Below are positions 1-64,000 of a stretch of DNA of 64,000 bases, one piece after another. This DNA comes from Denitrovibrio acetiphilus DSM 12809 (GTDB lineage: Bacteria > Chrysiogenota > Deferribacteres > Deferribacterales > Geovibrionaceae), in NCBI RefSeq assembly GCF_000025725.1, contig NC_013943.1, positions 1,550,001 to 1,614,000 of the forward strand. Direction: 5' to 3'. The stretch's first letter is position 1. Each line of letters opens with the position of its first letter. Both the position numbers and the translations under genes were made by a program. The notes beneath the pieces are model-generated. The model searched no databases. It was not told the origin of the DNA and was given only the letters and a program-made list of their open reading frames with translations.

Positions 1-811
1 TCGAAAATATCTTACCATTTACCGCCACAGTCAACGTTGGTGTGGTTTTAAGCATAGCAATAACATCATAACCGATCTCATGAAAGATTGATGAAACCAG
101 CTTCGGCATACAGTACCAGCTGTCAAATAAAACTGCTCCTGCATCCAGCCCTTTCTGTTTAGCCCGTTTAAGCATTTCCTTTACAAGTGTCGGCTTATCT
201 TTAACAGCTTCTTGGCGACGATGCCATGCCAGAGCACGTTTATCCATCTCTGGTGTTGTCGATTGTTTGAATACTTTCTGACTGCTTCGTTGTAAGGCAA
301 AATCTACAGGAATAAAAGAAGAACGATCACTCCAGCCAAGAACCACTGCACTGAATCCCTTCACGCTCTTGCCCTTGCTATGGTCAAACACCCAGGAAAC
401 TTCTTCTATCTTCTTGCCGGCTTTCTGAATCACTGTGTCGTCAATGACAAGAACACGCTGCTGCCAGCTACTGAATGACTTGAAATGCCTGACCACCTTA
501 AGTGATATATCCATCATAAAACGCCGCCAATTGATACTTGTACGTGTGCTTAAACGATAAAAAACATCTTTACCGCCTAAATCGAATAAGCTGTTTCGGC
601 AGTGGGAAACAAAATGGTGAACGCTCTTACCGAGAAACGTCAGAAAAACTAAAGCCACAAGAATAGAAAATGGTTCAACGCCTTGATTCTTTGTAATACC
701 GCATCTATAGGCAATTGTACGTAGTTGCAAAGCCTTCATTACTCGGAATATCTCAAATTCTTTCCACAATGCCGCTTGTATTTCAGACTGCCATGATTTA
801 TTCTCAAGCAT
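1..811 (-). CDS. DDE transposase, N-terminal 270 residues (partial)
   Basis: The ATG is at 811-809, and the frame stays open to the window edge. The product is nearly the same as the transposase of the complete copy at 8120-9520, including the first catalytic Asp region (LVIDDTVIQKAG) and the later DSWY block. The C-terminal part with the YxxRW...E region is outside the window, so it cannot be judged intact. The start codon sits at the base of a 15-bp inverted repeat, arms 810-824 and 865-879, as in the other copy. Confidence 0.85.
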   Translation of the reverse strand, partial: MLENKSWQSEIQAALWKEFEIFRVMKALQLRTIAYRCGITKNQGVEPFSILVALVFLTFLGKSVHHFVSHCRNSLFDLGGKDVFYRLSTRTSINWRRFMMDISLKVVRHFKSFSSWQQRVLVIDDTVIQKAGKKIEEVSWVFDHSKGKSVKGFSAVVLGWSDRSSFIPVDFALQRSSQKVFKQSTTPEMDKRALAWHRRQEAVKDKPTLVKEMLKRAKQKGLDAGAVLFDSWYCMPKLVSSIFHEIGYDVIAMLKTTPTLTVAVNGKIFS

Positions 812-879
812 AGAAAAAGTCTCCTTTGGCAATTTTTTGTTAGAAAATCAATATACCATTTATGGGAGACTTTTTCTAT
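810..879 (-). repeat. RBS-sequestering inverted repeat in IS copy A
   Basis: Perfect 15-bp arms at 810-824 (ATAGAAAAAGTCTCC) and 865-879 (its complement) surround a 40-base loop. On the transposase mRNA strand the inner arm carries the GGAG ribosome binding site and the AT of the ATG. The arms are identical in both IS copies although the loop has diverged, which suggests selection on the structure. Confidence 0.75.
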
Positions 880-1034
880 TATTATCCTAGCTATAACAAT
901 AAGTTATCGTACTATATCAAGGTGCGAAACTTGAGCTATAAATTTATTTAACCACCTTTAGTACAATTGTTAAATTGTTTTTGACGTTTGCATATGCATA
1001 TAATATATCATAACTAATTTCTTGTGAGGCTTTC

Positions 1035-2753
1035 ATGAAACTCAATGTAAAAATAACTTTATTTGTTGCCGTAATTGTGATTATAGGGATGGGTATTTTA
1101 TTTACAGTTAACTATTTCCAAATGAAAAAGCAGTATTTTAATGCAGAGATTGCAAAAGCAAGAAGCTTTGTACTTGCTGCCGAGGGAGTGAGAGAATACA
1201 TGGCTCTTTCAATGGAAGCGGATATCTATGATATGGGTAAAGCAAAGAAAGATTTGAATAAATTACTTCTGACAGTGCCAATTGTTGGCGCAATGAAAGT
1301 CATGGAACTTAAGTCCGAAGAAGCAGGATTGAAATTTAAAGTTCCTAAGATTTCACCACGTAATCAGAAGAATAAACCCGATAGTATTGATTTAAAATCA
1401 TTAGAAGTTTTGAACACCCTGGATAAAGGCGGGAAAACAACTCCGGAATATGTTTTTCATGATACAGAAAATCACCAAATTAGATATTACAAAAGTGTTC
1501 GGCTGAGTGAAATGTGTGAATCCTGTCATGGAGACCCAGCAACCTCTAAAGAGCTTTGGGGAAATGACCAAGGTTTAGACCCTACTGGAGTTAAAATGGA
1601 AAACTGGCGGGCTGGTGAGCTTCATGGTGCATTTGAAATATTTTTACCTACAGCTCCAGTTTATGCTGCGATATACAAGAACCTTGGTGTTTCAGCAGCT
1701 GTTTTTGTGCCAGTAGGTATAGTTATTCTAATCATACTAATATACATAAATAATAAATTCATATTTAAAAGACTTATGTATATGAGAGAAATGCTTAACT
1801 TAGTAGCTTCAGGTGATTTTACTGTTCATGTTAAAGACGATTCTCCGGATGAGGTTGGAGACCTTTCACGGGCACTCAATAAAATGGTTGCTGATGTTAA
1901 TGATGCCATGAGTGTGATAGTTGACTCTATATCATCTTTAGCCTCAACATCGGCAGAACTTTCAAGCAATGCAGAAACAATAGCGCAAGGAGCTCAGGAA
2001 CAAGCAGAGCAAGCATCTACTACTGCGAGTGCAGTTGAGGAAGTAAACTCTACGGTAGTAGAAGTAGCTCAAAATGCAGCAAATGTCTCAAACAGTGCTG
2101 AGGAAGCAAGCATGTCTGTAGGAAACGGTCATGCTCTTGTAGAAGAAACACGTAACATGATGGTTCTTATTTCTAATACCATTACTGATTCTGCCAAAAC
2201 AGTTGAAAAACTTGGTAACTCAAGTGAGCAAATAGGTCAAATTATACAGGTTATCGACGATATTGCAGACCAAACAAACCTGCTTGCTTTGAACGCAGCA
2301 ATTGAGGCAGCGAGAGCAGGAGACCATGGACGAGGTTTCGCTGTTGTGGCGGACGAGGTGAGAAAACTTGCAGAAAAGACCGTTAATGCTACTAAAGAAA
2401 TTGGTAGCATGATTGAAGCTATTCAAATAGACACAAAAGGTGCTGTAGAAGGCATGAGTGAGGGTGTTGAGCAAGTAAAGAACGGTAATAATAAAGCTGA
2501 GGAAGCGAAAACGTCATTGGATATCATAAAAGGCAATGTTGATAATGTTTCAAACGAAGTTAACATGATTGCTAGAGCCACTGAGGAACAAGCTAAGGCA
2601 ACAGAAATGATGGCTGAAAGTATTGAAAACATTTCACGTATAACAGGCGAAAACTCTTTAGCATCTCAGGAAACTGCAGAAGCAGTTGAACAATTAAGTG
2701 TGCTTGCATCTGATTTGCAGGGACTTGTTTCCAAGTTTAAGATTAAATCTTGA
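1035..2753 (+). CDS. Methyl-accepting chemotaxis protein with heme-c sensor domain
   Basis: This is a 572-aa transmembrane chemoreceptor. TM1 is about residues 7-27, a periplasmic sensor spans about 28-210, TM2 about 213-236, then HAMP and a cytoplasmic signalling domain with the conserved hairpin tip ([18 protein letters not shown]). The sensor has CESCHGDP, a CxxCH heme-c attachment site, and resembles the Tll0287-like DUF3365 domain, so it probably senses redox state, NO, CO or O2 through heme. No C-terminal CheR-tether pentapeptide is visible. GAGG precedes the ATG by about 8 bases. A TATAAT-like -10 (999-1004) lies next to the palindrome TGCATATGCA (989-998). The 3' neighbour is a short unknown gene. 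Family is certain; ligand is inferred. Confidence 0.9.
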
Positions 2754-2772
2754 TTATATAAGTAAATGTAAT

Positions 2773-2801
2773 GTGGCCTGGGCATATACAGCTTAGGCCA
2801 C
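2773..2801 (+). terminator. Hairpin after the chemoreceptor gene
   Basis: GTGGCCT (2773-2779) pairs with AGGCCAC (2795-2801), 20 bases past the stop codon. No U-run follows, so it may be a processing or weak termination hairpin rather than a true intrinsic terminator. Confidence 0.4.
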
Positions 2802-2840
2802 GAACTGAAACATTTTATATGGACTTATAAGGTGTAGTTA

Positions 2841-3122
2841 ATGGAACAAAAACTAGATCACGTTCAAAACAAGCTTGATATGCTTATCTTAGAAAAATTT
2901 TATGTAAGCATTTATACATATGTTTCTATTCAGTTGGCAAAAAATCCTAAAATAACATTTGATGATATTGAATTTGAGCTAAGCAAGATAATTCGTCCGA
3001 GGTTAGATGGTTTCAAAGACTGTGGAGTATCAATTAAGCTTTTAGAAGAAGAAGTTCATAAATTGATACACAGGATATACCTACTAAAAACGACTAATAA
3101 TAAGGCTGATTATATAAATTAA
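2841..3122 (+). CDS. Hypothetical protein, 93 aa
   Basis: I do not recognise this protein. It is predicted cytoplasmic and mostly helical, with a hydrophobic-charged pattern (EQKLDHVQNKLDMLILEKF at the start) and no signal peptide or membrane segment. It has one Cys and no known motif. It lies 87 bases downstream of the heme chemoreceptor in the same direction and ends about 40 bases before the IS256 element. It could be an accessory protein of the receptor, but only position supports that. A weak AAGG stands upstream of the ATG. Confidence 0.5.
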   Translation: MEQKLDHVQNKLDMLILEKFYVSIYTYVSIQLAKNPKITFDDIEFELSKIIRPRLDGFKDCGVSIKLLEEEVHKLIHRIYLLKTTNNKADYIN

Positions 3123-3161
3123 TGATTTTTAAATATATTTTTTATAACTACAATATTTAGG

Positions 3162-4519
3162 GGTACCGTCAAGATAGTTTCGCAAATTTCCTTTTGCCGT
3201 TCGGTAGCCTTCAGCTATCCAATCACTGAATCCATCTCTATATCTCCGGCTTCAGTAAAATATTTCATACTCATATAACGTTTTGTGCCCCACTGGGTTC
3301 CAGCTACATGGCGCAGTCTGGCACAAACAAGCATCAGGGCTGAATTGCCGTCAGGAAAAGTACCGACCACACGTGTTCGACGTCGTATTTCTCTATTCAG
3401 CCGTTCAATGACATTGTTGGTACGGATCTTAAGCCAGTGAGCATAAGGGAAAGTCATGTAAGTCAGAGTCTCCTCTATGCTGTCTTCAACCTTCTTAGCG
3501 GCTTCCTTAAGCTTCATATCACGAAGCTTCTGAGCTACAGCCTGCGCCTTCTCAAGGGCAGCTTCCTTGCTCTCCTGGGCGTGTATTGCTTTAAGCATAG
3601 CTGCCACAGCTCTCACTTTGGTTCTCGGTGTTACAGAAAATACATTTCTGTAAAAGTGAACAGTACAGCGCTGATACTTGGCATCCGGATAGACTTCGCT
3701 GACAGCATCAACAAGCCCCAAACACTTATCGCCTATAAAAAGCTGAACACCCTTCAAACCTCGTTCTTTAAGACCACAGAGAAAGTTCTTCCAGCTCTCT
3801 TTATCCTCTTTCATGCCCTCTGATGCGCCGATCACTTCACGATAGCCTTCTTCATTTACAGCTATAGCTACAAGCACTGCAACGTTCTCATATGAACCAC
3901 CCCAGTTGCGCTTGAGATATATGCCATCAAGATAAACATAGGGATAGCTGCACTTCAGTCTCCTGTTGCGCCAATCATCTATGTGAACATAAACCTTCTT
4001 GTTAAGCTCACTGATGGTGCTCGGAGATACTTTAGTACCCCACAACGCCTCTGTTATATCTTCTACTCGGCGAACTGATACGCCGGCAAGATACATCTCT
4101 ATAAGAGCTTCTTCTACTGAGCTCTCACGGCGGCGATAGCGTTCAATAATGGCTGTTTCGAAAGTTACTCCCTTAAGCTTGGGAACTTTCAGTTTAACAT
4201 CACCTGAGCTTGTCAAAAGATTCCGTTCATAGTGACCTGAACGATAACCGTTACGGTTCTCAGTACGTTCATATTTAGCGGCGTTTGTCAAAGCCTGGGC
4301 TTCCTGTTCAAGCAGGTTATTAAGTGTTTCTTCTACACTGTTGCGGACAAGTTCCTGTAACTCGCCCTTTATGGCACCTTCGTTCAGGTGTATAATCTTC
4401 TCATCGGACATGGCCTTTGCCTCCTTTGGTGAATTTGTCTGGTAACGTATTCTACCAAAACGGCGGCGGCCTTGTCCGTTTATAAAGCCGCTATCATAAT
4501 TTGCGAAACTTATCGTACC
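3162..4519 (-). mobile_element. IS256-family insertion sequence, apparently full length
   Basis: The element is about 1.36 kb with imperfect terminal repeats. Both ends begin GGTAC and share an inner AGTTTCGCAAATT block (3178-3190 and its complement near 4498-4510). It holds one transposase gene. The flanks (…ATATTTAGG on the left, TTATCCCGC on the right) do not show a matching 8-9 bp target duplication. The right end abuts a cut hsp20 gene whose missing part is not found at the left end. This suggests a deletion or recombination next to the element after insertion. Confidence 0.85.
3215..4411 (-). CDS. IS256 (mutator-type) transposase
   Basis: This is a 398-aa DDE transposase of the IS256/Mutator family, a normal full length. 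Visible family marks are the DGIYLKR block (first Asp), FIGDKCLGL (second Asp region, usually sDGakGL) and the ending NVIERLNREIRRRTRVVG with the catalytic Glu. The gene is intact with no frameshift. The CCTCC just left of 4430 on the plus strand gives a GGAGG binding site upstream of the ATG. It reads away from the hsp20 operon remnant in the same direction, so operon transcription could run into it. Confidence 0.93.
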   Translation of the reverse strand: MSDEKIIHLNEGAIKGELQELVRNSVEETLNNLLEQEAQALTNAAKYERTENRNGYRSGHYERNLLTSSGDVKLKVPKLKGVTFETAIIERYRRRESSVEEALIEMYLAGVSVRRVEDITEALWGTKVSPSTISELNKKVYVHIDDWRNRRLKCSYPYVYLDGIYLKRNWGGSYENVAVLVAIAVNEEGYREVIGASEGMKEDKESWKNFLCGLKERGLKGVQLFIGDKCLGLVDAVSEVYPDAKYQRCTVHFYRNVFSVTPRTKVRAVAAMLKAIHAQESKEAALEKAQAVAQKLRDMKLKEAAKKVEDSIEETLTYMTFPYAHWLKIRTNNVIERLNREIRRRTRVVGTFPDGNSALMLVCARLRHVAGTQWGTKRYMSMKYFTEAGDIEMDSVIG

Positions 4520-4660
4520 TTATCCCGCAAGGAGTATCAGCTCCTTTTCGTTTTCAAATATATCAACATCCGGACTGAATACTGGGCCCTGATGTGTTTG
4601 TTCTGCAGGCACTTCTGCCTCGTGTTTTTCTTTTACTTGAAGTTGTTTGTTCTCAGACAT
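4520..4660 (-). pseudogene. Truncated third hsp20 gene, cut at the IS256 end
   Basis: A strong AGGAGGT (about 4667-4673) precedes an ATG at 4660, and the frame runs 46 codons (SENKQLQVKEKHEAEVP… then FSPDVDIFENEKELILLAG). The last part is the start of an alpha-crystallin domain: PDVDI.E....L.L is the usual entry to beta-strand 2. The stop codon 4522-4520 lies directly at the IS256 boundary, and the alpha-crystallin body is missing. It follows 4674-5114 by 13 bases, so the original operon had three small heat-shock genes. No remainder of the gene is seen on the other side of the IS. Confidence 0.8.
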
Positions 4661-4673
4661 AACGTACCTCCTT

Positions 4674-5114
4674 TTAATTCTGAGCAGATATCGCTATTTT
4701 TCTTGGTTTTACTTCTTCTCTCTTTGGGAGCTTGATGGTTAAAATGCCGTTCTTCATAGATGCCGCAGCTTTGTCGCCATCGGCCTCCATAGGTAGCATG
4801 ATAGCACGGGAAAACTTTCCTGCTTCCCTTTCTCTGCGGTGATACTTAACATTTGTACCTTCTGAAGCGATCTTACGTTCTCCCGAGATAATGAGTTTCT
4901 TGCCTGAAAACTCAATCTCCAAATCTTCACTTACCATCCCTGGGAGTTCCGCCCTTACAAAATAATTGTCATTGTCTTCAGTAATATTTACTGAAGGGAA
5001 CACCTTGTGAGAAGTATCAGCAGTTCTCATCAGCCTAAAAGCTTTTTCAGGATCGAAGAAAAAGTTAGGCCAAAATGAGCTGAATGCTGGGTCTGTAAAT
5101 CTTGATCTGATCAT
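4674..5114 (-). CDS. Small heat-shock protein, Hsp20 family
   Basis: This 146-aa ATP-independent holdase binds unfolding proteins in the cytoplasm. The N-terminal arm is about 1-38, the alpha-crystallin domain about 39-135 (NITEDNDNYFVRAELPGM, then SGERK, and NGILTIKLPKRE with the GxLxIxxPK end), with a short C-terminal tail. AGGAGG lies 6-7 bases before the ATG. It is the second gene of the heat-shock operon, 14 bases after the first, and is followed by the truncated third. Different paralogs in one operon often form mixed oligomers; that is general family knowledge. Confidence 0.93.
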   Translation of the reverse strand: MIRSRFTDPAFSSFWPNFFFDPEKAFRLMRTADTSHKVFPSVNITEDNDNYFVRAELPGMVSEDLEIEFSGKKLIISGERKIASEGTNVKYHRREREAGKFSRAIMLPMEADGDKAAASMKNGILTIKLPKREEVKPRKIAISAQN

Positions 5115-5128
5115 AGTAGCCTCCTTTA

Positions 5129-5671
5129 TTAGTTAATACTTATCTTCTTAACATTACTGCTAGGAAGTGATTTTCTATCAATTTTAATATTCAGGATGCC
5201 GTTTTTAAATGTAGCTTTGATATTTTCAGGATCTGCATCCTGTGGAAGAGAGAGTATCCTTCTGAAAGATCCGTAAGAACGTTCTACACGGTGATAGTTG
5301 TTTTCTTTTGTCTCTGTCTCTTGTTTTTTCTCACCAGAGATAATCAGAGAGTCACCAGACAGCTCAATAGAGATATCTTTCTCATCAACACCTGGGACCT
5401 CAATACTTATCGAATAGTCTTTCTTTGATTCTGAGATATCCAAGTTCGGCTTAAGAAGTCTTTCAGGGCTACTGAAAATATTTTCTCTGCTGAAGATGTT
5501 GCTGCCGAAAGAGTTGAAGATATTGTTTATCTCTTTTTGTATCACAGCAAACGGATCAGATACAGCGATTTGCTGCTTACTGCCTTGCTCTGATCTGCGT
5601 ATACTCACAGTGTTATCGTTTTCTTCTTCATTTTTAAACCAATTCCAAGGGACTAACTTTTTAATGCTCAT
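5129..5671 (-). CDS. Small heat-shock protein, Hsp20 family (first of operon)
   Basis: This 180-aa holdase chaperone has a long N-terminal arm (about 1-75) containing FAVIQKEINNIFNSFG, then an alpha-crystallin domain (about 76-172) with LDISESKKDYSISIEVPG, a SGEKK loop and NGILNIKIDR at its end. GGAGG (5678-5682) precedes the ATG. A -35/-10 pair lies at 5733-5738 and 5710-5715. The binding site partly lies in an inverted repeat (5673-5679 with 5703-5709), which could regulate expression. Confidence 0.93.
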   Translation of the reverse strand: MSIKKLVPWNWFKNEEENDNTVSIRRSEQGSKQQIAVSDPFAVIQKEINNIFNSFGSNIFSRENIFSSPERLLKPNLDISESKKDYSISIEVPGVDEKDISIELSGDSLIISGEKKQETETKENNYHRVERSYGSFRRILSLPQDADPENIKATFKNGILNIKIDRKSLPSSNVKKISIN

Positions 5672-5672
5672 A

Positions 5673-5738
5673 GCTAACCTCCGAAGAATTTATATCTATC
5701 ACGGTTAGCAATATAAAACCTGAGTCTACTCGTATCAA
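5673..5738 (-). promoter_or_regulatory. hsp20 operon promoter with inverted repeat at the RBS
   Basis: On the minus strand, TTGATA (5738-5733), a 17-base spacer and TATATT (5715-5710) form a sigma70-like promoter. GCTAACC (5709-5703) and GGTTAGC (5679-5673) are a perfect 7-bp inverted repeat with a 23-base spacer, and the right arm overlaps the GGAGG site. If it forms in RNA it would mask the site like a thermometer. However, the expected start point falls inside the left arm, so a DNA operator is equally possible. It does not match CIRCE. Confidence 0.55.
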
Positions 5739-5822
5739 GTATTTTTTTGATGTTTTGATAAAAAAGTTATAAAGTATTATTATATGTAGATTATTAGCTC
5801 AGCTTGTATTAATTAGATAATG

Positions 5823-5854
5823 AAAAATCCCCCTCAGATGACCACTAAGGGGGA
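5823..5854 (-). terminator. Intrinsic terminator for the leftward chemoreceptor gene
   Basis: On the minus strand TCCCCCT (5854-5848) pairs with AGGGGGA (5834-5828), followed by UUUUU (5827-5823). It lies about 150 bases past the stop of the chemoreceptor at 6001-7950 and upstream of the hsp20 promoter, insulating the two units. The 330-base gap 5672-6000 otherwise holds only the hsp20 promoter. Confidence 0.75.
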
Positions 5855-6000
5855 CTAATAACAAACTTTTACGCTTGTGTTTCGGGGTTTATCTAATTTT
5901 AACAATTAATGAGTAATAAGCAAATTAAACTGATAAAAAATAAATAATGTCTGGAAAGACACTCCGTGAGCTTCCATTGTTTAACCTGGCATACTCATAG

Positions 6001-7950
6001 TTATTTGTTATATTTAAATTGAGAAACAGCCTTGTTTATTTCACTGTTGGAGTCATTGAGTTCAGAGATACTTTTGATAGTCTCATTTGCTATAGACTCA
6101 TTTTCTTTGGCGATGGAGTCAATCTCTACAACACTTTGGTTAAGTAAGTCCATAGCTGTCGCTTCCTCTTCTGTTGCAATAGCAATTTTATTCACTTCAA
6201 CAGTGACAGCTTTCACACTTTCTAAAATCTCTTCAAGTGCTTGTTTTGTATGCTCAGCCATTGTCATTCCTTCGTTAGCTTTTTCAGCATTAGCAGTCAT
6301 GTTAACAACGGCTGTCTGAGTTTCATTTTGTATTGTACTAATCATATTAACGATATCTTTAGTCGCTTCGGTGGTCTTCTCAGCAAGTTTTCTGACTTCA
6401 TCTGCAACAACGGCAAAACCTCTACCATGGTCACCAGCCCTTGCAGCTTCAATAGCAGCATTAAGAGCAAGAAGGTTCGTTTGGTCTGCAATATCATTGA
6501 TTACTTGTATTATCTGTCCAATTTCTTGGCTTAACTGCCCTAGGTTGTTAACAATTAAACTGTTTTGCTGAACATTCTGAGCTATTGTTTCCATTAATTT
6601 CATAGAATTAACTGACATAGTATGACCATCTACAACCAGCTTATCAGCTCTATTTGCTGCGTCTGCAACTATGGAAGCATTGTTTGCCACTTCCTGGACA
6701 GTTACATTTAGCTCTTCAATAGCACTTGCTGATGATGAGGCTGCGGCGGATTGTTGTGCTACGCCAGCACTAACCCTTTCAGAAAGTCCGGTAAGCTCAT
6801 TTGATACATTCGATAAACGGCTGAGCTTTTCGTTTATAACATATAAAGAGGAACTGACATCTTTAGCCATAGCACCTACCGAGTATGCAAGCTCTCCTAT
6901 TTCATCATTATATTTTGGTTTGAGTTTAACAGTAAAGTCGCCCTTACTCATTATTTCCAACTTATCCTGAACATTTTTGATTCTATTGATAATAACTGAT
7001 TTAGTAAAAGAATAAGAAAATAGCATAGGTACTATTATAGTAACAATCAGTAATCCTAAAAGCATATATGGAAGTCTTAATTGACTCTGTATTGCATTAT
7101 AAATTTTTTGACTAGGGATACCTGATATGTGATAACCAATAAGTGCCCCTGAGTCTGTCTTGACAGGTATGCTGATAAAGTAATACATTTTACCCAGAAA
7201 CTTGCTGTTAGTGGTCAAATTTAACATATCTGCATCACCTAGAGCACTAACGACCTCATCACTAAACCATTTGTTATTCGCAAGTACAAATGACCCAACC
7301 TGTTTATTCTTAGCTAGCTTTGAATACTTCTCTGCAACTTGATTAGGGATCACCAGTGCATATATCAAATCTTTCTTTGCTAAATCCCTACTCACAGAGC
7401 CGACACCTTGCAAGAACTCGACTGAGCCAACATATAGTTCATTGTCAAAAACTGGAGAGATTGCTCTAATCATAAGGCCAACACTTCCAATCTCAAATTG
7501 AACTGTGGCCTTTTTATCTTTAATAACGTTATTTACAGACTCTCTTGAGCTAATCAAGTCTTCACCAAAACTGCCGGTATCCCAGTTCTTTATAAATGAT
7601 TTGCCATATCTGTCATGCAGGTGTATTTTGATGCCTTTGTAGTTCGTTTGCTTTGTATATTCTGCACTAACTCTTTCAAGTGCTTGAATAGCACCTTCTC
7701 TATCGTTGTTACTCAGTGCATTTATGACATCTGGCCTTGAGCTAAAACCTACTGCATTAGTAAGACCTATATCAAATTTTTTATCTAAAAGTTCTGATAT
7801 TTGTTGAGCCATTTTTCCTGATTCTTTTAAAAAGGCTTCTTCTGTTTTTGATTTCTTGACGAGTTGAAGGGCTATAATAGCTATAGCTACAAACAGAATT
7901 CCAAGTATTAAATTGAATAGTGATACTTTTTTGTTGATAGAAAGGCTCAT
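6001..7950 (-). CDS. Methyl-accepting chemotaxis protein with Cache-like sensor
   Basis: This 649-aa receptor has TM1 at about 11-32, a large periplasmic double-Cache-like sensor about 33-290, TM2 about 295-318, HAMP, and a signalling domain with [19 protein letters not shown] at the tip. The sensor block LHDRYGKSF…W, then [16 protein letters not shown] and [10 protein letters not shown], is shared with the orphan lipoprotein at 61330-62184. I use the ATG at 7950 because GAGG lies 6 bases upstream; an in-frame TTG at 7962 is less likely. Upstream lies IS copy B, so its original promoter, probably shared with the receptor and STAS genes at 9522-12065, may be separated from it. Confidence 0.9.
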
Positions 7951-8051
7951 GATAATCCTCAATAATGGTATAGAATGTTTTTATGTACATATTAACTCAA
8001 GTTTCGCATCTTGATATAGTGCGATAACTTGTTGTTATAGCTAGGATAACA

Positions 8052-8121
8052 ATAGAAAAAGTCTCCCATAAATGGTATATTGATTTTCAAAGAACAATTA
8101 CATCAAGGAGACTTTTTCTAT
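8052..8121 (+). repeat. RBS-sequestering inverted repeat in IS copy B
   Basis: A perfect 15-bp arm at 8052-8066 pairs with 8107-8121. The right arm contains GGAG (8107-8110) and the AT of the start codon at 8120. The loop is 40 bases. A transcript entering from outside the IS would fold and hide the ribosome binding site; one starting inside the loop would not. Confidence 0.8.
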
Positions 8122-9520
8122 GCTTGAGAATAAATCATGGCAGTCTGAAATACAAGCGGCATTATGGAAAGAATTTGAGATACTCCGAGTGATGAAGGCT
8201 TTGCAGCTTCGTACAATTGCCTATAGGTGCGGTATTTCAAAGAATCAGGGCGTTGAGCCATTTTCGATTCTTGTGGCTTTAGTTTTTCTGACTTTTCTCG
8301 GCAAAAGCGTTCATCATTTTGTTTCCCATTGCCGGAACAGTCTATTTGATTTAGGCGGTAAAGATGTTTTTTATCGTTTAAGTACACGTACAAGTATCAA
8401 TTGGCGGCGTTTTATGATGGATATATCGCTTAATGTGATCAGATATTTCAAATCATTCAGCAGCTGGCAGCAGCGTGTTCTTGTAATTGATGACACAGTA
8501 ATTCAGAAAGCCGGCAAAAAGATAGAAGAAGTATCATGGGTGTTTGACCATAGCAAAGGTAAAAGCGTGAAAGGCTTCAGTGCTGTTGTGCTTGGCTGGA
8601 GTGATCGTGCGTCATTTGTCCCTGTAGATTTTGCTTTGCAGCGAAGCAGCAGAAAAGTATTCAAACAATCGACAGAAATTGAAATGGATAAGCGGATGCT
8701 GGCGTGGCATCGTCGACAGGAAGCAGTAAAAGACAAACCAACACTGGTAAAGGAAATGCTTAAACGGGCGAAACAGAAGGGTCTGGATGCTGGGGCTGTT
8801 CTGTTTGACAGCTGGTACTGTATGCCGAGGCTGGTGTCGTCAATTTATAATGAGATAGGCTATGACGTGATTGCCATGCTTAAAACTACACCGACATTGA
8901 CTGTTGCTGTAAATGGCAAGGTATACTCAACCAAACGCTTATGGGAATGTGTTGTTCCAGATTTGATTAAGGCAACAGTAACAATTGGCAAAGATCGGGT
9001 GTCTGTATCTTCCATCAATGCTTTTTTCGGTTCAACTCTGGTTAAGCTGGTCTTCTGTCAGCCATCTGAGAAAAGTAAATCAAAGAAGCCTATTATTCTA
9101 CTGTCTACGGATACATCTTTGACATCGGCAAAAATAATTGAAACCTATGGTCAGCGTTGGGCAGTAGAAGTGTTGTTTAAAGATGCCAAGAGCAAGCTTT
9201 TCTTTGGGAAAAATCAATCCAGAACCTTTGAGGCTACTATTTGCTTCCTAACACTATCGCTCGTTAGGTTTATCATCCTGAGCTATATGGAACGGATAAA
9301 TGGTGATTTCCGTCACAAAGGCAGTCTGTATGAGGGTCTGCGTTATGAGGTCGAAGAACTGAATATTCTGGCGTTTATGGAAAAATTCATAAACCGATTA
9401 TTATCAATAATTGATGGAGCAAAGGAAACATTTACAGTTTTTATGAATAAATTGGCTGGAATACAGGAAATGGTAAGGCTTTCAATACAGAATCTGATGT
9501 TTCAAAGGTGCGAAACTTGA
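8120..9520 (+). CDS. DDE transposase (IS4/IS701-like), complete
   Basis: This 466-aa transposase has an all-helical N-terminal region (1-110), then an RNase H-like DDE core: VLVIDDTVIQKAGKK (first Asp, about 121), AVLFDSWYCMP (second Asp, about 220) and YGQRWAVEVLFKDAKSKL, the Y-x2-R-x3-E-x6-K signature with the catalytic Glu. The frame is intact and ends in the right terminal repeat, so the element may be mobile. Start choice is fixed by GGAG 9 bases upstream and by the conserved hairpin. Confidence 0.92.
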   Translation: MLENKSWQSEIQAALWKEFEILRVMKALQLRTIAYRCGISKNQGVEPFSILVALVFLTFLGKSVHHFVSHCRNSLFDLGGKDVFYRLSTRTSINWRRFMMDISLNVIRYFKSFSSWQQRVLVIDDTVIQKAGKKIEEVSWVFDHSKGKSVKGFSAVVLGWSDRASFVPVDFALQRSSRKVFKQSTEIEMDKRMLAWHRRQEAVKDKPTLVKEMLKRAKQKGLDAGAVLFDSWYCMPRLVSSIYNEIGYDVIAMLKTTPTLTVAVNGKVYSTKRLWECVVPDLIKATVTIGKDRVSVSSINAFFGSTLVKLVFCQPSEKSKSKKPIILLSTDTSLTSAKIIETYGQRWAVEVLFKDAKSKLFFGKNQSRTFEATICFLTLSLVRFIILSYMERINGDFRHKGSLYEGLRYEVEELNILAFMEKFINRLLSIIDGAKETFTVFMNKLAGIQEMVRLSIQNLMFQRCET

Positions 9521-9521
9521 G

Positions 9522-9724
9522 TTAATATCATCAACCCTGCGAAGCTTGATAAAGTAGCCTATCAGAGCAGATATTATTGTCTGTGCATCATTGAAAACAA
9601 GCGTAAGTTTTCCGTCTGTATCCATTCTAAGCTGTTCAACTGCAGCTTTTACAGTATCGTAGTCGTCAAATTTCGAAACCTGTCCAGAGATAATCAAACT
9701 GTTGTGTTCCCTTCTTATTTCCAT
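9522..9724 (-). pseudogene. STAS-like protein gene, 3' end lost to IS copy B
   Basis: The first 67 codons remain (EIRREHNSLIISGQVSKFDDY… SALIGYFIKLRRVDDIN). They resemble the beta-alpha fold of STAS/anti-sigma-factor-antagonist-like proteins: a SxLIGyfvKL helix follows a short beta strand. It starts 7 bases after the NIT chemoreceptor and must have been co-transcribed with it. The IS cuts it at a point where about 30 residues would be expected to follow. If the IS is removed in silico with one TTAA, the frame continues past 7991 into the 5' end of the next chemoreceptor gene, so the original C-terminus is unclear. Confidence 0.65.
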
Positions 9725-9731
9725 ATTATCC

Positions 9732-12065
9732 TCATCTTATCTTATCTATCAGTGTATTCAAATTGCGTATAAGCTCATTGACAGCATGTCTGAAACCTTC
9801 GTAACTATCCTGACAGGTAGATATACTGCGGGTTTTGGCTGCCTGTACAATCTCTTTGCCAAACTCTTCTACTTTGGAATGCAGTAAAACCATCTCATTA
9901 TATTCATGGTACGAACCATAAAATTTTCGTCCGTCTGCTCCATAGATTTCATCAAAGTTACATGAGTCATAATCCCCTAAGTCAAACGAGTGTTCCGGAT
10001 CCTGAACTGTCTTCTGAATGTTGCTCAGATAAACAGCATAGCCGATTTTTGTACGAATCAGAGGTATCCCTTTGTTAGAGAGTTTGAATTTCGCAAACTC
10101 ATCATCCATATCGTTGAGTGCTTTTACTATGCCTGTCGTAGATTCAGCCAAATCTTTTGATTTGTCAAGCATTAACGAAGCATCTCTTTCTACACTTTCT
10201 ATACTCACGACTATTTCACTGGTTGTCACGGTTTGCTGTTCCATTGCCGCTGAAACACTCACCATGTGACCGTTCACATTCTCCACTGCCTCCATAATAT
10301 CTTGAAAATTTCTGCTGACATCAGAAATATGCTCACTCTGCCCTGCTATCGCTTCCGATGCTTTATCTGCATTTTTAACTGTATCCAAAACGTCGCTGCG
10401 AACATTGTTAATGACACCTGCAATCTCAGAGGTTGAGAACTGCGTCTTTTCTGCAAGCTTCCTCACCTCATCAGCAACAACAGCAAATCCTCGTCCCGCT
10501 TCCCCGGCTCTTGCTGCCTCTATAGCTGCATTAAGGGCAAGCAGGTTCGTCTGATCGGCAATGTCATTAATAACAGAGATAACGTCACCTATCTTCTCAG
10601 CTTCCTGCTGCAGATTGTTTATCTGTATCTTCAGACCTTCCATAACAAGGCTCACTTCATCAGAAGAGTTATTAACTCCGTCAATTAGCGTCTGCCCTCT
10701 GGAAGCAAGTGCAACAGCTTCGTTCATTTTCTCTGTTGCTTCACTAATATTTGTTGCAATGTCATGTATGGTCTCGCTCATCTGCTGGCTCGCTGTGGAA
10801 ACCTGACCGGACATTTCATAACTATTTTGTGCAGAAAGATTAGTATCTGAAACAATACTTATAAGAGGCACGACGGAATCTCCTGCTTTTGACACATGGG
10901 TCAGCGTGTTAGAAAGATTATGATCTATATTCTCAACAAACTCATTAATATTGTCATAAAGAGCCCGCACCTCATTATTGTCTTTCATGTAAAGACGCTT
11001 TGTAAGGTCACCGTTGCCTTTCGTAAGGTCAAGCACGCTCAAAGACAGATTATTGATGTTTCGTAAGACCACACGGACAATGACAAAAATCAGTGCACCG
11101 AGTGAAACAATACTGAGAATGAAAAGCACCATATAAACTGTTTTGGCCTTCCATGCCGCATTCTTCCTAAGCTCCATACTGCTTAATATTTCATCAGCAA
11201 AATAATCTTCAGTCTTTTTAAGCAGATTTATCTTGTTTGTTATAGTCTTAAACCATTCATTTGCGTCAATGCCGAACCCTCCTGACAAGTGCTTATCAAA
11301 TGCGGCTTTTCGCATCACCTCCACTTTGTTAACGTCATCACCAGATACTGTTTTTTTGTAATATTCGATAAAGCCCGCCTCGGCAGTAAGCTGAAAAGAT
11401 TCCAGAAAGCTGCTCTGCTCTGTTATAAGCACAATAAGTTTTTCATACATGCCGTCGTCGAATTTATCCGCTGCAAAAGTATTTGCTAGGACAGCTCTCT
11501 CAAGCCCCGCCCGTTCTTTAGACAAAAGAAAATTCGCATATGCAGAAAGCTCTTTAGCTATGACCGGATCAGTTACCATAAACCCTATCTCACCAACAGA
11601 GTTAAGGAAGAAAGAGTTTATTTCGGTATAATAGGCTACTTCGTCCTGCACGCTTATTTTGAAGTTATCAATATCAGATCTTATTTTTTCAAGATTCTGT
11701 AATCTGTTCATCCCTTCATCAAAGTTTTTTTGAAAACGTATATCATACTCTTTAAAGTTAAAATCCTGAATAAAGTGTTTAATAATATTCAGCCGTTCAT
11801 CTGTAAGTTTACGCTGTTTCTGTAGTATATCCCCAAACTCAGCCCCTCTGCTGCCGATAAAACCGGCTGAAGCCCCCCGCTCTTTTTGCGTTTCATGAAC
11901 GAGATTGCTGATTTTCACTGCTAATTCTGTTGCCTTTGAGTATTTCTTCATTTCATTGTTAACATTCATTTTAATAACAAGCAAACTGACAGAAAAAACA
12001 AGCAAAGCTATAACAGGGAAAACCAATGAACCGAATAGCTGAAACCTTATAGAAAGATTTTTCAT
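9732..12065 (-). CDS. Methyl-accepting chemotaxis protein with NIT sensor and C-terminal CZB-like tail
   Basis: This is a 777-aa receptor. TM1 is about 12-32. The periplasmic part, about 33-310, has the NIT (nitrate/nitrite-sensing) pattern [19 protein letters not shown] with a KERG-S-G-F motif. TM2 is about 315-338, then HAMP, then a signalling domain with the usual [18 protein letters not shown] tip. About 110 residues follow it ([15 protein letters not shown]…, a [12 protein letters not shown] block, …[11 protein letters not shown]). These resemble the chemoreceptor zinc-binding (CZB) domain, but several of the usual His ligands are not evident. It is first in an operon with the split STAS-like gene. 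Nitrate sensing is inferred from the domain only. Confidence 0.88.
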
Positions 12066-12199
12066 ACAAGCTACCTCAAAATAAATTAGTTAGAGTATTT
12101 TAGACAATAACATCTTACTCCAAGTATTTCTTATCAAATTGTAACATATTCACGCAAATACCACATTTTAATTAAAGAATAGCACTTGTTATTATTGTA

Positions 12200-12613
12200 A
12201 TGATTGTATATATTTTCACCATGCAGCCAGTACATTACATTTTTTACAGAGCATGTGTTAACCTGATAGGAATAGGTATAGCCTCACTGATAATATCCGG
12301 AATTTCGGTGAGCAGCTTTATCCCTCTATTCATAGCAGGCATTGTACTCACCCTATTTCAGACATTTCTCAGACCGATACTGTTTTTTCTGACACTTCCG
12401 TTTCAGATACTCAGTATGGGTATCGGTTACATTATCATAAACTCATTTCTGTTGAAGTTGACAGCCGATTTTCTTTCAGGGATAGACGTTTCAGGTTTCT
12501 GGGCAGCATTCTTCGGAGCATTAATTATCAGTTTCATAAATATGCTTTTTGATCTATTCTCATCCAGAAGCAAAGTACAGGTCTATTATCACAAAGGCGG
12601 AGACGACGATTAA
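12200..12613 (+). CDS. Phage-holin-4_2/DUF360-type membrane protein
   Basis: This 137-aa protein has four hydrophobic segments (about 10-30, 33-55, 60-85, 95-118) and the family sequence FLRPILFFLTLPFQ. Despite the family name these proteins are common chromosomal inner-membrane proteins of unknown role, and nothing phage-like surrounds it. No clear ribosome binding site is seen before the ATG at 12200; the ATG at 12221 is an alternative. Its stop overlaps the next start (TAATG), so it heads the operon with DUF1820, lptF, lptG and perhaps leuB. Confidence 0.8.
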   Translation: MIVYIFTMQPVHYIFYRACVNLIGIGIASLIISGISVSSFIPLFIAGIVLTLFQTFLRPILFFLTLPFQILSMGIGYIIINSFLLKLTADFLSGIDVSGFWAAFFGALIISFINMLFDLFSSRSKVQVYYHKGGDDD

Positions 12614-12915
12614 TGAGCAAAAAGCTTTTCAAAGTAATCTTCATAGATGAAGATAAGAAAATTCAAACCATACACTCATCAAAACTTAACCCTTCTTCAT
12701 TTCTGGGACTGGTTGAGATATCCGATATCGTCTTTCTGGATCAGTCAGAGCTTATCATCGCACCTGACGACGGGAACCTGAAAAGTAAGTTCAAAAACGT
12801 CGAAAGGTCATACATCCCGCTAAACTCCATTATCAGGATAGATGAGGTTGCAATTGAAAAAGAAACGCCGGTCATAAGACTTTATAGCGATGATATTGAT
12901 GAAACTTCTTCATAA
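12613..12915 (+). CDS. DUF1820 family protein
   Basis: This 100-aa cytoplasmic protein matches my memory of DUF1820: KLFKVIFIDEDK at the start, SFLGLVEISDIVFLD in the middle and VERSYIPLNSIIRIDEV near the end. Function is unknown. The start overlaps the stop of the preceding gene by one base and the end overlaps lptF, so the three are translationally coupled. Confidence 0.8.
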   Translation: MSKKLFKVIFIDEDKKIQTIHSSKLNPSSFLGLVEISDIVFLDQSELIIAPDDGNLKSKFKNVERSYIPLNSIIRIDEVAIEKETPVIRLYSDDIDETSS

Positions 12916-13948
12916 GTATATACTAAAAGAGATATATCCCATTTTCTTCCTCGGAAACGTTTTTTTCGTTCTCCTTCTCTTACTGGATAAGCTCATCGAC
13001 CTTGCCGACCTGTTTTTTACTAAAAATGTGCCCGCTTTTCTTATAATACAGACTATAGTTTATTATCTGCCGTCGTTCCTTGTAATAACAATCCCAACAT
13101 CCGCAATGCTTGCGGTTATGATCGGCTTTGGACGGCTCTCCTCTGACAGCGAGGTAACAGCCATGCGTGCAGCCGGCGCAGGGAAGAAGTTTTTCACAAC
13201 CCCAACTATCATATTCGGACTTACAGCTTTTTTATTAGGTATAATGATGAGCTTGTGGCTTATGCCGGCAGGCAGCAGAAACGCCATAGGCAACCTTTCT
13301 AAAATTGCAAAGCTTGTATCTATAAATGATATGAAGGAGAAAGAACTTTATGATGAACTCCCTGGTATCGTTTTCTACGCTGTAAAGAAGGACAGTAACG
13401 CCAAATACAGAAAAATGGTCATAATTGATAAAGCCCAACATTCCGTAATAACAGCTAACGAGGCTGAAATACTCCCTTCCGGTAATGCCGGTCTTCTAAT
13501 GAACCTTAAAAACGGAAGGATAGTAACTCTGAACGAAGATGGTAAGCACTCAAAGATAAATTTTGACACATTTACCCTCAACTCCCCCCTCATCGACGCG
13601 AAAGATATTTCAGTAAACTCTGAACGTATAATGCAGACCAAAGACCTAATTGAAAATTTCCAAGAAGCACCTCTGTATAAATTTGAGTTTTCAAAGAGGA
13701 TTTCAATGCCCTTTGCAGCTATCATAATGAGTATATTTGGTATGAGTCTGGGAATTTTCTTTCACAGAAGCGGACGCTCACTGGCTATACCCATTACTAT
13801 TGCTGTTGTGGCGGTGTATAATATCCTGTTTTTCGCAGCAGAAAACTTTGCGGAATCAGGGCGTATTGAGCCATTCCTTGCTGCATGGCTTCCGAACATA
13901 TTGTTTGCACTGATTGCTGTATTCTTCTATCGAAGGGCTATGAAATGA
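12899..13948 (+). CDS. lptF: LPS export ABC permease LptF
   Basis: This 349-aa inner-membrane permease belongs to the YjgP/YjgQ family. With LptG and LptB it extracts lipopolysaccharide from the inner membrane and feeds the periplasmic bridge. Helices are at about 10-35, 55-80, 100-122 and three more at 265-345, around a periplasmic beta-jellyroll domain (about 130-250). I use the ATG at 12899 (KLLHKYILKEI), which matches the family N-terminus; another ATG is at 12890. It overlaps DUF1820 upstream and lptG by ATGA downstream. F versus G is judged by order and the 'KLL.KYILKEI' start. Confidence 0.88.
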   Translation: MKLLHKYILKEIYPIFFLGNVFFVLLLLLDKLIDLADLFFTKNVPAFLIIQTIVYYLPSFLVITIPTSAMLAVMIGFGRLSSDSEVTAMRAAGAGKKFFTTPTIIFGLTAFLLGIMMSLWLMPAGSRNAIGNLSKIAKLVSINDMKEKELYDELPGIVFYAVKKDSNAKYRKMVIIDKAQHSVITANEAEILPSGNAGLLMNLKNGRIVTLNEDGKHSKINFDTFTLNSPLIDAKDISVNSERIMQTKDLIENFQEAPLYKFEFSKRISMPFAAIIMSIFGMSLGIFFHRSGRSLAIPITIAVVAVYNILFFAAENFAESGRIEPFLAAWLPNILFALIAVFFYRRAMK

Positions 13949-15030
13949 CAAAATTCAACAAATATATAATAAAGCTATTTGTGCAGTATACCGTCATTGT
14001 ACAAGTGTTTGTGGCCATCATAACGCTCATCGCCAACACGTTCCAGCATACTAAGATGCTTAGCGAATACAATATTTCATTTATGACATTAATAGTATAC
14101 GACTTAATGAAAACCCCATATCTACTATATACCACCATGCCTATGACAATAGTTATTTCGACCATGCTGGTAATGGTCACCCTCTTAAAAAACAACGAGC
14201 TGATAGCCTATGTCTCATTGGGTGGAAAGATACGAAATCTTGCCTATCCATTTATCGTAAGTGGTATTTTCTTATCAGTTTTACTATATTTCTCAGCAGA
14301 TGTTATAAACCCTAAAATTATGCTGGAGAGAGAAAGGTTCGCATATGAGAATATTAAGAACCGAACTTTTAACGTTTCCGGCAAACTCACGGACATGTGG
14401 CTGAAAGAATCCGACAGCTCATTCATTAATATTAACCTTATGGATCCTACTGAAAAGAAGATCATAGGCATAACAGAATACCATCTGAATAACAATTTTC
14501 AGGTTGACTATATCGTGACATATGATTCAGCAGAATATTATGAGGGGAAGTGGATAGAGAAAAATAAAAAAGTTTTCGCTATGGATCCCGTACCGGTAAT
14601 GACTGACAGTGCGGAAGAAGTAATACAGGAACGGGAACTCTTTGACGAGCTCACCAGTCTCCCTGTCCTGAGTCCTAAGTTTCTGTCATTAAAAGAAGTA
14701 CGCCGCACAGCAGAGATAATGAAGAAACAGGACATCAATACGGCTAAATACTATCTTCAGCTTTATAAATCCTATGCTCACGCCCTGAGTGTTATCGTCA
14801 TAATCCTCGTGATATTCCCTCTCTGTATCGGCTTTAACAGAAATCACTCATACATAGCAGTTGCGTCAAAATCCTTATTCACAGGATTTGCCTACTGGAT
14901 GCTAATGGCATCCTTTCAATCTCTGGGTAAAACCGGACTGTTTTCACCCCTTGCGGCAAACTTTATCCCTATAGGAGCCTTCTTTATTTTAGCACTTGCT
15001 CTCATCTACAGACGAGAAAGAGCACTCTGA
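13945..15030 (+). CDS. lptG: LPS export ABC permease LptG
   Basis: This 361-aa permease is a partner of LptF with the same architecture: N-terminal helices from about 10 to 120, a periplasmic jellyroll about 125-265, and C-terminal helices 280-358. The start is the ATG of the ATGA overlap with lptF at 13945; a longer in-frame reading from 13885 lies inside lptF and is unlikely. About 95 bases separate it from leuB. Confidence 0.88.
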   Translation: MTKFNKYIIKLFVQYTVIVQVFVAIITLIANTFQHTKMLSEYNISFMTLIVYDLMKTPYLLYTTMPMTIVISTMLVMVTLLKNNELIAYVSLGGKIRNLAYPFIVSGIFLSVLLYFSADVINPKIMLERERFAYENIKNRTFNVSGKLTDMWLKESDSSFININLMDPTEKKIIGITEYHLNNNFQVDYIVTYDSAEYYEGKWIEKNKKVFAMDPVPVMTDSAEEVIQERELFDELTSLPVLSPKFLSLKEVRRTAEIMKKQDINTAKYYLQLYKSYAHALSVIVIILVIFPLCIGFNRNHSYIAVASKSLFTGFAYWMLMASFQSLGKTGLFSPLAANFIPIGAFFILALALIYRRERAL

Positions 15031-15124
15031 TAATTCACTTTAGCGAAACAATCTTAAGTTTGACTTTACCTTTGTACTAATGCTAATATCATCACTCTGA
15101 ATATAATAGATATGGAGTGAAAAT

Positions 15125-16198
15125 ATGGGAAAAATAGCAGTTCTCCCCGGTGACGGAATTGGACCGGAAGTAATGCAGCAGGCAATAAAAGTCCTGAACA
15201 AAGTTTCTGAAAAGTACAAAAAAACATTCGAATACACATTCGCCGATGTTGGCGGGATAGCAATAGATAACCACGGCACCCCCCTCCCCGATGATACTGT
15301 TAAGACATGCGAAAATGCAGATGCCATACTTTTCGGTTCTGTGGGCGGCCCTAAATGGGAAAATCTCCCGCCGGAGCAGCAACCAGAAAGAGGAGCACTC
15401 CTCCCTCTTCGTGCCCATTTTAAACTTTTCTGCAATATAAGACCTATTAAAATCTTTAACCCTCTGAAATCTGCAAGTTCACTCAAAGAAGAATACATCC
15501 CCAACGGTCTGGATATAGTTTTCTTTCGTGAGCTCACAGGCGGCATCTACTTCGGTCAGCCGAAAGAGATCAGCGCCGACAGGACGGTTGGCAAAGACAC
15601 AATGATATATTCCAAGCCAGAAATTGACCGTATCTCAAGGCTGGCATTTGACGCAGCAAGACTCCGCAGCAAAAAAGTCACATCTGTCGATAAAGCCAAT
15701 GTACTTATGAACTCTATCGTCTGGAGAGAGACTATCACAGAGCTTCATAAAGAATATTCTGATGTAGAGCTGGGACATATGTATGTAGACAACGCTGCTA
15801 TGCAGCTCGTACGCAACCCATCGCAGTTTGACGTCATAGTAACCGGAAACATGTTCGGCGACATACTTTCAGATGCTGCTGCAATGCTCACAGGTTCTCT
15901 CGGTATGCTACCTTCCGCTTCTATCAATGAATCTAAATTTGGTCTTTACGAACCTATCGGCGGAACAGCTCCGGACATAGCAGGACAAAACATAGCTAAC
16001 CCTATTGCTCAGGTTCTTTCTGCTGCACTCATGCTTCGCTATACTTTCGGGATGGACGAAGCTGCGTGTGATATAGAAAATGCAATAGAAGCCATACTGG
16101 AAGAAGGATACAGAACAGGAGACATCTATAATAAAGGGTCAGACCAGAAGCTCGTCAAAACTGACGAAATGGGTGATCTTATTTCAGCAAAAATATAA
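15125..16198 (+). CDS. leuB: 3-isopropylmalate dehydrogenase
   Basis: This 357-aa enzyme of leucine synthesis oxidises and decarboxylates (2R,3S)-3-isopropylmalate with NAD+ to 2-oxoisocaproate. It shows [12 protein letters not shown] at the N-terminus, the substrate loop around [27 protein letters not shown], the metal-binding Asp region [12 protein letters not shown] and the NAD loop [15 protein letters not shown]. The length is typical. leuA, leuC and leuD are not adjacent. GGAG lies 5-6 bases upstream of the ATG, and an intrinsic terminator follows 28 bases after the stop. Confidence 0.95.
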
Positions 16199-16225
16199 CA
16201 TACATTTTATAATCAGACATTACTC

Positions 16226-16254
16226 AGAGCCGGTCATTGATCGGCTCTTTTTTT
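16226..16254 (+). terminator. Intrinsic terminator after leuB
   Basis: AGAGCCG (16226-16232) pairs with CGGCTCT (16242-16248); the stem can extend inward with a G-U pair. U7 follows. This closes the lpt-leuB unit. Confidence 0.85.
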
Positions 16255-16277
16255 GCGCCTTATTATGTTTCCTAAAT

Positions 16278-16303
16278 CATAACAAAAAACTTATTTTGTT
16301 ATG
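16278..16303. repeat. 10-6-10 inverted repeat upstream of the XRE regulator
   Basis: CATAACAAAA (16278-16287) and TTTTGTTATG (16294-16303) are perfect 10-bp arms with a 6-base spacer, 164 bases upstream of the regulator's -35. It has the same geometry as the operator at 16478-16503 but a different sequence. It is A+T-rich, so it is a poor RNA terminator and more likely a protein site, if functional. Confidence 0.45.
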
Positions 16304-16466
16304 TAATCTAAACATTTTTCATTTTACAGAACAAATAATTTAATTATAGTAAATATTGAATATTACACACTCTCCTTATCCTGCTAGAATTCAAAAATAA
16401 TATCTATTATTTACCAACACTTTAAACACCTATAGAAATTTCTTAAGTCAGCATAATATAATTTAA

Positions 16467-16503
16467 TTGACATTTGGATACTGTTCACTATAATGAACAG
16501 TAT
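16467..16503 (+). promoter_or_regulatory. Consensus sigma70 promoter with embedded operator
   Basis: TTGACA (16467-16472), 16 bases, TATAAT (16489-16494): both hexamers match consensus. A perfect palindrome with 10-bp arms, ATACTGTTCA (16478-16487) and TGAACAGTAT (16494-16503) with spacer CTATAA, covers the -10 box. A bound dimer would block polymerase. The nearest candidate is the XRE-cupin protein encoded just downstream, hence likely autoregulation. Confidence 0.8.
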
Positions 16504-16523
16504 AAAACAAACGGGGGTTTATC

Positions 16524-17072
16524 TTGGAGTTTGGTAAAACCGTTAAAGAGCTCAGGCTGAAACATAATATGACACTAAGAGATCTTGCCAAAACAAGCGG
16601 GTGCAGCATCTCTTTTTTATCTCAGCTGGAAAGAGATCTCATCTCCCCCACTGTTGCCAGCCTGAGAAAAATCGCAGATGCACTCGGTGTTACCATCACT
16701 TCGTTCTTTTCAGGGGATGATTCAGAAACAGATTCAATAGTAGTTAGAAAAGATAAACGGGTCAGGCTTGGCTCTAAAGCTTCCAAAGTTGTCTACGAAT
16801 CACTCAAGCACCGCGAAGCAAATTCCGTACTCGAACCCCTATATCACATACTGGACAAAGGCGCATACAGCGGGGATGACTACAACATCCACCTTGGTGA
16901 AGAATTCGTCTATGTAATGAAAGGACAGGTTGAGATCACCCTTGACGGTCGCCCAATGACATTGAATGAAGGGGACAGTGCCCTTTATAACTCAAACGTC
17001 CCACACAGATGGAAGAATACATTTGACGGTGAAACTATCCTCTTATGGGTGAACACACCGCCGACTTTTTAA
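16524..17072 (+). CDS. XRE-family regulator with C-terminal cupin domain
   Basis: This 182-aa protein has a lambda-repressor-like helix-turn-helix at about 7-60 (LRDLAKTSGCSISFLSQLERD) and a cupin about 115-178 (HLGEEFVYVMKGQVEITLDG … VPHRWKN) that would bind a small ligand. The start is TTG at 16524, after GGGGGT. It is the first gene of the proline/hydroxyproline block, 17 bases before proline dehydrogenase. By position, I infer that it represses or activates the block in response to proline, hydroxyproline or P5C. The promoter it follows carries a dyad suited to a dimeric regulator. Confidence 0.88.
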   Translation: MEFGKTVKELRLKHNMTLRDLAKTSGCSISFLSQLERDLISPTVASLRKIADALGVTITSFFSGDDSETDSIVVRKDKRVRLGSKASKVVYESLKHREANSVLEPLYHILDKGAYSGDDYNIHLGEEFVYVMKGQVEITLDGRPMTLNEGDSALYNSNVPHRWKNTFDGETILLWVNTPPTF

Positions 17073-17089
17073 TATCTGGAGTAAATTAA

Positions 17090-17995
17090 ATGATAAACAC
17101 AGTAATTGCGAACATGATGCCTTTTATGCCCAAAAGCTTTGTACGCTTTTTTGCCAAGCGTTATGTCGCCGGCGGTCTGGCAGAGGATGCTTTCCTGCTG
17201 ACCAGAGAACTGAACGACATGGGAGCTGTAACAACGATCGACCTACTCGGAGAATTTAACGAAGATCCGGCAAAGGCAAGAGCTACAGTAGATATGTATA
17301 AGCATGTGCTTGATTCTATTAAAGAACAGAATCTCGACGGCAACATCTCTATCAAACCCACGGCTCTCGGTGCTCTCGTCAGCATGGAATTCTGTACTGA
17401 AAACATCACGGAGCTCGTAAAGTATGCCCACGAAAAAAACATTTTTGTGCGCATAGATATGGAAAACAATCCATACACAGACTACACCATTGACCTGTAC
17501 CTGAAGCTTGATGCAGAAATGCCCGGAAGCTGCGGAACTGTTATTCAGTCCTGCATGAGAAGAACACTCGACGACTTAAAGCATATCACCAGCACATCCT
17601 CAAAAGCTAATATCCGCCTCTGTAAAGGAATTTACAAAGAGCCTTCCGATGTTGCTTTTCAGGGGAGAAAAGAAGTTCAGGAAAACTTTATGTCAGCCCT
17701 CGACCTGCTCTTTTCGAAAAAGGCCTATGTCGGCATAGCAACCCATGACGATGTATTGATCAATGGAGCTTACGACCTGCTTAAAAAACATAATCTTAAA
17801 AAAGAAGAGTATGAATTCCAGATGCTTCTGGGAGTGAGATCTGAGCTTCGCAAAAGACTTCTCGCTGAAGGGCACACTCTTCGTGTCTATGCACCATTTG
17901 GCGAAGACTGGATACCCTACAGCATAAGAAGGCTTCAGGAAAACCCGGCTATCGTTGGTTCAGCCATAAAAGGTTTTCTCACAGGCGGAAGATAA
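17090..17995 (+). CDS. Proline dehydrogenase, monofunctional
   Basis: This 301-aa FAD enzyme oxidises L-proline to Δ1-pyrroline-5-carboxylate (P5C) and passes electrons to the quinone pool. It folds as a TIM barrel: NISIKPTALG and FVRIDMEN in the middle, RLCKGIYKEP (substrate/FAD region), and VGIATHDD. The C-terminal YAPFGEDWIPYSIRRLQENP holds the two conserved arginines that bind proline carboxylate. It is the short bacterial type, not fused as in PutA. P5C dehydrogenase follows after 32 bases. Confidence 0.93.
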   Translation: MINTVIANMMPFMPKSFVRFFAKRYVAGGLAEDAFLLTRELNDMGAVTTIDLLGEFNEDPAKARATVDMYKHVLDSIKEQNLDGNISIKPTALGALVSMEFCTENITELVKYAHEKNIFVRIDMENNPYTDYTIDLYLKLDAEMPGSCGTVIQSCMRRTLDDLKHITSTSSKANIRLCKGIYKEPSDVAFQGRKEVQENFMSALDLLFSKKAYVGIATHDDVLINGAYDLLKKHNLKKEEYEFQMLLGVRSELRKRLLAEGHTLRVYAPFGEDWIPYSIRRLQENPAIVGSAIKGFLTGGR

Positions 17996-18027
17996 TCAAC
18001 TACTTATATTAATCAAAGGAGATAATA

Positions 18028-19662
18028 ATGAATAATAGCGTTTTCAACGTACCACATCCTTCAAACGAACCGGTTCTTGAGTACCGCGAAGGGAGCAAAG
18101 AGAAGAAAGAACTCAAAGCAGCCCTTAAAGAACTCTCAGAACAGTATATAGAAATACCTGTAATCATCGGCGGTAAAGAGATCAAAAGCGGCAACACTGT
18201 TGAAATAACAGCACCTTTCGATCATTCTATTAAGCTTGGTAAATTCCACCAGGCAGGCCCAAAAGAGATCCAGCTTGCCATTGATACAGCTATGGAAGCC
18301 AGAAAAGCATGGAGTAAGATGCCATGGTTCCACAGAGCAGGTATATTTCTTAAAGTTGCAGAGCTCATCAGTACAAAATACCGTGCTCAGATGAACGCAG
18401 CAACAATGCTTTCAATAGGTAAAACTGCTGTACAGGCAGAAATCGACTCCGCATGTGAGCTTATCGACTTTCTCCGTTTCAACACTTACTTTATGCAGCA
18501 GATTTATTCTGAGCAGCCTATGCTTAACTCAAAAGGGATGTGGAACAGTCTCCAATACCGCCCCCTTGAAGGTTTTGTACTTGCTGTAACACCTTTTAAT
18601 TTCACAGCTATTTCAGGCAACCTCCCTACAGCTCCCGCTATGATGGGAAATGTCTGTATATGGAAACCATCAACTGACGCTGTTTATGTACCTTATCTTC
18701 TTATGAAAATATTCAAAGAAGCAGGAATGCCGGACGGTATTATAAACCTTATCCCATGTAAGTCTTCTGACCTTTCAAACATCGCATTCTCAAGCAGAGA
18801 TTTCGGAGGTATTCACTTTACTGGGAGTACAAAAGTCTTCAAAACTATCTGGGAAACAATCGGCAAAAACATTTGGGACTACAAGTCTTATCCACGCATT
18901 GTCGGAGAAACAGGCGGTAAGGACTATATCTTTGCACATAACACAGCAGACATCGAACAGCTTGTGGCTGCTTCCGTCAGAGGTTCCTTCGAATATCAGG
19001 GGCAGAAATGTTCCGCTGCTTCACGCGCATATATCCCTATGTCTATGAAAGATGAATACATGAAACGCATGAAAGAAGTTATAGGAACTATCAAAATGGG
19101 TTCCCCTTTCGACTTCACAAACTTCATGACAGCATGTGTGTCTAAGAAAGCTTTCAAAGATATAACAAGCTACATAGACTTCGCTAAAGATGCAAAAGAT
19201 GCAGAAGTTGCAATAGGCGGCGGTTATGACGACTCTAAAGGCTGGTTCATTGAGCCTACTGTTATCACAACACAAAACCTTGAGTTCAAAACATTCAAAG
19301 AAGAGATCTTTGGGCCTGTCCTTACAGTAACTTTCTATGAAGACGCTAAATGCGATGAATACCTCGAGTACTGTAACTCAGGTAATGAATACGCACTCAC
19401 CGGCGCAATATTCTCCAGTGAGAGAGAGTTTATCGCCAAAGCTCTTGAAGTGCTTGAAGATTCCGCAGGTAACTTCTATATCAACGACAAGCCTACAGGA
19501 GCAGTTGTTGGTCAGCAGCCTTTCGGCGGCGGCAGGGGTTCCGGTACAAACGACAAAGCAGGAAGTTACCTCAACCTTATTCGCTGGGTTAACACACGAA
19601 CAATAAAAGAAAATTTCGTCCCACCAGTTTCCATTGAGTATCCTCACATGGAGGCTGAATAG
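18028..19662 (+). CDS. 1-pyrroline-5-carboxylate (glutamate semialdehyde) dehydrogenase
   Basis: This 544-aa aldehyde dehydrogenase converts glutamate-γ-semialdehyde, the open form of P5C, to glutamate with NAD+. Motifs seen: VTPFNFTAISGN (Asn of the oxyanion hole), GSTKVF at the Rossmann loop, GETGGKDYIF with the general-base Glu, and YQGQKCSAASRAYIP with the catalytic Cys. The length and FNFTAISGNLPTAPA segment match the eukaryote/Bacteroidetes-like P5CDH type. AAAGGAG precedes the ATG. It can accept P5C from both proline dehydrogenase and the HypD-like enzyme downstream. Confidence 0.94.
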   Translation: MNNSVFNVPHPSNEPVLEYREGSKEKKELKAALKELSEQYIEIPVIIGGKEIKSGNTVEITAPFDHSIKLGKFHQAGPKEIQLAIDTAMEARKAWSKMPWFHRAGIFLKVAELISTKYRAQMNAATMLSIGKTAVQAEIDSACELIDFLRFNTYFMQQIYSEQPMLNSKGMWNSLQYRPLEGFVLAVTPFNFTAISGNLPTAPAMMGNVCIWKPSTDAVYVPYLLMKIFKEAGMPDGIINLIPCKSSDLSNIAFSSRDFGGIHFTGSTKVFKTIWETIGKNIWDYKSYPRIVGETGGKDYIFAHNTADIEQLVAASVRGSFEYQGQKCSAASRAYIPMSMKDEYMKRMKEVIGTIKMGSPFDFTNFMTACVSKKAFKDITSYIDFAKDAKDAEVAIGGGYDDSKGWFIEPTVITTQNLEFKTFKEEIFGPVLTVTFYEDAKCDEYLEYCNSGNEYALTGAIFSSEREFIAKALEVLEDSAGNFYINDKPTGAVVGQQPFGGGRGSGTNDKAGSYLNLIRWVNTRTIKENFVPPVSIEYPHMEAE

Positions 19663-19715
19663 GCTAATTGTTTGATAAAGTGCGGAAATTGTAGTAAAGT
19701 TTAACTCTGCTTCAA

Positions 19716-19751
19716 TGACAATTTTGTCAAAAAACCGTGCAAAACTATAAA
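19716..19751 (+). promoter_or_regulatory. Internal promoter before livK with palindrome at -35
   Basis: TTGTCA (19724-19729), 16 bases, TATAAA (19746-19751). The -35 is half of the palindrome TGACAATTTTGTCA (6-bp arms, 19716-19729). This would let the transporter genes be expressed apart from the upstream catabolic genes. Confidence 0.55.
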
Positions 19752-19774
19752 CACGGAAAAATCTGGAGGGATTT

Positions 19775-20902
19775 ATGAAGAAACTTTTTACCTTGTCACT
19801 CGCGGTTCTGGTATCTGCACTCTTTGCAGCTACAGCATTTGCGGCTGACACAATCAAAGTCGGTGTTCAGGCTCCGACAACCGGACAGTATGCTAACGAA
19901 GGTCAAGGTATCGACAACGCTACCAGACTTATGGTTGAGCAGTATAATGCCAAAGGTGGACTCCTCGGCAAGAAACTCGAAGTTTTCACTTGTGATGACG
20001 AAGGTCAGGCAATGAAAGCTGCAATTTGTGCCAAAGAGCTCGTTAACAAAGGCGTTATTATGGTTATAGGCTCTTACACATCTTCTGCTGCTGAAGCTGC
20101 ACAAAAAACATACTACCGTGCAGGCGTTCTTCAGACTACAGACGGTACAAGCGACTCTCTTGTTAAAAATGGTTACTGGACATTCTTCAGAAACTCTAAC
20201 CCTAACTCTGCGAATGCTCAATTTACAGCAGAATATATGGTTAACGTTGCAAAATTTAAGCGAATTGCCATAGTTTCCGACTACTCCAGCTACGCTCAGG
20301 GTCTTGCTGACGCAGTAACAAAAGAGATCAAAGCTGTTAACGGTAATATCGTTTACGAAGGCAAAATCAAAGCCGGCAGCCAGAACTTTACACCTGTACT
20401 CACAAAAGTTAAATCACTTGATCCCGATGTAATCTACTTTTCCGGTTACTATGCTGATGGCGGGCTCCTCCGCGCTCAGCAGAAACAACTCGGCATCGAT
20501 GCAGCTTTCATCGGTGGTGATGCTAACGATAACGTGGACTTCCGCAAACTGGCTGGCGGAGCTGCTGAAGGTGCAATGATCGTAAACGTTCCTACACCTG
20601 ACATGCTTCCATACGACCTAGCCAAAAATTTCCTCGCTGACTACCGTGCTAAATTCGGTAAAGATATACCATCTATATGGGCTCTTCTTAACGCTGACGG
20701 TCTGCTTGCATTCCTTACAGCTATCGAGAAAACTGGCACAACAGACACCAAAAAGCTTTCTGAATGGCTCCACAGCAATGAGCTGAATGGTATGTCCGGC
20801 AAGCTTAAATGGGATGACAAAGGCGAGCGTGTAGGCTCTGCCTTCATGGTATACAAAATAACTGCTGACGGCAGCTATGATGTAGCCTACCCAAAACAGT
20901 AA
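19775..20902 (+). CDS. ABC amino-acid transporter, periplasmic binding protein (LivK/LivJ type)
   Basis: This 375-aa type-I solute-binding protein has a clear signal peptide (KKLFTLSLAVLVSALFAATAFA, cleavage before ADTIKVG). It contains the Leu/Ile/Val-binding fold with GVQAPTTGQYANEGQGI near the start and FSGYYADGGLLRAQQKQLG later. The family binds branched-chain amino acids but also many others. Sitting between P5C dehydrogenase and hypD, proline, hydroxyproline or peptides rich in them are plausible ligands; that is inference. TGGAGGG precedes the ATG. A terminator-like hairpin follows, which would give more binding protein than membrane parts. Confidence 0.92.
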   Translation: MKKLFTLSLAVLVSALFAATAFAADTIKVGVQAPTTGQYANEGQGIDNATRLMVEQYNAKGGLLGKKLEVFTCDDEGQAMKAAICAKELVNKGVIMVIGSYTSSAAEAAQKTYYRAGVLQTTDGTSDSLVKNGYWTFFRNSNPNSANAQFTAEYMVNVAKFKRIAIVSDYSSYAQGLADAVTKEIKAVNGNIVYEGKIKAGSQNFTPVLTKVKSLDPDVIYFSGYYADGGLLRAQQKQLGIDAAFIGGDANDNVDFRKLAGGAAEGAMIVNVPTPDMLPYDLAKNFLADYRAKFGKDIPSIWALLNADGLLAFLTAIEKTGTTDTKKLSEWLHSNELNGMSGKLKWDDKGERVGSAFMVYKITADGSYDVAYPKQ

Positions 20903-20921
20903 ATAAAGTATCTTTCTTTCG

Positions 20922-20953
20922 GGGGCGGGCTGAAACCGCCTGCCCCTTTGTTT
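20922..20953 (+). terminator. Attenuator hairpin between livK and livH
   Basis: GGGGCGGGC (20922-20930) pairs with GCCTGCCCC (20938-20946) with one G-U, then a U-rich tract TTTGTTTCTT. It stands inside the transporter operon, so partial read-through is expected. Confidence 0.7.
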
Positions 20954-20975
20954 CTTCTCTCAAGCTGAAGATTAT

Positions 20976-21027
20976 CGTCATTCTGGGCGCAACGAAGACA
21001 ATACCCTTCTCTGCACTTAGGGTGACG
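20976..21027. repeat. Degenerate REP-like extragenic repeat
   Basis: CGTCATTCTGGGCGCAACGAAG … TTAGGGTGACG resembles the widespread extragenic element that begins GTCATTCTGAG and ends GGGTGACG, with terminal CGTCA/TGACG pairing. Only one copy is seen in this window. Confidence 0.4.
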
Positions 21028-21050
21028 AAAAAAATGAAAAGGAAAACTAT

Positions 21051-21956
21051 ATGGATATCTTACTGCAACAGATAGTTAACGGCTTAACCATCGGCAGTAT
21101 CTATGCCCTTGTGGCTCTTGGATACACAATGGTTTACGGCGTTATGAAGCTCATCAACTTTGCTCATGGTGACCTTGTAGCTCTGTCTGCGTACATCGGA
21201 CTTGTCTTTTATACGCAAATGGCTGCGGGGGGAGCAATGCCACAGGCACTCACCATTGTACTCGTTTTTCTGCTCACTGCGATAGTGGTGGCAATATTCG
21301 GGGTTCTTTTGGAAAGAATTGCTTACCGTCCGCTCAGGAATGCTCCGAGGCTCTCTGCTGTGGTATCAGCACTTGGTGCATCCATGATGATACAGAACGG
21401 TATCATGCTCGTATGGGGACCAAACATCCTCATCTTCCCTTCTGACATCCTTCCTGCAACAAGCTGGAATATTTATGGTGTCACAATTACCTTTGTTCAG
21501 GCAGCAATGATCATAATCACTATTATGCTTATGCTCGCTCTGACACTGTTCATAAACTTTACCAAAATGGGGACAGCCATCAGAGCCAGCGCCATCAATC
21601 AGGACGCTGCAAAGCTGATGGGGATAAATGTAAACTTTATTATCATCATCATCTTTGTACTCGGCTCTATGCTCGGAGCTGTGGGTGGTCTCTTCATCGG
21701 TATGTACTATAGAGGGATCAGCTTTAATCTGGGCTGGACATACGGTATGAGCGCATTTATCGCTGCTATTCTCGGCGGTATCGGTAACATCCCCGGCTCT
21801 ATGGTCGGCGGTTATCTCCTCGGTCTTTTCACAGCGCTGATAGCCGGATATGTCTCTTCTGCATGGGCGGAAGCGTTCACCTATATACTACTGATAATGA
21901 TATTGATAGTTCGTCCTACCGGTATTCTCGGCGAACGTGTTGCGGAGAAGGTGTAA
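21051..21956 (+). CDS. livH: ABC amino-acid transporter permease LivH
   Basis: This 301-aa inner-membrane permease has about eight hydrophobic segments. Family marks are the N-terminal GLTIGSIYALVALGYTMVYG, MKLINFAHGD and the cytoplasmic coupling region GTAIRASAINQDAAKLMGI. AAAGGAAAA gives a binding site before the ATG. It overlaps livM by one base (TAATG). Confidence 0.94.
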   Translation: MDILLQQIVNGLTIGSIYALVALGYTMVYGVMKLINFAHGDLVALSAYIGLVFYTQMAAGGAMPQALTIVLVFLLTAIVVAIFGVLLERIAYRPLRNAPRLSAVVSALGASMMIQNGIMLVWGPNILIFPSDILPATSWNIYGVTITFVQAAMIIITIMLMLALTLFINFTKMGTAIRASAINQDAAKLMGINVNFIIIIIFVLGSMLGAVGGLFIGMYYRGISFNLGWTYGMSAFIAAILGGIGNIPGSMVGGYLLGLFTALIAGYVSSAWAEAFTYILLIMILIVRPTGILGERVAEKV

Positions 21957-22903
21957 TGATGAACAGAGCTAAAATCGGATATATAATACTCTTCACCTGC
22001 CTGGCGTTATTCCCTCTTGTGGATAACCCAAGGTGGCTGACAGTTATAACAACCTTCTGCATTTACTCAGTAGTCGCGCTCAGTGTAGACATTGTTCTCG
22101 GACGTGCAGGCATGTTTGATATGGGGCACGCTTTGTTTTTCGGACTGGGGGCATACATAACAGCTATTTTAAATGTCCATTTCGGATATAACGTGCTGGT
22201 AGCAATACCCTTTGTGATCATTATCCCTGCAATAATCGCAATAGTGATATCAAGCCCTATTGTGCACCTTAGAGGTGACTACCTGCTGGTGGCTACGGTG
22301 GGGATGAACATTGTTTTTGAACAGGCTCTGAAAAACAACCTGTTCGGCTTAACAGGCGGACCTAACGGGATATTCGGGGTGAATGCTGAGGTATTCGGAT
22401 TTTTCCTTGATGAGCCTCTTCCAATTTACTACATCGCTTTTGCTTTGCTGCTCTTTACCCTGCTGATAATACGCAATCTTGAAAAAAGCAAAGTCGGAAG
22501 GGCCCTCCACTATGTTCAGGAAGATTCACTCGCATCAGAAAGCATTGGCATAAACGCACGCTTTTACAGAGTTTTTGCCTTTTCTCTCGGAGCTGCAATA
22601 GCAGGTCTTGCCGGATTTGTATTCTCTATACAATATGCAGCGGTCAGCCCCGAGGCTTTCAACTTTATGACCTCTGTCATTTTCTTTGCCATCGTCCTTG
22701 TGGGCGGAAAGGCTTCTATCCCCGGAATACTCGCAGGTACATTCATAATGTTCGTTCTGCCGGAAGTATTCAGAGAATTCGCAACAGCCAGATACTTTGT
22801 TTTTGGTTTTGCCATGATATTGTCTATGATACTTCGTCCTGAAGGTATGTTCCCTGCTAAATACGGCAAACTGCCGAAATATGTTACGGAGGAGAAAGCA
22901 TGA
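21956..22903 (+). CDS. livM: ABC amino-acid transporter permease LivM
   Basis: This 315-aa permease is a partner of LivH. Segments seen: SVDIVLGRAGMFDMGHALFFGLGAY, LRGDYLLVATVGM, and SKVGRALHYVQEDSLASESIGI, the EAA-like loop that meets the ATPases. The ATG at 21956 overlaps the livH stop; a second ATG follows at 21959. A longer reading from 21863 lies inside livH and is rejected. It overlaps livG by ATGA. Confidence 0.94.
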   Translation: MMNRAKIGYIILFTCLALFPLVDNPRWLTVITTFCIYSVVALSVDIVLGRAGMFDMGHALFFGLGAYITAILNVHFGYNVLVAIPFVIIIPAIIAIVISSPIVHLRGDYLLVATVGMNIVFEQALKNNLFGLTGGPNGIFGVNAEVFGFFLDEPLPIYYIAFALLLFTLLIIRNLEKSKVGRALHYVQEDSLASESIGINARFYRVFAFSLGAAIAGLAGFVFSIQYAAVSPEAFNFMTSVIFFAIVLVGGKASIPGILAGTFIMFVLPEVFREFATARYFVFGFAMILSMILRPEGMFPAKYGKLPKYVTEEKA

Positions 22904-23679
22904 GCCTTCTACTTGAACTTAAAGACGTAACAAAAGTATTCGGCGGCGTTGTCGCCATGGACTCCCTCTCCTTTAAAGTTGACGAGGGGCAGATTTACGG
23001 TGTAATCGGACCTAACGGTGCAGGAAAAACAACAGCTTTCAACTGCATAACAGGTATATATAAACCAGAAAGCGGCTCTATACTCTGGAAAGGACATGAC
23101 ATATCAGGTATGCACCCCTGTGACATATCATCACTCGGTATTGTCAGAACTTTTCAAAACATTCGTCTGTTCGGTAAAATGAGTGTTGCGGAAAATATAA
23201 TCTCCGGTCGCCATCAGAAATCAAAACAAAAATGGTATCAGGGACTTTTCAGCACACCCGCATATAAAAAAGACGAGTATGAAAACTGGATGAAGGTTCG
23301 GGAGATAATGGAATTTCTCGAACTTATGCCTTATGCGAAAACACCTACGAACTCACTTGCATACGGTATCCAGCGCAGAGTGGAGATAGCAAGGGCGCTT
23401 GCCACTGAACCAGAACTTCTTATCCTTGATGAGCCGGCAGCCGGTCTCAACGACAAAGAGACCCTTGAGCTCGTAGATCTTATCTTTAAGATCAGAGAGA
23501 TGGGCATTACTATCCTCCTTATTGAACACGACATGGACATGGTAATGCAGCTGGTTGACTACATCACAGTAATTAACTTCGGTAAAAAAATAAGCGAAGG
23601 GACAACTGAATTTATCCAGAATGACCCTATAGTTATCGAAGCTTATCTGGGAACCGACGACGATGAGGAGGAAGATTAA
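22900..23679 (+). CDS. livG: ABC amino-acid transporter ATPase LivG
   Basis: This 259-aa ATPase has Walker A GPNGAGKTTAFN, Q-loop FQNIRLFGKMS, signature region LAYGIQRRVEIARALA (LSYGxQRR variant), Walker B LLILDEPAAGLN and the switch His in LLIEHDMDMV. It couples ATP hydrolysis to LivHM transport. GGAGG-like AGGAG precedes the ATG inside livM. Confidence 0.95.
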   Translation: MSLLLELKDVTKVFGGVVAMDSLSFKVDEGQIYGVIGPNGAGKTTAFNCITGIYKPESGSILWKGHDISGMHPCDISSLGIVRTFQNIRLFGKMSVAENIISGRHQKSKQKWYQGLFSTPAYKKDEYENWMKVREIMEFLELMPYAKTPTNSLAYGIQRRVEIARALATEPELLILDEPAAGLNDKETLELVDLIFKIREMGITILLIEHDMDMVMQLVDYITVINFGKKISEGTTEFIQNDPIVIEAYLGTDDDEEED

Positions 23680-23680
23680 T

Positions 23681-24397
23681 ATGGCTGAAACACTGCTTGA
23701 AGTAAAAGACCTTGTCGTCAACTATGGAAGTATACAGGCGATAAAAGGCATCAGCTTTGATGTAAAAGAAGGGGAAATAGTTTCCGTACTGGGGGCAAAT
23801 GGTGCGGGAAAAACGACTACACTCCGAACTATAAGCGGACTTATAAAGGCTAAATCAGGAAACATTTTTTATAAAGGAAAGGATCTCACTAAAATGCCCG
23901 CTCATAAAATAGTTCAGGCGGGGATAGCACAGTCACCGGAAGGGCGTCAGGTCTTCGGTACACTGACAGTAGAAGAAAATATGAAACTGGGGGCATACTC
24001 CCAGAAGACAGCGGACAAAGACACACTTGAGTGGATATACGAACTTTTCCCACGTCTTCTGGAGAGGCGTAAACAGCTTGCAGGAACACTATCAGGCGGT
24101 GAACAGCAGATGCTCGCCATATCAAGAGCACTTATGGCACAGCCAAAGCTCCTGCTCCTCGACGAACCTTCACTCGGTATTGCTCCGATACTTGTTAAGA
24201 TGATATTCGCAGCAGTAAAAAAGATATCTTCCCACGGGGTAACTGTACTGCTCGTTGAACAAAATGCCAAAGCTGCTCTGAAACTCGCCGACAGGGGTTA
24301 TGTGCTTGATGTTGGGAATGTAACCATCAAAGGGAGTGCAAAAGAGCTTCTGAGCGACCCTAAAGTTCAGGAAGCATATCTTGGTAAAAAGAGCTAA
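23681..24397 (+). CDS. livF: ABC amino-acid transporter ATPase LivF
   Basis: This 238-aa ATPase is a partner of LivG: Walker A GANGAGKTTTLRT, Q-loop with SPEGRQVFGTL, signature LSGGEQQMLAI, Walker B LLLLDEPSLGIAP and switch His replaced by Gln in LLVEQNAKAAL, normal for LivF. The start is the ATG at 23681 after GAGGAGGA at the end of livG. The activase gene begins 9 bases after its stop. Confidence 0.95.
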   Translation: MAETLLEVKDLVVNYGSIQAIKGISFDVKEGEIVSVLGANGAGKTTTLRTISGLIKAKSGNIFYKGKDLTKMPAHKIVQAGIAQSPEGRQVFGTLTVEENMKLGAYSQKTADKDTLEWIYELFPRLLERRKQLAGTLSGGEQQMLAISRALMAQPKLLLLDEPSLGIAPILVKMIFAAVKKISSHGVTVLLVEQNAKAALKLADRGYVLDVGNVTIKGSAKELLSDPKVQEAYLGKKS

Positions 24398-24406
24398 AAC
24401 GGGCAT

Positions 24407-25207
24407 ATGTGCGTAAATAAAGGGATTATCTTTGACATAAAGCACTACGCTGTTCACGACGGACCAGGAATACGAACAACAGTATTCTTCAAAGGCTGCC
24501 CTCTATCATGTATGTGGTGTCACAACCCTGAAAGCAGGATGCAGGCTCCGCAAACCATAACAAAAGAGCTAAAACTTGACAATACAACCAGAACCACCAA
24601 AGAGACTGTCGGCAAAGAAATGACAGTCTCCGAGGTGATGACGGAGATAAACAAGGATATAATCTTTTTCGAGGAATCCGGTGGAGGAGTCACGTTCTCC
24701 GGTGGAGAAGTTTTCCAACAGGATAAATTTTTGATTTCGCTCCTTGCCGAATGTAAAAAGAGTGATATAAATATATGTGTGGACACAACAGGACATGTCA
24801 GTACAAAAGTGCTGAAAACCGCCGCACCATTAGTTGATACTTTCCTGTATGACATTAAGCTGATGAACGATGATGCACACAAAAAATACTGTGGCGTATC
24901 AAACAAACTAATACTGGCAAATCTCAGGTTTCTACTGGAAAGCGGGGCTGATGTGAGAGTTCGATTTCCTGTGATACCGGGAATAACCGATACAGAGGAA
25001 AATCTTATTCAGATAGCAGATTTTCTTTCTGAGTATAAACAAATCAAAATAGACCTCTTAGCCTATCATAAAATAGGCAGGGATAAGTACCGTAGGCTGG
25101 GAATGGAGTATCATATGGCTGGAGTTCAACAGCCTTCAGCAAAACGTATGCAGCAGATAGCGGACTTCTTTACCAGCAAAGACTTCATAGTGAAAATCGG
25201 AGGATAA
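24407..25207 (+). CDS. Glycyl radical enzyme activase (radical SAM), probable HypD activase
   Basis: This 266-aa radical SAM protein installs the glycyl radical on its partner enzyme using a [4Fe-4S] cluster and S-adenosylmethionine. CPLSCMWC at residues 31-38 is the CX3CX2C cluster motif, preceded by GPGIRTTVFFKGC. GGVTFSGGE is the SAM-binding glycine-rich strand, and VRFPVIPGITD lies further on. Unlike most such activases it has no inserted ferredoxin-like region with extra CX2CX2CX3C clusters, so it is compact like pyruvate formate-lyase activase. It is 4 bases before the HypD-like gene, and the two are surely one unit. It needs a strong electron donor, not encoded here. Confidence 0.92.
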   Translation: MCVNKGIIFDIKHYAVHDGPGIRTTVFFKGCPLSCMWCHNPESRMQAPQTITKELKLDNTTRTTKETVGKEMTVSEVMTEINKDIIFFEESGGGVTFSGGEVFQQDKFLISLLAECKKSDINICVDTTGHVSTKVLKTAAPLVDTFLYDIKLMNDDAHKKYCGVSNKLILANLRFLLESGADVRVRFPVIPGITDTEENLIQIADFLSEYKQIKIDLLAYHKIGRDKYRRLGMEYHMAGVQQPSAKRMQQIADFFTSKDFIVKIGG

Positions 25208-25211
25208 AAAC

Positions 25212-27572
25212 ATGACAGAAAGGATAAAAAGACTTCGCAGAGAAAGCCTTGATGCAGTTGAAACAGTGTCGTCTGAACGTGGTGTGCTCCTTACTGAGTT
25301 TTTTAAAAGCGGTGCAGCAGACGGTTATTCCGTTCCGGTTCAGCGGGCAAAAGCTTTTTATTATATAATGGATAAAAAAGAGCTCTGGTTTCAGGATGGT
25401 GAGCTTATCGTAGGGGAGCGCGGTCCCAGAGCCAAAGCAACTCCCACTTATCCTGAAGTTTGCATCCACTCTAAAGAAGATTTTGACATGCTTCACAACA
25501 GACCGAAAGTCTCCTTCAAAGTGGACGACAAAAACAGAAAACTCCACGAGGAAATTGTCTACCCATACTGGATAGGCAAATCTCACAGAGAAAAGGTTAT
25601 GATGCACATGACCGACCAGTGGAAAAATGCATACGAAGCTGGTGTATTTACCGAATTTCAGGAGCAGAGAGCCCCCGGTCACACTGTGCTGGGCGGGAAA
25701 GTATTCAAAACAGGTCTGCAAGGACTGAAAGAAGAAGTTATCGAAGCTCAGGCTAAACTTGACTTCTATAATGACCCTGAAGCATTTGATAAAAACGAAG
25801 AACTTAAAGCTATGCTTATTGCAGCGGATACAATGATAAACTTCGCTGAACGCAATGCAAAAGCTCTTAAAATAATGGCTGATGCTGAGCCTGACACAAA
25901 ACGTAAGCTTGAACTTCAGGAGATGAGCTCCATCTGCTCACGTGTGCCTAAAAATGCCCCTGAAAGCTTCTGGGAAGCTCTTCAGCTTTACTGGTTTCTG
26001 CACATAGGCGTTGTTACAGAGACAAACCCATGGGACGCTTTTAATCCCGGCAGACTCGACCAGCACCTCTACCCATTTTACAAAGCAGACCTAGAGGCAG
26101 GACGCATAACAGAAGAGAGCGCAAAAGAACTTCTAGGCTCTTTCTGGGTCAAATTCAACAACCATCCTGCTCCGCCTAAAGTAGGTGTAACGGCTAAGGA
26201 ATCAAACACTTATACTGATTTTGCTCTTATTAACATAGGCGGTGTCACCCCCGAAGGGAAAGACGCTGTGAACGAACTTTCATATGTTCTGCTGGACGTC
26301 ATAGAGGATATGAGGCTTCTTCAGCCCAGCTCTATGGTACAGATATCTAAAAAGAACCCTGACAGATTTCTGAAACGTGCCCTGCACATAGTTAAAACAG
26401 GATTCGGTCAGCCTTCAATATTCAACACAGACGCCATTATTCAGGAACTTCTGAGACAGGGGAAAGATATTGTAGACGCCAGAAACGGTGGTGCTTCCGG
26501 ATGTGTTGAGACAGGAGCATTCGGTACTGAATCATATATTCTTTCAGGATATTTTAATCTGGCAAAAGTTCTTGAGCTTACTTTGTATGCAGGCTATGAC
26601 AAACGCACAGAAAAACAGATAGGTCTTGCTATCCCAGCGGATTTCAAAACATTTGATGACCTTATGGATGCATACCAGAAACAGCTTAATTACTTTATAG
26701 ATATAAAAATACGAGGCAATGTTGTAATCGAACGCCTTTATGCGGAAAATATCCCCGTGCCGTTCCTCAGCCTTCTTGTCGAAGACTGTATCAAAAACGG
26801 AAAAGACTATAACAACGGCGGCGCAAGATACAACACAACCTACATTCAGGGGGTCGGTCTCGGTTCCACTACAGACTCACTTGCTTCATTGAAATATAAT
26901 GTGTTCGACAAACAGATCATCAGCCTTGCTGACCTTAAAAAAGCCATGGACGCAGACTATGAAGGCTATGGGGATCTTCGCGCTCTACTGCTGGAGGACA
27001 CTCCGAAGTACGGCAATGATGATGACTATGCAGATGACCTGACTAAAGAGATATTCGAGATATTTTTTAAATCTGTTAACGGACGCCCAAACACTAAAAA
27101 CGGGGTTCACCGCATCAACATGCTGCCCACCACATCCCATGTCTATTTCGGCAGCGTTATAGGAGCCCTCCCCGAAGGGCGTAAAGCTGGTCTGCCTCTT
27201 TCCGAAGGGATATCACCCGTTCAGGGAGCAGACAGACACGGACCTACTGCTGTTATCAAATCTGCCTCTAAGATAGATCACCTGAGAACAGGCGGAACAC
27301 TCCTTAATCAACGCTTCTCTAAAGAATTTATGCATACAGATGAAGGTATCGAAAACGTATGCAGACTTGTACGCTCATACTTCCGCATGGACGGACACCA
27401 TATACAGTTTAATGTACTGGATGAAAAGACGTTGCGCGATGCACAGAAAAAGCCGGAAAACTACCGCGACCTTATAGTGCGTGTTGCCGGCTATTCAGAT
27501 TATTTCGTTGATATCACAGATGAACTTCAGGAAGAAATCATCAAGCGTACGGAACACGAGTCCGCATACTAG
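25212..27572 (+). CDS. hypD: Glycyl radical enzyme, probable trans-4-hydroxy-L-proline dehydratase
   Basis: This 786-aa enzyme is predicted to dehydrate trans-4-hydroxy-L-proline to P5C by radical chemistry. The catalytic thiyl Cys is C431 with E433 in GGASGCVETGAFG, and the radical Gly is G760 in VRVAGYSDYF. Residues I recall as the Clostridioides difficile HypD active site line up three positions lower: H157 (APGHT), D275 (NPWDAF), S331, D336 and F337 (SNTYTDF), and Y447. Length also fits (HypD 789 aa). Context agrees: P5C dehydrogenase, proline dehydrogenase and an importer lie upstream, and proC is 6 bp away in the opposite direction. Other glycyl radical enzymes of this size (diol dehydratase, isethionate lyase) fit less well. 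It would be inactivated by O2. Confidence 0.88.
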   Translation: MTERIKRLRRESLDAVETVSSERGVLLTEFFKSGAADGYSVPVQRAKAFYYIMDKKELWFQDGELIVGERGPRAKATPTYPEVCIHSKEDFDMLHNRPKVSFKVDDKNRKLHEEIVYPYWIGKSHREKVMMHMTDQWKNAYEAGVFTEFQEQRAPGHTVLGGKVFKTGLQGLKEEVIEAQAKLDFYNDPEAFDKNEELKAMLIAADTMINFAERNAKALKIMADAEPDTKRKLELQEMSSICSRVPKNAPESFWEALQLYWFLHIGVVTETNPWDAFNPGRLDQHLYPFYKADLEAGRITEESAKELLGSFWVKFNNHPAPPKVGVTAKESNTYTDFALINIGGVTPEGKDAVNELSYVLLDVIEDMRLLQPSSMVQISKKNPDRFLKRALHIVKTGFGQPSIFNTDAIIQELLRQGKDIVDARNGGASGCVETGAFGTESYILSGYFNLAKVLELTLYAGYDKRTEKQIGLAIPADFKTFDDLMDAYQKQLNYFIDIKIRGNVVIERLYAENIPVPFLSLLVEDCIKNGKDYNNGGARYNTTYIQGVGLGSTTDSLASLKYNVFDKQIISLADLKKAMDADYEGYGDLRALLLEDTPKYGNDDDYADDLTKEIFEIFFKSVNGRPNTKNGVHRINMLPTTSHVYFGSVIGALPEGRKAGLPLSEGISPVQGADRHGPTAVIKSASKIDHLRTGGTLLNQRFSKEFMHTDEGIENVCRLVRSYFRMDGHHIQFNVLDEKTLRDAQKKPENYRDLIVRVAGYSDYFVDITDELQEEIIKRTEHESAY

Positions 27573-27578
27573 ATAAAT

Positions 27579-28394
27579 CTATTTGTTCAGCTTGCCGAGT
27601 TTGGCTGCCTTTTTGGTGGCCGACTCGACAGCATTCATAACTGTGGAACGGAAAGCTCCTCTGTCCAGTTCGTGCAGAGCGCATATTGTTGTGCCTGCCG
27701 GAGTTGTCACATTATCTTTAAGCTGGCATGGGTGAATACCGGTTTCCAGAACCATCTTCGCAGCCCCCATAACAGTCTGAGCGGCAAGTGTTGTTGCATT
27801 CACACGGGTCAGTCCCATGTTAACTCCTGCGTCAGCAAGTGCATCAATGAATGTATAAACGTAAGCGGGACCGCTTCCGGAAAGCCCAGTAATGGCGTCC
27901 ATTCTGTCCTCCCCCACTACAACACATACACCTATTGTCTCCATCATAGTCTGCACAAGCTCGATATCCTCCGGTGTGGCATTTGAGCCTTTGCATATAC
28001 CGGAAGCTCCCATCCCCACAAGGGCAGGAGTATTAGGCATAACACGCACAACTCTGGCTCCCTCGTTAAGGTGGCTTTCTATACTTGCAGTGAGAACACC
28101 GGCAGCTATGGAAACAATAAGTTTATCTGCAACAAGGTCTTTAATCTCGTCAAGAATTTCCGGAATAACCTGAGGCTTAACAGCAAATATTATCACATCT
28201 GCATATTCAACGACTTTCTTACTATCTTTCGTTATAGCTTCCACACCGTACTGCGTGCGGAACATCTCCAGCCTGTTTGTGTTCAGGTCACTCACAGCAA
28301 CATCCAGCGGTCCGGCAGAACTCAGCATCCCTTTAAGTAACGCTTCTGCCATATTACCGCCGCCAATGAAACCGATTTTGTTTTTACTTAACAT
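27579..28394 (-). CDS. proC: Pyrroline-5-carboxylate reductase
   Basis: This 271-aa enzyme reduces P5C to proline with NAD(P)H. The Rossmann motif IGFIGGGNMAEALL is at the N-terminus, then MPNTPALVGMGASGI, LSGSGPAYVYTFIDALADAG and the C-terminal PAGTTICALHELDRGAFR. I choose the ATG at 28394 because AGAGGAG lies at a good distance; ATGs at 28397 and 28412 are possible. It converges on hypD with a 6-bp gap, so the HypD product can be recycled to proline. It is the distal gene of a minus-strand series and overlaps the hydrolase gene before it. Confidence 0.94.
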   Translation of the reverse strand: MLSKNKIGFIGGGNMAEALLKGMLSSAGPLDVAVSDLNTNRLEMFRTQYGVEAITKDSKKVVEYADVIIFAVKPQVIPEILDEIKDLVADKLIVSIAAGVLTASIESHLNEGARVVRVMPNTPALVGMGASGICKGSNATPEDIELVQTMMETIGVCVVVGEDRMDAITGLSGSGPAYVYTFIDALADAGVNMGLTRVNATTLAAQTVMGAAKMVLETGIHPCQLKDNVTTPAGTTICALHELDRGAFRSTVMNAVESATKKAAKLGKLNK

Positions 28395-29307
28395 CATTTG
28401 CTCCTCTTTCATTCAGCCACTCAGCTATTGTAGTAAACATTTCTTCTCTGTAAACATTTTTTTCAGACACAAGTATATGGTTTTTCATCTTTTTATTGGG
28501 GAAAATAATAAGTTTTTTGTCTTCGGCAGGAGCATTTTCAAAGAACTCTTTGGTTGCTTTTCCACTGACTACAGCATCGTTCATGAACTGAAACCCGAGC
28601 ATTGGAAAATCCATCTTTTCCATATGGGTACTGATATATTTTGTATACATAAGAAGCTGATAGATCCCTTCAACAGGCCACTTGTCATAGTATATATGTC
28701 TTAATTCTTTCTTCCAGTCACCCGCTTCAACCTTTGGGATTATTTTGACAAAATGTCTGAGAAACGGGCTGAGGTTAACAGCGGAATTTTTCATTTTTAT
28801 GCATGGCGACAGGAGTATAGTTCCGTCAGTATCGTTATATGCAGCAACACTCAGAGCTACCAGTCCGCCCATTGATTCACCAAGAATATAAACTTTTTTA
28901 CAGTTTCTTCTTAATATAAAATATCCGTATCTTGCAGATTCGTACCAGTCCTCATATGTGGTGAGGTTCAGGTTTGCCGGTTCTGAACCATGCCCAGCAA
29001 CACGAACCTGATAAGTTGAAAAACCGGCTTTCTGAAGATAATCAGCTAAAGGCTGCATCTCCAGAGGCGACCCTGTAAAGCCATGAACAATGAGTACACC
29101 TACATCTCCGCCTTTATAAAACTGTGGGTAGTTTTCGGGCAGCCGGACATCCTCCGATTCTGCTTTTTTAAAATCAAGGTCGGAAAGTTCTCCGTCATCA
29201 ACTTCGCTCAGGTCAATAAAAGGCATAAGTTCATATTGTGGTCTTCCGGAAAACATGTAAATCACCGTAAATATAATTAGTATTATCAGCCACGCATACT
29301 TTCTCAT
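28384..29307 (-). CDS. Alpha/beta hydrolase, carboxylesterase/lysophospholipase-like
   Basis: This 307-aa protein has an N-terminal membrane anchor or uncleaved signal (residues about 3-20, AWLIILIIFTVIYMFSG) and an alpha/beta-hydrolase domain outside the membrane. Seen are GVLIVHGFTGSPLEM (oxyanion hole, HGFTGSP as in Est30-type carboxylesterases), the nucleophile elbow LGESMGG, and late acid/His candidates (IFPNKKMKNHIL). The substrate is unknown. Its 3' end overlaps the proC start by about 10 bases. Confidence 0.85.
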   Translation of the reverse strand: MRKYAWLIILIIFTVIYMFSGRPQYELMPFIDLSEVDDGELSDLDFKKAESEDVRLPENYPQFYKGGDVGVLIVHGFTGSPLEMQPLADYLQKAGFSTYQVRVAGHGSEPANLNLTTYEDWYESARYGYFILRRNCKKVYILGESMGGLVALSVAAYNDTDGTILLSPCIKMKNSAVNLSPFLRHFVKIIPKVEAGDWKKELRHIYYDKWPVEGIYQLLMYTKYISTHMEKMDFPMLGFQFMNDAVVSGKATKEFFENAPAEDKKLIIFPNKKMKNHILVSEKNVYREEMFTTIAEWLNERGANDVK

Positions 29308-29313
29308 AAAATA

Positions 29314-30306
29314 TTAAAGGATTTTCCCTTTCATACCATCATAAAGCACGTCATAGAGCTCTTTTTTGTTGCTGTCATATCTGGACGTAAAGTGGAAAAA
29401 ACGGGCAAAATCTGCACCACTTTCTCTGAAAATATACTTTGAAAGCTCCAGAGTCAGATGTTTTTTGTAATTTGCATGGAGGACATCTTTCTTTAAAAAC
29501 ATCCCCTCTATCAGCAGGATTGTGGATTTATCCGCGAATCTTATCGCCTTGGTGACATTATCAAAATATGGCGCAATATCAGTAATATACGTAACTGACT
29601 GAGGCTTAATTCCTTCTATAATCTGGTCACGCACTTCACCAACGCTCCTGATAACTCTCCCGCTGCTCGTGTTTGTTTCTATGTTCTCATTCAGCTTGCC
29701 CGCAAGAACTTTCTCTTTCAGCTCTGCAAGCCATTTGCCTGAAATATACCCGTGCTCTGCAACTTTCTCTTTTGACACAGCAACCATATCCGGCTCTGTA
29801 ACACGATAACCTACAGAGGGCACTCTGTGGTCAAAGAATTCGAAATCAAGCTTAAAACCACCGTTTAGAACCATGTCAGAGTGCTTAAGGATACTGTCCT
29901 CTCTCTCGAAACCGTTCGCAGCAGAGAAAAACGCTGTCTTATACTCTTCTTTGTCCAAATTCAGCTCTATAACTTCATAGCTGACAGGATAGCTCTTAAT
30001 GAGATTCCAGGTATAGGAATCAATCTTCCCCTGAACATTTTTAATAATCCCAGGCGGTCCGAACACACGGAACTTTTTCCCTGAAAGCAACGTCCCACGA
30101 AGTATACGGTCAAATCCATAAAAATGGTCTATATGGGTATGACTGATGAGTATCTCGGATATAGACAGAACTTCGCTATTGGAGAGCCCGCCTATACGCC
30201 CGCAGTCGAAAAGAAGTCCGTCCGGCTTATACACGTTCCTAAGGAAGAACGCTGTGTCCTCGAACGGCGAATTCACCTGTTTTATTTCAAAATTATGCTT
30301 TATCAA
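29314..30306 (-). CDS. MBL-fold metal hydrolase, RNase Z-like
   Basis: This 330-aa metallo-beta-lactamase fold protein has the metal motif SHTHIDHFYGFD and a later YITDIAPYFDN (Asp ligand) region typical of RNase Z/arylsulfatase-like proteins. It lacks a clear tRNase Z exosite and has an unusual C-terminus, so tRNA 3'-end processing is uncertain. It starts inside the end of the APH-AAA fusion gene (14-base overlap). Confidence 0.8.
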   Translation of the reverse strand: MIKHNFEIKQVNSPFEDTAFFLRNVYKPDGLLFDCGRIGGLSNSEVLSISEILISHTHIDHFYGFDRILRGTLLSGKKFRVFGPPGIIKNVQGKIDSYTWNLIKSYPVSYEVIELNLDKEEYKTAFFSAANGFEREDSILKHSDMVLNGGFKLDFEFFDHRVPSVGYRVTEPDMVAVSKEKVAEHGYISGKWLAELKEKVLAGKLNENIETNTSSGRVIRSVGEVRDQIIEGIKPQSVTYITDIAPYFDNVTKAIRFADKSTILLIEGMFLKKDVLHANYKKHLTLELSKYIFRESGADFARFFHFTSRYDSNKKELYDVLYDGMKGKIL

Positions 30307-31837
30307 TTAAATATCCGATTATTGCTTTTACGTTATCTTCTGGTTCTCCGGTTGTTTCCACTTCAAAGTCTGAGCCGATATCTTCCGCCGAAGCTTTCTG
30401 TGCTTCGTATATTTCAGGTCTGCCATCGGATGCTGTAACTGCTTCAAGACGTTTTTGAAGTCTGTCCATAACAACATCTTCCGGAGCGTGAAAGCGTACC
30501 TTAGTGAATTTTCCGGTATATTTACTACAAAGTTGATCAATATAACAAATTTTAGTAAAACTGCCGTCAATAAGAGTCATACGTCCCAGAGCTTTATTGC
30601 TCTCAACCATATCACCCATATACTCATAAAGCTTTGCAGAGTTTTCAGCAGAATAAAGTTCTGCGCCGAAATCAACATGAACTTTAGCATCTGGGTCTAT
30701 CCCGTGCATAAGCTTACGGACAACATCTGTATTCACATGCTCAACAGGGTAAGCCTCTGCAAAAGTTCTGGCGTTTTTAGTCTTTCCACTTGCCATAAGC
30801 CCATAGAAAATAACAGCTTTTGTCTCAAACATGTTCAGACTGTATATCACAGCCATCTCCATGTATTTAGCTATTTCAGCTCTTTTATCTTCGTAAAATT
30901 CAAAACTTTCATCTTTATCCGCAAGGAGGAAACATGCAACCTTTGCACGCACCATAGCCCGGTATGCTTTATAGAAATTGATGAGGTTTGCGCTCCCTTC
31001 ATCGTCATAAACGCTTAAAAATCCGTCCATAAGACCGTCAGCAAATGCAGTATCCCCCATCTGGTCAGACTCGGTACAGAGAAATCCCATCTCAGACATA
31101 ACATCGTTGAATCGGAATCTTTTGTTGAATTCAATGCAGTCTATCAGTCCGAATGTATCCCCTTCCATATAGATATGTTCCAGCCGGAGGTCACCATGAC
31201 CGTCAACAACAAAGCCGTCTTTAACACGTTTATTAAGAAGATCCATATTAGAGTCAAGAAATTTAACCGTCTGCTTCTGCACAAACTCAAGAGCCTCTTC
31301 GGTTATAAAACGCCCGCAGAAAGGTCTTATCTGGTCGAAGTTCTCTATGCAGTTCTGACGGACAATATCCGCACCGCCATTAAGTTCCGCAGCTTCCGGG
31401 TCTGTCACGATCCCTTTAAAAAGCTCTGCTATCTTTCTGCCTATCTCCGCTGCGTCTGATGCATCAACCTCCCCCTCCTTTATCTTATGAGCGAGAAATG
31501 ACTCTTCGGGGATTCGTTTCATCTTAACACAATAGTCAAGAGTTATCAGACTGCTGTCAAAGGGTACGAGCTCAAAAGTTTTTTCTTTACGTGCGATCTT
31601 CAGCACATCAAGATATATCCCTTTACAGAACCTCTCATTCAGCTCTTTTTCCACAATACACATAACTTTGCGTTTCTTTTTGGAGGAAAAATCGAGAAAT
31701 CCGAAATCAACGTTCTTTTTCACTTTATATACAAAATCATCTTTTATAAAAACCTGAGAGATGTGTGTCTCTATAATTTTATCAGGCTTCAAAATTTCTT
31801 TCATAACAGTAACTACCGGTGTCTCTATGACTTCCAT
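30293..31837 (-). CDS. Aminoglycoside-phosphotransferase-like / AAA kinase fusion
   Basis: This 514-aa two-domain protein has an N-terminal protein-kinase-like fold of the APH/choline kinase group (about 1-330), with catalytic loop VDGHGDLRLEHIY and metal DxD-like IDCIEFN. The C-terminus is a P-loop kinase-like AAA_33 domain (about 335-514) with Walker A FYGLMASGKTKNART. This pairing (COG2187 plus COG0645) is widespread and of unknown substrate, and resistance is not implied. It ends overlapping the MBL gene and starts one base after nfo. Confidence 0.85.
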   Translation of the reverse strand: MEVIETPVVTVMKEILKPDKIIETHISQVFIKDDFVYKVKKNVDFGFLDFSSKKKRKVMCIVEKELNERFCKGIYLDVLKIARKEKTFELVPFDSSLITLDYCVKMKRIPEESFLAHKIKEGEVDASDAAEIGRKIAELFKGIVTDPEAAELNGGADIVRQNCIENFDQIRPFCGRFITEEALEFVQKQTVKFLDSNMDLLNKRVKDGFVVDGHGDLRLEHIYMEGDTFGLIDCIEFNKRFRFNDVMSEMGFLCTESDQMGDTAFADGLMDGFLSVYDDEGSANLINFYKAYRAMVRAKVACFLLADKDESFEFYEDKRAEIAKYMEMAVIYSLNMFETKAVIFYGLMASGKTKNARTFAEAYPVEHVNTDVVRKLMHGIDPDAKVHVDFGAELYSAENSAKLYEYMGDMVESNKALGRMTLIDGSFTKICYIDQLCSKYTGKFTKVRFHAPEDVVMDRLQKRLEAVTASDGRPEIYEAQKASAEDIGSDFEVETTGEPEDNVKAIIGYLIDKA

Positions 31838-31838
31838 A

Positions 31839-32660
31839 TCAGCACTCCCTATATGACTTAAGCAATTCTATTTCTTTTTTATAATTTTCTTCAACAGGTG
31901 TTTCAAGTATGCCGAGGATATCACTAAATCTGGCGTCATTCACGGCTTTTTTGAAGAAATCCTCGCCTATCTCCCCTTTCCCCACAAGTTCGTGCCTGTC
32001 ACGCCGGCTGTTCAATGGTTTTTTGCTGTCGTTCAGATGGAATACTTTTACCTTATCACCAAAAGCTTCAAATAGCTCTTTAGTGACATTGTCATAATCA
32101 TCTTTCAGGTCAAACCCCGCCGCAAACATATGGCACGAGTCAAAACATATGCCGATCTTATCTTTACTGGCAGAAAGCTCTATTATATCAAGCATATTTT
32201 CTATGCTGTAGCCGATGTTTGTCCCCTGCCCCGCCACCATCTCAAGGAGAGTCATACATTGATATCCACCTTCATAAACTCTGTCGATGGTGTCTGCGAT
32301 GCGTCTTATCCCCTTCTTTTCCCCTTCACCAACGTGTGAGCCGGGGTGTATGACGTAAAAAGGGATGTTCAGCCTGTCGCATCTGGACAGTTCATCATTA
32401 CACGCTTTTACGGACTTTATGTATGTATCTTCTTTGAAAGATGCCAGATTAATAAGATAGCTGGAGTGAGCACAGACCTTAAAACCGGAATCAGCAAGCC
32501 CCTTCCGGAACTTTTCCGCTTCTTCCTCTGAGATAACTTTCCCTTCCCATCTGTTATTGTTCTTTACAAAAACCTGAAGGCACTCACAGCCGTCTGCAAG
32601 TGCCCTCTTTATACTAAGATCTATTGATTTTGATATCGACTGATGTGCGCCTATCAGCAT
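31839..32660 (-). CDS. nfo: Deoxyribonuclease IV (AP endonuclease)
   Basis: This 273-aa zinc TIM-barrel enzyme cleaves 5' of abasic sites in base excision repair. Motifs include GAHQSISKSID at the start, FYVIHPGSHVGEG (His ligands), TLLEMVAGQGTNIG (Glu), GICFDSCHMFAAGFD and FHLNDSKKPLNSRRDRHE. Length and motifs are complete. The stop at 31839 adjoins the next gene's ATG at 31837. Confidence 0.95.
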   Translation of the reverse strand: MLIGAHQSISKSIDLSIKRALADGCECLQVFVKNNNRWEGKVISEEEAEKFRKGLADSGFKVCAHSSYLINLASFKEDTYIKSVKACNDELSRCDRLNIPFYVIHPGSHVGEGEKKGIRRIADTIDRVYEGGYQCMTLLEMVAGQGTNIGYSIENMLDIIELSASKDKIGICFDSCHMFAAGFDLKDDYDNVTKELFEAFGDKVKVFHLNDSKKPLNSRRDRHELVGKGEIGEDFFKKAVNDARFSDILGILETPVEENYKKEIELLKSYREC

Positions 32661-32665
32661 CCAGA

Positions 32666-33664
32666 CTAAAGCTCTCCGCGTTTAGCTTTCAGGTATGTTT
32701 CGACTTCGTATTTGGAACCGATATAAAATGGCTCTTTCTGGTGAAGGTCTGTAGGGACGATGTCAAGAATGTTGATCTCGTCGTTAACAGCCATACCGCC
32801 TGCCTGCTCAGCAATAAAAGCAAGAGGTGCACACTCGTATAGAAGTCTCAGCTTCCCTCTTGGGTTTCTAGTATCGCCCGGATATGCAAAGACCCCGCCT
32901 TTAAGGAGATTTCTGTGAAAATCTGCAACAAGGGAACCAATGTATCTGGATGTATATTCACGTTCTTCATGACCTTTCAGATAATCAACGAATTTTCTGG
33001 TAGCTTCGTCCCAACGGTTATAATTAACTTCGTTTATGCTATAGATTTTACCACTATCAGGAAATTTCATAAAAGGGTGACTGAGGATGTATTCCCCTAT
33101 ACTTGGGTCAAGAGTAAAACCATGGACACCATTGCCGGAGGTGTATACAAGCATAGTTGAAGAACCATAGATGATGTATCCCGCCGCAACCATATTTCTG
33201 CCTGGCTGAAAGAATTCTGTACAGCAAGCATTGCCTTCTTTGCCATCCTGACGCTTATAAATGCCGAAGATGGTTCCGATGCTAATGTTGACATCAATGT
33301 TGCTTGACCCATCAAGAGGGTCGAAAGCTATCAGATATTTACCTTTTGGGTATTCGTCCGGTATTAATATGGGTTCGTTGTTCTCTTCTGATGCCATTGC
33401 ACATAGTTTACCAAGATGATCAAGAGCAGTTATCATCCGGTTATTTGCATAGATATCAAGTTTCTGCTGGTCTTCGCCGTGAACATTTGTTGACTGGGCT
33501 TTCCCTATTATGTTCACGATCCCCGCTTTGTTCACTTCTCTGCTTATTATCTTTGATGCAAACGCAATAGACTCTATGAGGATGGTGAAACCACCTGTAG
33601 CTTCGGGATATTTACGCTGTTCTTCCAATAGAAACCTGTTAAGGTTCGTTACGCCTTTTTCCAT
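32666..33664 (-). CDS. fbp: Fructose-1,6-bisphosphatase, class I
   Basis: This 332-aa gluconeogenic enzyme hydrolyses fructose-1,6-bisphosphate to fructose-6-phosphate. The metal site FDPLDGSSNIDVNISIGTIF, ASEENNEP and the C-terminal NPRGKLRLLYECAPLAFIAEQAGG are intact. I use the ATG at 33664, preceded by GAGGGAG; the longer frame to 33718 has no binding site. It is consistent with growth on amino or organic acids. nfo follows 5 bases later. Confidence 0.95.
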   Translation of the reverse strand: MEKGVTNLNRFLLEEQRKYPEATGGFTILIESIAFASKIISREVNKAGIVNIIGKAQSTNVHGEDQQKLDIYANNRMITALDHLGKLCAMASEENNEPILIPDEYPKGKYLIAFDPLDGSSNIDVNISIGTIFGIYKRQDGKEGNACCTEFFQPGRNMVAAGYIIYGSSTMLVYTSGNGVHGFTLDPSIGEYILSHPFMKFPDSGKIYSINEVNYNRWDEATRKFVDYLKGHEEREYTSRYIGSLVADFHRNLLKGGVFAYPGDTRNPRGKLRLLYECAPLAFIAEQAGGMAVNDEINILDIVPTDLHQKEPFYIGSKYEVETYLKAKRGEL

Positions 33665-33758
33665 GACTCCCTCGCAGTTAAATATGTTGTATGTGAAATA
33701 CTTATTAAGTTTAAGCAAAAGCGGAATGAATGTAAAGAAAATATCAGATATAAATATT

Positions 33759-34460
33759 TCAAATAATCTCTAATACAGTTTTAAGGCTTTTAAGAGGCTT
33801 TTCAATAACCATTGCGCTATATTCGCTGAGTCCTTTCAGCACCTGCAGTTCCTGTTTTCTATTTACGGTTACATTGCGGTACAGCGAGCTGTTACCCATA
33901 CATTTGATTATATAGGCAGATTCTCTGTCGCAGTAGCTTGCAGAGCCAAGCTGTTCAGAACAGACGGGGCAGCACAAGCCGTGGCTCGTAACACAATACA
34001 CATCATCTTTCGAACCGCAGTTATAGCATGAGTCAAGCTGGAACATCACACCTGACCGTTTCAGAATAAAATATATAATATACGGAGTTATTTTACGGAA
34101 ATTCTCATCATCATATTTCAAAAGAAGATCGAAAAGCTTTTTATCTGGCAGCTCCGGCTCATAAAGCCCTTCAATAATTTCAAAGATCAGATGCATACGC
34201 ATTACAATTTCATGATTGTTCAGATAATGATAGTAGGCGGTGTTATTTTCAAATGAGTAATATTTAGAAAGGTCTGTATCTTTTTTACCAAAATCCAGCA
34301 TCCCGGGCATAAAGCACATAATGCCACCCTTCTTAGTGAATGCTTTCTGGACAAAGAGCTTTAAGCGTCCGAAATCTTCGGTGAAGGCAAAAGCGATAGC
34401 AGAGCTGTCTGCATATCTGACCAGTTTATAAATAATCGCTTCTGTTTTTTCTCTGCTCAT
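33759..34460 (-). CDS. recO: DNA repair protein RecO
   Basis: This 233-aa protein has an N-terminal OB fold (about 1-80) and a C-terminal part with a zinc-binding set: CYNCGSKDDVYCVT and LCCPVC. RecO anneals ssDNA and loads RecA with RecR and RecF. Its start overlaps the end of the mgtE gene by 4 bases. Confidence 0.88.
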   Translation of the reverse strand: MSREKTEAIIYKLVRYADSSAIAFAFTEDFGRLKLFVQKAFTKKGGIMCFMPGMLDFGKKDTDLSKYYSFENNTAYYHYLNNHEIVMRMHLIFEIIEGLYEPELPDKKLFDLLLKYDDENFRKITPYIIYFILKRSGVMFQLDSCYNCGSKDDVYCVTSHGLCCPVCSEQLGSASYCDRESAYIIKCMGNSSLYRNVTVNRKQELQVLKGLSEYSAMVIEKPLKSLKTVLEII

Positions 34461-35815
34461 CCTAAATATCTGAAAAACATAACTGCGGTGCCGAAATAAA
34501 CAGAAAGACCAAGGATATCATTAAGCATACTTATGAATGGACTGGAGGCAACAGCAGGGTCGAAATTAAGCTTAATAAGGGTGGCAGGCACAAAAGCACC
34601 TGTGAAGGCTGCTATGCTAAGTGAAAAAAACATGGAAACGCCAACAGAAAGACCTAAAATAGCACTTCCGTCCACGAAATAACTTACTCCGGAAAGCAGA
34701 AGACCGCAGGTCAGTCCTATGATAGCACCAACACGCATCTCCTTAAAAGTTACCCGTGCAATATCAGAAGGGTTAATCTTGCCCAGAGCCACACCACGTA
34801 TCAGAATAGTCGCTGACTGAGAGCCGACATTCCCCGCCATTGCCATAATAACAGGCATAAAAGGCACAAGCAGTGCAAACTGTGTTACCTTCCCCTGAAA
34901 AAAAGCAACAACTAAACCAGACACCATAGACCCCGCAAAAGTTATGAGAAGCCAAGGAAGGCGGACTCTGGCAACCTTTGCTGAATTATGACCGAACAAA
35001 AGTTCACCGTCGCTGGTACCAGCCATACGATAGATGTCTTCTGTCGCCTCTTCACGTATAATATCGATAACGTCATCAACAGTGATAATCCCAACGAGTT
35101 TATAATTCTCGTCCACAACAGGCAGAGCAAGGAGGTCATACCGTTCAACCATCTTTGCAACATCTTCCTGGTCGACATCGGTATTAACATTTATAACTTC
35201 TCTGGACATTATGTCGGACAGTTTCTTATCCGGCGTGTTCAGAATAAGCTGGCGCAGGGATAAAACTCCAGAAAGTTTCCCTTCAGAATCAATTATGTAA
35301 AGATAAAAAACCATCTCTACATCTTCAGCCTTGTGAAGAGTTTTAGTAGCTTCTTTTACAGTCATATCTTCCTGAAGGGCAAAGAAGCTGGTGTTCATGA
35401 TAGCACCGGCAGTATCCTCTGCAAATGTGAGCAGGGTCTCAACCTCGCTCATTTCGTCTTTCCCTATCATTTTGAGAAGCTCACCTGTCATGTCGTCAGG
35501 AAGCAGCCGGACAATCTCGGCAGCATCGTCGGACTCCATCTCTTCGATGATAGGAGCAATCTCTTTAAGGGGTCTGTTTTCAAAGAAATGTATGATATCG
35601 GAATCTTCCAGCTCGAGAACGGCGGAAGCAATTATTGACTGATCAGATATATAGTTCCAGATCTTCTCTCTTTCCAGTTCAGTAAGGTTTTTATAGATGG
35701 ATGCAATGTCTGCCGGATGAAGCTTAGTCAACAAGTTCTCCAGGGGATGTCTGGCATTGCGTCTGATAAGTTTTCTGACTGTTTCCAGTTTTACCCTTAG
35801 AGATTGTGTAAGCAT
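34457..35815 (-). CDS. mgtE: Magnesium transporter MgtE
   Basis: This 452-aa Mg2+ channel has an N-terminal superhelical domain (about 5-130), two CBS domains (about 135-260) that act as a Mg2+ sensor gate, and five C-terminal helices (about 285-450). The pore sequence is MPVIMAMAGNVGSQSATILIRG and the end FDPAVASSPFISMLNDI. It is complete. Confidence 0.94.
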   Translation of the reverse strand: MLTQSLRVKLETVRKLIRRNARHPLENLLTKLHPADIASIYKNLTELEREKIWNYISDQSIIASAVLELEDSDIIHFFENRPLKEIAPIIEEMESDDAAEIVRLLPDDMTGELLKMIGKDEMSEVETLLTFAEDTAGAIMNTSFFALQEDMTVKEATKTLHKAEDVEMVFYLYIIDSEGKLSGVLSLRQLILNTPDKKLSDIMSREVINVNTDVDQEDVAKMVERYDLLALPVVDENYKLVGIITVDDVIDIIREEATEDIYRMAGTSDGELLFGHNSAKVARVRLPWLLITFAGSMVSGLVVAFFQGKVTQFALLVPFMPVIMAMAGNVGSQSATILIRGVALGKINPSDIARVTFKEMRVGAIIGLTCGLLLSGVSYFVDGSAILGLSVGVSMFFSLSIAAFTGAFVPATLIKLNFDPAVASSPFISMLNDILGLSVYFGTAVMFFRYLG

Positions 35816-35871
35816 ATGTTAACCTTTTTGTGTGAAAATTAGCGCGGATTAAGCACCATTTGTTCTACCTT

Positions 35872-36759
35872 TTAATAAAGCCCCTGCATCCTTAGATATT
35901 CATCTTTGGTCTGCCATCCTGTCTTAACCTTTACAAAGAGTTCCAGATAAATCTTAACCCCGAAAAAGTTTGACAGTGACACTCTGGAAGCGGTGCTGAT
36001 CTCTTTCAGCCTCTGCCCCCCTTTGCCTATAACCACGCCTTTTTGTGAGTCGCGGTTCACTATGATAGCTGCTGCAATATACATCAAATCATCACTTCTG
36101 TCTTCAATTTTTTCTGTTTCAACAACAATCTGATATGGAATTTCGTCTGAAAGCTGTCTGAAGACCTGCTCACGTATAAACTCCGCAACGAGAAGTTTCT
36201 CCGGCTGAGTGGTCACTTCATCAGCAGGGAAGACAGGTTCGCCCTCTTCCATCTCTTCGAGGGTAAGCTCAAGTAGCTTGGCAACATTTGTCCCCTTAAG
36301 AGCAGATACAGGCAGAACATGTTTAAACTCGAGCATGGGGAACATTTTATTTGCCATGTCATACACAAGTTCTTTTTTAAAATGATCCACCTTGTTGATA
36401 ATAAGGAATTTAACAGCGTCAGTCTTTTCCAGAACTTTGATAAGGCTGGTGAGTTCCGGTCCCATAAATTCATCCGGCTGAACGAGCACATAAATAGCAT
36501 CGACAGCCTCAAGTGACTCTTTCGCCTGCTGCACCATCATCTTATTGATGCTGTCTTTAGCTTTGTGATATCCTGGGGTATCGATAAAAATAAGCTGAAA
36601 GTCTTCCCCTGTAAGGATACCCTGAATATTCGCTCTTGTTGTCTGAGGTTTCGAAGATGTAATAGCTATCTTCTCCCCCATGAGAGCATTCAGAAGTGTG
36701 GACTTCCCAACATTAGGTCTGCCCATGATGGATATGAATCCGGTTTTAAATTTTTTCAT
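35872..36759 (-). CDS. era: GTPase Era
   Basis: This 295-aa GTPase matures 16S rRNA and the 30S subunit. G1 is GRPNVGKSTLLNAL, G3 DTPGYH, G4 NKVD; a C-terminal KH domain (about 200-290) shows GVVIGKGGQRLKEI. The 5' end overlaps the CorC-like gene by 14 bases, and ybeY and phoH lie further upstream in the same direction. era, ybeY and phoH often cluster. Confidence 0.95.
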   Translation of the reverse strand: MKKFKTGFISIMGRPNVGKSTLLNALMGEKIAITSSKPQTTRANIQGILTGEDFQLIFIDTPGYHKAKDSINKMMVQQAKESLEAVDAIYVLVQPDEFMGPELTSLIKVLEKTDAVKFLIINKVDHFKKELVYDMANKMFPMLEFKHVLPVSALKGTNVAKLLELTLEEMEEGEPVFPADEVTTQPEKLLVAEFIREQVFRQLSDEIPYQIVVETEKIEDRSDDLMYIAAAIIVNRDSQKGVVIGKGGQRLKEISTASRVSLSNFFGVKIYLELFVKVKTGWQTKDEYLRMQGLY

Positions 36760-38050
36760 CGTCGGTGGAGTTCTCCTGTTTTTCGTCAGGCTCTTTCTCT
36801 ATCCTTCTAAGCTCCACCTTGTCAAGTCTTCTTTCGTGTTTATTCAAAATTTTAAACTGATAATTTTCATAAACGTACTGTTCCCCGACCTCAGGAATCT
36901 TCTCTGCGATATCGAAGACAAGCCCCCCAACAGTCTCGTACTCATCCATTTCATGAGTTTTTTCCAGTCCGAATTTCTCACAGAAATCATCAATATCCAT
37001 GCGTACATCTACTATGAAAGTATTTTCAGATATTTCAGTTACTTCCTGTTCTTCAGTGTCGTATTCGTCCCATATCTCCCCAACGATCTCTTCAAGGATA
37101 TCCTCAAGGGTCACAAGTCCGTCAACACCGCCATATTCATCTATGACAATAGCCATATGGTTACGGTTACGCTGAAATTCACTGAGCATGGAGTCTATCT
37201 TTTTAGTTTCAGGTATAAAATACGGTTTCCTGAGCACTTTACGCAAATCAAACTGAGTGCTGTCCTCATTGACAAATCTCAGAAGGTCTTTAACATAAAG
37301 GATTCCTATTATTTTATCTATGGTCTCTTCATATACAGGGATACGTGAAAACTCTGATGCGTGGATCTTGTCTATGTAGCTTTCCACCGGGTCTTCGATG
37401 TCGATAGCTACCATATCCGTACGCGGAACCATAACTTCTTTTACATATATCTCACTGATATCAAATATGTTTTGAAGCATACGGCTCTTACCGTTTTCGA
37501 TAATCCCTTCTTTTTCACTTTCGCAAATGTAAAATTCGAGCTCATCTTCTGTTATTTGGTTTTTATTTCTGTCAAGTTTCCCACCGGAAAGTATGATCAT
37601 CCCCTTCACCATTTTATTGATACCAAAGGAGAAAGGGTAGAAAAACAGATATGGAACCCTCAGCATGCGTATAACATAAGGAGCTATCGCCGCCGCATTG
37701 TGCTTGGCAAAGGTTTTAGGTGTTATCTCTCCGAAAAAGAGCACCAAAAGCGTCATAACGCCTGTTACCGCTGCGATACGTGAATCTCCGAAAAGTTTCG
37801 CAGAAAAATCTGTCGCCAGTACCGAGCCCAGAATATTTACTATGTTGTTACCGATAAGAATGGTGTTGAGAACCTTGTTAGGGTGCTCCAGCCAGAGCTT
37901 AAGAGGCTTTGCTTTTTTGTCCTCTTCGATCATATGTCTGATCTTCAGTTCACCGAGTGATGTCAGTGCTGTTTCGCTTCCTGAAAAGAAGCCGGACAAA
38001 ATTACACAGGTGCCGATTGCAAACAGCTCAAGGATTAATGATTCATTCAC
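36746..38050 (-). CDS. Hemolysin-C/CorC-like transporter (CNNM domain, CBS pair, CorC_HlyC)
   Basis: This 434-aa membrane protein has a CNNM transmembrane domain at about 1-190 (LSGFFSGSETALTSLG motif), a CBS pair about 205-325 (VMVPRTDMVAID, VIDEYGGVDGLVTLEDILEEIVGEIWDE) and a C-terminal CorC_HlyC domain about 345-420. The family is linked to Mg2+/Co2+ efflux. The 'hemolysin' name is historical. Confidence 0.9.
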   Translation of the reverse strand: MNESLILELFAIGTCVILSGFFSGSETALTSLGELKIRHMIEEDKKAKPLKLWLEHPNKVLNTILIGNNIVNILGSVLATDFSAKLFGDSRIAAVTGVMTLLVLFFGEITPKTFAKHNAAAIAPYVIRMLRVPYLFFYPFSFGINKMVKGMIILSGGKLDRNKNQITEDELEFYICESEKEGIIENGKSRMLQNIFDISEIYVKEVMVPRTDMVAIDIEDPVESYIDKIHASEFSRIPVYEETIDKIIGILYVKDLLRFVNEDSTQFDLRKVLRKPYFIPETKKIDSMLSEFQRNRNHMAIVIDEYGGVDGLVTLEDILEEIVGEIWDEYDTEEQEVTEISENTFIVDVRMDIDDFCEKFGLEKTHEMDEYETVGGLVFDIAEKIPEVGEQYVYENYQFKILNKHERRLDKVELRRIEKEPDEKQENSTDDEKI

Positions 38051-38195
38051 AGGAGCTGCCCCACATTATTTAAATTACACGAACTACCCGAGTCCATTTT
38101 TTAAAGTATATACCTGCCATTAAAGAATATTTCAGAATACGATCATTCTGATATTAAAATTGTCTAGTTTTGTTTAACACACTGGATTCACAATA

Positions 38196-38651
38196 TCAAG
38201 GCACTTTACCGTTTTCCAGAAGATTTCGGAGAATTTCTTCCTGAAGATCGAACATCTCTTCCTCTTCGTCGGGATCATTTTCATGCTCATACCCCATCAG
38301 ATGAAGGAGACCATGGATAAAAAGAAAGGCTATCTCGCGGTCAGGCATTATGGCAGCTTCGTCCGCCTGTTCTTTTGCTGTTTCAAGAGATATAACAATA
38401 TCCCCCAGCATCCCGCCTTCCGACAGCGGATCCTCGCTCATAGGGAAAGAGAGCACGTCTGTCGAGCGGTCTTTCTGTCTGTATTCACCATTAAGCTCTT
38501 TAATGCGGTCATCAGTGGTGAGCAGCAATGATATCTCACAGTCGTCAAAATCTACCTTAAGCATGGAAAAAACCGCTTCTGCACAATCGCTGAAAAGCTG
38601 ACTGTTACCATATGCCTCTGTGTCATCCGTTATGAGTATGCTTATTTCCAT
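38196..38651 (-). CDS. ybeY: Endoribonuclease YbeY
   Basis: This 151-aa single-strand-specific metallo-RNase works in 16S rRNA 3' maturation and ribosome quality control. The zinc motif HGLLHLMGYEHENDP and STDVLSFPM are present. It follows phoH by 3 bases and precedes a gap of about 145 bases to the CorC-like gene. Confidence 0.94.
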   Translation of the reverse strand: MEISILITDDTEAYGNSQLFSDCAEAVFSMLKVDFDDCEISLLLTTDDRIKELNGEYRQKDRSTDVLSFPMSEDPLSEGGMLGDIVISLETAKEQADEAAIMPDREIAFLFIHGLLHLMGYEHENDPDEEEEMFDLQEEILRNLLENGKVP

Positions 38652-38654
38652 TTA

Positions 38655-39599
38655 TTATTCTCCGTAATAGTTGTCATACGCCTTTACTATCCTCTGCACC
38701 AGAGGGTGACGCACAACATCTTTATCTGAAAACTGAAGGAAGCTTATTCCGTTCACATCTTTTAATATCTTCTGAACAAGGAGAAGCCCGCTATTTTTAT
38801 TAGTGGGCAGGTCAACCTGTGTCACATCACCTGTAACAACAACTTTGGACTGAAAGCCCATCCTCGTCAGAAACATTTTCATCTGCTCTTCGGTGGTATT
38901 CTGCGCTTCATCCAGTATTATAAAAGCGTCATTAAGAGTACGTCCACGCATAAATGCCAGCGGAGCAACCTCTATAACACCCTGTTCGAGCAGTGCTGTC
39001 ACACGTGCATAGTCCATCATACTATAAAGAGCATCGTATAGCGGACGGAGGTACGGGTTTATCTTGTCACTGATGTCACCCGGCAGAAACCCAAGATTTT
39101 CTCCCGCTTCCACAGCAGGACGGGTAAGGATGATCTTACTGCACTTCTTCCGTGTGAAATAATGAACAGCCATTGCCATAGCGAGATATGTTTTCCCTGT
39201 GCCCGCCGGACCGATACCAAAAACCATATCATTTTTCCGTATTGCACCGACATATGCTTTCTGGTTCGAAGACTTCGGATAAACTTTCTTCACTCTTCCG
39301 CCCACTTGAATACAGTCCGCCATAACCTCGCAGGCATCCGGTGTTTTATCCGATGTCATCCTCAGTATATCAGACACCCTTTCTGTGGTGAGGTTGCCGT
39401 CAGATGCTATGGCAGCCATGTCCTGCACAGCCTTTATCGCAGCAGCAGCGTTTTCCGCTTCACCCTCAACGGTTACAAGACCACCGAAAACACTTGTCTT
39501 CACATTAAAAGTGCTGTTTAACATTTTTACATGGGCGTCTTTATTTCCCAGAATTGAAGGTATTATAGCTGGTGAAAGCTCAATGGTTTCTTTAGCCAT
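38655..39599 (-). CDS. PhoH-family ATPase (PhoL/YbeZ type)
   Basis: This 314-aa protein has an N-terminal KH-like region about 10-85 and an ATPase core with Walker A GPAGTGKTYLAMA, Walker B FIILDEAQNTTEEQMKMFLTRMG and motif TGDVTQVDLP. It is the ybeY-linked type, thought to act as an RNA helicase in the same pathway. It overlaps the CCA fusion gene by 8 bases. Confidence 0.93.
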   Translation of the reverse strand: MAKETIELSPAIIPSILGNKDAHVKMLNSTFNVKTSVFGGLVTVEGEAENAAAAIKAVQDMAAIASDGNLTTERVSDILRMTSDKTPDACEVMADCIQVGGRVKKVYPKSSNQKAYVGAIRKNDMVFGIGPAGTGKTYLAMAMAVHYFTRKKCSKIILTRPAVEAGENLGFLPGDISDKINPYLRPLYDALYSMMDYARVTALLEQGVIEVAPLAFMRGRTLNDAFIILDEAQNTTEEQMKMFLTRMGFQSKVVVTGDVTQVDLPTNKNSGLLLVQKILKDVNGISFLQFSDKDVVRHPLVQRIVKAYDNYYGE

Positions 39600-42237
39600 T
39601 TTTCACCAGTTCCTTTGCCAGTACCAGAGCTCTTTTCATCTGAGCATCTCTCCCTAAACATTTACCGTCTATCTTTTCATTCTTTAAAGATGACAGTATT
39701 TTTGAATATATCATCAAAGGCTTGACGCCTGCCTCTTTCAAGTCGTTTCCATCTATATCCGCTTTAACAAAACGATAATCTGTAAAATAATCTTTAACGT
39801 ACGGCTCAAATTGTTCGCCCAGCACAGCAGACGCGGCAACAGCACAAGGTGTCGAAAGCCTGTCCATAAACTGAGTAAAATAAGATGGTCTGTTCACATT
39901 TCTTCTTGAAACAGCGTTCACAACATCTTTTGTCTCAATGTAGTTATTAAGAAGCTCTTTTGTCTTTCCGTCGTCAAGCTGAAACCTGTCCAGAAGGTCG
40001 CCGATATCTTCCCTGTCCAGTTCCCAGAAGAGGACTATAAAGCGTGAAACATACAGTTCAAACTCATCCTCAAACTGAAATGAATACCAGTCAAGAATAA
40101 GCTCAAGCCCTTCAAATAACGCAGTTTTCCTGTCGTCCATCTGAACCTTTTTGGAAAAGAATCGAATCATGTCATATTTCTTCATCATATCAAGAGCTTT
40201 GGTATAATTTTTCTCATTAAGAATATACTTAAGCTCCAGAAACATTCTCGGTCCGATTACCCTGTCAAAAAGATTCAGGCTTACGGCATGTTTAAAAAGC
40301 CTGTCCGTGTGAGGACCGATACTGAAATCAAACCGTACAGCAAACCTTATGGCACGCAAAGCCCTCGAAGGGTCATCAACGAAGCTGAGAGAATGCAGAA
40401 CACGGATTTTCCTATCTGAAATATCCCTCTGACCGCCAAAAAAATCCAGCAATGTTCCGAATTCACTATTGTTCAGTTTAACAGCCATCGCATTAATGCT
40501 GAAATCCCTGCGAAAGAGATCATTCCTGATAGAAGCATCTTCCACAGTAGGGGCACTCGCCGGGAAATTATAATATTCTGTACGGCTGGTGGCAAAATCT
40601 ACTCTGAACCCGTCAGGAAATATCACAACGGCTGTCTTGAATTTTGCATGAACGGCAACTCTGGCATTGTGCTTTGCTGCAAATTTCTTTGCAAAAGCCG
40701 GTGCGCTCCCTTCAACAACAATATCAATATCCTCATTGTTCTTTCTCAGGAGTATGTCACGAACAACACCGCCGACAAGATAGCACTTAAATCCCTGTTC
40801 ATCACCCATCCTGCCTATATCATGAAGCAGATCAACCACTCTGTCCGGCATGACCGACATCACAGACGAAGATATATTTTTAAATCTTTTAACCTCGTTT
40901 TTAACAAGCCTGCCGTCCTGATATCTCGGCATTTTTGATATCTCTTCGTGCATAAGCCGCAAAAGGTCTGTGCGGGTTATAACACCCTTAAGCTCTTCGC
41001 TCTGCTGAACTATGATCATCTTTTGGTTAGAACCGAGCATAAGCTCTTCCACTGCATAGTAAGGGGCATCCGGCTCAACTGACCCAAACTCAACCTGCAT
41101 AATGGAATTTATAGGTTCATTGTTCAGTTCGTGCTTCAGCCCTTGCAGGATATCCTTTCTGGAAACCATACCAACAGGCTTCAGACCGTCCACAACTGGC
41201 ATCATATTCAGATTATGTTTCATAAACATATCGATTGCCTGAGCAAATGTAGTATCCACACTCAGAGATTTCACAGGGAAATTCATTATATCCCCCGCCA
41301 TCTTCACAGGCTTTACTACTTCGTGCAATATCAGATTCAACTTGCTGTTCGCTTCATGGAGAGTTTGTTGTTTTATAACCGCACTGGCTGCTGTGGGGTG
41401 CCCACCTCCGCCAAAATGATATGCGATGGTGGCAGCATTGACTTCGTCCGCCCTGCTCCTGCCGACTAAAACAACACGATCCCCCGTGCGTACCAGTATA
41501 AAAAGTGCGTCGAGGCTCTCAATATCCATTATTTTATGTGCGAGATAAGATATTTCACCCACGTACTGGTCGCTGGAAGCGTCAGACAAACCGATGCTGA
41601 TAGCACCTATACGCACCAGACTCATATTTGTAAGCAGTTCGTTGAGCATAAAAACATGATCTCTGCTCATCTCTCTTTTGACATAATCGCTAATCATCTG
41701 AAGGTCTGCTCCCCTCGCCAGAAGCCAGGCAGCAGCCTCCATGTCCCGCACTGTCGTACTGGTAAAGGTCAGCATACCTGTATCTTCGTATATTCCGGCA
41801 ATGAGAAGGCTTGCGTCAACAGGCGTCACATTAATATTTTTATCTTTAAGAAGGTGCACCAGCATTGATGTACATGCACCGATCTCTTCTATATACTTTT
41901 CATCCGCCTGAATATCTTCCCCATGAGCGGGGTGATGGTCATAAATTATTACCTTGTCAGCCTTTTTGATTAGACTTTGCAGGGGTTCTAATCTGTTTTC
42001 CAGCTTGCAGTCTGTTATAACCAGAAGCTCCAGCCGGTCGATGTTTTCAATATCCTTCTCTTTGTAGTGTACCAAGGGCAGGTTTATGTCCTCTGTGGTC
42101 ATATACTCTTTTACGCTTGTTTCATAAGACGTGGCAGTAACGATACTGTCCAGCCCGTAAAGCAGAACAGCGGCATATGCACTCGCAAGAGCATCAAAGT
42201 CAGGATTTTTATGTGTTATCGCTATCTTCTTATTCAT
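39592..42237 (-). CDS. DHH phosphoesterase - CBS - tRNA nucleotidyltransferase fusion
   Basis: This 881-aa multidomain protein carries a DHH/DHHA1 phosphoesterase at about 1-300 (THKNPDFDALASA, DHHPAHGEDI, GGGGHPTAASA), two CBS domains about 310-435, and a poly(A) polymerase/CCA-adding head and RNA-binding tail about 465-870 (CYLVGGVVRDILLR, NEDIDIVVEG, RRDFSINAMAV). The last part adds CCA or A to tRNA 3' ends; the first may clean up nucleotides or oligonucleotides. Whether it makes the whole CCA cannot be told from sequence. It overlaps xer by 4 bases. Confidence 0.92.
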   Translation of the reverse strand: MNKKIAITHKNPDFDALASAYAAVLLYGLDSIVTATSYETSVKEYMTTEDINLPLVHYKEKDIENIDRLELLVITDCKLENRLEPLQSLIKKADKVIIYDHHPAHGEDIQADEKYIEEIGACTSMLVHLLKDKNINVTPVDASLLIAGIYEDTGMLTFTSTTVRDMEAAAWLLARGADLQMISDYVKREMSRDHVFMLNELLTNMSLVRIGAISIGLSDASSDQYVGEISYLAHKIMDIESLDALFILVRTGDRVVLVGRSRADEVNAATIAYHFGGGGHPTAASAVIKQQTLHEANSKLNLILHEVVKPVKMAGDIMNFPVKSLSVDTTFAQAIDMFMKHNLNMMPVVDGLKPVGMVSRKDILQGLKHELNNEPINSIMQVEFGSVEPDAPYYAVEELMLGSNQKMIIVQQSEELKGVITRTDLLRLMHEEISKMPRYQDGRLVKNEVKRFKNISSSVMSVMPDRVVDLLHDIGRMGDEQGFKCYLVGGVVRDILLRKNNEDIDIVVEGSAPAFAKKFAAKHNARVAVHAKFKTAVVIFPDGFRVDFATSRTEYYNFPASAPTVEDASIRNDLFRRDFSINAMAVKLNNSEFGTLLDFFGGQRDISDRKIRVLHSLSFVDDPSRALRAIRFAVRFDFSIGPHTDRLFKHAVSLNLFDRVIGPRMFLELKYILNEKNYTKALDMMKKYDMIRFFSKKVQMDDRKTALFEGLELILDWYSFQFEDEFELYVSRFIVLFWELDREDIGDLLDRFQLDDGKTKELLNNYIETKDVVNAVSRRNVNRPSYFTQFMDRLSTPCAVAASAVLGEQFEPYVKDYFTDYRFVKADIDGNDLKEAGVKPLMIYSKILSSLKNEKIDGKCLGRDAQMKRALVLAKELVKNG

Positions 42238-43121
42238 TTCCTAAACCTGGGATGACAGTTTAAAAGAGTATTTCTAGCCTTATTATCAGTCACCTGTGTA
42301 TACCTCTCTGTGGTTGATAGGTCGACATGTCCTAAAAGCACCTGTATTGTGCGTAAATCTGCTCCATTTGTCAAAAGGTGAGTTGCAAAAGAGTGCCTCA
42401 ATGTGTGCGGAGAGACATTTTTCTTTATTCCTGCACGCTCACAGTATTTTTTTATTATCATCCAGACATATTCTCTATCCAGTTTTTTGCCGTTTCTGCT
42501 TAGGAAAAGCCAGCCTTCGTCACGTTCTTTAACAAGAGAATCGTGTCTGATATCCAGATAGGTTTTCATCTTTTCAGCTAGGCTCCCGTACATAGGCACA
42601 AAGCGCTGCTTGCTCCCCTTTCCGGTAACTTTCATTATCTCCCGATGCATATCCATATCCAGAACTTTCAACCCCACCAGCTCACTTATGCGCATACCGG
42701 TTGAGTACATAGTTTCAAAAATTATCCGGTCTCTGTAACCAAGACCGGAAGACATATCGGGCGAATTAATCAGCTTCTCCACTTCATCGAAATTCAGAAA
42801 AACAGGGAGTTTTTCCCATTTTGAAGGTTTACTGACAAACCCAACAGGATTAGAAGAAATGATTTTTTCCATTATGAGAAAATCATAAAAACGGGATATG
42901 CCGGATATCCGTCTTTGGACTGTTTCGATACTTGCGCCTGATTTACGCAGATGGGTCATATAGGCGACAAGCTCCTGCGCACCGCACTCAACAAGAGGTT
43001 TAAGGGTAAAAGCAATGTAGTTCTCTATGTCCTGATGGTATGCCTTAACTGAATTTTCAGCCAGCCCCATCTCATACTGCATCCAGTTAGTGAAATTAGA
43101 TACGAGTTTTGCATTATCCAA
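42234..43121 (-). CDS. Site-specific tyrosine recombinase, XerC/XerD type
   Basis: This 295-aa recombinase has an N-terminal SAM-like domain (about 1-85) and a catalytic domain with Arg in STGMRISELVGL, Lys region GKGSKQRFVP, HTLRHSFATHLL (His, Arg), GHVDLSTTERYTQV (His, nucleophile Tyr). Length is normal for chromosome-dimer resolution enzymes. No phage or integron is next to it. C or D is not resolvable here. Confidence 0.93.
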   Translation of the reverse strand: MDNAKLVSNFTNWMQYEMGLAENSVKAYHQDIENYIAFTLKPLVECGAQELVAYMTHLRKSGASIETVQRRISGISRFYDFLIMEKIISSNPVGFVSKPSKWEKLPVFLNFDEVEKLINSPDMSSGLGYRDRIIFETMYSTGMRISELVGLKVLDMDMHREIMKVTGKGSKQRFVPMYGSLAEKMKTYLDIRHDSLVKERDEGWLFLSRNGKKLDREYVWMIIKKYCERAGIKKNVSPHTLRHSFATHLLTNGADLRTIQVLLGHVDLSTTERYTQVTDNKARNTLLNCHPRFRK

Positions 43122-43657
43122 AAAGTAGTAGCTCCACGTTCATATTTTACTAAAAACCATTGTACTAACATTTATCTATATACTGAATATCATAATTATA
43201 CAACGCAACATGATGTCAGTACCACAGAAAAAAATAGTCCGACATATCGACCTCTGTTAACAAATACTTATATTAACTAACTATATCCTTTTTTTAATTT
43301 TTATAAAACAAATCAAACATTTGTTATAGATAATAATCTGTAAAGGAATTCAACACAAACACACATCTATACCATAAGAAAATATAGGACTGCTAATACA
43401 TAGAGACCTATTTAAAGGGACTCAAAACTATTATAATTTTCTATACCAGATACGTTGCACGCATAATCACCCATTTTTACTATTATTATAAATACCAAAT
43501 ATTGTACATTTATTATTGAAAATCCCTATAACCTAAACACGCCCTTTCTCAAGCAATTTAACGAACATATGATCATAAAACTATGTTCTGATAACATTTA
43601 AGTTGATTTATAGTGTATCCTGCTTTAATATACTGAAAGATTATATGTCAGGAGGGA
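43122..43657. other. 536-base A+T-rich intergenic region with probable maeB promoter
   Basis: No ORF with a binding site is seen. It lies between the divergent xer series and maeB, so it should hold both promoters. For maeB, TTGATT (43603-43608), 17 bases, TAATAT (43626-43631) is the best candidate. CIRCE, riboswitch or tRNA patterns were not seen. Its length and low G+C are unusual for this compact window. Confidence 0.45.
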
Positions 43658-43663
43658 ATGAAC

Positions 43664-45949
43664 ATGTCTAATAACAAGAAAGTGACCAGAGAAGAAGCTC
43701 TGGAGTATCATAAATACCCCAGAAACGGAAAGATAGAGGTCACACCTATCAAACCTTGCTACACGCAGAGAGATCTCTCTCTTGCCTATACCCCGGGTGT
43801 CGCAGAACCTTGCAGAGAGATTGAGGCAAACCCTGAACTTGTCTATGACTACACATCTAAGGGCAACCTTGTTGCAGTTGTTTCAAACGGAACTGCCGTA
43901 CTGGGGCTCGGCAACATTGGCGCAGCAGCAGGTAAGCCGGTTATGGAGGGGAAAGGCGTACTCTTTAAAAGATTCGCCGATGTTGATGTTTTCGACATAG
44001 AAATCAACTCACAAAACCCCGACGACGTAATAAAAGCATGTGAACTCATGGAGCCTACTTTCGGCGGCATAAACCTTGAAGATATTAAAGCGCCCGACTG
44101 TTTTTATATAGAAGAAACACTTAAAGAAAAACTTAATATTCCTGTTTTTCATGACGACCAGCACGGAACAGCAATCATCGCCGTTGCAGCTCTGATAAAC
44201 GCTCTTGACCTTATCAACAAAAAGATAGGGGACATCAAAATCGTAATCAACGGAGCAGGTGCAGCAGGCATCGCAATAGGCAAGCTCATTATACTGCTGG
44301 GCGGTAAACAGGAAAACATATATATGTGCGACACAAAAGGTGTCATTTATACCGGACGTAAAGAAGGGATGAACAAATACAAAGAGGAGTTTGCTGTAGA
44401 TACAGACAAGCGCTCTCTTGATGATGCCATGGACGGAGCAGATGTTTTCCTCGGGCTTTCCGTAAAGGGAGCCGTGGACAAGCAGATGATCAAGAAAATG
44501 TCCAGAAGTCCTATCATAATGGCTATGGCAAACCCTGACCCTGAAATAACCCCGGAAGAAGTGGCAGAAGTACGCGGTGACGCCATAATGGCAACCGGAC
44601 GCTCTGACTATCCTAATCAGGTTAATAACGTTCTCGGCTTTCCGTTCATCTTCAGAGGCGCATTGGACGTCAGAGCCAAAGCCATCAACGAAGAGATGAA
44701 GCTTGCTGCTGTACATGCTCTCGCGGAGCTTGCCAGACAGGACGTACCTGAAACTGTCTGTAAGGCATACGGCGTAAATAAAATTGAATATGGTCCGGAC
44801 TATATCATTCCGAAGCCATTTGACCCAAGAGTTCTCACATGGGTTGCTCCCGCTGTTGCAAAAGCAGCGATAGACTCAGGTGTTGCACAGAAAGAAATAC
44901 CTAGTTTCGAAAAATATAAAGATTACCTCGAATCAAGACTCTCTTTTGCCAAGGAGTTCACAAGACACATTATCTCTGTTGCCAAGCAGAAACCTCAGCG
45001 TCTTGTTTTCCCTGAAGGCGAACACGAGAAAATACTCAGGGCAGCAAGCAAGCTTGTTGACGAAAACATCGCAATGCCTATTCTTCTGGGTAACCCCGAC
45101 CGCATATGTGAGATAGCAGAGAAAAATAACATCGACCTCAGAGATATAACTATCATTAACCCGTCACAGTCAGAGAAACTGGACACTTACACTAAACAAA
45201 TCTTCGAGCTTCGCAACCGTAAAGGGATGACAGAAGAGGAAGCAAGAAGACTTCTTGTCCGCATTAACGACTATTACGGAGCCATGATGATAGCAAACGG
45301 AGACGCAGACTGTCTGCTCAACGGGTTTGCCAGGAATTATCCTGACGCTATCAAACCGCTTATGGAGCTTCTTCCTCTTCAGGAAGGCTACACAAGCCCT
45401 TCCGGTGCTTACTTTATGGTTTTCCGCGACAGAATAGTCCTTTGCGCAGACACAACAGTGAATATAGACCCTGATGCAGATGTTCTGGCACAGATTGCAG
45501 TCCAGTCCGCAGACACATGTGCAAAATTTGAAATCGAACCTAAAGTGGCAATGATATCTTTCTCTAACTTTGGTTCTGTCCGTACACCTAGAACAGCAAA
45601 AATACGTGAAGCTGTTCAGATGGTTAAAAACAAATACCCTAACCTCATAATTGATGGTGAAATGCAGGCTGACTCCGCACTTTATAGACCTATCGTGGAT
45701 GATGCCTTCCCGTTCTCTGATATCAAAGGGGATGCAAGCGTTCTGGTTTTCCCTAACCTTGAGGCAGGAAACAGCGCATATAAACTTCTCTGGAGACTCG
45801 GTGGAGGCATAGCAATTGGTCCTATCCTTCAGGGATTCCAAAGCTCTGTTCACGTTCTCCAAAGAGGTGTGGATGTTAACGAAATAGTTAATCTGGCTGC
45901 AATAGCTGTAGTTGATGCTACTGAAAAAGCAAAACAAAAGCATAAATAA
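43664..45949 (+). CDS. maeB: NADP-dependent malic enzyme with C-terminal PTA-like domain
   Basis: This 761-aa enzyme converts malate to pyruvate and CO2 with NAD(P)H. The malic enzyme part is about 1-430: [12 protein letters not shown], Lys region, [14 protein letters not shown] metal site and the Rossmann motif [13 protein letters not shown] phosphotransacetylase-like region is about 435-755 ([31 protein letters not shown]); in known homologs it is a regulatory, non-catalytic domain that binds acetyl-CoA. AGGAGGG (43650-43656) favours the ATG at 43664 over the one at 43658, which is too close. Confidence 0.95.
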
Positions 45950-45954
45950 AGAAT

Positions 45955-45987
45955 AAGGTCTGCTGCGGGCACCTCCGGGCAGACCTT
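45955..45987 (+). terminator. Hairpin after maeB
   Basis: AAGGTCTGC (45955-45963) pairs with GCAGACCTT (45979-45987). It lies a few bases past the maeB stop, so it probably ends or stabilises that message. Only A-rich sequence follows, so it is not a classic U-tract terminator on the plus strand. Confidence 0.6.
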
Positions 45988-46011
45988 AAATGTGCAAATA
46001 TCTTTCCAAAT

Positions 46012-46113
46012 AAGATACATAAAGATTTATGGCGTTTGCAAGTACCATTGAAATGTATCTTACTCCTCATTCCCTAAGCAGTGGGACGCTTAGTCACCGT
46101 TCCACTGCTTTTT
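46012..46113 (+). ncRNA. Candidate structured RNA with intrinsic terminator
   Basis: AAGATACAT (46012-46020) pairs with ATGTATCTT (46053-46061). A strong 12-bp stem AGCAGTGGGACG (46077-46088) with CGTTCCACTGCT (46098-46109), one G-U, is followed by UUUUU. An alternative stem CTAAGC (46074-46079) with GCTTAG (46088-46093) excludes the terminator stem. It could be a small RNA or a leader for the arsC-like gene 73 bases on. I do not recognise a known class. Confidence 0.5.
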
Positions 46114-46185
46114 AAATAAAACCACAACACTCTAACAATAACCTTAACATTTTGTTTTACGATCAGAAAAAATCCGGAGTTCCTT

Positions 46186-46611
46186 ATGGGGATAAAGAAA
46201 ATTCTTTTTGTATGTGTGCACAACAGTGCCAGAAGTCAAATGGCTGAAGCATTCCTGAATAAATATGCCGAAGGTAAATATATCGCAGAAAGTGCAGGAC
46301 TAAAAGAATGCTCTGTCAACCAATATGCCATTAAAGCGATGGATGAAATCGGTATAGATATCTCCCTAAACAGCTCAAATCTAGTTTTTGATTATTTTAA
46401 ACAGGGACGTCTTTACCATTACGTTGTCAAAGTATGCGACCCAAAATCATCTGAAAGATGTCCGGTTTTCCCTAACATAATAGCCAGCTATAACTGGGAT
46501 ATCAAAGACCCCAGCCTGACCACAGGAACCGAGGAAGAAATATTACAGACTGTCCGCCAGATAAGAGATTCTCTCGAAAAAAATGTCATAAACTGGCTCA
46601 AAGAACACTGA
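46186..46611 (+). CDS. arsC: Arsenate reductase, thioredoxin-coupled (LMW phosphatase fold)
   Basis: This 141-aa protein has the P-loop CVHNSARSQ near residue 10 (CX5R), and a Cys pair in VCDPKSSERCPVFP at the spacing of the C82/C89 shuttle of Staphylococcus ArsC. These three cysteines distinguish it from plain tyrosine phosphatases. It would reduce arsenate to arsenite with thioredoxin. GGAG lies 6-8 bases before the ATG. An ACR3-like transporter is 16 kb away. No arsR is adjacent. Confidence 0.85.
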   Translation: MGIKKILFVCVHNSARSQMAEAFLNKYAEGKYIAESAGLKECSVNQYAIKAMDEIGIDISLNSSNLVFDYFKQGRLYHYVVKVCDPKSSERCPVFPNIIASYNWDIKDPSLTTGTEEEILQTVRQIRDSLEKNVINWLKEH

Positions 46612-46653
46612 AAAATATTTTGTTCTTCATTTTATTATTAACTGATTGCATTT

Positions 46654-46669
46654 TAGCACTATAGTGCTA
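46654..46669. promoter_or_regulatory. Perfect 16-bp palindrome TAGCACTATAGTGCTA
   Basis: This full palindrome lies 24 bases before the ATG of the zinc ribbon gene and 42 bases after arsC. A chance 16-bp perfect palindrome is uncommon, so it may be an operator for the 46694-49322 genes. The binding protein is unknown. Confidence 0.5.
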
Positions 46670-46693
46670 TTGTCTTAGCTATGGAGAATCACA

Positions 46694-46930
46694 ATGGAAA
46701 AGACAATAAGATGTCCTGAGTGCGGTGATACCGTTACCCCTGAATTCGGCATGTGTCCTGAGTGCCACCACCAGTTCAAAAGGATCGAATATTTGCAGCA
46801 GGGGCTCAGCGAAGACGAATTTACCGAACAAAAAGGGTTAAAGGTCAATTCAGCACTTTTCGGAAAGATAAAAGTTATCGGATTTCTGGTTGTTCTGGTC
46901 TTTATCATCTTTAAGTTTTTCACAAGATAA
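46694..46930 (+). CDS. Zinc-ribbon protein with C-terminal membrane helix
   Basis: This 78-aa protein has an N-terminal rubredoxin-like knuckle pair CPECGD … CPECHHQF (two CPxC at about 8 and 21) and a hydrophobic end (about 56-75) that would anchor it in the membrane. Function is unknown. GGAGAATC precedes the ATG. It is 23 bases before the DUF255 gene. Confidence 0.8.
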
Positions 46931-46953
46931 CAAAACCTAAATCAAGGGAAATT

Positions 46954-48630
46954 ATGCAGAACAAACTAATAAATGAAAAAAGCCTGTACCTCAGGCAGCA
47001 TGCAGAAAATCCTGTCGCATGGCAGCCTTATAATAATGAAACTCTGGCAATGGCAAAAAGAGAGAATAAGCCCCTTTTCATAAGCATAGGGTACAGCTCC
47101 TGCCACTGGTGCCACGTTATGGCTCACGAGACTTTCGAAGATACAAAAGCAGCGGAAGTTATAAACAAAAATTTTATTCCAATTAAAATAGACAGAGAAG
47201 AACACCCTGAAATAGATAAAAAATACCAGTTTTATCTACAAGCTACAGGAAAACGAGGCGGCTGGCCTCTTAGCGTCTTCACACTTCCCGACGGCAGAGC
47301 ATTCTTTGGCGGGACATACTTTCCACCGGAACCGAGGCACAACCTCCCCTCTTTTACAGATATAACAAATCAGCTCGGGAAGCTCTACCGAGAAAAACCT
47401 CAGGAAGCTTTGAAATATGCTGAAAACTATCAAAAGTTTCACCAAAAATTCATACAGGCGGAACATACTGTTGAGTCACTGCATGAACTTAGTGCTGATG
47501 ACATCCTGAGTATATTTAAAAACATGACAGATAAAGAATTTGGCGGTATCGGCACAGACGCAAAGTTTCCGAATATTCCGGTGCTGACATCCCTTATGAC
47601 ATATTATGAAGATACGGAAGTTTCAGATTTTCTGAAAATGACTGCGGATAAAATGTGCACTTCAGGTTTATATGACCACGTGAACGGCGGTTTCTACCGT
47701 TATACCGTAGACAGAGAATGGCATGTGCCTCATTTCGAAAAAATGCTCTACGACAATGCTCAGAATGCATCTTTTCTGCTTGATATGTTTGAAAAGACAG
47801 ATAATTTGCTATATTTGAAAGTCGCTGAAAAAACTATAGATTTCATCCTTTCTGAGTTCAATACAGAGTTCGGTCTTATATCATCCATGGATGCTGACAG
47901 CCCTTCTGATGACGGAAAAAATGTCGAAGGATTCTACTATCTTGTATCAGAAGCCCATGCGAACCCCATCAAGGAACACATCGACCTCTATGAAGGGGTA
48001 GTAAATGTCAGAACAGCAGACTACGAAACTTACCTCATCCTTGAAAGCCACTTTGAAAAACTGAGGACATCAAATGAAAGGCAGAAGCCAGCAAAAGACA
48101 CTAAAGTTATACTTTCCCAGAACATGCTCTTCTGCTCCGCTCTTCTGCGCATGTTTGAGATGTCCGGCAAAGAATTTTATATGGAACAGGCAACGGCTCT
48201 TATCGGAAAAATGAAACACCTTCACATGGATGAGGAAAATCTGTACCGCATTAATTACGGAGGGGATATTTTCAATAGTATCACTCTTGAAGATTATGCG
48301 TTTACCGTGAAAACATATCTGGATTTCTTTGAAATAACCAATGAACGTCCTTTCCTCGCAGAGGCGGCATCAATAGCAGAAGCAGCTATTGAAAGATTTT
48401 ACGCCGGCGGTATATTCTATCTGGACAGCAATAAAACTATTGTGGATACTTTTGACGACTCCACACCTAACCCATCGTCCCTGCTTGCGGGGCTTATAGA
48501 CAAATACGCAGACTTCATAAACATACCAAAAGATAAAGACATGTTAGATTTCGCATCAGACAGACTAACCAAATACGCAGGCGGACACCCCACCCTGTTC
48601 ACTTATATGAAAGGATATTTAGCCAGATGA
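46954..48630 (+). CDS. DUF255 thioredoxin-like/glycosidase-fold protein (YyaL/Spata20 type)
   Basis: This 558-aa protein has an N-terminal thioredoxin-like domain (about 1-165) with [15 protein letters not shown], and an (alpha/alpha)6 barrel-like body. Other family marks are [26 protein letters not shown] (interrupted by variants) and [26 protein letters not shown]. Usual length is about 650-700 aa, so the C-terminal part is short. Function is unknown. It overlaps the AlkD-like gene by ATGA. Confidence 0.9.
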
Positions 48631-49322
48631 CATCACAGGAAATTTTAAGCAAACTCAAAGAACTTGGTAATGAAGAAAACCTTAAAGGGATGGCAAAATA
48701 TGGAATTAATACCTCCAGCGCACTCGGGGTTAACGTTCAGGTTTTACGGGAAATAGCTGCCGAAACCGGAAAGGACAATGATCTTGCAGTAGAGCTATGG
48801 GACACAGGCATCCATGAAGCAAAAATACTGGCAACGATAATTGCCGAACCGGAAAAATTCGACGAGGGAACACTCGATAAATGGGCGAACGACATAAACT
48901 CGTGGGATCTATGCGACCAGTTTACCAATAACCTTGTCTTCCATACAGAATTCGCTATGGGAAAAATCCTAGAATGGTGCGTTGCGGACGAACAGTTTGT
49001 CAAACGTGCCGGATTTGCAACTATGGCAAACTATGCTTTAAAATCTCCTGACCTCAGAGAGAAAGATGTAGAAGGTTTTTTCGGGCTGATCATGAACGAA
49101 TGCGGAGACAAACGCAACTATGTCCGTAAAGCTGTAAGCTGGGCATTGCGCAACATAGGCAAACGCACCCTGCACTATAACAGAAAAGCTGTTAAGCTCG
49201 CAAAACAGATGAAAGACGAACCGATAAGACCAGCCAAAGAGACTGCCGGTGAAGCTATAAAAGAACTTCAGAAACCTGATCTGCTTAAAAAACTTAAAGA
49301 CAAGCAGGAAGAAGAAAAATAA
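48627..49322 (+). CDS. DNA alkylation repair protein, AlkD-like
   Basis: This 231-aa all-helical HEAT-repeat protein resembles AlkC/AlkD (DUF1061 group): [34 protein letters not shown] and [17 protein letters not shown]. Family members remove bulky or cationic alkylated bases without flipping them. It starts within the DUF255 stop. Confidence 0.85.
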
Positions 49323-49382
49323 TCTAAATTTCATATGTAATTATGCTGCATCAATGTTAGAATCTCTTTGTAAACCTTTATT

Positions 49383-49673
49383 ATGGAGAAGACATTGAGT
49401 TATAAGCACTTTTCAAACATTAAATGCGAATATTACCCCTGCCATAAAATAGAAGATCAGAACTGCCTATTTTGCTACTGCCCTCTCTATTTCTTCAAAG
49501 ACTGCGGCGGAGACCCATCGTACATAGGTCAGATCAAAGACTGTTCAAAATGCGTCAGAAATCATGACGAAGAGAGCTACGATTTTATTATGAAAAGACT
49601 CAAACCCGCTTTTAAGCGCATTGGCAAAGACTTAGAGATGCTGACTCTTTGTCCGGATGAAAATAAATTATAA
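49383..49673 (+). CDS. Cysteine-rich small domain protein
   Basis: This 96-aa protein has the pattern CEYYPCHKIEDQNCLFCYCPLY … CGGD … CSKC, that is nine Cys in the first 60 residues. This matches the cysteine-rich small domain often found near cobalamin genes; role unknown. The ATG at 49383 lacks a binding site. A TTG at 49395 with GGAG upstream gives a start SYKHFSN that fits the family better. Confidence 0.8.
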   Translation: MEKTLSYKHFSNIKCEYYPCHKIEDQNCLFCYCPLYFFKDCGGDPSYIGQIKDCSKCVRNHDEESYDFIMKRLKPAFKRIGKDLEMLTLCPDENKL

Positions 49674-49683
49674 TTATGTGAAC

Positions 49684-49749
49684 ATTGTATACAATCGTAT
49701 TGACATTCATATAGCACCTGCGGTATTGTATACCTGTGGGGTATACAAT
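49684..49749 (+). promoter_or_regulatory. rrf2-cco promoter with two palindromic operators
   Basis: Operator 1 is ATTGTATACAAT (49684-49695), a perfect 12-bp palindrome upstream of the -35 TTGACA (49700-49705). Operator 2 is ATTGTATACC (49725-49734), TGTGG, GGTATACAAT (49740-49749). It covers the -10 region (TATTGT 49724-49729), the GTGGGG binding site and the ATG of the Rrf2 gene at 49748. Both use the half-site ATTGTATAC. Confidence 0.75.
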
Positions 49750-50173
49750 GGATTCTTTCATATTAAGAGAAGAAGATTACGCTATAAGGATAATCATCTA
49801 TCTTGCAACTGAGGGCAAAATGGTTAAAACAAAAGATATCTGCAAAAGCCTTTATCTTTCCCGCCCTATCGTTGTCAAAATTATCAATAAACTCAAATCC
49901 TGCGGGTTCCTCATCACTAAAACCGGCAAAGAAGGCGGGCTCACCATTGCTGAAAAGATATACGATGCCAGCCTTTACGACATCTTGCAGTGTATGGGGT
50001 TCAATTCCCGCATGAACCAGTGCACAACGCACAAGGCAACCTGCAAACTGATGCCTATATGCAGCGTTAACGTTCTTTTCTGCGAAATACAGCAGGACAT
50101 CGAAAACCGTCTTAAACAAGCAAAGATCAAAGAGTTTCTCTTTGAAAATAGAGACAGAAAACTGGTTAACTAA
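49748..50173 (+). CDS. Rrf2-family regulator with [Fe-S]-type cysteines
   Basis: This 141-aa winged-helix regulator has DNA-recognition KDICKSLYLSRPIVVKIINKL about 29-49. Three cysteines, C92, C99 and C105 (QCTTHKATCKLMPICS), lie at nearly the IscR/NsrR spacing and could hold an iron-sulfur cluster sensing O2, NO or iron. The start is the ATG at 49748; an earlier in-frame start at 49736 lies in operator 2. It is 20 bases before ccoN, so it likely controls the oxidase operon and itself. Confidence 0.9.
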   Translation: MDSFILREEDYAIRIIIYLATEGKMVKTKDICKSLYLSRPIVVKIINKLKSCGFLITKTGKEGGLTIAEKIYDASLYDILQCMGFNSRMNQCTTHKATCKLMPICSVNVLFCEIQQDIENRLKQAKIKEFLFENRDRKLVN

Positions 50174-50193
50174 TAAACCATTAGGAGGTCTGA

Positions 50194-51597
50194 ATGAACG
50201 AGTATCAATACGACTACAAGACAGCACAGGGGTTTGTCCTGTCTGCTATCTTCTGGGGTGTTATTGGTCTTCTGGCAGGTCTTCTCATATCTGCACAAAT
50301 GTGGGACGCTAATCTTAACTTTGGCGAATACTTTTCATTTGGCAGACTGAGAACCTTCCACACCAATGTTCTTGCATACGGTCTTGGTATCGGTGCAGAG
50401 TTTGGTCTTTTTTACTATATTGTTATACGGCTTACCAAGAGACCTTTGGTTCTTCCTAAGCTTGCAAGAGCTCACCTGTGGATATTTAACATAGGTATTG
50501 CTGCTGCCGGTCTTTCACTTCTTTTAGGAATGAATCAGTCCCTTGAATACGCTGAATTCGAGTGGCCAATTGACGTTGCTATCGTTATCCTGTGGGTAAT
50601 GTTTGCAATCAACGTACTCGGAACAATATTCCTAAGAAAAGAGAAGCACCTTTATGTTTCTCTGTGGTACATTATTGCAACAGTCATCACGGTTGCAATA
50701 CTTTACATTGTAAACAACCTTTCGATTCCAGCAACACTGACAAAGTCTTATCACCTCTTTGCAGGTGTTAACAGTGCAAATGTAGAATGGTGGTATGGAC
50801 ACAATGCCGTGGGATTCCTTTTCACAACTCCAATACTGGCAATGTTCTACTACTTTCTACCCAAATCAACAGGGCTTCCTCTGTTCTCACACAGACTGTC
50901 CATCATCTCTTTCTGGTCACTGATTTTCGCTTATCTGTGGACAGGTGCTCACCACCTTGTTTACACTCCGCTGCCAGACTGGATCCAGACACTTGCTATA
51001 GCTTTTACACTCTTTCTCATCGCACCGTCATGGGGTTCTGTTGTAAACGGCTACTTCACTGTTGATAGAGACTGGTCAAGGATGAGAACACACTACCTCA
51101 CTAAATTCTTCATAGTAGGTATCACATTCTACGGTCTCCAGACTATACAGGGACCATCGCAGGGTATCCGTGTTATCAGCTCCCTTATCCACTATACAGA
51201 CTGGGTTCCGGGGCACGTACACATGGGGACAATGGGCTGGGTGACAATGGTTATCTGCGCTTCTGTCTACTACATGATTCCTGCTATGTATAAAACAGAA
51301 ATATACAGTGAAAAGGTCGCAAATACACACTTCTGGCTTGTGCTTGTGGGACAGCTTATGTTCTCCATCACTATGTGGATCACTGGCATCCAGCAGGGAG
51401 CAATGTGGAAAATGACTACAGAGGACGGTACTCTCCAGTACACCTTCATGGAAGGTCTGGTTCGTAACTATCCTTACTGGCAGATGAGAACAGTTGCCGG
51501 TGTCATATTTGTAGTAGGGATGCTCTTCTTTATCTACAACGTCGCCATGACCATAATCAAAGGCAAGAAAAACCTTGCTAAACTTCAGTCAGCATAA
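50194..51597 (+). CDS. ccoN: cbb3-type cytochrome c oxidase subunit I
   Basis: This 467-aa catalytic subunit has 12 predicted helices. Heme b and CuB ligands appear in FHTNVLAYGLG, VEWWYGHNAVGF, TGAHHLVYTPLPDW and VPGHVHMGTMGW. It reduces O2 to water with high affinity and pumps protons. AGGAGG precedes the ATG. It is normal in length. Confidence 0.96.
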   Translation: MNEYQYDYKTAQGFVLSAIFWGVIGLLAGLLISAQMWDANLNFGEYFSFGRLRTFHTNVLAYGLGIGAEFGLFYYIVIRLTKRPLVLPKLARAHLWIFNIGIAAAGLSLLLGMNQSLEYAEFEWPIDVAIVILWVMFAINVLGTIFLRKEKHLYVSLWYIIATVITVAILYIVNNLSIPATLTKSYHLFAGVNSANVEWWYGHNAVGFLFTTPILAMFYYFLPKSTGLPLFSHRLSIISFWSLIFAYLWTGAHHLVYTPLPDWIQTLAIAFTLFLIAPSWGSVVNGYFTVDRDWSRMRTHYLTKFFIVGITFYGLQTIQGPSQGIRVISSLIHYTDWVPGHVHMGTMGWVTMVICASVYYMIPAMYKTEIYSEKVANTHFWLVLVGQLMFSITMWITGIQQGAMWKMTTEDGTLQYTFMEGLVRNYPYWQMRTVAGVIFVVGMLFFIYNVAMTIIKGKKNLAKLQSA

Positions 51598-51610
51598 GGA
51601 GGCTATAATA

Positions 51611-52498
51611 ATGAGCAAGAATGAAAATTCTATCTATAACAAAGCCCTCCTGTTTTCAATAGTTGCGGCTATAACAGTTCTTATAGGTACGATCGCCACA
51701 GTGTTTGTCCCTATGTTTACAAGCGGAATGCACCCGAAAGTTGACGGACTTAAGCCATACACAGCTCTTCAGCTCGCCGGACGGGATATATATCAGGCAG
51801 AAGGATGCGTAAACTGTCACACACAGACTGTACGCCCTCTGAAAGCAGACGTGCTGAGATACGGTGCATACTCCAAAGCGGGTGAATTTGCTTACGACAG
51901 ACCTTTCCTTTGGGGTTCTAAAAGAACAGGTCCCGATCTCGCCAGAATCGGCGGTAAATACCCTGACGAATGGCACATACAGCATTTCGAAAGCCCACAG
52001 GCTTTTTACCCTAAATCAAACATGCCTCCTTATCCGTGGCTTAAAGAAAAACCTGTAAATGTTAAAGAAACTCTGGCACGCATGGATGCACTCAGCTTTC
52101 CTTACACAGATGAGGAAGCGGCAGAGCTTGCCGATTTAACACAGCTTGATGCGATAGTCGCATACATGCAGGTGATCGGTACAGCCATAGAGAAAGAAGC
52201 CGTTATCACTGTTGATTACGACTCTGTGCCTGAAACAAGTCCTTTAAGCGGAAACGCTGATGCCGTTGTTCTGGGTCAGAACCTTTACAAGGCTGAATGC
52301 GCAGGCTGTCACGGACAGAATGCAGAAGGAAATATCGGCGCATCTCTTGTGGATTACTCCATGGGTGAACTGCCGGACAACGACACCTATGTAACTATCG
52401 CCAACGGTTTTGAAGGCGCTATGCCTGGCTATGCAAGCAAGTTCAGCCAGGACAAAATATGGGCTATCGTTGAGTACATAAATAGTCTCAGAAACTAA
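51611..52498 (+). CDS. ccoO: cbb3 oxidase CcoO fused to a second cytochrome c domain
   Basis: This 295-aa protein has one N-terminal membrane anchor (about 12-36), a CcoO monoheme domain with CVNCH (66-70) and axial Met in SNMPPYPWL, and a linker. A second c-type domain has CAGCH (230-234) and axial Met in AMPGY (271). CcoO normally ends near residue 200; the extra domain looks like one of the CcoP heme domains. I use the ATG at 51611 after AGGAGG; the frame from 51575 starts inside ccoN. Total hemes c in the complex would be two, not three. Confidence 0.92.
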   Translation: MSKNENSIYNKALLFSIVAAITVLIGTIATVFVPMFTSGMHPKVDGLKPYTALQLAGRDIYQAEGCVNCHTQTVRPLKADVLRYGAYSKAGEFAYDRPFLWGSKRTGPDLARIGGKYPDEWHIQHFESPQAFYPKSNMPPYPWLKEKPVNVKETLARMDALSFPYTDEEAAELADLTQLDAIVAYMQVIGTAIEKEAVITVDYDSVPETSPLSGNADAVVLGQNLYKAECAGCHGQNAEGNIGASLVDYSMGELPDNDTYVTIANGFEGAMPGYASKFSQDKIWAIVEYINSLRN

Positions 52499-52512
52499 TA
52501 AGGAGGTACGTT

Positions 52513-52707
52513 ATGATTCAGGAAGAATTCGATAACCTGGAAGAGTTTAACAGGGAAGATACTGAAAATGTACTTCCGCTGGGCTGGCTTATTCTGTTCA
52601 TAGGGCTTATAGTATTTGGTATATACTATGTTTATGCCTATACACCTGCTTTCAGCGGGTGGTCACAGGAAAAACAGCTCGAAGAAGTAATGAAAGACGT
52701 TAAATAA
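52513..52707 (+). CDS. Stand-alone CcoP (FixP) N-terminal membrane anchor
   Basis: This 64-aa protein has one helix (about 23-44) within EDTENVLPLGWLILFIGLIV and a following tail FSGWSQEKQLEE. This is the FixP_N pattern that starts CcoP (…LP.WWL..F…, then GW.). The heme domains of CcoP are absent here; the only extra one is on CcoO. AAGGAGGT precedes the ATG and it is 14 bases after ccoO. I infer a split CcoP; otherwise it could be a CcoQ-like subunit. Confidence 0.75.
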   Translation: MIQEEFDNLEEFNREDTENVLPLGWLILFIGLIVFGIYYVYAYTPAFSGWSQEKQLEEVMKDVK

Positions 52708-52721
52708 CGTAAAACATCTCT

Positions 52722-52755
52722 GGGGCGGATTTTATAGCCGCCCCTTATTTTCTTT
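52722..52755 (+). terminator. Attenuator hairpin inside the cco operon
   Basis: GGGGCGG (52722-52728) pairs with CCGCCCC (52738-52744), followed by a U-rich tract TTATTTTCTTT. It separates the structural genes (ccoN, ccoO and the CcoP anchor) from the assembly genes, so partial termination would make more oxidase subunits than assembly factors. Confidence 0.7.
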
Positions 52756-52771
52756 AAAACGGAGGACAACC

Positions 52772-52921
52772 ATGTTAGGGACCCCGCTATCGTATTTCAT
52801 CTACGGTCTGGTGCTTGTGCTGGTTTTTGCCGGAATCATCGCTTACAACTATTCCAAAAAGAATAAAAGCAAAATAGAGCAGGCAAAATACGACATGATG
52901 GATGATGATGATGAAGATTGA
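52772..52921 (+). CDS. CcoQ/FixQ-like small membrane protein, 49 aa
   Basis: It has one helix (about 8-27, LSYFIYGLVLVLVFAGII), a lysine-rich stretch, and an acidic end (MMDDDDED). GGAGGA lies 8 bases before the ATG. CcoQ proteins stabilise CcoP/CcoN. It overlaps ccoG by 11 bases through the repeated ATG/GAT run. Confidence 0.75.
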   Translation: MLGTPLSYFIYGLVLVLVFAGIIAYNYSKKNKSKIEQAKYDMMDDDDED

Positions 52922-54125
52922 GCTCCAGCAGAAAAGATGGGTTGTAAGGATTATATTCACAGCAATATACCTGCTCATCCCTTTTATCAAGATAAACGGA
53001 GATAGCATACTGAGGTTTGACATACCGTCCCTCGGTCTGCTGTTCTTCGGCAAAACTATTTATATTGAGAATTTTTTTATCGTTCTCATTTTTACTTTTT
53101 TTATAACGTTCCTTATAATTCTCATCACCCAGCTTTACGGGCGTATATGGTGCGGGTGGCTATGTCCCCAGACTGTAATGATGAATTTCACTAAATTTCT
53201 TGAAAATAAAAATCTAAGCTTTTTTACAAAGTTTTTATTCCATACAGCCGTACTTGCCATAAGCGCTCTGATCGGGGCATCGATGGTGTGGTATTTCGTA
53301 TCTCCTTACGCTTTTTTCAGCGGGCTGACTGACGGCACAATAAGCTCTGTGACAGTATGGTTTTTTATAGTGCTTACGATAATAACTTATTTGAACTTTG
53401 CGCTTATAAGGTACAAGTTTTGTACGACTATCTGCCCATACTCAAAACTTCAGTCTGTTATGTTTGATGACAACACCCTTATAATCGCTATGGATCCTGA
53501 AACCAGCTACAAATGTGTGAAGTGTCAGGCGTGCGTAAACACCTGCCCAGTAGGAATAGACATACGGCAGGGTATGGACAGCCAGTGTATCAACTGCGGG
53601 CGCTGCATAACCGCCTGCACAAAAACTATGACCAGAGAAAACGAAGACGTATCTTCCCTCATCAACTACATATACGGGTTCAACAACCGGAAAAAAACCT
53701 TTCGTACAAACGTTATAATTACCGGAGTGGTGACAGCACTATTCCTCTCAGGCTTTTTGTTTATGGCGGCAACTATGAAACCATACGAGTTTCAGGTTTT
53801 CCCCAACTCCGCTTTCCTACCCAGATACAAAGATGATCAGGTTATAAACTCATACGAGATAATGCTTAGAAACCTGACAAAGGATAATCTCAGGGTGGAA
53901 CTGAAACTCAAAGATTTTAAAAACTATGAACTCCAGTATCCACAGCCTCTTGTGGTTGCGCCGGACGAGACACTCAAAGAGAAGGTATTTCTCTTTATCC
54001 CCGCAGCAGAGCTGAAGAAGAAACCAATACTTTCCCTGACTATGCAGTCATTGGGAAATGATGAAAAAGGTAAACCTCTTGAGAGCGAACTAAGCTTCAG
54101 GAGACCAATCAGAAAGAAGAAATAG
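52911..54125 (+). CDS. ccoG: cbb3 oxidase accessory protein CcoG (FixG)
   Basis: This 404-aa membrane ferredoxin has TM helices at about 8-28, 47-68, 105-130 and 145-165, plus one at about 270-290. Motifs are YGRIWCGWLCPQTVMM, CTTICPYSKLQS and two [4Fe-4S] sites, CVKCQACVNTCPVGID and CINCGRCITACTK. It carries a C-terminal Ig-like periplasmic domain. It reduces copper for CuB insertion. Four ATGs in a row make the exact start uncertain; I use the last, at 52911. Confidence 0.93.
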   Translation: MKIELQQKRWVVRIIFTAIYLLIPFIKINGDSILRFDIPSLGLLFFGKTIYIENFFIVLIFTFFITFLIILITQLYGRIWCGWLCPQTVMMNFTKFLENKNLSFFTKFLFHTAVLAISALIGASMVWYFVSPYAFFSGLTDGTISSVTVWFFIVLTIITYLNFALIRYKFCTTICPYSKLQSVMFDDNTLIIAMDPETSYKCVKCQACVNTCPVGIDIRQGMDSQCINCGRCITACTKTMTRENEDVSSLINYIYGFNNRKKTFRTNVIITGVVTALFLSGFLFMAATMKPYEFQVFPNSAFLPRYKDDQVINSYEIMLRNLTKDNLRVELKLKDFKNYELQYPQPLVVAPDETLKEKVFLFIPAAELKKKPILSLTMQSLGNDEKGKPLESELSFRRPIRKKK

Positions 54126-54133
54126 GAGCTGTC

Positions 54134-54568
54134 ATGAGAGTAAGTATCATTATATTTCTGATAGGATTTATAACAATTGCACCGTCAATCTATGTCGGAA
54201 TAAAATATTTTGATGGTAAAGTGACAGATCAGCCTTATGAAACCGGGCTGAAATATGACTCTGATAAACAGTTTATAAAAGAAAACGGTCTGGATCTGTC
54301 TATAATCAGCCAGTCCCGGACAGATAACATTGTAAATCTTAACTTCACTGTTAAGAATGCAGGAGAAGTAGCTCTGGAAAATATCGAATTTTACCTCTCA
54401 CGTCCTGCCACAAATAAAGAAACATTGAAACTCGATGCCGAACCTTCTACAGACGGAAGCTATGCATCTGCTTTCAGCCTAGATCAACACGGGTATTACA
54501 TTCTGATGGCAAAGAGCAAAGTCAACGACAGAGTGATCCGCCTTCAGAAAAGTTTTTATATTAACTAA
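54134..54568 (+). CDS. FixH/CcoH-like membrane protein
   Basis: This 144-aa protein has an N-terminal helix (about 3-25) and a periplasmic beta-rich domain with YETGLKYDSDKQFIKENG, which is the YExGL.Y pattern of FixH. It helps assemble cbb3 oxidase in other bacteria. GGAGC precedes the ATG. Confidence 0.82.
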   Translation: MRVSIIIFLIGFITIAPSIYVGIKYFDGKVTDQPYETGLKYDSDKQFIKENGLDLSIISQSRTDNIVNLNFTVKNAGEVALENIEFYLSRPATNKETLKLDAEPSTDGSYASAFSLDQHGYYILMAKSKVNDRVIRLQKSFYIN

Positions 54569-54584
54569 GACCAGGAGGTTTACT

Positions 54585-54671
54585 ATGAGAGTTGGAACAA
54601 TAGTAATGATCATTTCCCTTATCGCAATGATAGGACTGCCTCTGTACTATGCGATGAAATACGCGAACTGA
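54585..54671 (+). CDS. 28-aa membrane microprotein in the cco operon
   Basis: The ORF encodes RVGTIVMIISLIAMIG and then a tail PLYYAMKYAN: a single helix. AGGAGG (54573-54578) stands 6 bases before the ATG and the stop overlaps the ccoS start (TGATG). Coupling and binding site argue that it is real. It could be an oxidase subunit like CcoM of Pseudomonas. I do not recognise its family. Confidence 0.65.
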   Translation: MRVGTIVMIISLIAMIGLPLYYAMKYAN

Positions 54672-54835
54672 TGGGAGCACTCTACATGATGATACCTGTC
54701 TCGCTCATACTGGGCGTGATAGTGCTTATCATCTTCCTCTGGGCATCAAAAGCAGGCGAATTTGATGACATCGAGGGACCAAAATACCGAATGCTGGACG
54801 ACGATGCCGAAGACATCCCGCATAAGGAAAAATAG
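54671..54835 (+). CDS. ccoS: cbb3 oxidase assembly protein CcoS (FixS)
   Basis: This 54-aa protein has a single helix and the CcoS pattern: MIPVSLILGVIVLIIFLWA, then SKAGEFDDIEGPKYRMLDDD (GQFdDle.pa.riL.dd in the family). It is needed to insert heme and copper. Its ATG overlaps the preceding microprotein stop. It lies 10 bases before the P-type ATPase gene. Confidence 0.88.
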   Translation: MGALYMMIPVSLILGVIVLIIFLWASKAGEFDDIEGPKYRMLDDDAEDIPHKEK

Positions 54836-54845
54836 GTAGTTCATC

Positions 54846-57281
54846 GTGAGCAATAACAAAACTGTTACTTGCAGCCACTGTATGCTGGAAATAAACAAAA
54901 ACCAGGCAATAGAGGAACGGGTGAACGGAGAAGAATGTTATTTTTGCTGCCCCGGCTGCTCCAGTGTTTACAGTATCCTTCAGGAGGAAGGCTTTTCAAA
55001 GTTTTACTCCAAAAGGGACGACAACTGGGAGCCGGGTGCTGTTGTACGGTCGAATGTCTCCGAAGAGCTGTTTGTTGATTCGGTTCTGGAAACAGAAAAT
55101 TCATACGAGGTAAACATTGCACTGTCCGGCATCCGCTGTGCAGCCTGCATCTGGCTTATCGAAACATATCTTTCTAAAGCACACGGTATCGAATCTGTTA
55201 TGGTTAACTATGCCACCCACAAAGCTAAAATACGCTGGACAAAAGGTATCATCACCCTCAAAGAGATAATAGACCGAATATCCTCCATAGGCTACTGCCC
55301 TCTTCCCATAAGCGAATCCGGCACAGCCACAATCTACGAAAAAGAGAAGAAGGATTATTTCTTTCGCTTTTCAATAGGCGCATTCTTCAGTATGCAGCTT
55401 ATGATATATACTATAGCTCTTTATGCCGGATACTTTCAGGGGATAGACGAAGGTCTGCGGATAATGTTTCAGTATGCTGCATGGCTCCTCAGCACACCGG
55501 TTATGTTTTACTCCGGAATGCCTTTCATCAAAAGTTCTATCGCAGCCATAAGGCACGGTCATACCACCATGGACACCCTTATTTTTATGGGGTCATTCAC
55601 GGCATACGTTTACAGTATATTTGCGCTCTTCATGGGTAAAGAGGTCTATTTCGACACAACTTCCATGATAATAACCCTTATACTGCTGGGGAGATACATT
55701 GAATCCGGAGCAAAGGCAAGGACTTCCAATGCGGTATCGAAACTTCTTACATATCAACCTGTTCAGGTTCGTTTTCTCAGCTCTTTTGATATTAACGACT
55801 ACATTACAGGCAGCCTCAGGTCTGAGACAGTTCCGGTAAAGCAGGTTCGTGCCGGAGACTACCTTGAAGTACTCCCCGGTGACTCCATTCCTGCTGACGG
55901 TATCGTAATTTACGGAAATTCCGAGGTTAACGAGTCAATGCTGACCGGCGAACCTCTGCCTCAGGTAAAAAATGAAGGTACAAAAGTTTTCGCCGGCACC
56001 GGCAACGTTAACGGTAAAATCATAATACAGGTTGAGCACACCGGAGCCACAACCACCCTCTCCCGCATCGTTCAGGCTGTGGAGGATGCGCAGGCTGCCA
56101 AGGCTCCCATTCAGAACATCGCAGACAAAGTTGTCGGATGGTTTGTTCCTGCAATCCTGACAGTTGGAGCATGTACGTTCATAGGCTGGTATTACTATTC
56201 AGGCGACATGCTTGTATCCACTATGAATGCCGTATCTGTATTAGTTATAGCCTGCCCTTGTGCCCTCGGTCTTGCTACGCCTCTGGCGATACTTATAGCA
56301 ACATCCAAGATAACTAAACTGGGCGCTGTGGCGAAAGCCGGGGATATTATTGAAATACTTAGCAAGGCAGACACAATTATATTTGATAAAACAGGTACAA
56401 TCACCAAAGGCGAGCTCAAAGTAGAAAATGTTGCTGTATATGACACAGACAAAAAAACACTTGTCAGCTATACAGCTTCCCTTGAAAAGCACTCCTCACA
56501 CCTGATAGGCAAAGCAATCATCAACACATATCTTGATGATTTCCTTGCAGTGGAGAACTTTAAAGAGCACCCGGGGAAAGGGCTGAGCGGCGTTATAAAA
56601 GGATCTGTCGTTCTTGCGGGTACATCGTCATACCTGAATGAAAACGGCGTTGAAACACCTGATAACGAGATCAGAGAGCAGATAAAGCTGGGCTACACTG
56701 TGGCATGTATAGCTATTGATGGTAAATTTGCCGGATTCATGACACTCTCGGACTCTATCAGAGATGATGCTCAGGATATGCTCAGGCAACTTGCCAAAAG
56801 ACATGTAAATATCGTTATACTCACAGGCGACAATGAACTTGCGGCAGCAAAGCTTGTGGAGAAGTTAGATGTTCCAAGCCTCACTTATATCGCAGACGTA
56901 ACACCCTTTGAAAAAGCCGATGTTGTAAAATCATTTCAGAAAAACGGTAAAGTGTGCGCCATGGTCGGGGACGGCATTAACGATGCACCTGCCCTCACCA
57001 CTGCGGACATAGGGATAGCTATCGGTCAGGGTACAGACATAGCCATTGAAAGCTCAGATATCGTTCTGATGCGGGATGAACTGAAACTTGTTTCTATTGT
57101 TTACGACACATCAGTTGTCACACTGCGGGTGATAAAACAAAATCTGTTCTGGGCATTTTCTTACAACATTATAATGGTTCCGCTTGCCGTAACAGGCACA
57201 ATACACCCGGTTTTCTCAGCAGGTTTGATGAGTATCAGTAGTCTGGCGGTAGTCTTCAACTCACTTCGCATCAGCAGATAG
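54846..57281 (+). CDS. ccoI: Copper-transporting P-type ATPase CcoI (FixI)
   Basis: This 811-aa ATPase delivers copper for the cbb3 CuB centre. It has an N-terminal Cys-rich metal site (CSHCMLEINKNQ … CYFCCPGCSSVY), an HMA domain with GIRCAACIWLIE, eight TM helices, the ion motif VIACPCALGLATP, phosphorylation site FDKTGTITKGE and GDGINDAPALTTADIG. The start is GTG at 54846. It converges with the EamA gene, overlapping by about 20 bases at the 3' ends. Confidence 0.94.
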   Translation: MSNNKTVTCSHCMLEINKNQAIEERVNGEECYFCCPGCSSVYSILQEEGFSKFYSKRDDNWEPGAVVRSNVSEELFVDSVLETENSYEVNIALSGIRCAACIWLIETYLSKAHGIESVMVNYATHKAKIRWTKGIITLKEIIDRISSIGYCPLPISESGTATIYEKEKKDYFFRFSIGAFFSMQLMIYTIALYAGYFQGIDEGLRIMFQYAAWLLSTPVMFYSGMPFIKSSIAAIRHGHTTMDTLIFMGSFTAYVYSIFALFMGKEVYFDTTSMIITLILLGRYIESGAKARTSNAVSKLLTYQPVQVRFLSSFDINDYITGSLRSETVPVKQVRAGDYLEVLPGDSIPADGIVIYGNSEVNESMLTGEPLPQVKNEGTKVFAGTGNVNGKIIIQVEHTGATTTLSRIVQAVEDAQAAKAPIQNIADKVVGWFVPAILTVGACTFIGWYYYSGDMLVSTMNAVSVLVIACPCALGLATPLAILIATSKITKLGAVAKAGDIIEILSKADTIIFDKTGTITKGELKVENVAVYDTDKKTLVSYTASLEKHSSHLIGKAIINTYLDDFLAVENFKEHPGKGLSGVIKGSVVLAGTSSYLNENGVETPDNEIREQIKLGYTVACIAIDGKFAGFMTLSDSIRDDAQDMLRQLAKRHVNIVILTGDNELAAAKLVEKLDVPSLTYIADVTPFEKADVVKSFQKNGKVCAMVGDGINDAPALTTADIGIAIGQGTDIAIESSDIVLMRDELKLVSIVYDTSVVTLRVIKQNLFWAFSYNIIMVPLAVTGTIHPVFSAGLMSISSLAVVFNSLRISR

Positions 57282-58136
57282 TTTTTGCCTCTCTACGCTC
57301 AAAACAACAATACCTGTAAATATGCATAACATTCCCAAGGCAACCATTATATTCAATGTTTCCCCGAGAACTATAATGCCAAGCACTGCGGCGGTCAGAG
57401 GTTCTGCAAGTGAAAGAGTTGTTGTCTTTGCAACAGTAATGAGTTTGAGTCCTTTCGCAAAAAGGATATAAGAAAGTGTTGTGGCAAACAGTCCCAGATA
57501 AGCCATTGAAAAAATACCCTTTTCGGTAAATATCCATGCTATATCATAAACAAATAGTGCAGGAAGCATAATGATCGCCCCGCCAAAGAAAAGCAGAGCA
57601 ATGACAGCATTCCCCCTCGCTTTTTCCAGCATAACCTTAACAATCATAGTATAAGCGGCATACCCAAAACCTGAAATCAGAGCGTATAAAATACCCAGCG
57701 GATTAACTGAAACCTCACTTTCACCTGATAGTACAAGCAGAGTACAGCCTACCACTGCGAGAAACGTTGCAATGTACCATTTAACGTCAAGCTGTTCTTT
57801 CAGTACAACCTTACCAAGTACCCCTGCGAATGCTGGTCCGCTTCCGATGGCGACTATAGTTCCAACTGCGACACCTGTCAGGTTTACTGCGGAAAAAAAT
57901 GCTATCTGGTATATGGCAACGAGAACAGCTCCTGCAATAACGTGGACAGGGTTAAATTTACCACCTGTAAATGACCTCCCGACAATGGCAACGATTAAAA
58001 GCCCAAAACCTCCTATCAAGAGCCGCATTGTCCCCACTGTAAGTGGAGATGCGCCCATAGGAGCAAAAGCTTGTGTTGTACCAGTTGTTCCCCAGAGCAT
58101 AGCTGCTCCGATTATAAAAAACACACCTTTGTTCAT
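57261..58136 (-). CDS. EamA/DMT-family transporter
   Basis: This 291-aa protein has ten predicted helices in two EamA repeats (about 5-140 and 150-285), each ending with the VVGCTLLVLSGE / IFTGIVVLSVE pattern. Substrate is unknown; members export amino acids or metabolites. AAGGA lies before the ATG inside the end of the SafE-like gene. It is the last of three minus-strand genes. Confidence 0.88.
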   Translation of the reverse strand: MNKGVFFIIGAAMLWGTTGTTQAFAPMGASPLTVGTMRLLIGGFGLLIVAIVGRSFTGGKFNPVHVIAGAVLVAIYQIAFFSAVNLTGVAVGTIVAIGSGPAFAGVLGKVVLKEQLDVKWYIATFLAVVGCTLLVLSGESEVSVNPLGILYALISGFGYAAYTMIVKVMLEKARGNAVIALLFFGGAIIMLPALFVYDIAWIFTEKGIFSMAYLGLFATTLSYILFAKGLKLITVAKTTTLSLAEPLTAAVLGIIVLGETLNIMVALGMLCIFTGIVVLSVERQKLSADAK

Positions 58137-58137
58137 A

Positions 58138-58797
58138 TTACATCCTTACCCCAGAATATATAAAGAAGATACCCATACAAACCATCAGTATGAGGCTTAG
58201 CAGGTTAAAAAGACCCCGTCTGGACATGAAATAATTACCAAAAACAGAAGTAGCCATCATAGCCGCAGATGTCCCGATACCATACAGAAACATAGACAAT
58301 AGTCCGCGGGATGCGCTTGCGGTGGACGCTGACGCAATAATCATACCGTAAAGAGGACCGCAGGGGAGAAAACCAAGCACAAGCCCTGTAACAAAAGCAG
58401 ACCTGGGCTGAAACTTCTTCAGCTTGCTGAAAAATGCACCGCCTGCGAGCTTGTGTTCCAGCTTATTCATGAAATTGTAGCCAATAAAAGACAAAACCCC
58501 GTAGAGCACAAGAAAAACACCTGCAACAATTGCTGCTCCTTTCTGTATACCAATCAGTCTGCCGACAACCTGCATCATGTCTCCTGCAAAGCCGGCTATA
58601 AAACCGAGAAAACTATAGGTAACAACACGTCCGAGATTATACTTTATATGAGGTATGAATAGAGCACTGTAACCTTTCTTCTCTCCCACAAAACGACCGG
58701 ATATGTATAATACAAAAGGATGACACATTCCTATGCAGTGTCCGAACCCTACAGAAAATCCCATAGTCAGAAAGCCTAAATAGGTTAGCTCTTCCAT
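58138..58797 (-). CDS. SafE/TauE-like membrane protein linked to cbb3 oxidase
   Basis: This 219-aa protein has six helices in two halves, each with a GFGHC.GMC / GFLPCGPLY motif, as in the sulfite exporter TauE/SafE (COG2836) and DsbD-like groups. Genes of this type are frequently near ccoGHIS and act in copper or redox supply. The gene abuts the YtkA-like gene upstream and EamA downstream without gaps. Confidence 0.85.
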   Translation of the reverse strand: MEELTYLGFLTMGFSVGFGHCIGMCHPFVLYISGRFVGEKKGYSALFIPHIKYNLGRVVTYSFLGFIAGFAGDMMQVVGRLIGIQKGAAIVAGVFLVLYGVLSFIGYNFMNKLEHKLAGGAFFSKLKKFQPRSAFVTGLVLGFLPCGPLYGMIIASASTASASRGLLSMFLYGIGTSAAMMATSVFGNYFMSRRGLFNLLSLILMVCMGIFFIYSGVRM

Positions 58798-59268
58798 TTA
58801 TTTTTCGTCCATATCAAACAAAAATACTTTTTCAGCAGAAAAATTTCCCTCTTCAAACTCAAGTTTAGCAAACCACCTCTGTCCGCCAAAGATGCATTTG
58901 GGAAGTGTAATCTTTGCCGTATAGCCTGTAGCAGCCTTTTGCAGGCGCGCTTTATAAAGTCCCATATCCATAACCATATTGAACTTTACATCACCGCTCT
59001 TTAATTCAACGGGTCTGCCGTCACGTTCTATATGAAAACGAAAAACAATCTCCCGAAAAGGAAGTGCCGGACGGCTCATGTCCGCCTTAATCTTATACCT
59101 GCCAACAGTAACTTCTGTTTGTGAGTGAGAAAGGTCTATATTTTTCTGATATTTACGTACGAATTTTTCTGCTGCAAAAGACTGCTGGCTAAAGCAAACT
59201 ATCAACAGCAAAAGGAAAAATATACTGAATAAGGTTTTAATTATAATCTTATGTTTCATACTGTTCAC
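58798..59268 (-). CDS. Secreted YtkA/FixH-like protein
   Basis: This 156-aa protein has a signal peptide (about 1-33, KTLFSIFFLLLLIVCFSQQSFA, cut before AEK). A beta-sandwich-like region follows with MVMDMGLYKARLQKAATGYTAKITLPKCIFGGQRWF, resembling the YtkA-like and FixH folds used for periplasmic copper proteins. Start could be 59268 or the second ATG at 59259; no clear binding site is seen. It precedes the SafE-like gene with no gap, so a shared role in copper handling is likely. Confidence 0.7.
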   Translation of the reverse strand: MNSMKHKIIIKTLFSIFFLLLLIVCFSQQSFAAEKFVRKYQKNIDLSHSQTEVTVGRYKIKADMSRPALPFREIVFRFHIERDGRPVELKSGDVKFNMVMDMGLYKARLQKAATGYTAKITLPKCIFGGQRWFAKLEFEEGNFSAEKVFLFDMDEK

Positions 59269-59308
59269 AATAGCACATCAGATTTAAATTTTAAATAGAA
59301 CAGTTAAC

Positions 59309-59337
59309 TTGAAATTGAAATTTTGTCGTCATATAAT
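59309..59337 (+). promoter_or_regulatory. Promoter of uspA-like gene
   Basis: TTGAAA (59309-59314), 17 bases, TATAAT (59332-59337), 26 bases before the ATG at 59363. Confidence 0.7.
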
Positions 59338-59362
59338 ATCTTTATCAATCAAGGAGTTTGCA

Positions 59363-59800
59363 ATGAGTTATAAGCATATTCTATCGCTGACGGATTTCAG
59401 CGAGTATTCAAAAAAAGCTGTCGAAGAAGCAGCTACCATAGCGAGATGTCAGGGGAGTAAGCTGACGATAATGCATGTTGCCCACGACCAGAGTCAATTT
59501 CAGCTTTATATAAACGAAAATCAGTATAAAGACATTAAAAAGAAAATTGATGTGGAGATCGAAGAAAAATTCAGCAAGCTTGAAGAAGAAATTCCGGTAT
59601 TAAAAGAGCTTGAGTGGGAAAGCTACGTCAGACGGGGAACTCCATACATTGAAAGTCTTTATGAGATGGAAAACGGTAACTATGACCTTGTTGTGCTAGG
59701 CTCCCACGGCGAAGGCGGTTTTAAACGTATCGTCCACGGAAGCACCGCAGGAAAGATCCTTCGTCACTCGCCTATCAGCGTCTTGATTACTAAAATATAA
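59363..59800 (+). CDS. Universal stress protein, UspA family
   Basis: This 145-aa protein has a Rossmann-like fold starting YKHILSLTDFSEYSKKAVEEA and the nucleotide motif VLGSHGEGGFKRIVHGSTAGKILRHSP (G-2X-G-9X-G-ST). It is the ATP-binding type of Usp. AAGGAG precedes the ATG at 59363; the frame from 59309 includes the promoter and is rejected. A terminator follows. Confidence 0.93.
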   Translation: MSYKHILSLTDFSEYSKKAVEEAATIARCQGSKLTIMHVAHDQSQFQLYINENQYKDIKKKIDVEIEEKFSKLEEEIPVLKELEWESYVRRGTPYIESLYEMENGNYDLVVLGSHGEGGFKRIVHGSTAGKILRHSPISVLITKI

Positions 59801-59808
59801 TTACAGGA

Positions 59809-59855
59809 TTGCGGTATGGTTATATATTGAATATCCGTGCCGCAACCCTCTTATT
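59809..59855 (+). terminator. Intrinsic terminator after uspA-like gene
   Basis: TTGCGGTATGG (59809-59819) pairs with CCGTGCCGCAA (59835-59845) with G-U pairs, then a U-rich CTCTTATTTTAT. It stands between convergent genes and may also work in reverse. Confidence 0.65.
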
Positions 59856-59897
59856 TTATATGATTACTCTCCGAAACTCCCGCCCCTGAGAGCATCG

Positions 59898-61190
59898 CTA
59901 ACTTTTAAGCCACTCAACAGTCTTTTCCATGGCAATAATGTTTTCGCCGCAGTGCTGACGTATAAAGTCATCGTCGGGTTCATAATCGGAAGGTTTAGTT
60001 TCCAGCGCCGACAATGCCCTTGCACCGTCAAAATCCACATACGAAAGCCTGGCTGTCAGCTCACCGGCAGGTCTCCCGAAAGCTGTCCCCGGGAGAACGG
60101 CAACACCAACATCGTTTAAAAGACGCTGACAGAACTGATCAGATGTTGTTATCTGTTTTGCTTTCAGTGATTCTCTATAGTTCTCAAAGTTCGGAAACAT
60201 GTAGAAACCACCCTTAGGATAAGCACAGCGAACACCAGCATCTGTAAGTATTTCATGCATCAGCCTGCCAAGCTGGCGCAGTATCTTACGTGAGTTCCAC
60301 AGATACCTTTCGATATCTATACCAAACTTAAAAGCACGAACAGCAGCATATTGTATGGGTGCGCTAGTGGACGTAAATGTTTCACTGGCAACAGACGCCA
60401 TAGAGTTCAGAAGCCACTCAAGAGAATCAGGGAATGCAAATGTGCCGAGACGCCACCCCCCTGCCCCGCACCATTTTGATAAGCCGCTGCTGATAACTGT
60501 ACCTTCCGGGTAGAACTTGGCGATAGACACATGGTTTCCTTCATGATTGGTTTCACCGTATATTTCATCAGACAGCATCACAACTTTATACCTGCGTGCA
60601 ACTTCTGCAAGCTCCTGAAGCTGCTCCAGAGTATATGTCCCACCTGTCGGATTATTCGGGTAGTTCAGTATAACGAGTCTAGGCTTATTGGGGTCTTCCT
60701 TGCAGAGAGCTTCAAGCTCTTCAGGCATCAGGAGCCATTCGTTCTCTTCGAGAGTATTCAGCCAGTGGACTTGATGACCGACGATATGAGCCTGCGGAGC
60801 ATAAGACACCCAGCTTGGGGTTGGTATTACAAGGTCACCGTAATATACAAGCTGTATGAGAAACATCAGTTCTTTTGACCCGGGACCGATAAGTATGTTA
60901 TTCGCTTTAAAAGTAAGCCCCTGAGTCTTTTGATAATATTCAGCAACTGCTGTCTGGAGCACCGGAAGCCCCCTCACAGGAAGATAGTCTTTTTGATATG
61001 CGTTATTTTTTAGTTCATTTACAACAGACTGCGGAACAGGAAAAGGTGACTGCCCTAATCCAAGTTTATATACTTTCTTACCCTGTTGTCTCAGCGAGTT
61101 GCTGAGCTCGTTTATCGCAAGTGTGGCAGAAAGAGGCAGCCCTCTGACATTCAGGTTTAGATTAATGTCAGGTTTTCCATAATCACTCAT
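59898..61190 (-). CDS. Class I/II PLP-dependent aminotransferase
   Basis: This 430-aa fold-type I aminotransferase is like aspartate/aromatic enzymes: YLPVRGLPVLQTAVAEY, LNYPNNPTGGTYTLEQL, LSDEIYGETNHEG, and Lys in ISSGLSKWCGAGGWRLGTFAFP, with Arg near the C-terminus (TARLSYVDFDG). The amino acid specificity is not clear. I use the ATG at 61190 with GGAG upstream; the longer frame to 61226 lacks one. Confidence 0.88.
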   Translation of the reverse strand: MSDYGKPDINLNLNVRGLPLSATLAINELSNSLRQQGKKVYKLGLGQSPFPVPQSVVNELKNNAYQKDYLPVRGLPVLQTAVAEYYQKTQGLTFKANNILIGPGSKELMFLIQLVYYGDLVIPTPSWVSYAPQAHIVGHQVHWLNTLEENEWLLMPEELEALCKEDPNKPRLVILNYPNNPTGGTYTLEQLQELAEVARRYKVVMLSDEIYGETNHEGNHVSIAKFYPEGTVISSGLSKWCGAGGWRLGTFAFPDSLEWLLNSMASVASETFTSTSAPIQYAAVRAFKFGIDIERYLWNSRKILRQLGRLMHEILTDAGVRCAYPKGGFYMFPNFENYRESLKAKQITTSDQFCQRLLNDVGVAVLPGTAFGRPAGELTARLSYVDFDGARALSALETKPSDYEPDDDFIRQHCGENIIAMEKTVEWLKS

Positions 61191-61329
61191 AATTATACTC
61201 CTATAGTTAATATGCAAATTAGGCAAGTATCTTCCTTTTTGAACACATTTTCAAGAGTAACCAACATATGTAAAACAAATATCATTCGAATTTATAAACT
61301 GCCTCAGCCAGCTGGCATGTCATAAATTT

Positions 61330-62184
61330 TTACCTGATATCTGACAATCTTTTCCCCAATACTGCAACGCCTGAGTCAAGCCCTGAAACATCCACGATTA
61401 CAACACCTGAAATAAGATAACCATCATGTACCAGATAATCCTCCGTATATAACTTATGGATATCGACACTTTTTAAGCTTTCAAAAAAATCTGTATCCAC
61501 TTTTTCCTGCGCAACTGCAAGCCCTTGGCAAGTAGCACAGCCCTTAAGGTCAGTTGCAACATCAAGCCTGTTCTCATGCATAAAAAAGATCAGTATTTCG
61601 TTTTCTTCATTGAGGTCTTCCACAATAGAAGCCACACTCTGAAGAGACTCAATCGTCCCCATGTATATATCATCCTTCAAAACGGGAGCAACAGCCCGAA
61701 GCAAAAGACCTTCATGTCCCACTTCAAAACCGTGTATAATATCATTCTCCTGCTTTGCATATTTTATTGAATGCCTGAACAAAATAAAACATTCGCTATC
61801 GTTAGCGTCTTTCCAGTGTTTAAACATACAATTTTTCTGAGCTGTATGCGCATGAAGCTGAAAATCACTATGTTTTGTCGAGTCTCTTATAGAGCGTTCT
61901 GTCTCTTCTATAAGATCAACTGCAATTGACTCATCTTCAGCTGCCAGAGCATCTTGTATTTCACTCCGCTCTGCCAGATATCTCACCGTATCGATACCAA
62001 GAACTGTCTTATGATCCATTTCCGTAAGATAATAATCCTTCATCTTTGCGGAAGCCTCGCCGAGCTGCTTTTCACTGTACTGATTTTCAGTACATCCTGT
62101 AAATATAAAACAAAACAAAACAACCATAAACATCTGATAAATAAACCTGTTAGAACATAAACCCCAGCAATATAATTTAAGCAT
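61330..62184 (-). CDS. Orphan Cache-like sensor lipoprotein
   Basis: This 284-aa protein has an N-terminal lipoprotein signal (hydrophobic 15-30, then FTGC, Cys 31). The rest is the same sensor block as the Cache-like part of the chemoreceptor at 6001-7950: FQLHAHTAQKN, W, RHS, FEVGHEGLLLRAVAPV, YMGTIESLQS. HAMP and signalling domains are absent. A CATC motif (CxxC) in the second half is absent from the chemoreceptor. GGGGGAT before 62184 favours that ATG. It may be a ligand-binding partner for a receptor or enzyme, but this is speculative. Confidence 0.8.
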   Translation of the reverse strand: MLKLYCWGLCSNRFIYQMFMVVLFCFIFTGCTENQYSEKQLGEASAKMKDYYLTEMDHKTVLGIDTVRYLAERSEIQDALAAEDESIAVDLIEETERSIRDSTKHSDFQLHAHTAQKNCMFKHWKDANDSECFILFRHSIKYAKQENDIIHGFEVGHEGLLLRAVAPVLKDDIYMGTIESLQSVASIVEDLNEENEILIFFMHENRLDVATDLKGCATCQGLAVAQEKVDTDFFESLKSVDIHKLYTEDYLVHDGYLISGVVIVDVSGLDSGVAVLGKRLSDIR

Positions 62185-62306
62185 GGTATCCCCCATTAAC
62201 TCTGATTGAAAATAAGCAGTAAATGCTTTACAATGTATTAACTTGTATCACTTGTAATTATTCTACCAGAATTAATCAAAATTTACGAAAATAACACTTT
62301 GAAATT

Positions 62307-62334
62307 TTGACATTTTCAGTATTTTGCATATAAT
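62307..62334 (+). promoter_or_regulatory. Consensus sigma70 promoter
   Basis: TTGACA (62307-62312), 16 bases, TATAAT (62329-62334), 38 bases before the ATG of the unknown gene at 62373. Both hexamers match consensus. Confidence 0.85.
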
Positions 62335-62372
62335 TATTGTGGATACGTATTTAATAATTCAAGGCTCGTTAA

Positions 62373-62747
62373 ATGGATCATAAGTTAATAAATGTCTCTG
62401 AAAAATCAAATATTGAAATCAACGACTCCTCCATAGAGATGCTTTTCCATGGGGTATGCTTATCCTATGAGTGCCCTCACTTCAGAGCAAATAAATGCCG
62501 GATGATGTTTGTTATCCACGAAACCGAAAACTCTGCATGGAAATATTCTCAGACATGGATGACACCTACCAAATTTTTCTTACACATGCTGAAACATGGC
62601 GACAATGCCTCTGATGACGCTTTGGAATTATTCAAACAGCTTCAGGAGAAATGGCACTGTCTCGATTCAGATGCGTCTTGTAACTGTGACTTTGTCGATG
62701 AGATAAAAGCTTTGCGCAACGCTCTTTTGAAAGACCTCGATTACTAA
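62373..62747 (+). CDS. Hypothetical cysteine-rich protein, 124 aa
   Basis: I do not recognise this family. It is predicted cytoplasmic, with cysteines in two groups: GVCLSYECPHFRANKC (C-x4-C-x6-C) and WHCLDSDASCNCDF. It could bind a metal or cluster. A perfect consensus promoter lies upstream, so it is probably well expressed. It stands between the Cache-like lipoprotein (divergent) and the ACR3-like transporter (own promoter). Confidence 0.6.
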   Translation: MDHKLINVSEKSNIEINDSSIEMLFHGVCLSYECPHFRANKCRMMFVIHETENSAWKYSQTWMTPTKFFLHMLKHGDNASDDALELFKQLQEKWHCLDSDASCNCDFVDEIKALRNALLKDLDY

Positions 62748-62797
62748 CATATCTCTTAAGCCCGGTACTACTCAGTATCCCTCACCCAAAGAATCAC

Positions 62798-62826
62798 TTG
62801 ACATACGAATATTCAAATATTAATAT
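62798..62826 (+). promoter_or_regulatory. Promoter of the ACR3/BASS-like gene
   Basis: TTGACA (62798-62803), 17 bases, TAATAT (62821-62826), 47 bases before the ATG at 62874. The A+T-rich spacer GAATATTCAAATATTAATAT has partial dyad symmetry, but no clear ArsR site is claimed. Confidence 0.65.
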
Positions 62827-62873
62827 ATTTTAACAAATTACAAGCATATGCTTATAATTATAAAGGTGAAATC

Positions 62874-63890
62874 ATGATTAAATATCTATCTATATTGCAG
62901 AAGAACCTCGTATGGGCCATCCCTGTTTCAATGATACTCGGACTTATAGGTGGAGGATTCCTCTTTGACGCACACCCGCTCAAACAGCTGATAATACCCA
63001 TAACGTTCTTAATGGTTTACCCTATGATGGCAACGTTAAACATCAGATCAATCTTTAAAGGTCGCGACACAAAACTTCAAATTATTACACAAATTATCAA
63101 TTTTATACTGATTCCGCTCATCGTATATTGTCTTGGTAAAATCTTCTTTACGGGAGACGCACAAAAATTCGGACTATGGGCTGTGGGGCTCTTTCTAATA
63201 GGTGTTCTGCCTGCCTCCGGCATGACTATTTCATGGACTGGATTTGCCAAAGGCAATAAAGAGGCAGCGACCAAAATGCTTGTTTTCGGACTTATAATAG
63301 GTGCAATGGCTGCTCCGGTTTACACAAAAGTATTTATGGGTGCAACAGTTGAAGTAGACATGCTTCATATGTTCAGGCAGATATGCCTGTTCGTATTTCT
63401 CCCTCTTCTGGCTGGGGTTTCAACACAAGCATATATCCGCAAAAGACATGGCAATGAAGCATGGACGAATAAATATAAACCAAAGTTTCCGCCTTTTTCT
63501 GCACTGGGAGTCACCTTAATAGCGTTTGTGGCAATGTCGCTGAAAGCTAAAAATATAATAGCAAATCCTGCTGATCTGATAACAATAATGATTCCTCTTG
63601 TAGTATTTTATCTGACTTCTTACATACTACTCTCAATCATCGGCAGACTCTTTTTCAAAAGAGAAGATGCTATCGCCATGGTTTTTGGTGTGGTGATGCG
63701 TGACCTTTCCATTGCACTGGCAATAGCTATGACTGCTTTTGGAAAAGAAGGGTCTACGATTGCTCTGCTCATATCCCTCGCCTATGTTATACAAATCCAG
63801 TCTGCGGCATGGTATATAAAGCTGGTACCTATGATTTTCAAAGAAGAGGATGTTAATACAGAGCAGATACAAGCTGGCGCAGAGACATAG
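62874..63890 (+). CDS. ACR3/BASS-superfamily transporter (arsenite or organic anion)
   Basis: This 338-aa membrane protein has about ten helices. The segment LPASGMTISWTGFAKGNKEAATKML resembles the ACR3 signature region (…AxCtaMxxxWxxLxxGN) with changes: the usual Cys of ACR3 is Ser/Gly here. Arsenite efflux is therefore possible but not assured; bile-acid-symporter-like transport is an alternative. AAAGGTG precedes the ATG. Confidence 0.8.
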   Translation: MIKYLSILQKNLVWAIPVSMILGLIGGGFLFDAHPLKQLIIPITFLMVYPMMATLNIRSIFKGRDTKLQIITQIINFILIPLIVYCLGKIFFTGDAQKFGLWAVGLFLIGVLPASGMTISWTGFAKGNKEAATKMLVFGLIIGAMAAPVYTKVFMGATVEVDMLHMFRQICLFVFLPLLAGVSTQAYIRKRHGNEAWTNKYKPKFPPFSALGVTLIAFVAMSLKAKNIIANPADLITIMIPLVVFYLTSYILLSIIGRLFFKREDAIAMVFGVVMRDLSIALAIAMTAFGKEGSTIALLISLAYVIQIQSAAWYIKLVPMIFKEEDVNTEQIQAGAET

Positions 63891-64000
63891 CAAACTCCTC
63901 AAAGGTACAGGTGTGATGCTTATGAAAGTCGCTAGTTATTTACGATTGCACTATAGAAGACCACATCAGCTTATAAATTCCAACGGGTAAACCTGTGGTT
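63891..64000. other. Window end, no supported gene
   Basis: A short ATG frame from 63917 closes after about 24 codons and lacks support. The last 110 bases hold nothing else I recognise. Confidence 0.5.

Follow-up and report, generated by a model that had tools for sequence, protein, structure and literature searches.

A cbb3-type oxidase of Denitrovibrio acetiphilus with a predicted CcoP-type heme domain on CcoO and a separate heme-less CcoP anchor

Results

Gene content of the cco operon

The window analyzed here is a stretch of 64,000 nucleotides from Denitrovibrio acetiphilus DSM 12809, whose genome is a single contig of 3,222,077 bp. It contains a cco operon with the gene order ccoN, ccoO, a short anchor gene, ccoQ, ccoG, ccoH, ccoS, and ccoI, preceded by a gene for an Rrf2-family regulator (Table 1). 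The closest named loci belong to Denitrovibrio metagenome-assembled genomes, with protein identities of 81-82%, and an Rrf2-like open reading frame was likewise seen by eye upstream of the operon at another locus, L163. The CcoGHIS maturation genes are all present (52902-57281). CcoN scored below the TIGR00780 cut-off (513.8 bits for a cut-off of 583); alignment showed that H56, H203, Y247, H253, H254, H341, and H343 are common to it and to canonical, proteobacterial CcoN. They comprise the heme and CuB histidines and the helix-VII tyrosine (Y247). Judged by its sequence, the enzyme belongs to the cbb3-type (C-family) oxidases, its catalytic subunit is an ordinary one, and high-affinity O2 reduction is predicted.

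Table 1. Features of the cco operon region, in window coordinates
Feature	Position	Strand	Evidence
Rrf2-family regulator, upstream of the operon	49736..50173	+	Pfam Rrf2 4e-21
ccoN, catalytic subunit, 467 aa	50194..51597	+	Pfam COX1 6e-101; TIGR00780 ccoN 513.8 bits
ccoO, 295 aa, with a second heme c domain fused to its end	51611..52498	+	NF011054/PRK14486; FixO + Cytochrome_CBB3
CcoO heme c site 1, CVNCH, residues 66-70, FixO core	51806..51820	+	invariant in alignment
CcoO site 1 Met ligand M138	52022-52024	+	invariant in alignment
Added CcoP-type heme domain, residues ~196-295	52196..52495	+	starts at end point of canonical CcoO
Added-domain heme site CAGCH, residues 230-234	52298-52312	+	C230, C233, H234 invariant
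Added-domain Met ligand M271	52421-52423	+	invariant in alignment
FixP_N anchor of 64 aa without heme (stripped CcoP), single TM helix	52513..52707	+	FixP_N above cut-off
GC-rich hairpin, then T-rich run, between anchor gene and ccoQ	52722..52744	+	strand folding, -16.9 kcal/mol, z -1.9
ccoQ (FixQ), 49 aa	52772..52921	+	Pfam FixQ 8.6e-8, 32.4 bits vs cut-off 29
ccoG, maturation protein	52902..54125	+	Pfam Fer4_18, FixG_C; TIGR02745 241 bits
ccoH (FixH)	54134..54568	+	Pfam FixH 1.4e-10
ccoS	54671..54835	+	Pfam FixS 8.6e-20; TIGR00847 above cut-off
ccoI, copper-transporting P-type ATPase	54846..57281	+	Pfam E1-E2_ATPase, ATPase-cat_bd, HMA

The hairpin between the anchor gene and ccoQ was absent from the output of a terminator scan and its window z-score is modest. 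Hairpins of different sequence occupy the same position at five loci of relatives (L038, L039, L040, L042, and L043). Its placement fits ccoN, ccoO, and the anchor gene being a structural unit, and it is possibly an attenuator that splits these genes from the accessory ones, setting the expression of subunits apart from that of assembly genes. Beyond the operon, the opposite strand (58138-59268) encodes a membrane protein of the DsbD_2/TauE-like kind together with a protein of 156 aa that has no Pfam match and is perhaps a second CcoH-like protein. Similar pairs sit inside the cco operons of loci L164 and L165, and a comparable pair has been described from green sulfur bacteria (PMC10158934).

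A second heme c domain on CcoO

The original prediction was that CcoO carries two CxxCH sites and is followed by a gene for a mere FixP_N-like anchor. Both sites lie exactly where they had been placed, and the next gene indeed encodes only a 64-aa protein, which has neither Cys nor His and scored 30.6 bits against FixP_N (PF14715; cut-off 24.9, E 2.7e-7). Within CcoO, Pfam recognized FixO at residues 8-173 (PF02433, 2.9e-68) and Cytochrome_CBB3 at residues 222-290 (8.8e-17). The protein is above the TIGR00781 cut-off and matched NF011054 (PRK14486) over model positions 2-291 of 294 (482.1 bits, cut-off 447). The two CxxCH sites and the two Met ligands were invariant among 23 aligned proteins. 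When CcoO was compared with solved structures by profile search, residues 2-195 aligned to the CcoO of P. stutzeri (203 aa) and residues 208-292 to the first heme domain of CcoP, the nearest solved relatives of the added domain being CcoP chains. In a heme-domain tree (136 domains, about 92 columns, with many open forks), the C-terminal domains of CcoO, the domains of monoheme CcoP, and heme domain 1 of diheme CcoP came together (94/96), while CcoP heme 2 and the other cytochromes of D. acetiphilus fell outside this group. An added domain unrelated to CcoP would have spoken against the prediction; it groups instead with the CcoP heme domains, and by these comparisons it is of the CcoP type and homologous to them.

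Which of the two CcoP heme domains it resembles more was less sharply marked by scores. Against TIGR00782 the added domain aligned to the second CcoP heme region (46.7 bits), single-sequence scores against the PDB were split between both domains, and the mean profile scores of the two CcoP heme domains are barely apart (37.7 and 34.8 bits). An origin from CcoP heme 2, suggested by the TIGR00782 positions, was dropped as it goes against both the tree and the structure profile search, where heme domain 1 was best. An AlphaFold model of CcoO matched CcoO in the PDB at a TM of 0.4 only (Foldseek) and was judged too weak to give the relative placement of the two hemes or a heme-heme distance, CcoO residues 71-114 having a pLDDT < 50.

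Recurrence of the arrangement and history of the domain

The same pair of proteins, which the original prediction proposed to look for elsewhere, was found in dozens of genomes. Full-length fused CcoO is encoded by 36 of 51 Deferribacterota genomes. Among Nitrospirota, 246 genomes were sampled and 26 of them encode it; in a sample of 395 genomes from the phylum to which a Desulfobulbales genome belongs, 19 do. Exactly one FixP_N was found in 37 of the 51 Deferribacterota genomes, and the frame that holds it is 62-92 aa long, G003 being the sole exception. A gene-order survey, whose counts are not independent since some genomes are represented twice, gave 64 loci with two-heme CcoO followed by a heme-less anchor, nine with two-heme CcoO, CcoQ, and then the heme-less anchor, 27 with two-heme CcoO, CcoQ, and monoheme CcoP, 15 with one-heme CcoO and monoheme CcoP, and 16 with one-heme CcoO and diheme CcoP. 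Two-heme CcoO with a bare anchor occurs in the order O-anchor-Q (type A) in Deferribacterota and Nitrospirota, and in the order O-Q-anchor in Desulfobulbales and Desulfuromonadales (Thermodesulfobacteriota). Two-heme CcoO with monoheme CcoP was found in Geobacter and relatives, one Deferribacterota genome, and some Nitrospirota; one-heme CcoO with monoheme CcoP in Chlorobi, Leptospiraceae, and some Nitrospirota; and one-heme CcoO with diheme CcoP in Pseudomonadota. The operon of G003 (L022, Deferribacterota) is of the Desulfuromonadales type with 2+1 hemes and was probably acquired by horizontal transfer. A divergent set of Desulfobacterota CcoN/CcoO-like genes (L162 and about 20 weaker matches of 130-160 bits), again with two heme sites in CcoO, may represent a separate oxidase or a NO-reductase-like family; this distant CcoO-like group was excluded from the conclusions.

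Two loci from assemblies that are probably metagenome-derived depart from type A. At L150, CcoO has one heme site, and it is the anchor protein, of 175 aa and above cut-off for both FixP_N and Cytochrome_CBB3, that bears the second domain; the order is O-P-Q as in type A. At L129, a one-heme CcoO is followed across a clean junction by a bare anchor; the operon has no second heme domain, and elsewhere in that genome there is only a remote cytochrome match of 19.5 bits. In a tree of CcoN plus the CcoO core, type A formed one clade (100/100) that included L150 and L129, with L150 sister to the fused L108 (100/100), and a clade of the fused type without L150 and L129 was rejected (AU p 6e-5). In the heme-domain tree, the L150 domain lay among Nitrospirota CcoO domains (98/88 and 96/81), and on the heme domain alone a grouping of the A-type domains without it was not rejected (p 0.26). 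These sequences are most simply read as a jump of the domain from CcoO to the anchor in the case of L150, and as its loss in the case of L129. Since a domain on the anchor and an absent domain both occur inside one well-supported oxidase clade, re-sorting is real, and the traffic between CcoO and CcoP that had been predicted is visible in these relatives. From such comparisons, the heme domain behaves as a movable module that sits on either protein, or is lost, among relatives.

Coordinates were recorded for these two forms at loci L164 and L163. At L164 (G597 contig 37), CcoP (5869-6396, -) is an anchor fused to the heme domain that is found on CcoO in sister genomes. At L163 (G293 contig 63), a monoheme CcoO (6319-6948, -) and a heme-less anchor lie in an operon without any other heme c, and the CcoP search of the remainder of that genome returned only a cytochrome match of 19.5 bits; L163 is a candidate for a single-heme-c cbb3 oxidase.

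As to how the fused state arose, a clade of the A-type CcoO domains with the CcoO domains of their nearest three-heme relatives was not rejected (p 0.28), whereas a clade with the CcoP domains of these relatives was (p 0.009); the groups were picked after the trees were seen, so the p-values serve as guides. Moreover, according to the CcoN plus CcoO-core tree and the gene-order survey, the nearest outgroups mostly have the domain on both proteins. The original prediction had the CcoP-type domain moved onto CcoO. Its CcoP-type nature stands, but a direct move, in which a monoheme CcoP gave up its heme domain to the C-terminal end of CcoO in a single step and kept only the anchor, is unlikely in view of the two p-values and of these outgroups. 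That a one-step exchange within an operon does occur is indicated by L150, where the anchor-borne domain goes with the type A order, yet L150 is nested in the fused clade and looks like a later reverse move. Because the CcoO domains rather than the CcoP domains of the neighbors remain acceptable partners, duplication followed by loss is preferred: the sequences make it more likely that the domain was duplicated onto CcoO and that the heme was then lost from CcoP.

A free FixP_N anchor in place of CcoP

The statement that no diheme CcoP follows proved right, as the anchor gene is succeeded by ccoQ, ccoG, ccoH, ccoS, and ccoI, none of which is a CcoP. The whole D. acetiphilus genome contained a single FixP_N match, the anchor itself, which is retained separately as a gene of its own, and no protein above the cut-off of the CcoP model TIGR00782 (179.95 bits), the top score being that of the CcoO C-terminus; the anchor reached 22.3 bits. 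A protein combining FixP_N with two heme c domains is absent from the genome. The same FixP_N and TIGR00782 searches disposed of a frameshifted or unlinked CcoP, so that the full CcoP gene elsewhere that could have overturned the prediction was not found. With 64 bp separating the stop codon of the anchor gene from ccoQ, and with the pair repeated in dozens of genomes, the bare anchor is not the product of chance or of a frameshift.

An unlinked soluble or membrane cytochrome could still serve as CcoP and keep the number of c hemes at three. The genome does encode a diheme protein that is c4-like (L101:5559-6161) and, adjoining a caa3 operon, a cytochrome c of 105 aa (L099:8528-8845), but none of the candidates has FixP_N and the other cytochromes of the genome scored at most 26.8 bits with the CcoP profile, which makes this reading quite unlikely. 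The enzyme is predicted to hold two c hemes, and CcoO would carry both.

The 64-aa protein aligned to the CcoP N-terminus. Its single-sequence matches included the CcoP N-termini of PDB chains 8smr_G and 3mk7_C (E 0.007-0.009), and at L150 the heme-bearing CcoP begins with a closely similar sequence. Its first PDB match, Crov588, was rejected; this was a repeat match of at most 22 residues to a viral protein, with many weak copies summed. Short hydrophobic proteins give weak profile matches and a true FixQ is present separately after the anchor, so one might suspect an unrelated small transmembrane subunit, similar to CcoQ or CcoM, whose likeness to FixP_N is a matter of composition. A score above the curated Pfam cut-off, the two PDB chains, and the similar CcoP N-terminus at L150 make this very improbable. 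We conclude from these matches that the protein is a true FixP_N unit, a CcoP cut down to its N-terminal transmembrane anchor and predicted to be a separate subunit.

Between Denitrovibrio and its Seleniivibrio-like relatives, pN/pS was lowest for the anchor gene (0.03-0.18), with 0.11-0.25 for the CcoO core and 0.21-0.45 for the added domain. By this measure, purifying selection on the anchor is strong. The published description of D. acetiphilus is that of an obligate anaerobe whose growth oxygen inhibits (PMC3035293), which would suit a decaying relic, but this is hardly tenable for an operon in which all genes are open, ligands and catalytic residues are intact, the maturation set is complete, and both the anchor and CcoO are under strong purifying selection. 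This oxygen-inhibited anaerobe encodes two heme-copper oxidases; the second is of the caa3 type with a diheme subunit II, which has two tandem heme c domains (L099 3876-5108, -).

Discussion

Altogether, these results point with good probability to a cbb3 oxidase whose electron-entry module has been re-partitioned, with a CcoP-type heme domain on CcoO and CcoP reduced to a bare anchor. In cbb3 oxidases, electrons pass from the CcoP hemes to the CcoO heme, then to heme b and to the b3/CuB site. Based on this route and on the anatomy observed here, CcoO residues 1-195 would keep their transmembrane anchor and their own heme c, and the chain would continue into the second heme c domain. A periplasmic cytochrome c, maybe the 105-aa cytochrome or the c4-like protein, would reduce the heme of the added domain, from which electrons would flow to the CcoO core heme, to heme b, and to the heme b3/CuB site. 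Like the CcoP helix, the free anchor would pack on CcoN, and perhaps on CcoQ and CcoH, with a role in assembly or stability. According to literature cited in PMC13186404 and PMC10158934, CcoQ and CcoH contact CcoP, and this would account for the retention of a helix that has lost its hemes. In the presumed ancestor, CcoO and CcoP would each have carried the domain, for three c hemes in all, the number predicted for Geobacter and relatives, before the CcoP copy was lost.

We would tentatively extend this to cbb3 oxidases at large, as a conceivable though doubtful generalization: the second heme c domain may be a dispensable module that is exchangeable between CcoO and the CcoP anchor, the anchor being essential independently of heme, and working enzymes with a single heme c (L129 type) may exist. 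CcoP is usually regarded as a single subunit that is both anchor and heme carrier. Here, nature has split anchoring from heme carriage, which renders the role of the anchor and that of the second heme separable. Moreover, a natural series of cbb3 oxidases with three, two, and perhaps one predicted c heme bears on how many hemes electron entry needs. A 64-aa anchor gene is also easily missed in the annotation of anaerobe and microaerophile genomes, and such genomes called ccoP-less, or said to have a partial cbb3, may hold a complete enzyme.

Two elements were already known: NCBIfam has an entry for the fused subunit, and a half-length CcoP with a single heme has been published for green sulfur bacteria (PMC10158934). 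In the literature searched, to which Ducluzeau 2008 did not belong, we found neither the bare anchor nor the series of heme counts, and no account of a relocated domain or of the apparent one-heme form; an earlier description may exist, with Ducluzeau 2008 the likeliest place for the fusion. The CcoO of D. acetiphilus fits NF011054 (PRK14486) over its full length; this entry, a putative bifunctional cbb3-type cytochrome c oxidase subunit II/cytochrome c, describes the fused subunit only, is silent on the bare anchor, and also takes in oxidases with a heme-bearing CcoP (Geobacter L053, 464 bits).

Compared with the canonical cbb3 oxidase of P. stutzeri (3MK7: CcoN, CcoO, and diheme CcoP), the D. 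acetiphilus enzyme has the same CcoN ligands, CcoO core (residues 2-195), FixP_N anchor, and accessory genes, but there is no diheme CcoP; a single CcoP-type domain lies on CcoO and the anchor is a separate protein. Like the green sulfur bacterial enzyme (PMC10158934), it has one CcoP-type heme domain and two predicted c hemes in total, although in those bacteria the domain is still on FixP_N and CcoO is monoheme. With Geobacter and other Desulfuromonadales (L053 and others) it shares a CcoO with a second heme domain, whereas their CcoP retains one heme domain, for a predicted total of three c hemes divided 2+1. Finally, a 2026 study of Deferribacter, from the same order of bacteria, found ccoN and ccoO, reported ccoP as 'not evidenced' and CcoO as mono-haem, and regarded the oxidase as partially encoded (PMC13186404). 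The arrangement there is probably the same. To judge by our Deferribacterota loci, that study may have missed both the domain fused to CcoO and the short anchor gene, and the bare-anchor arrangement would explain both the 'missing' ccoP and the mono-haem CcoO of Deferribacter.
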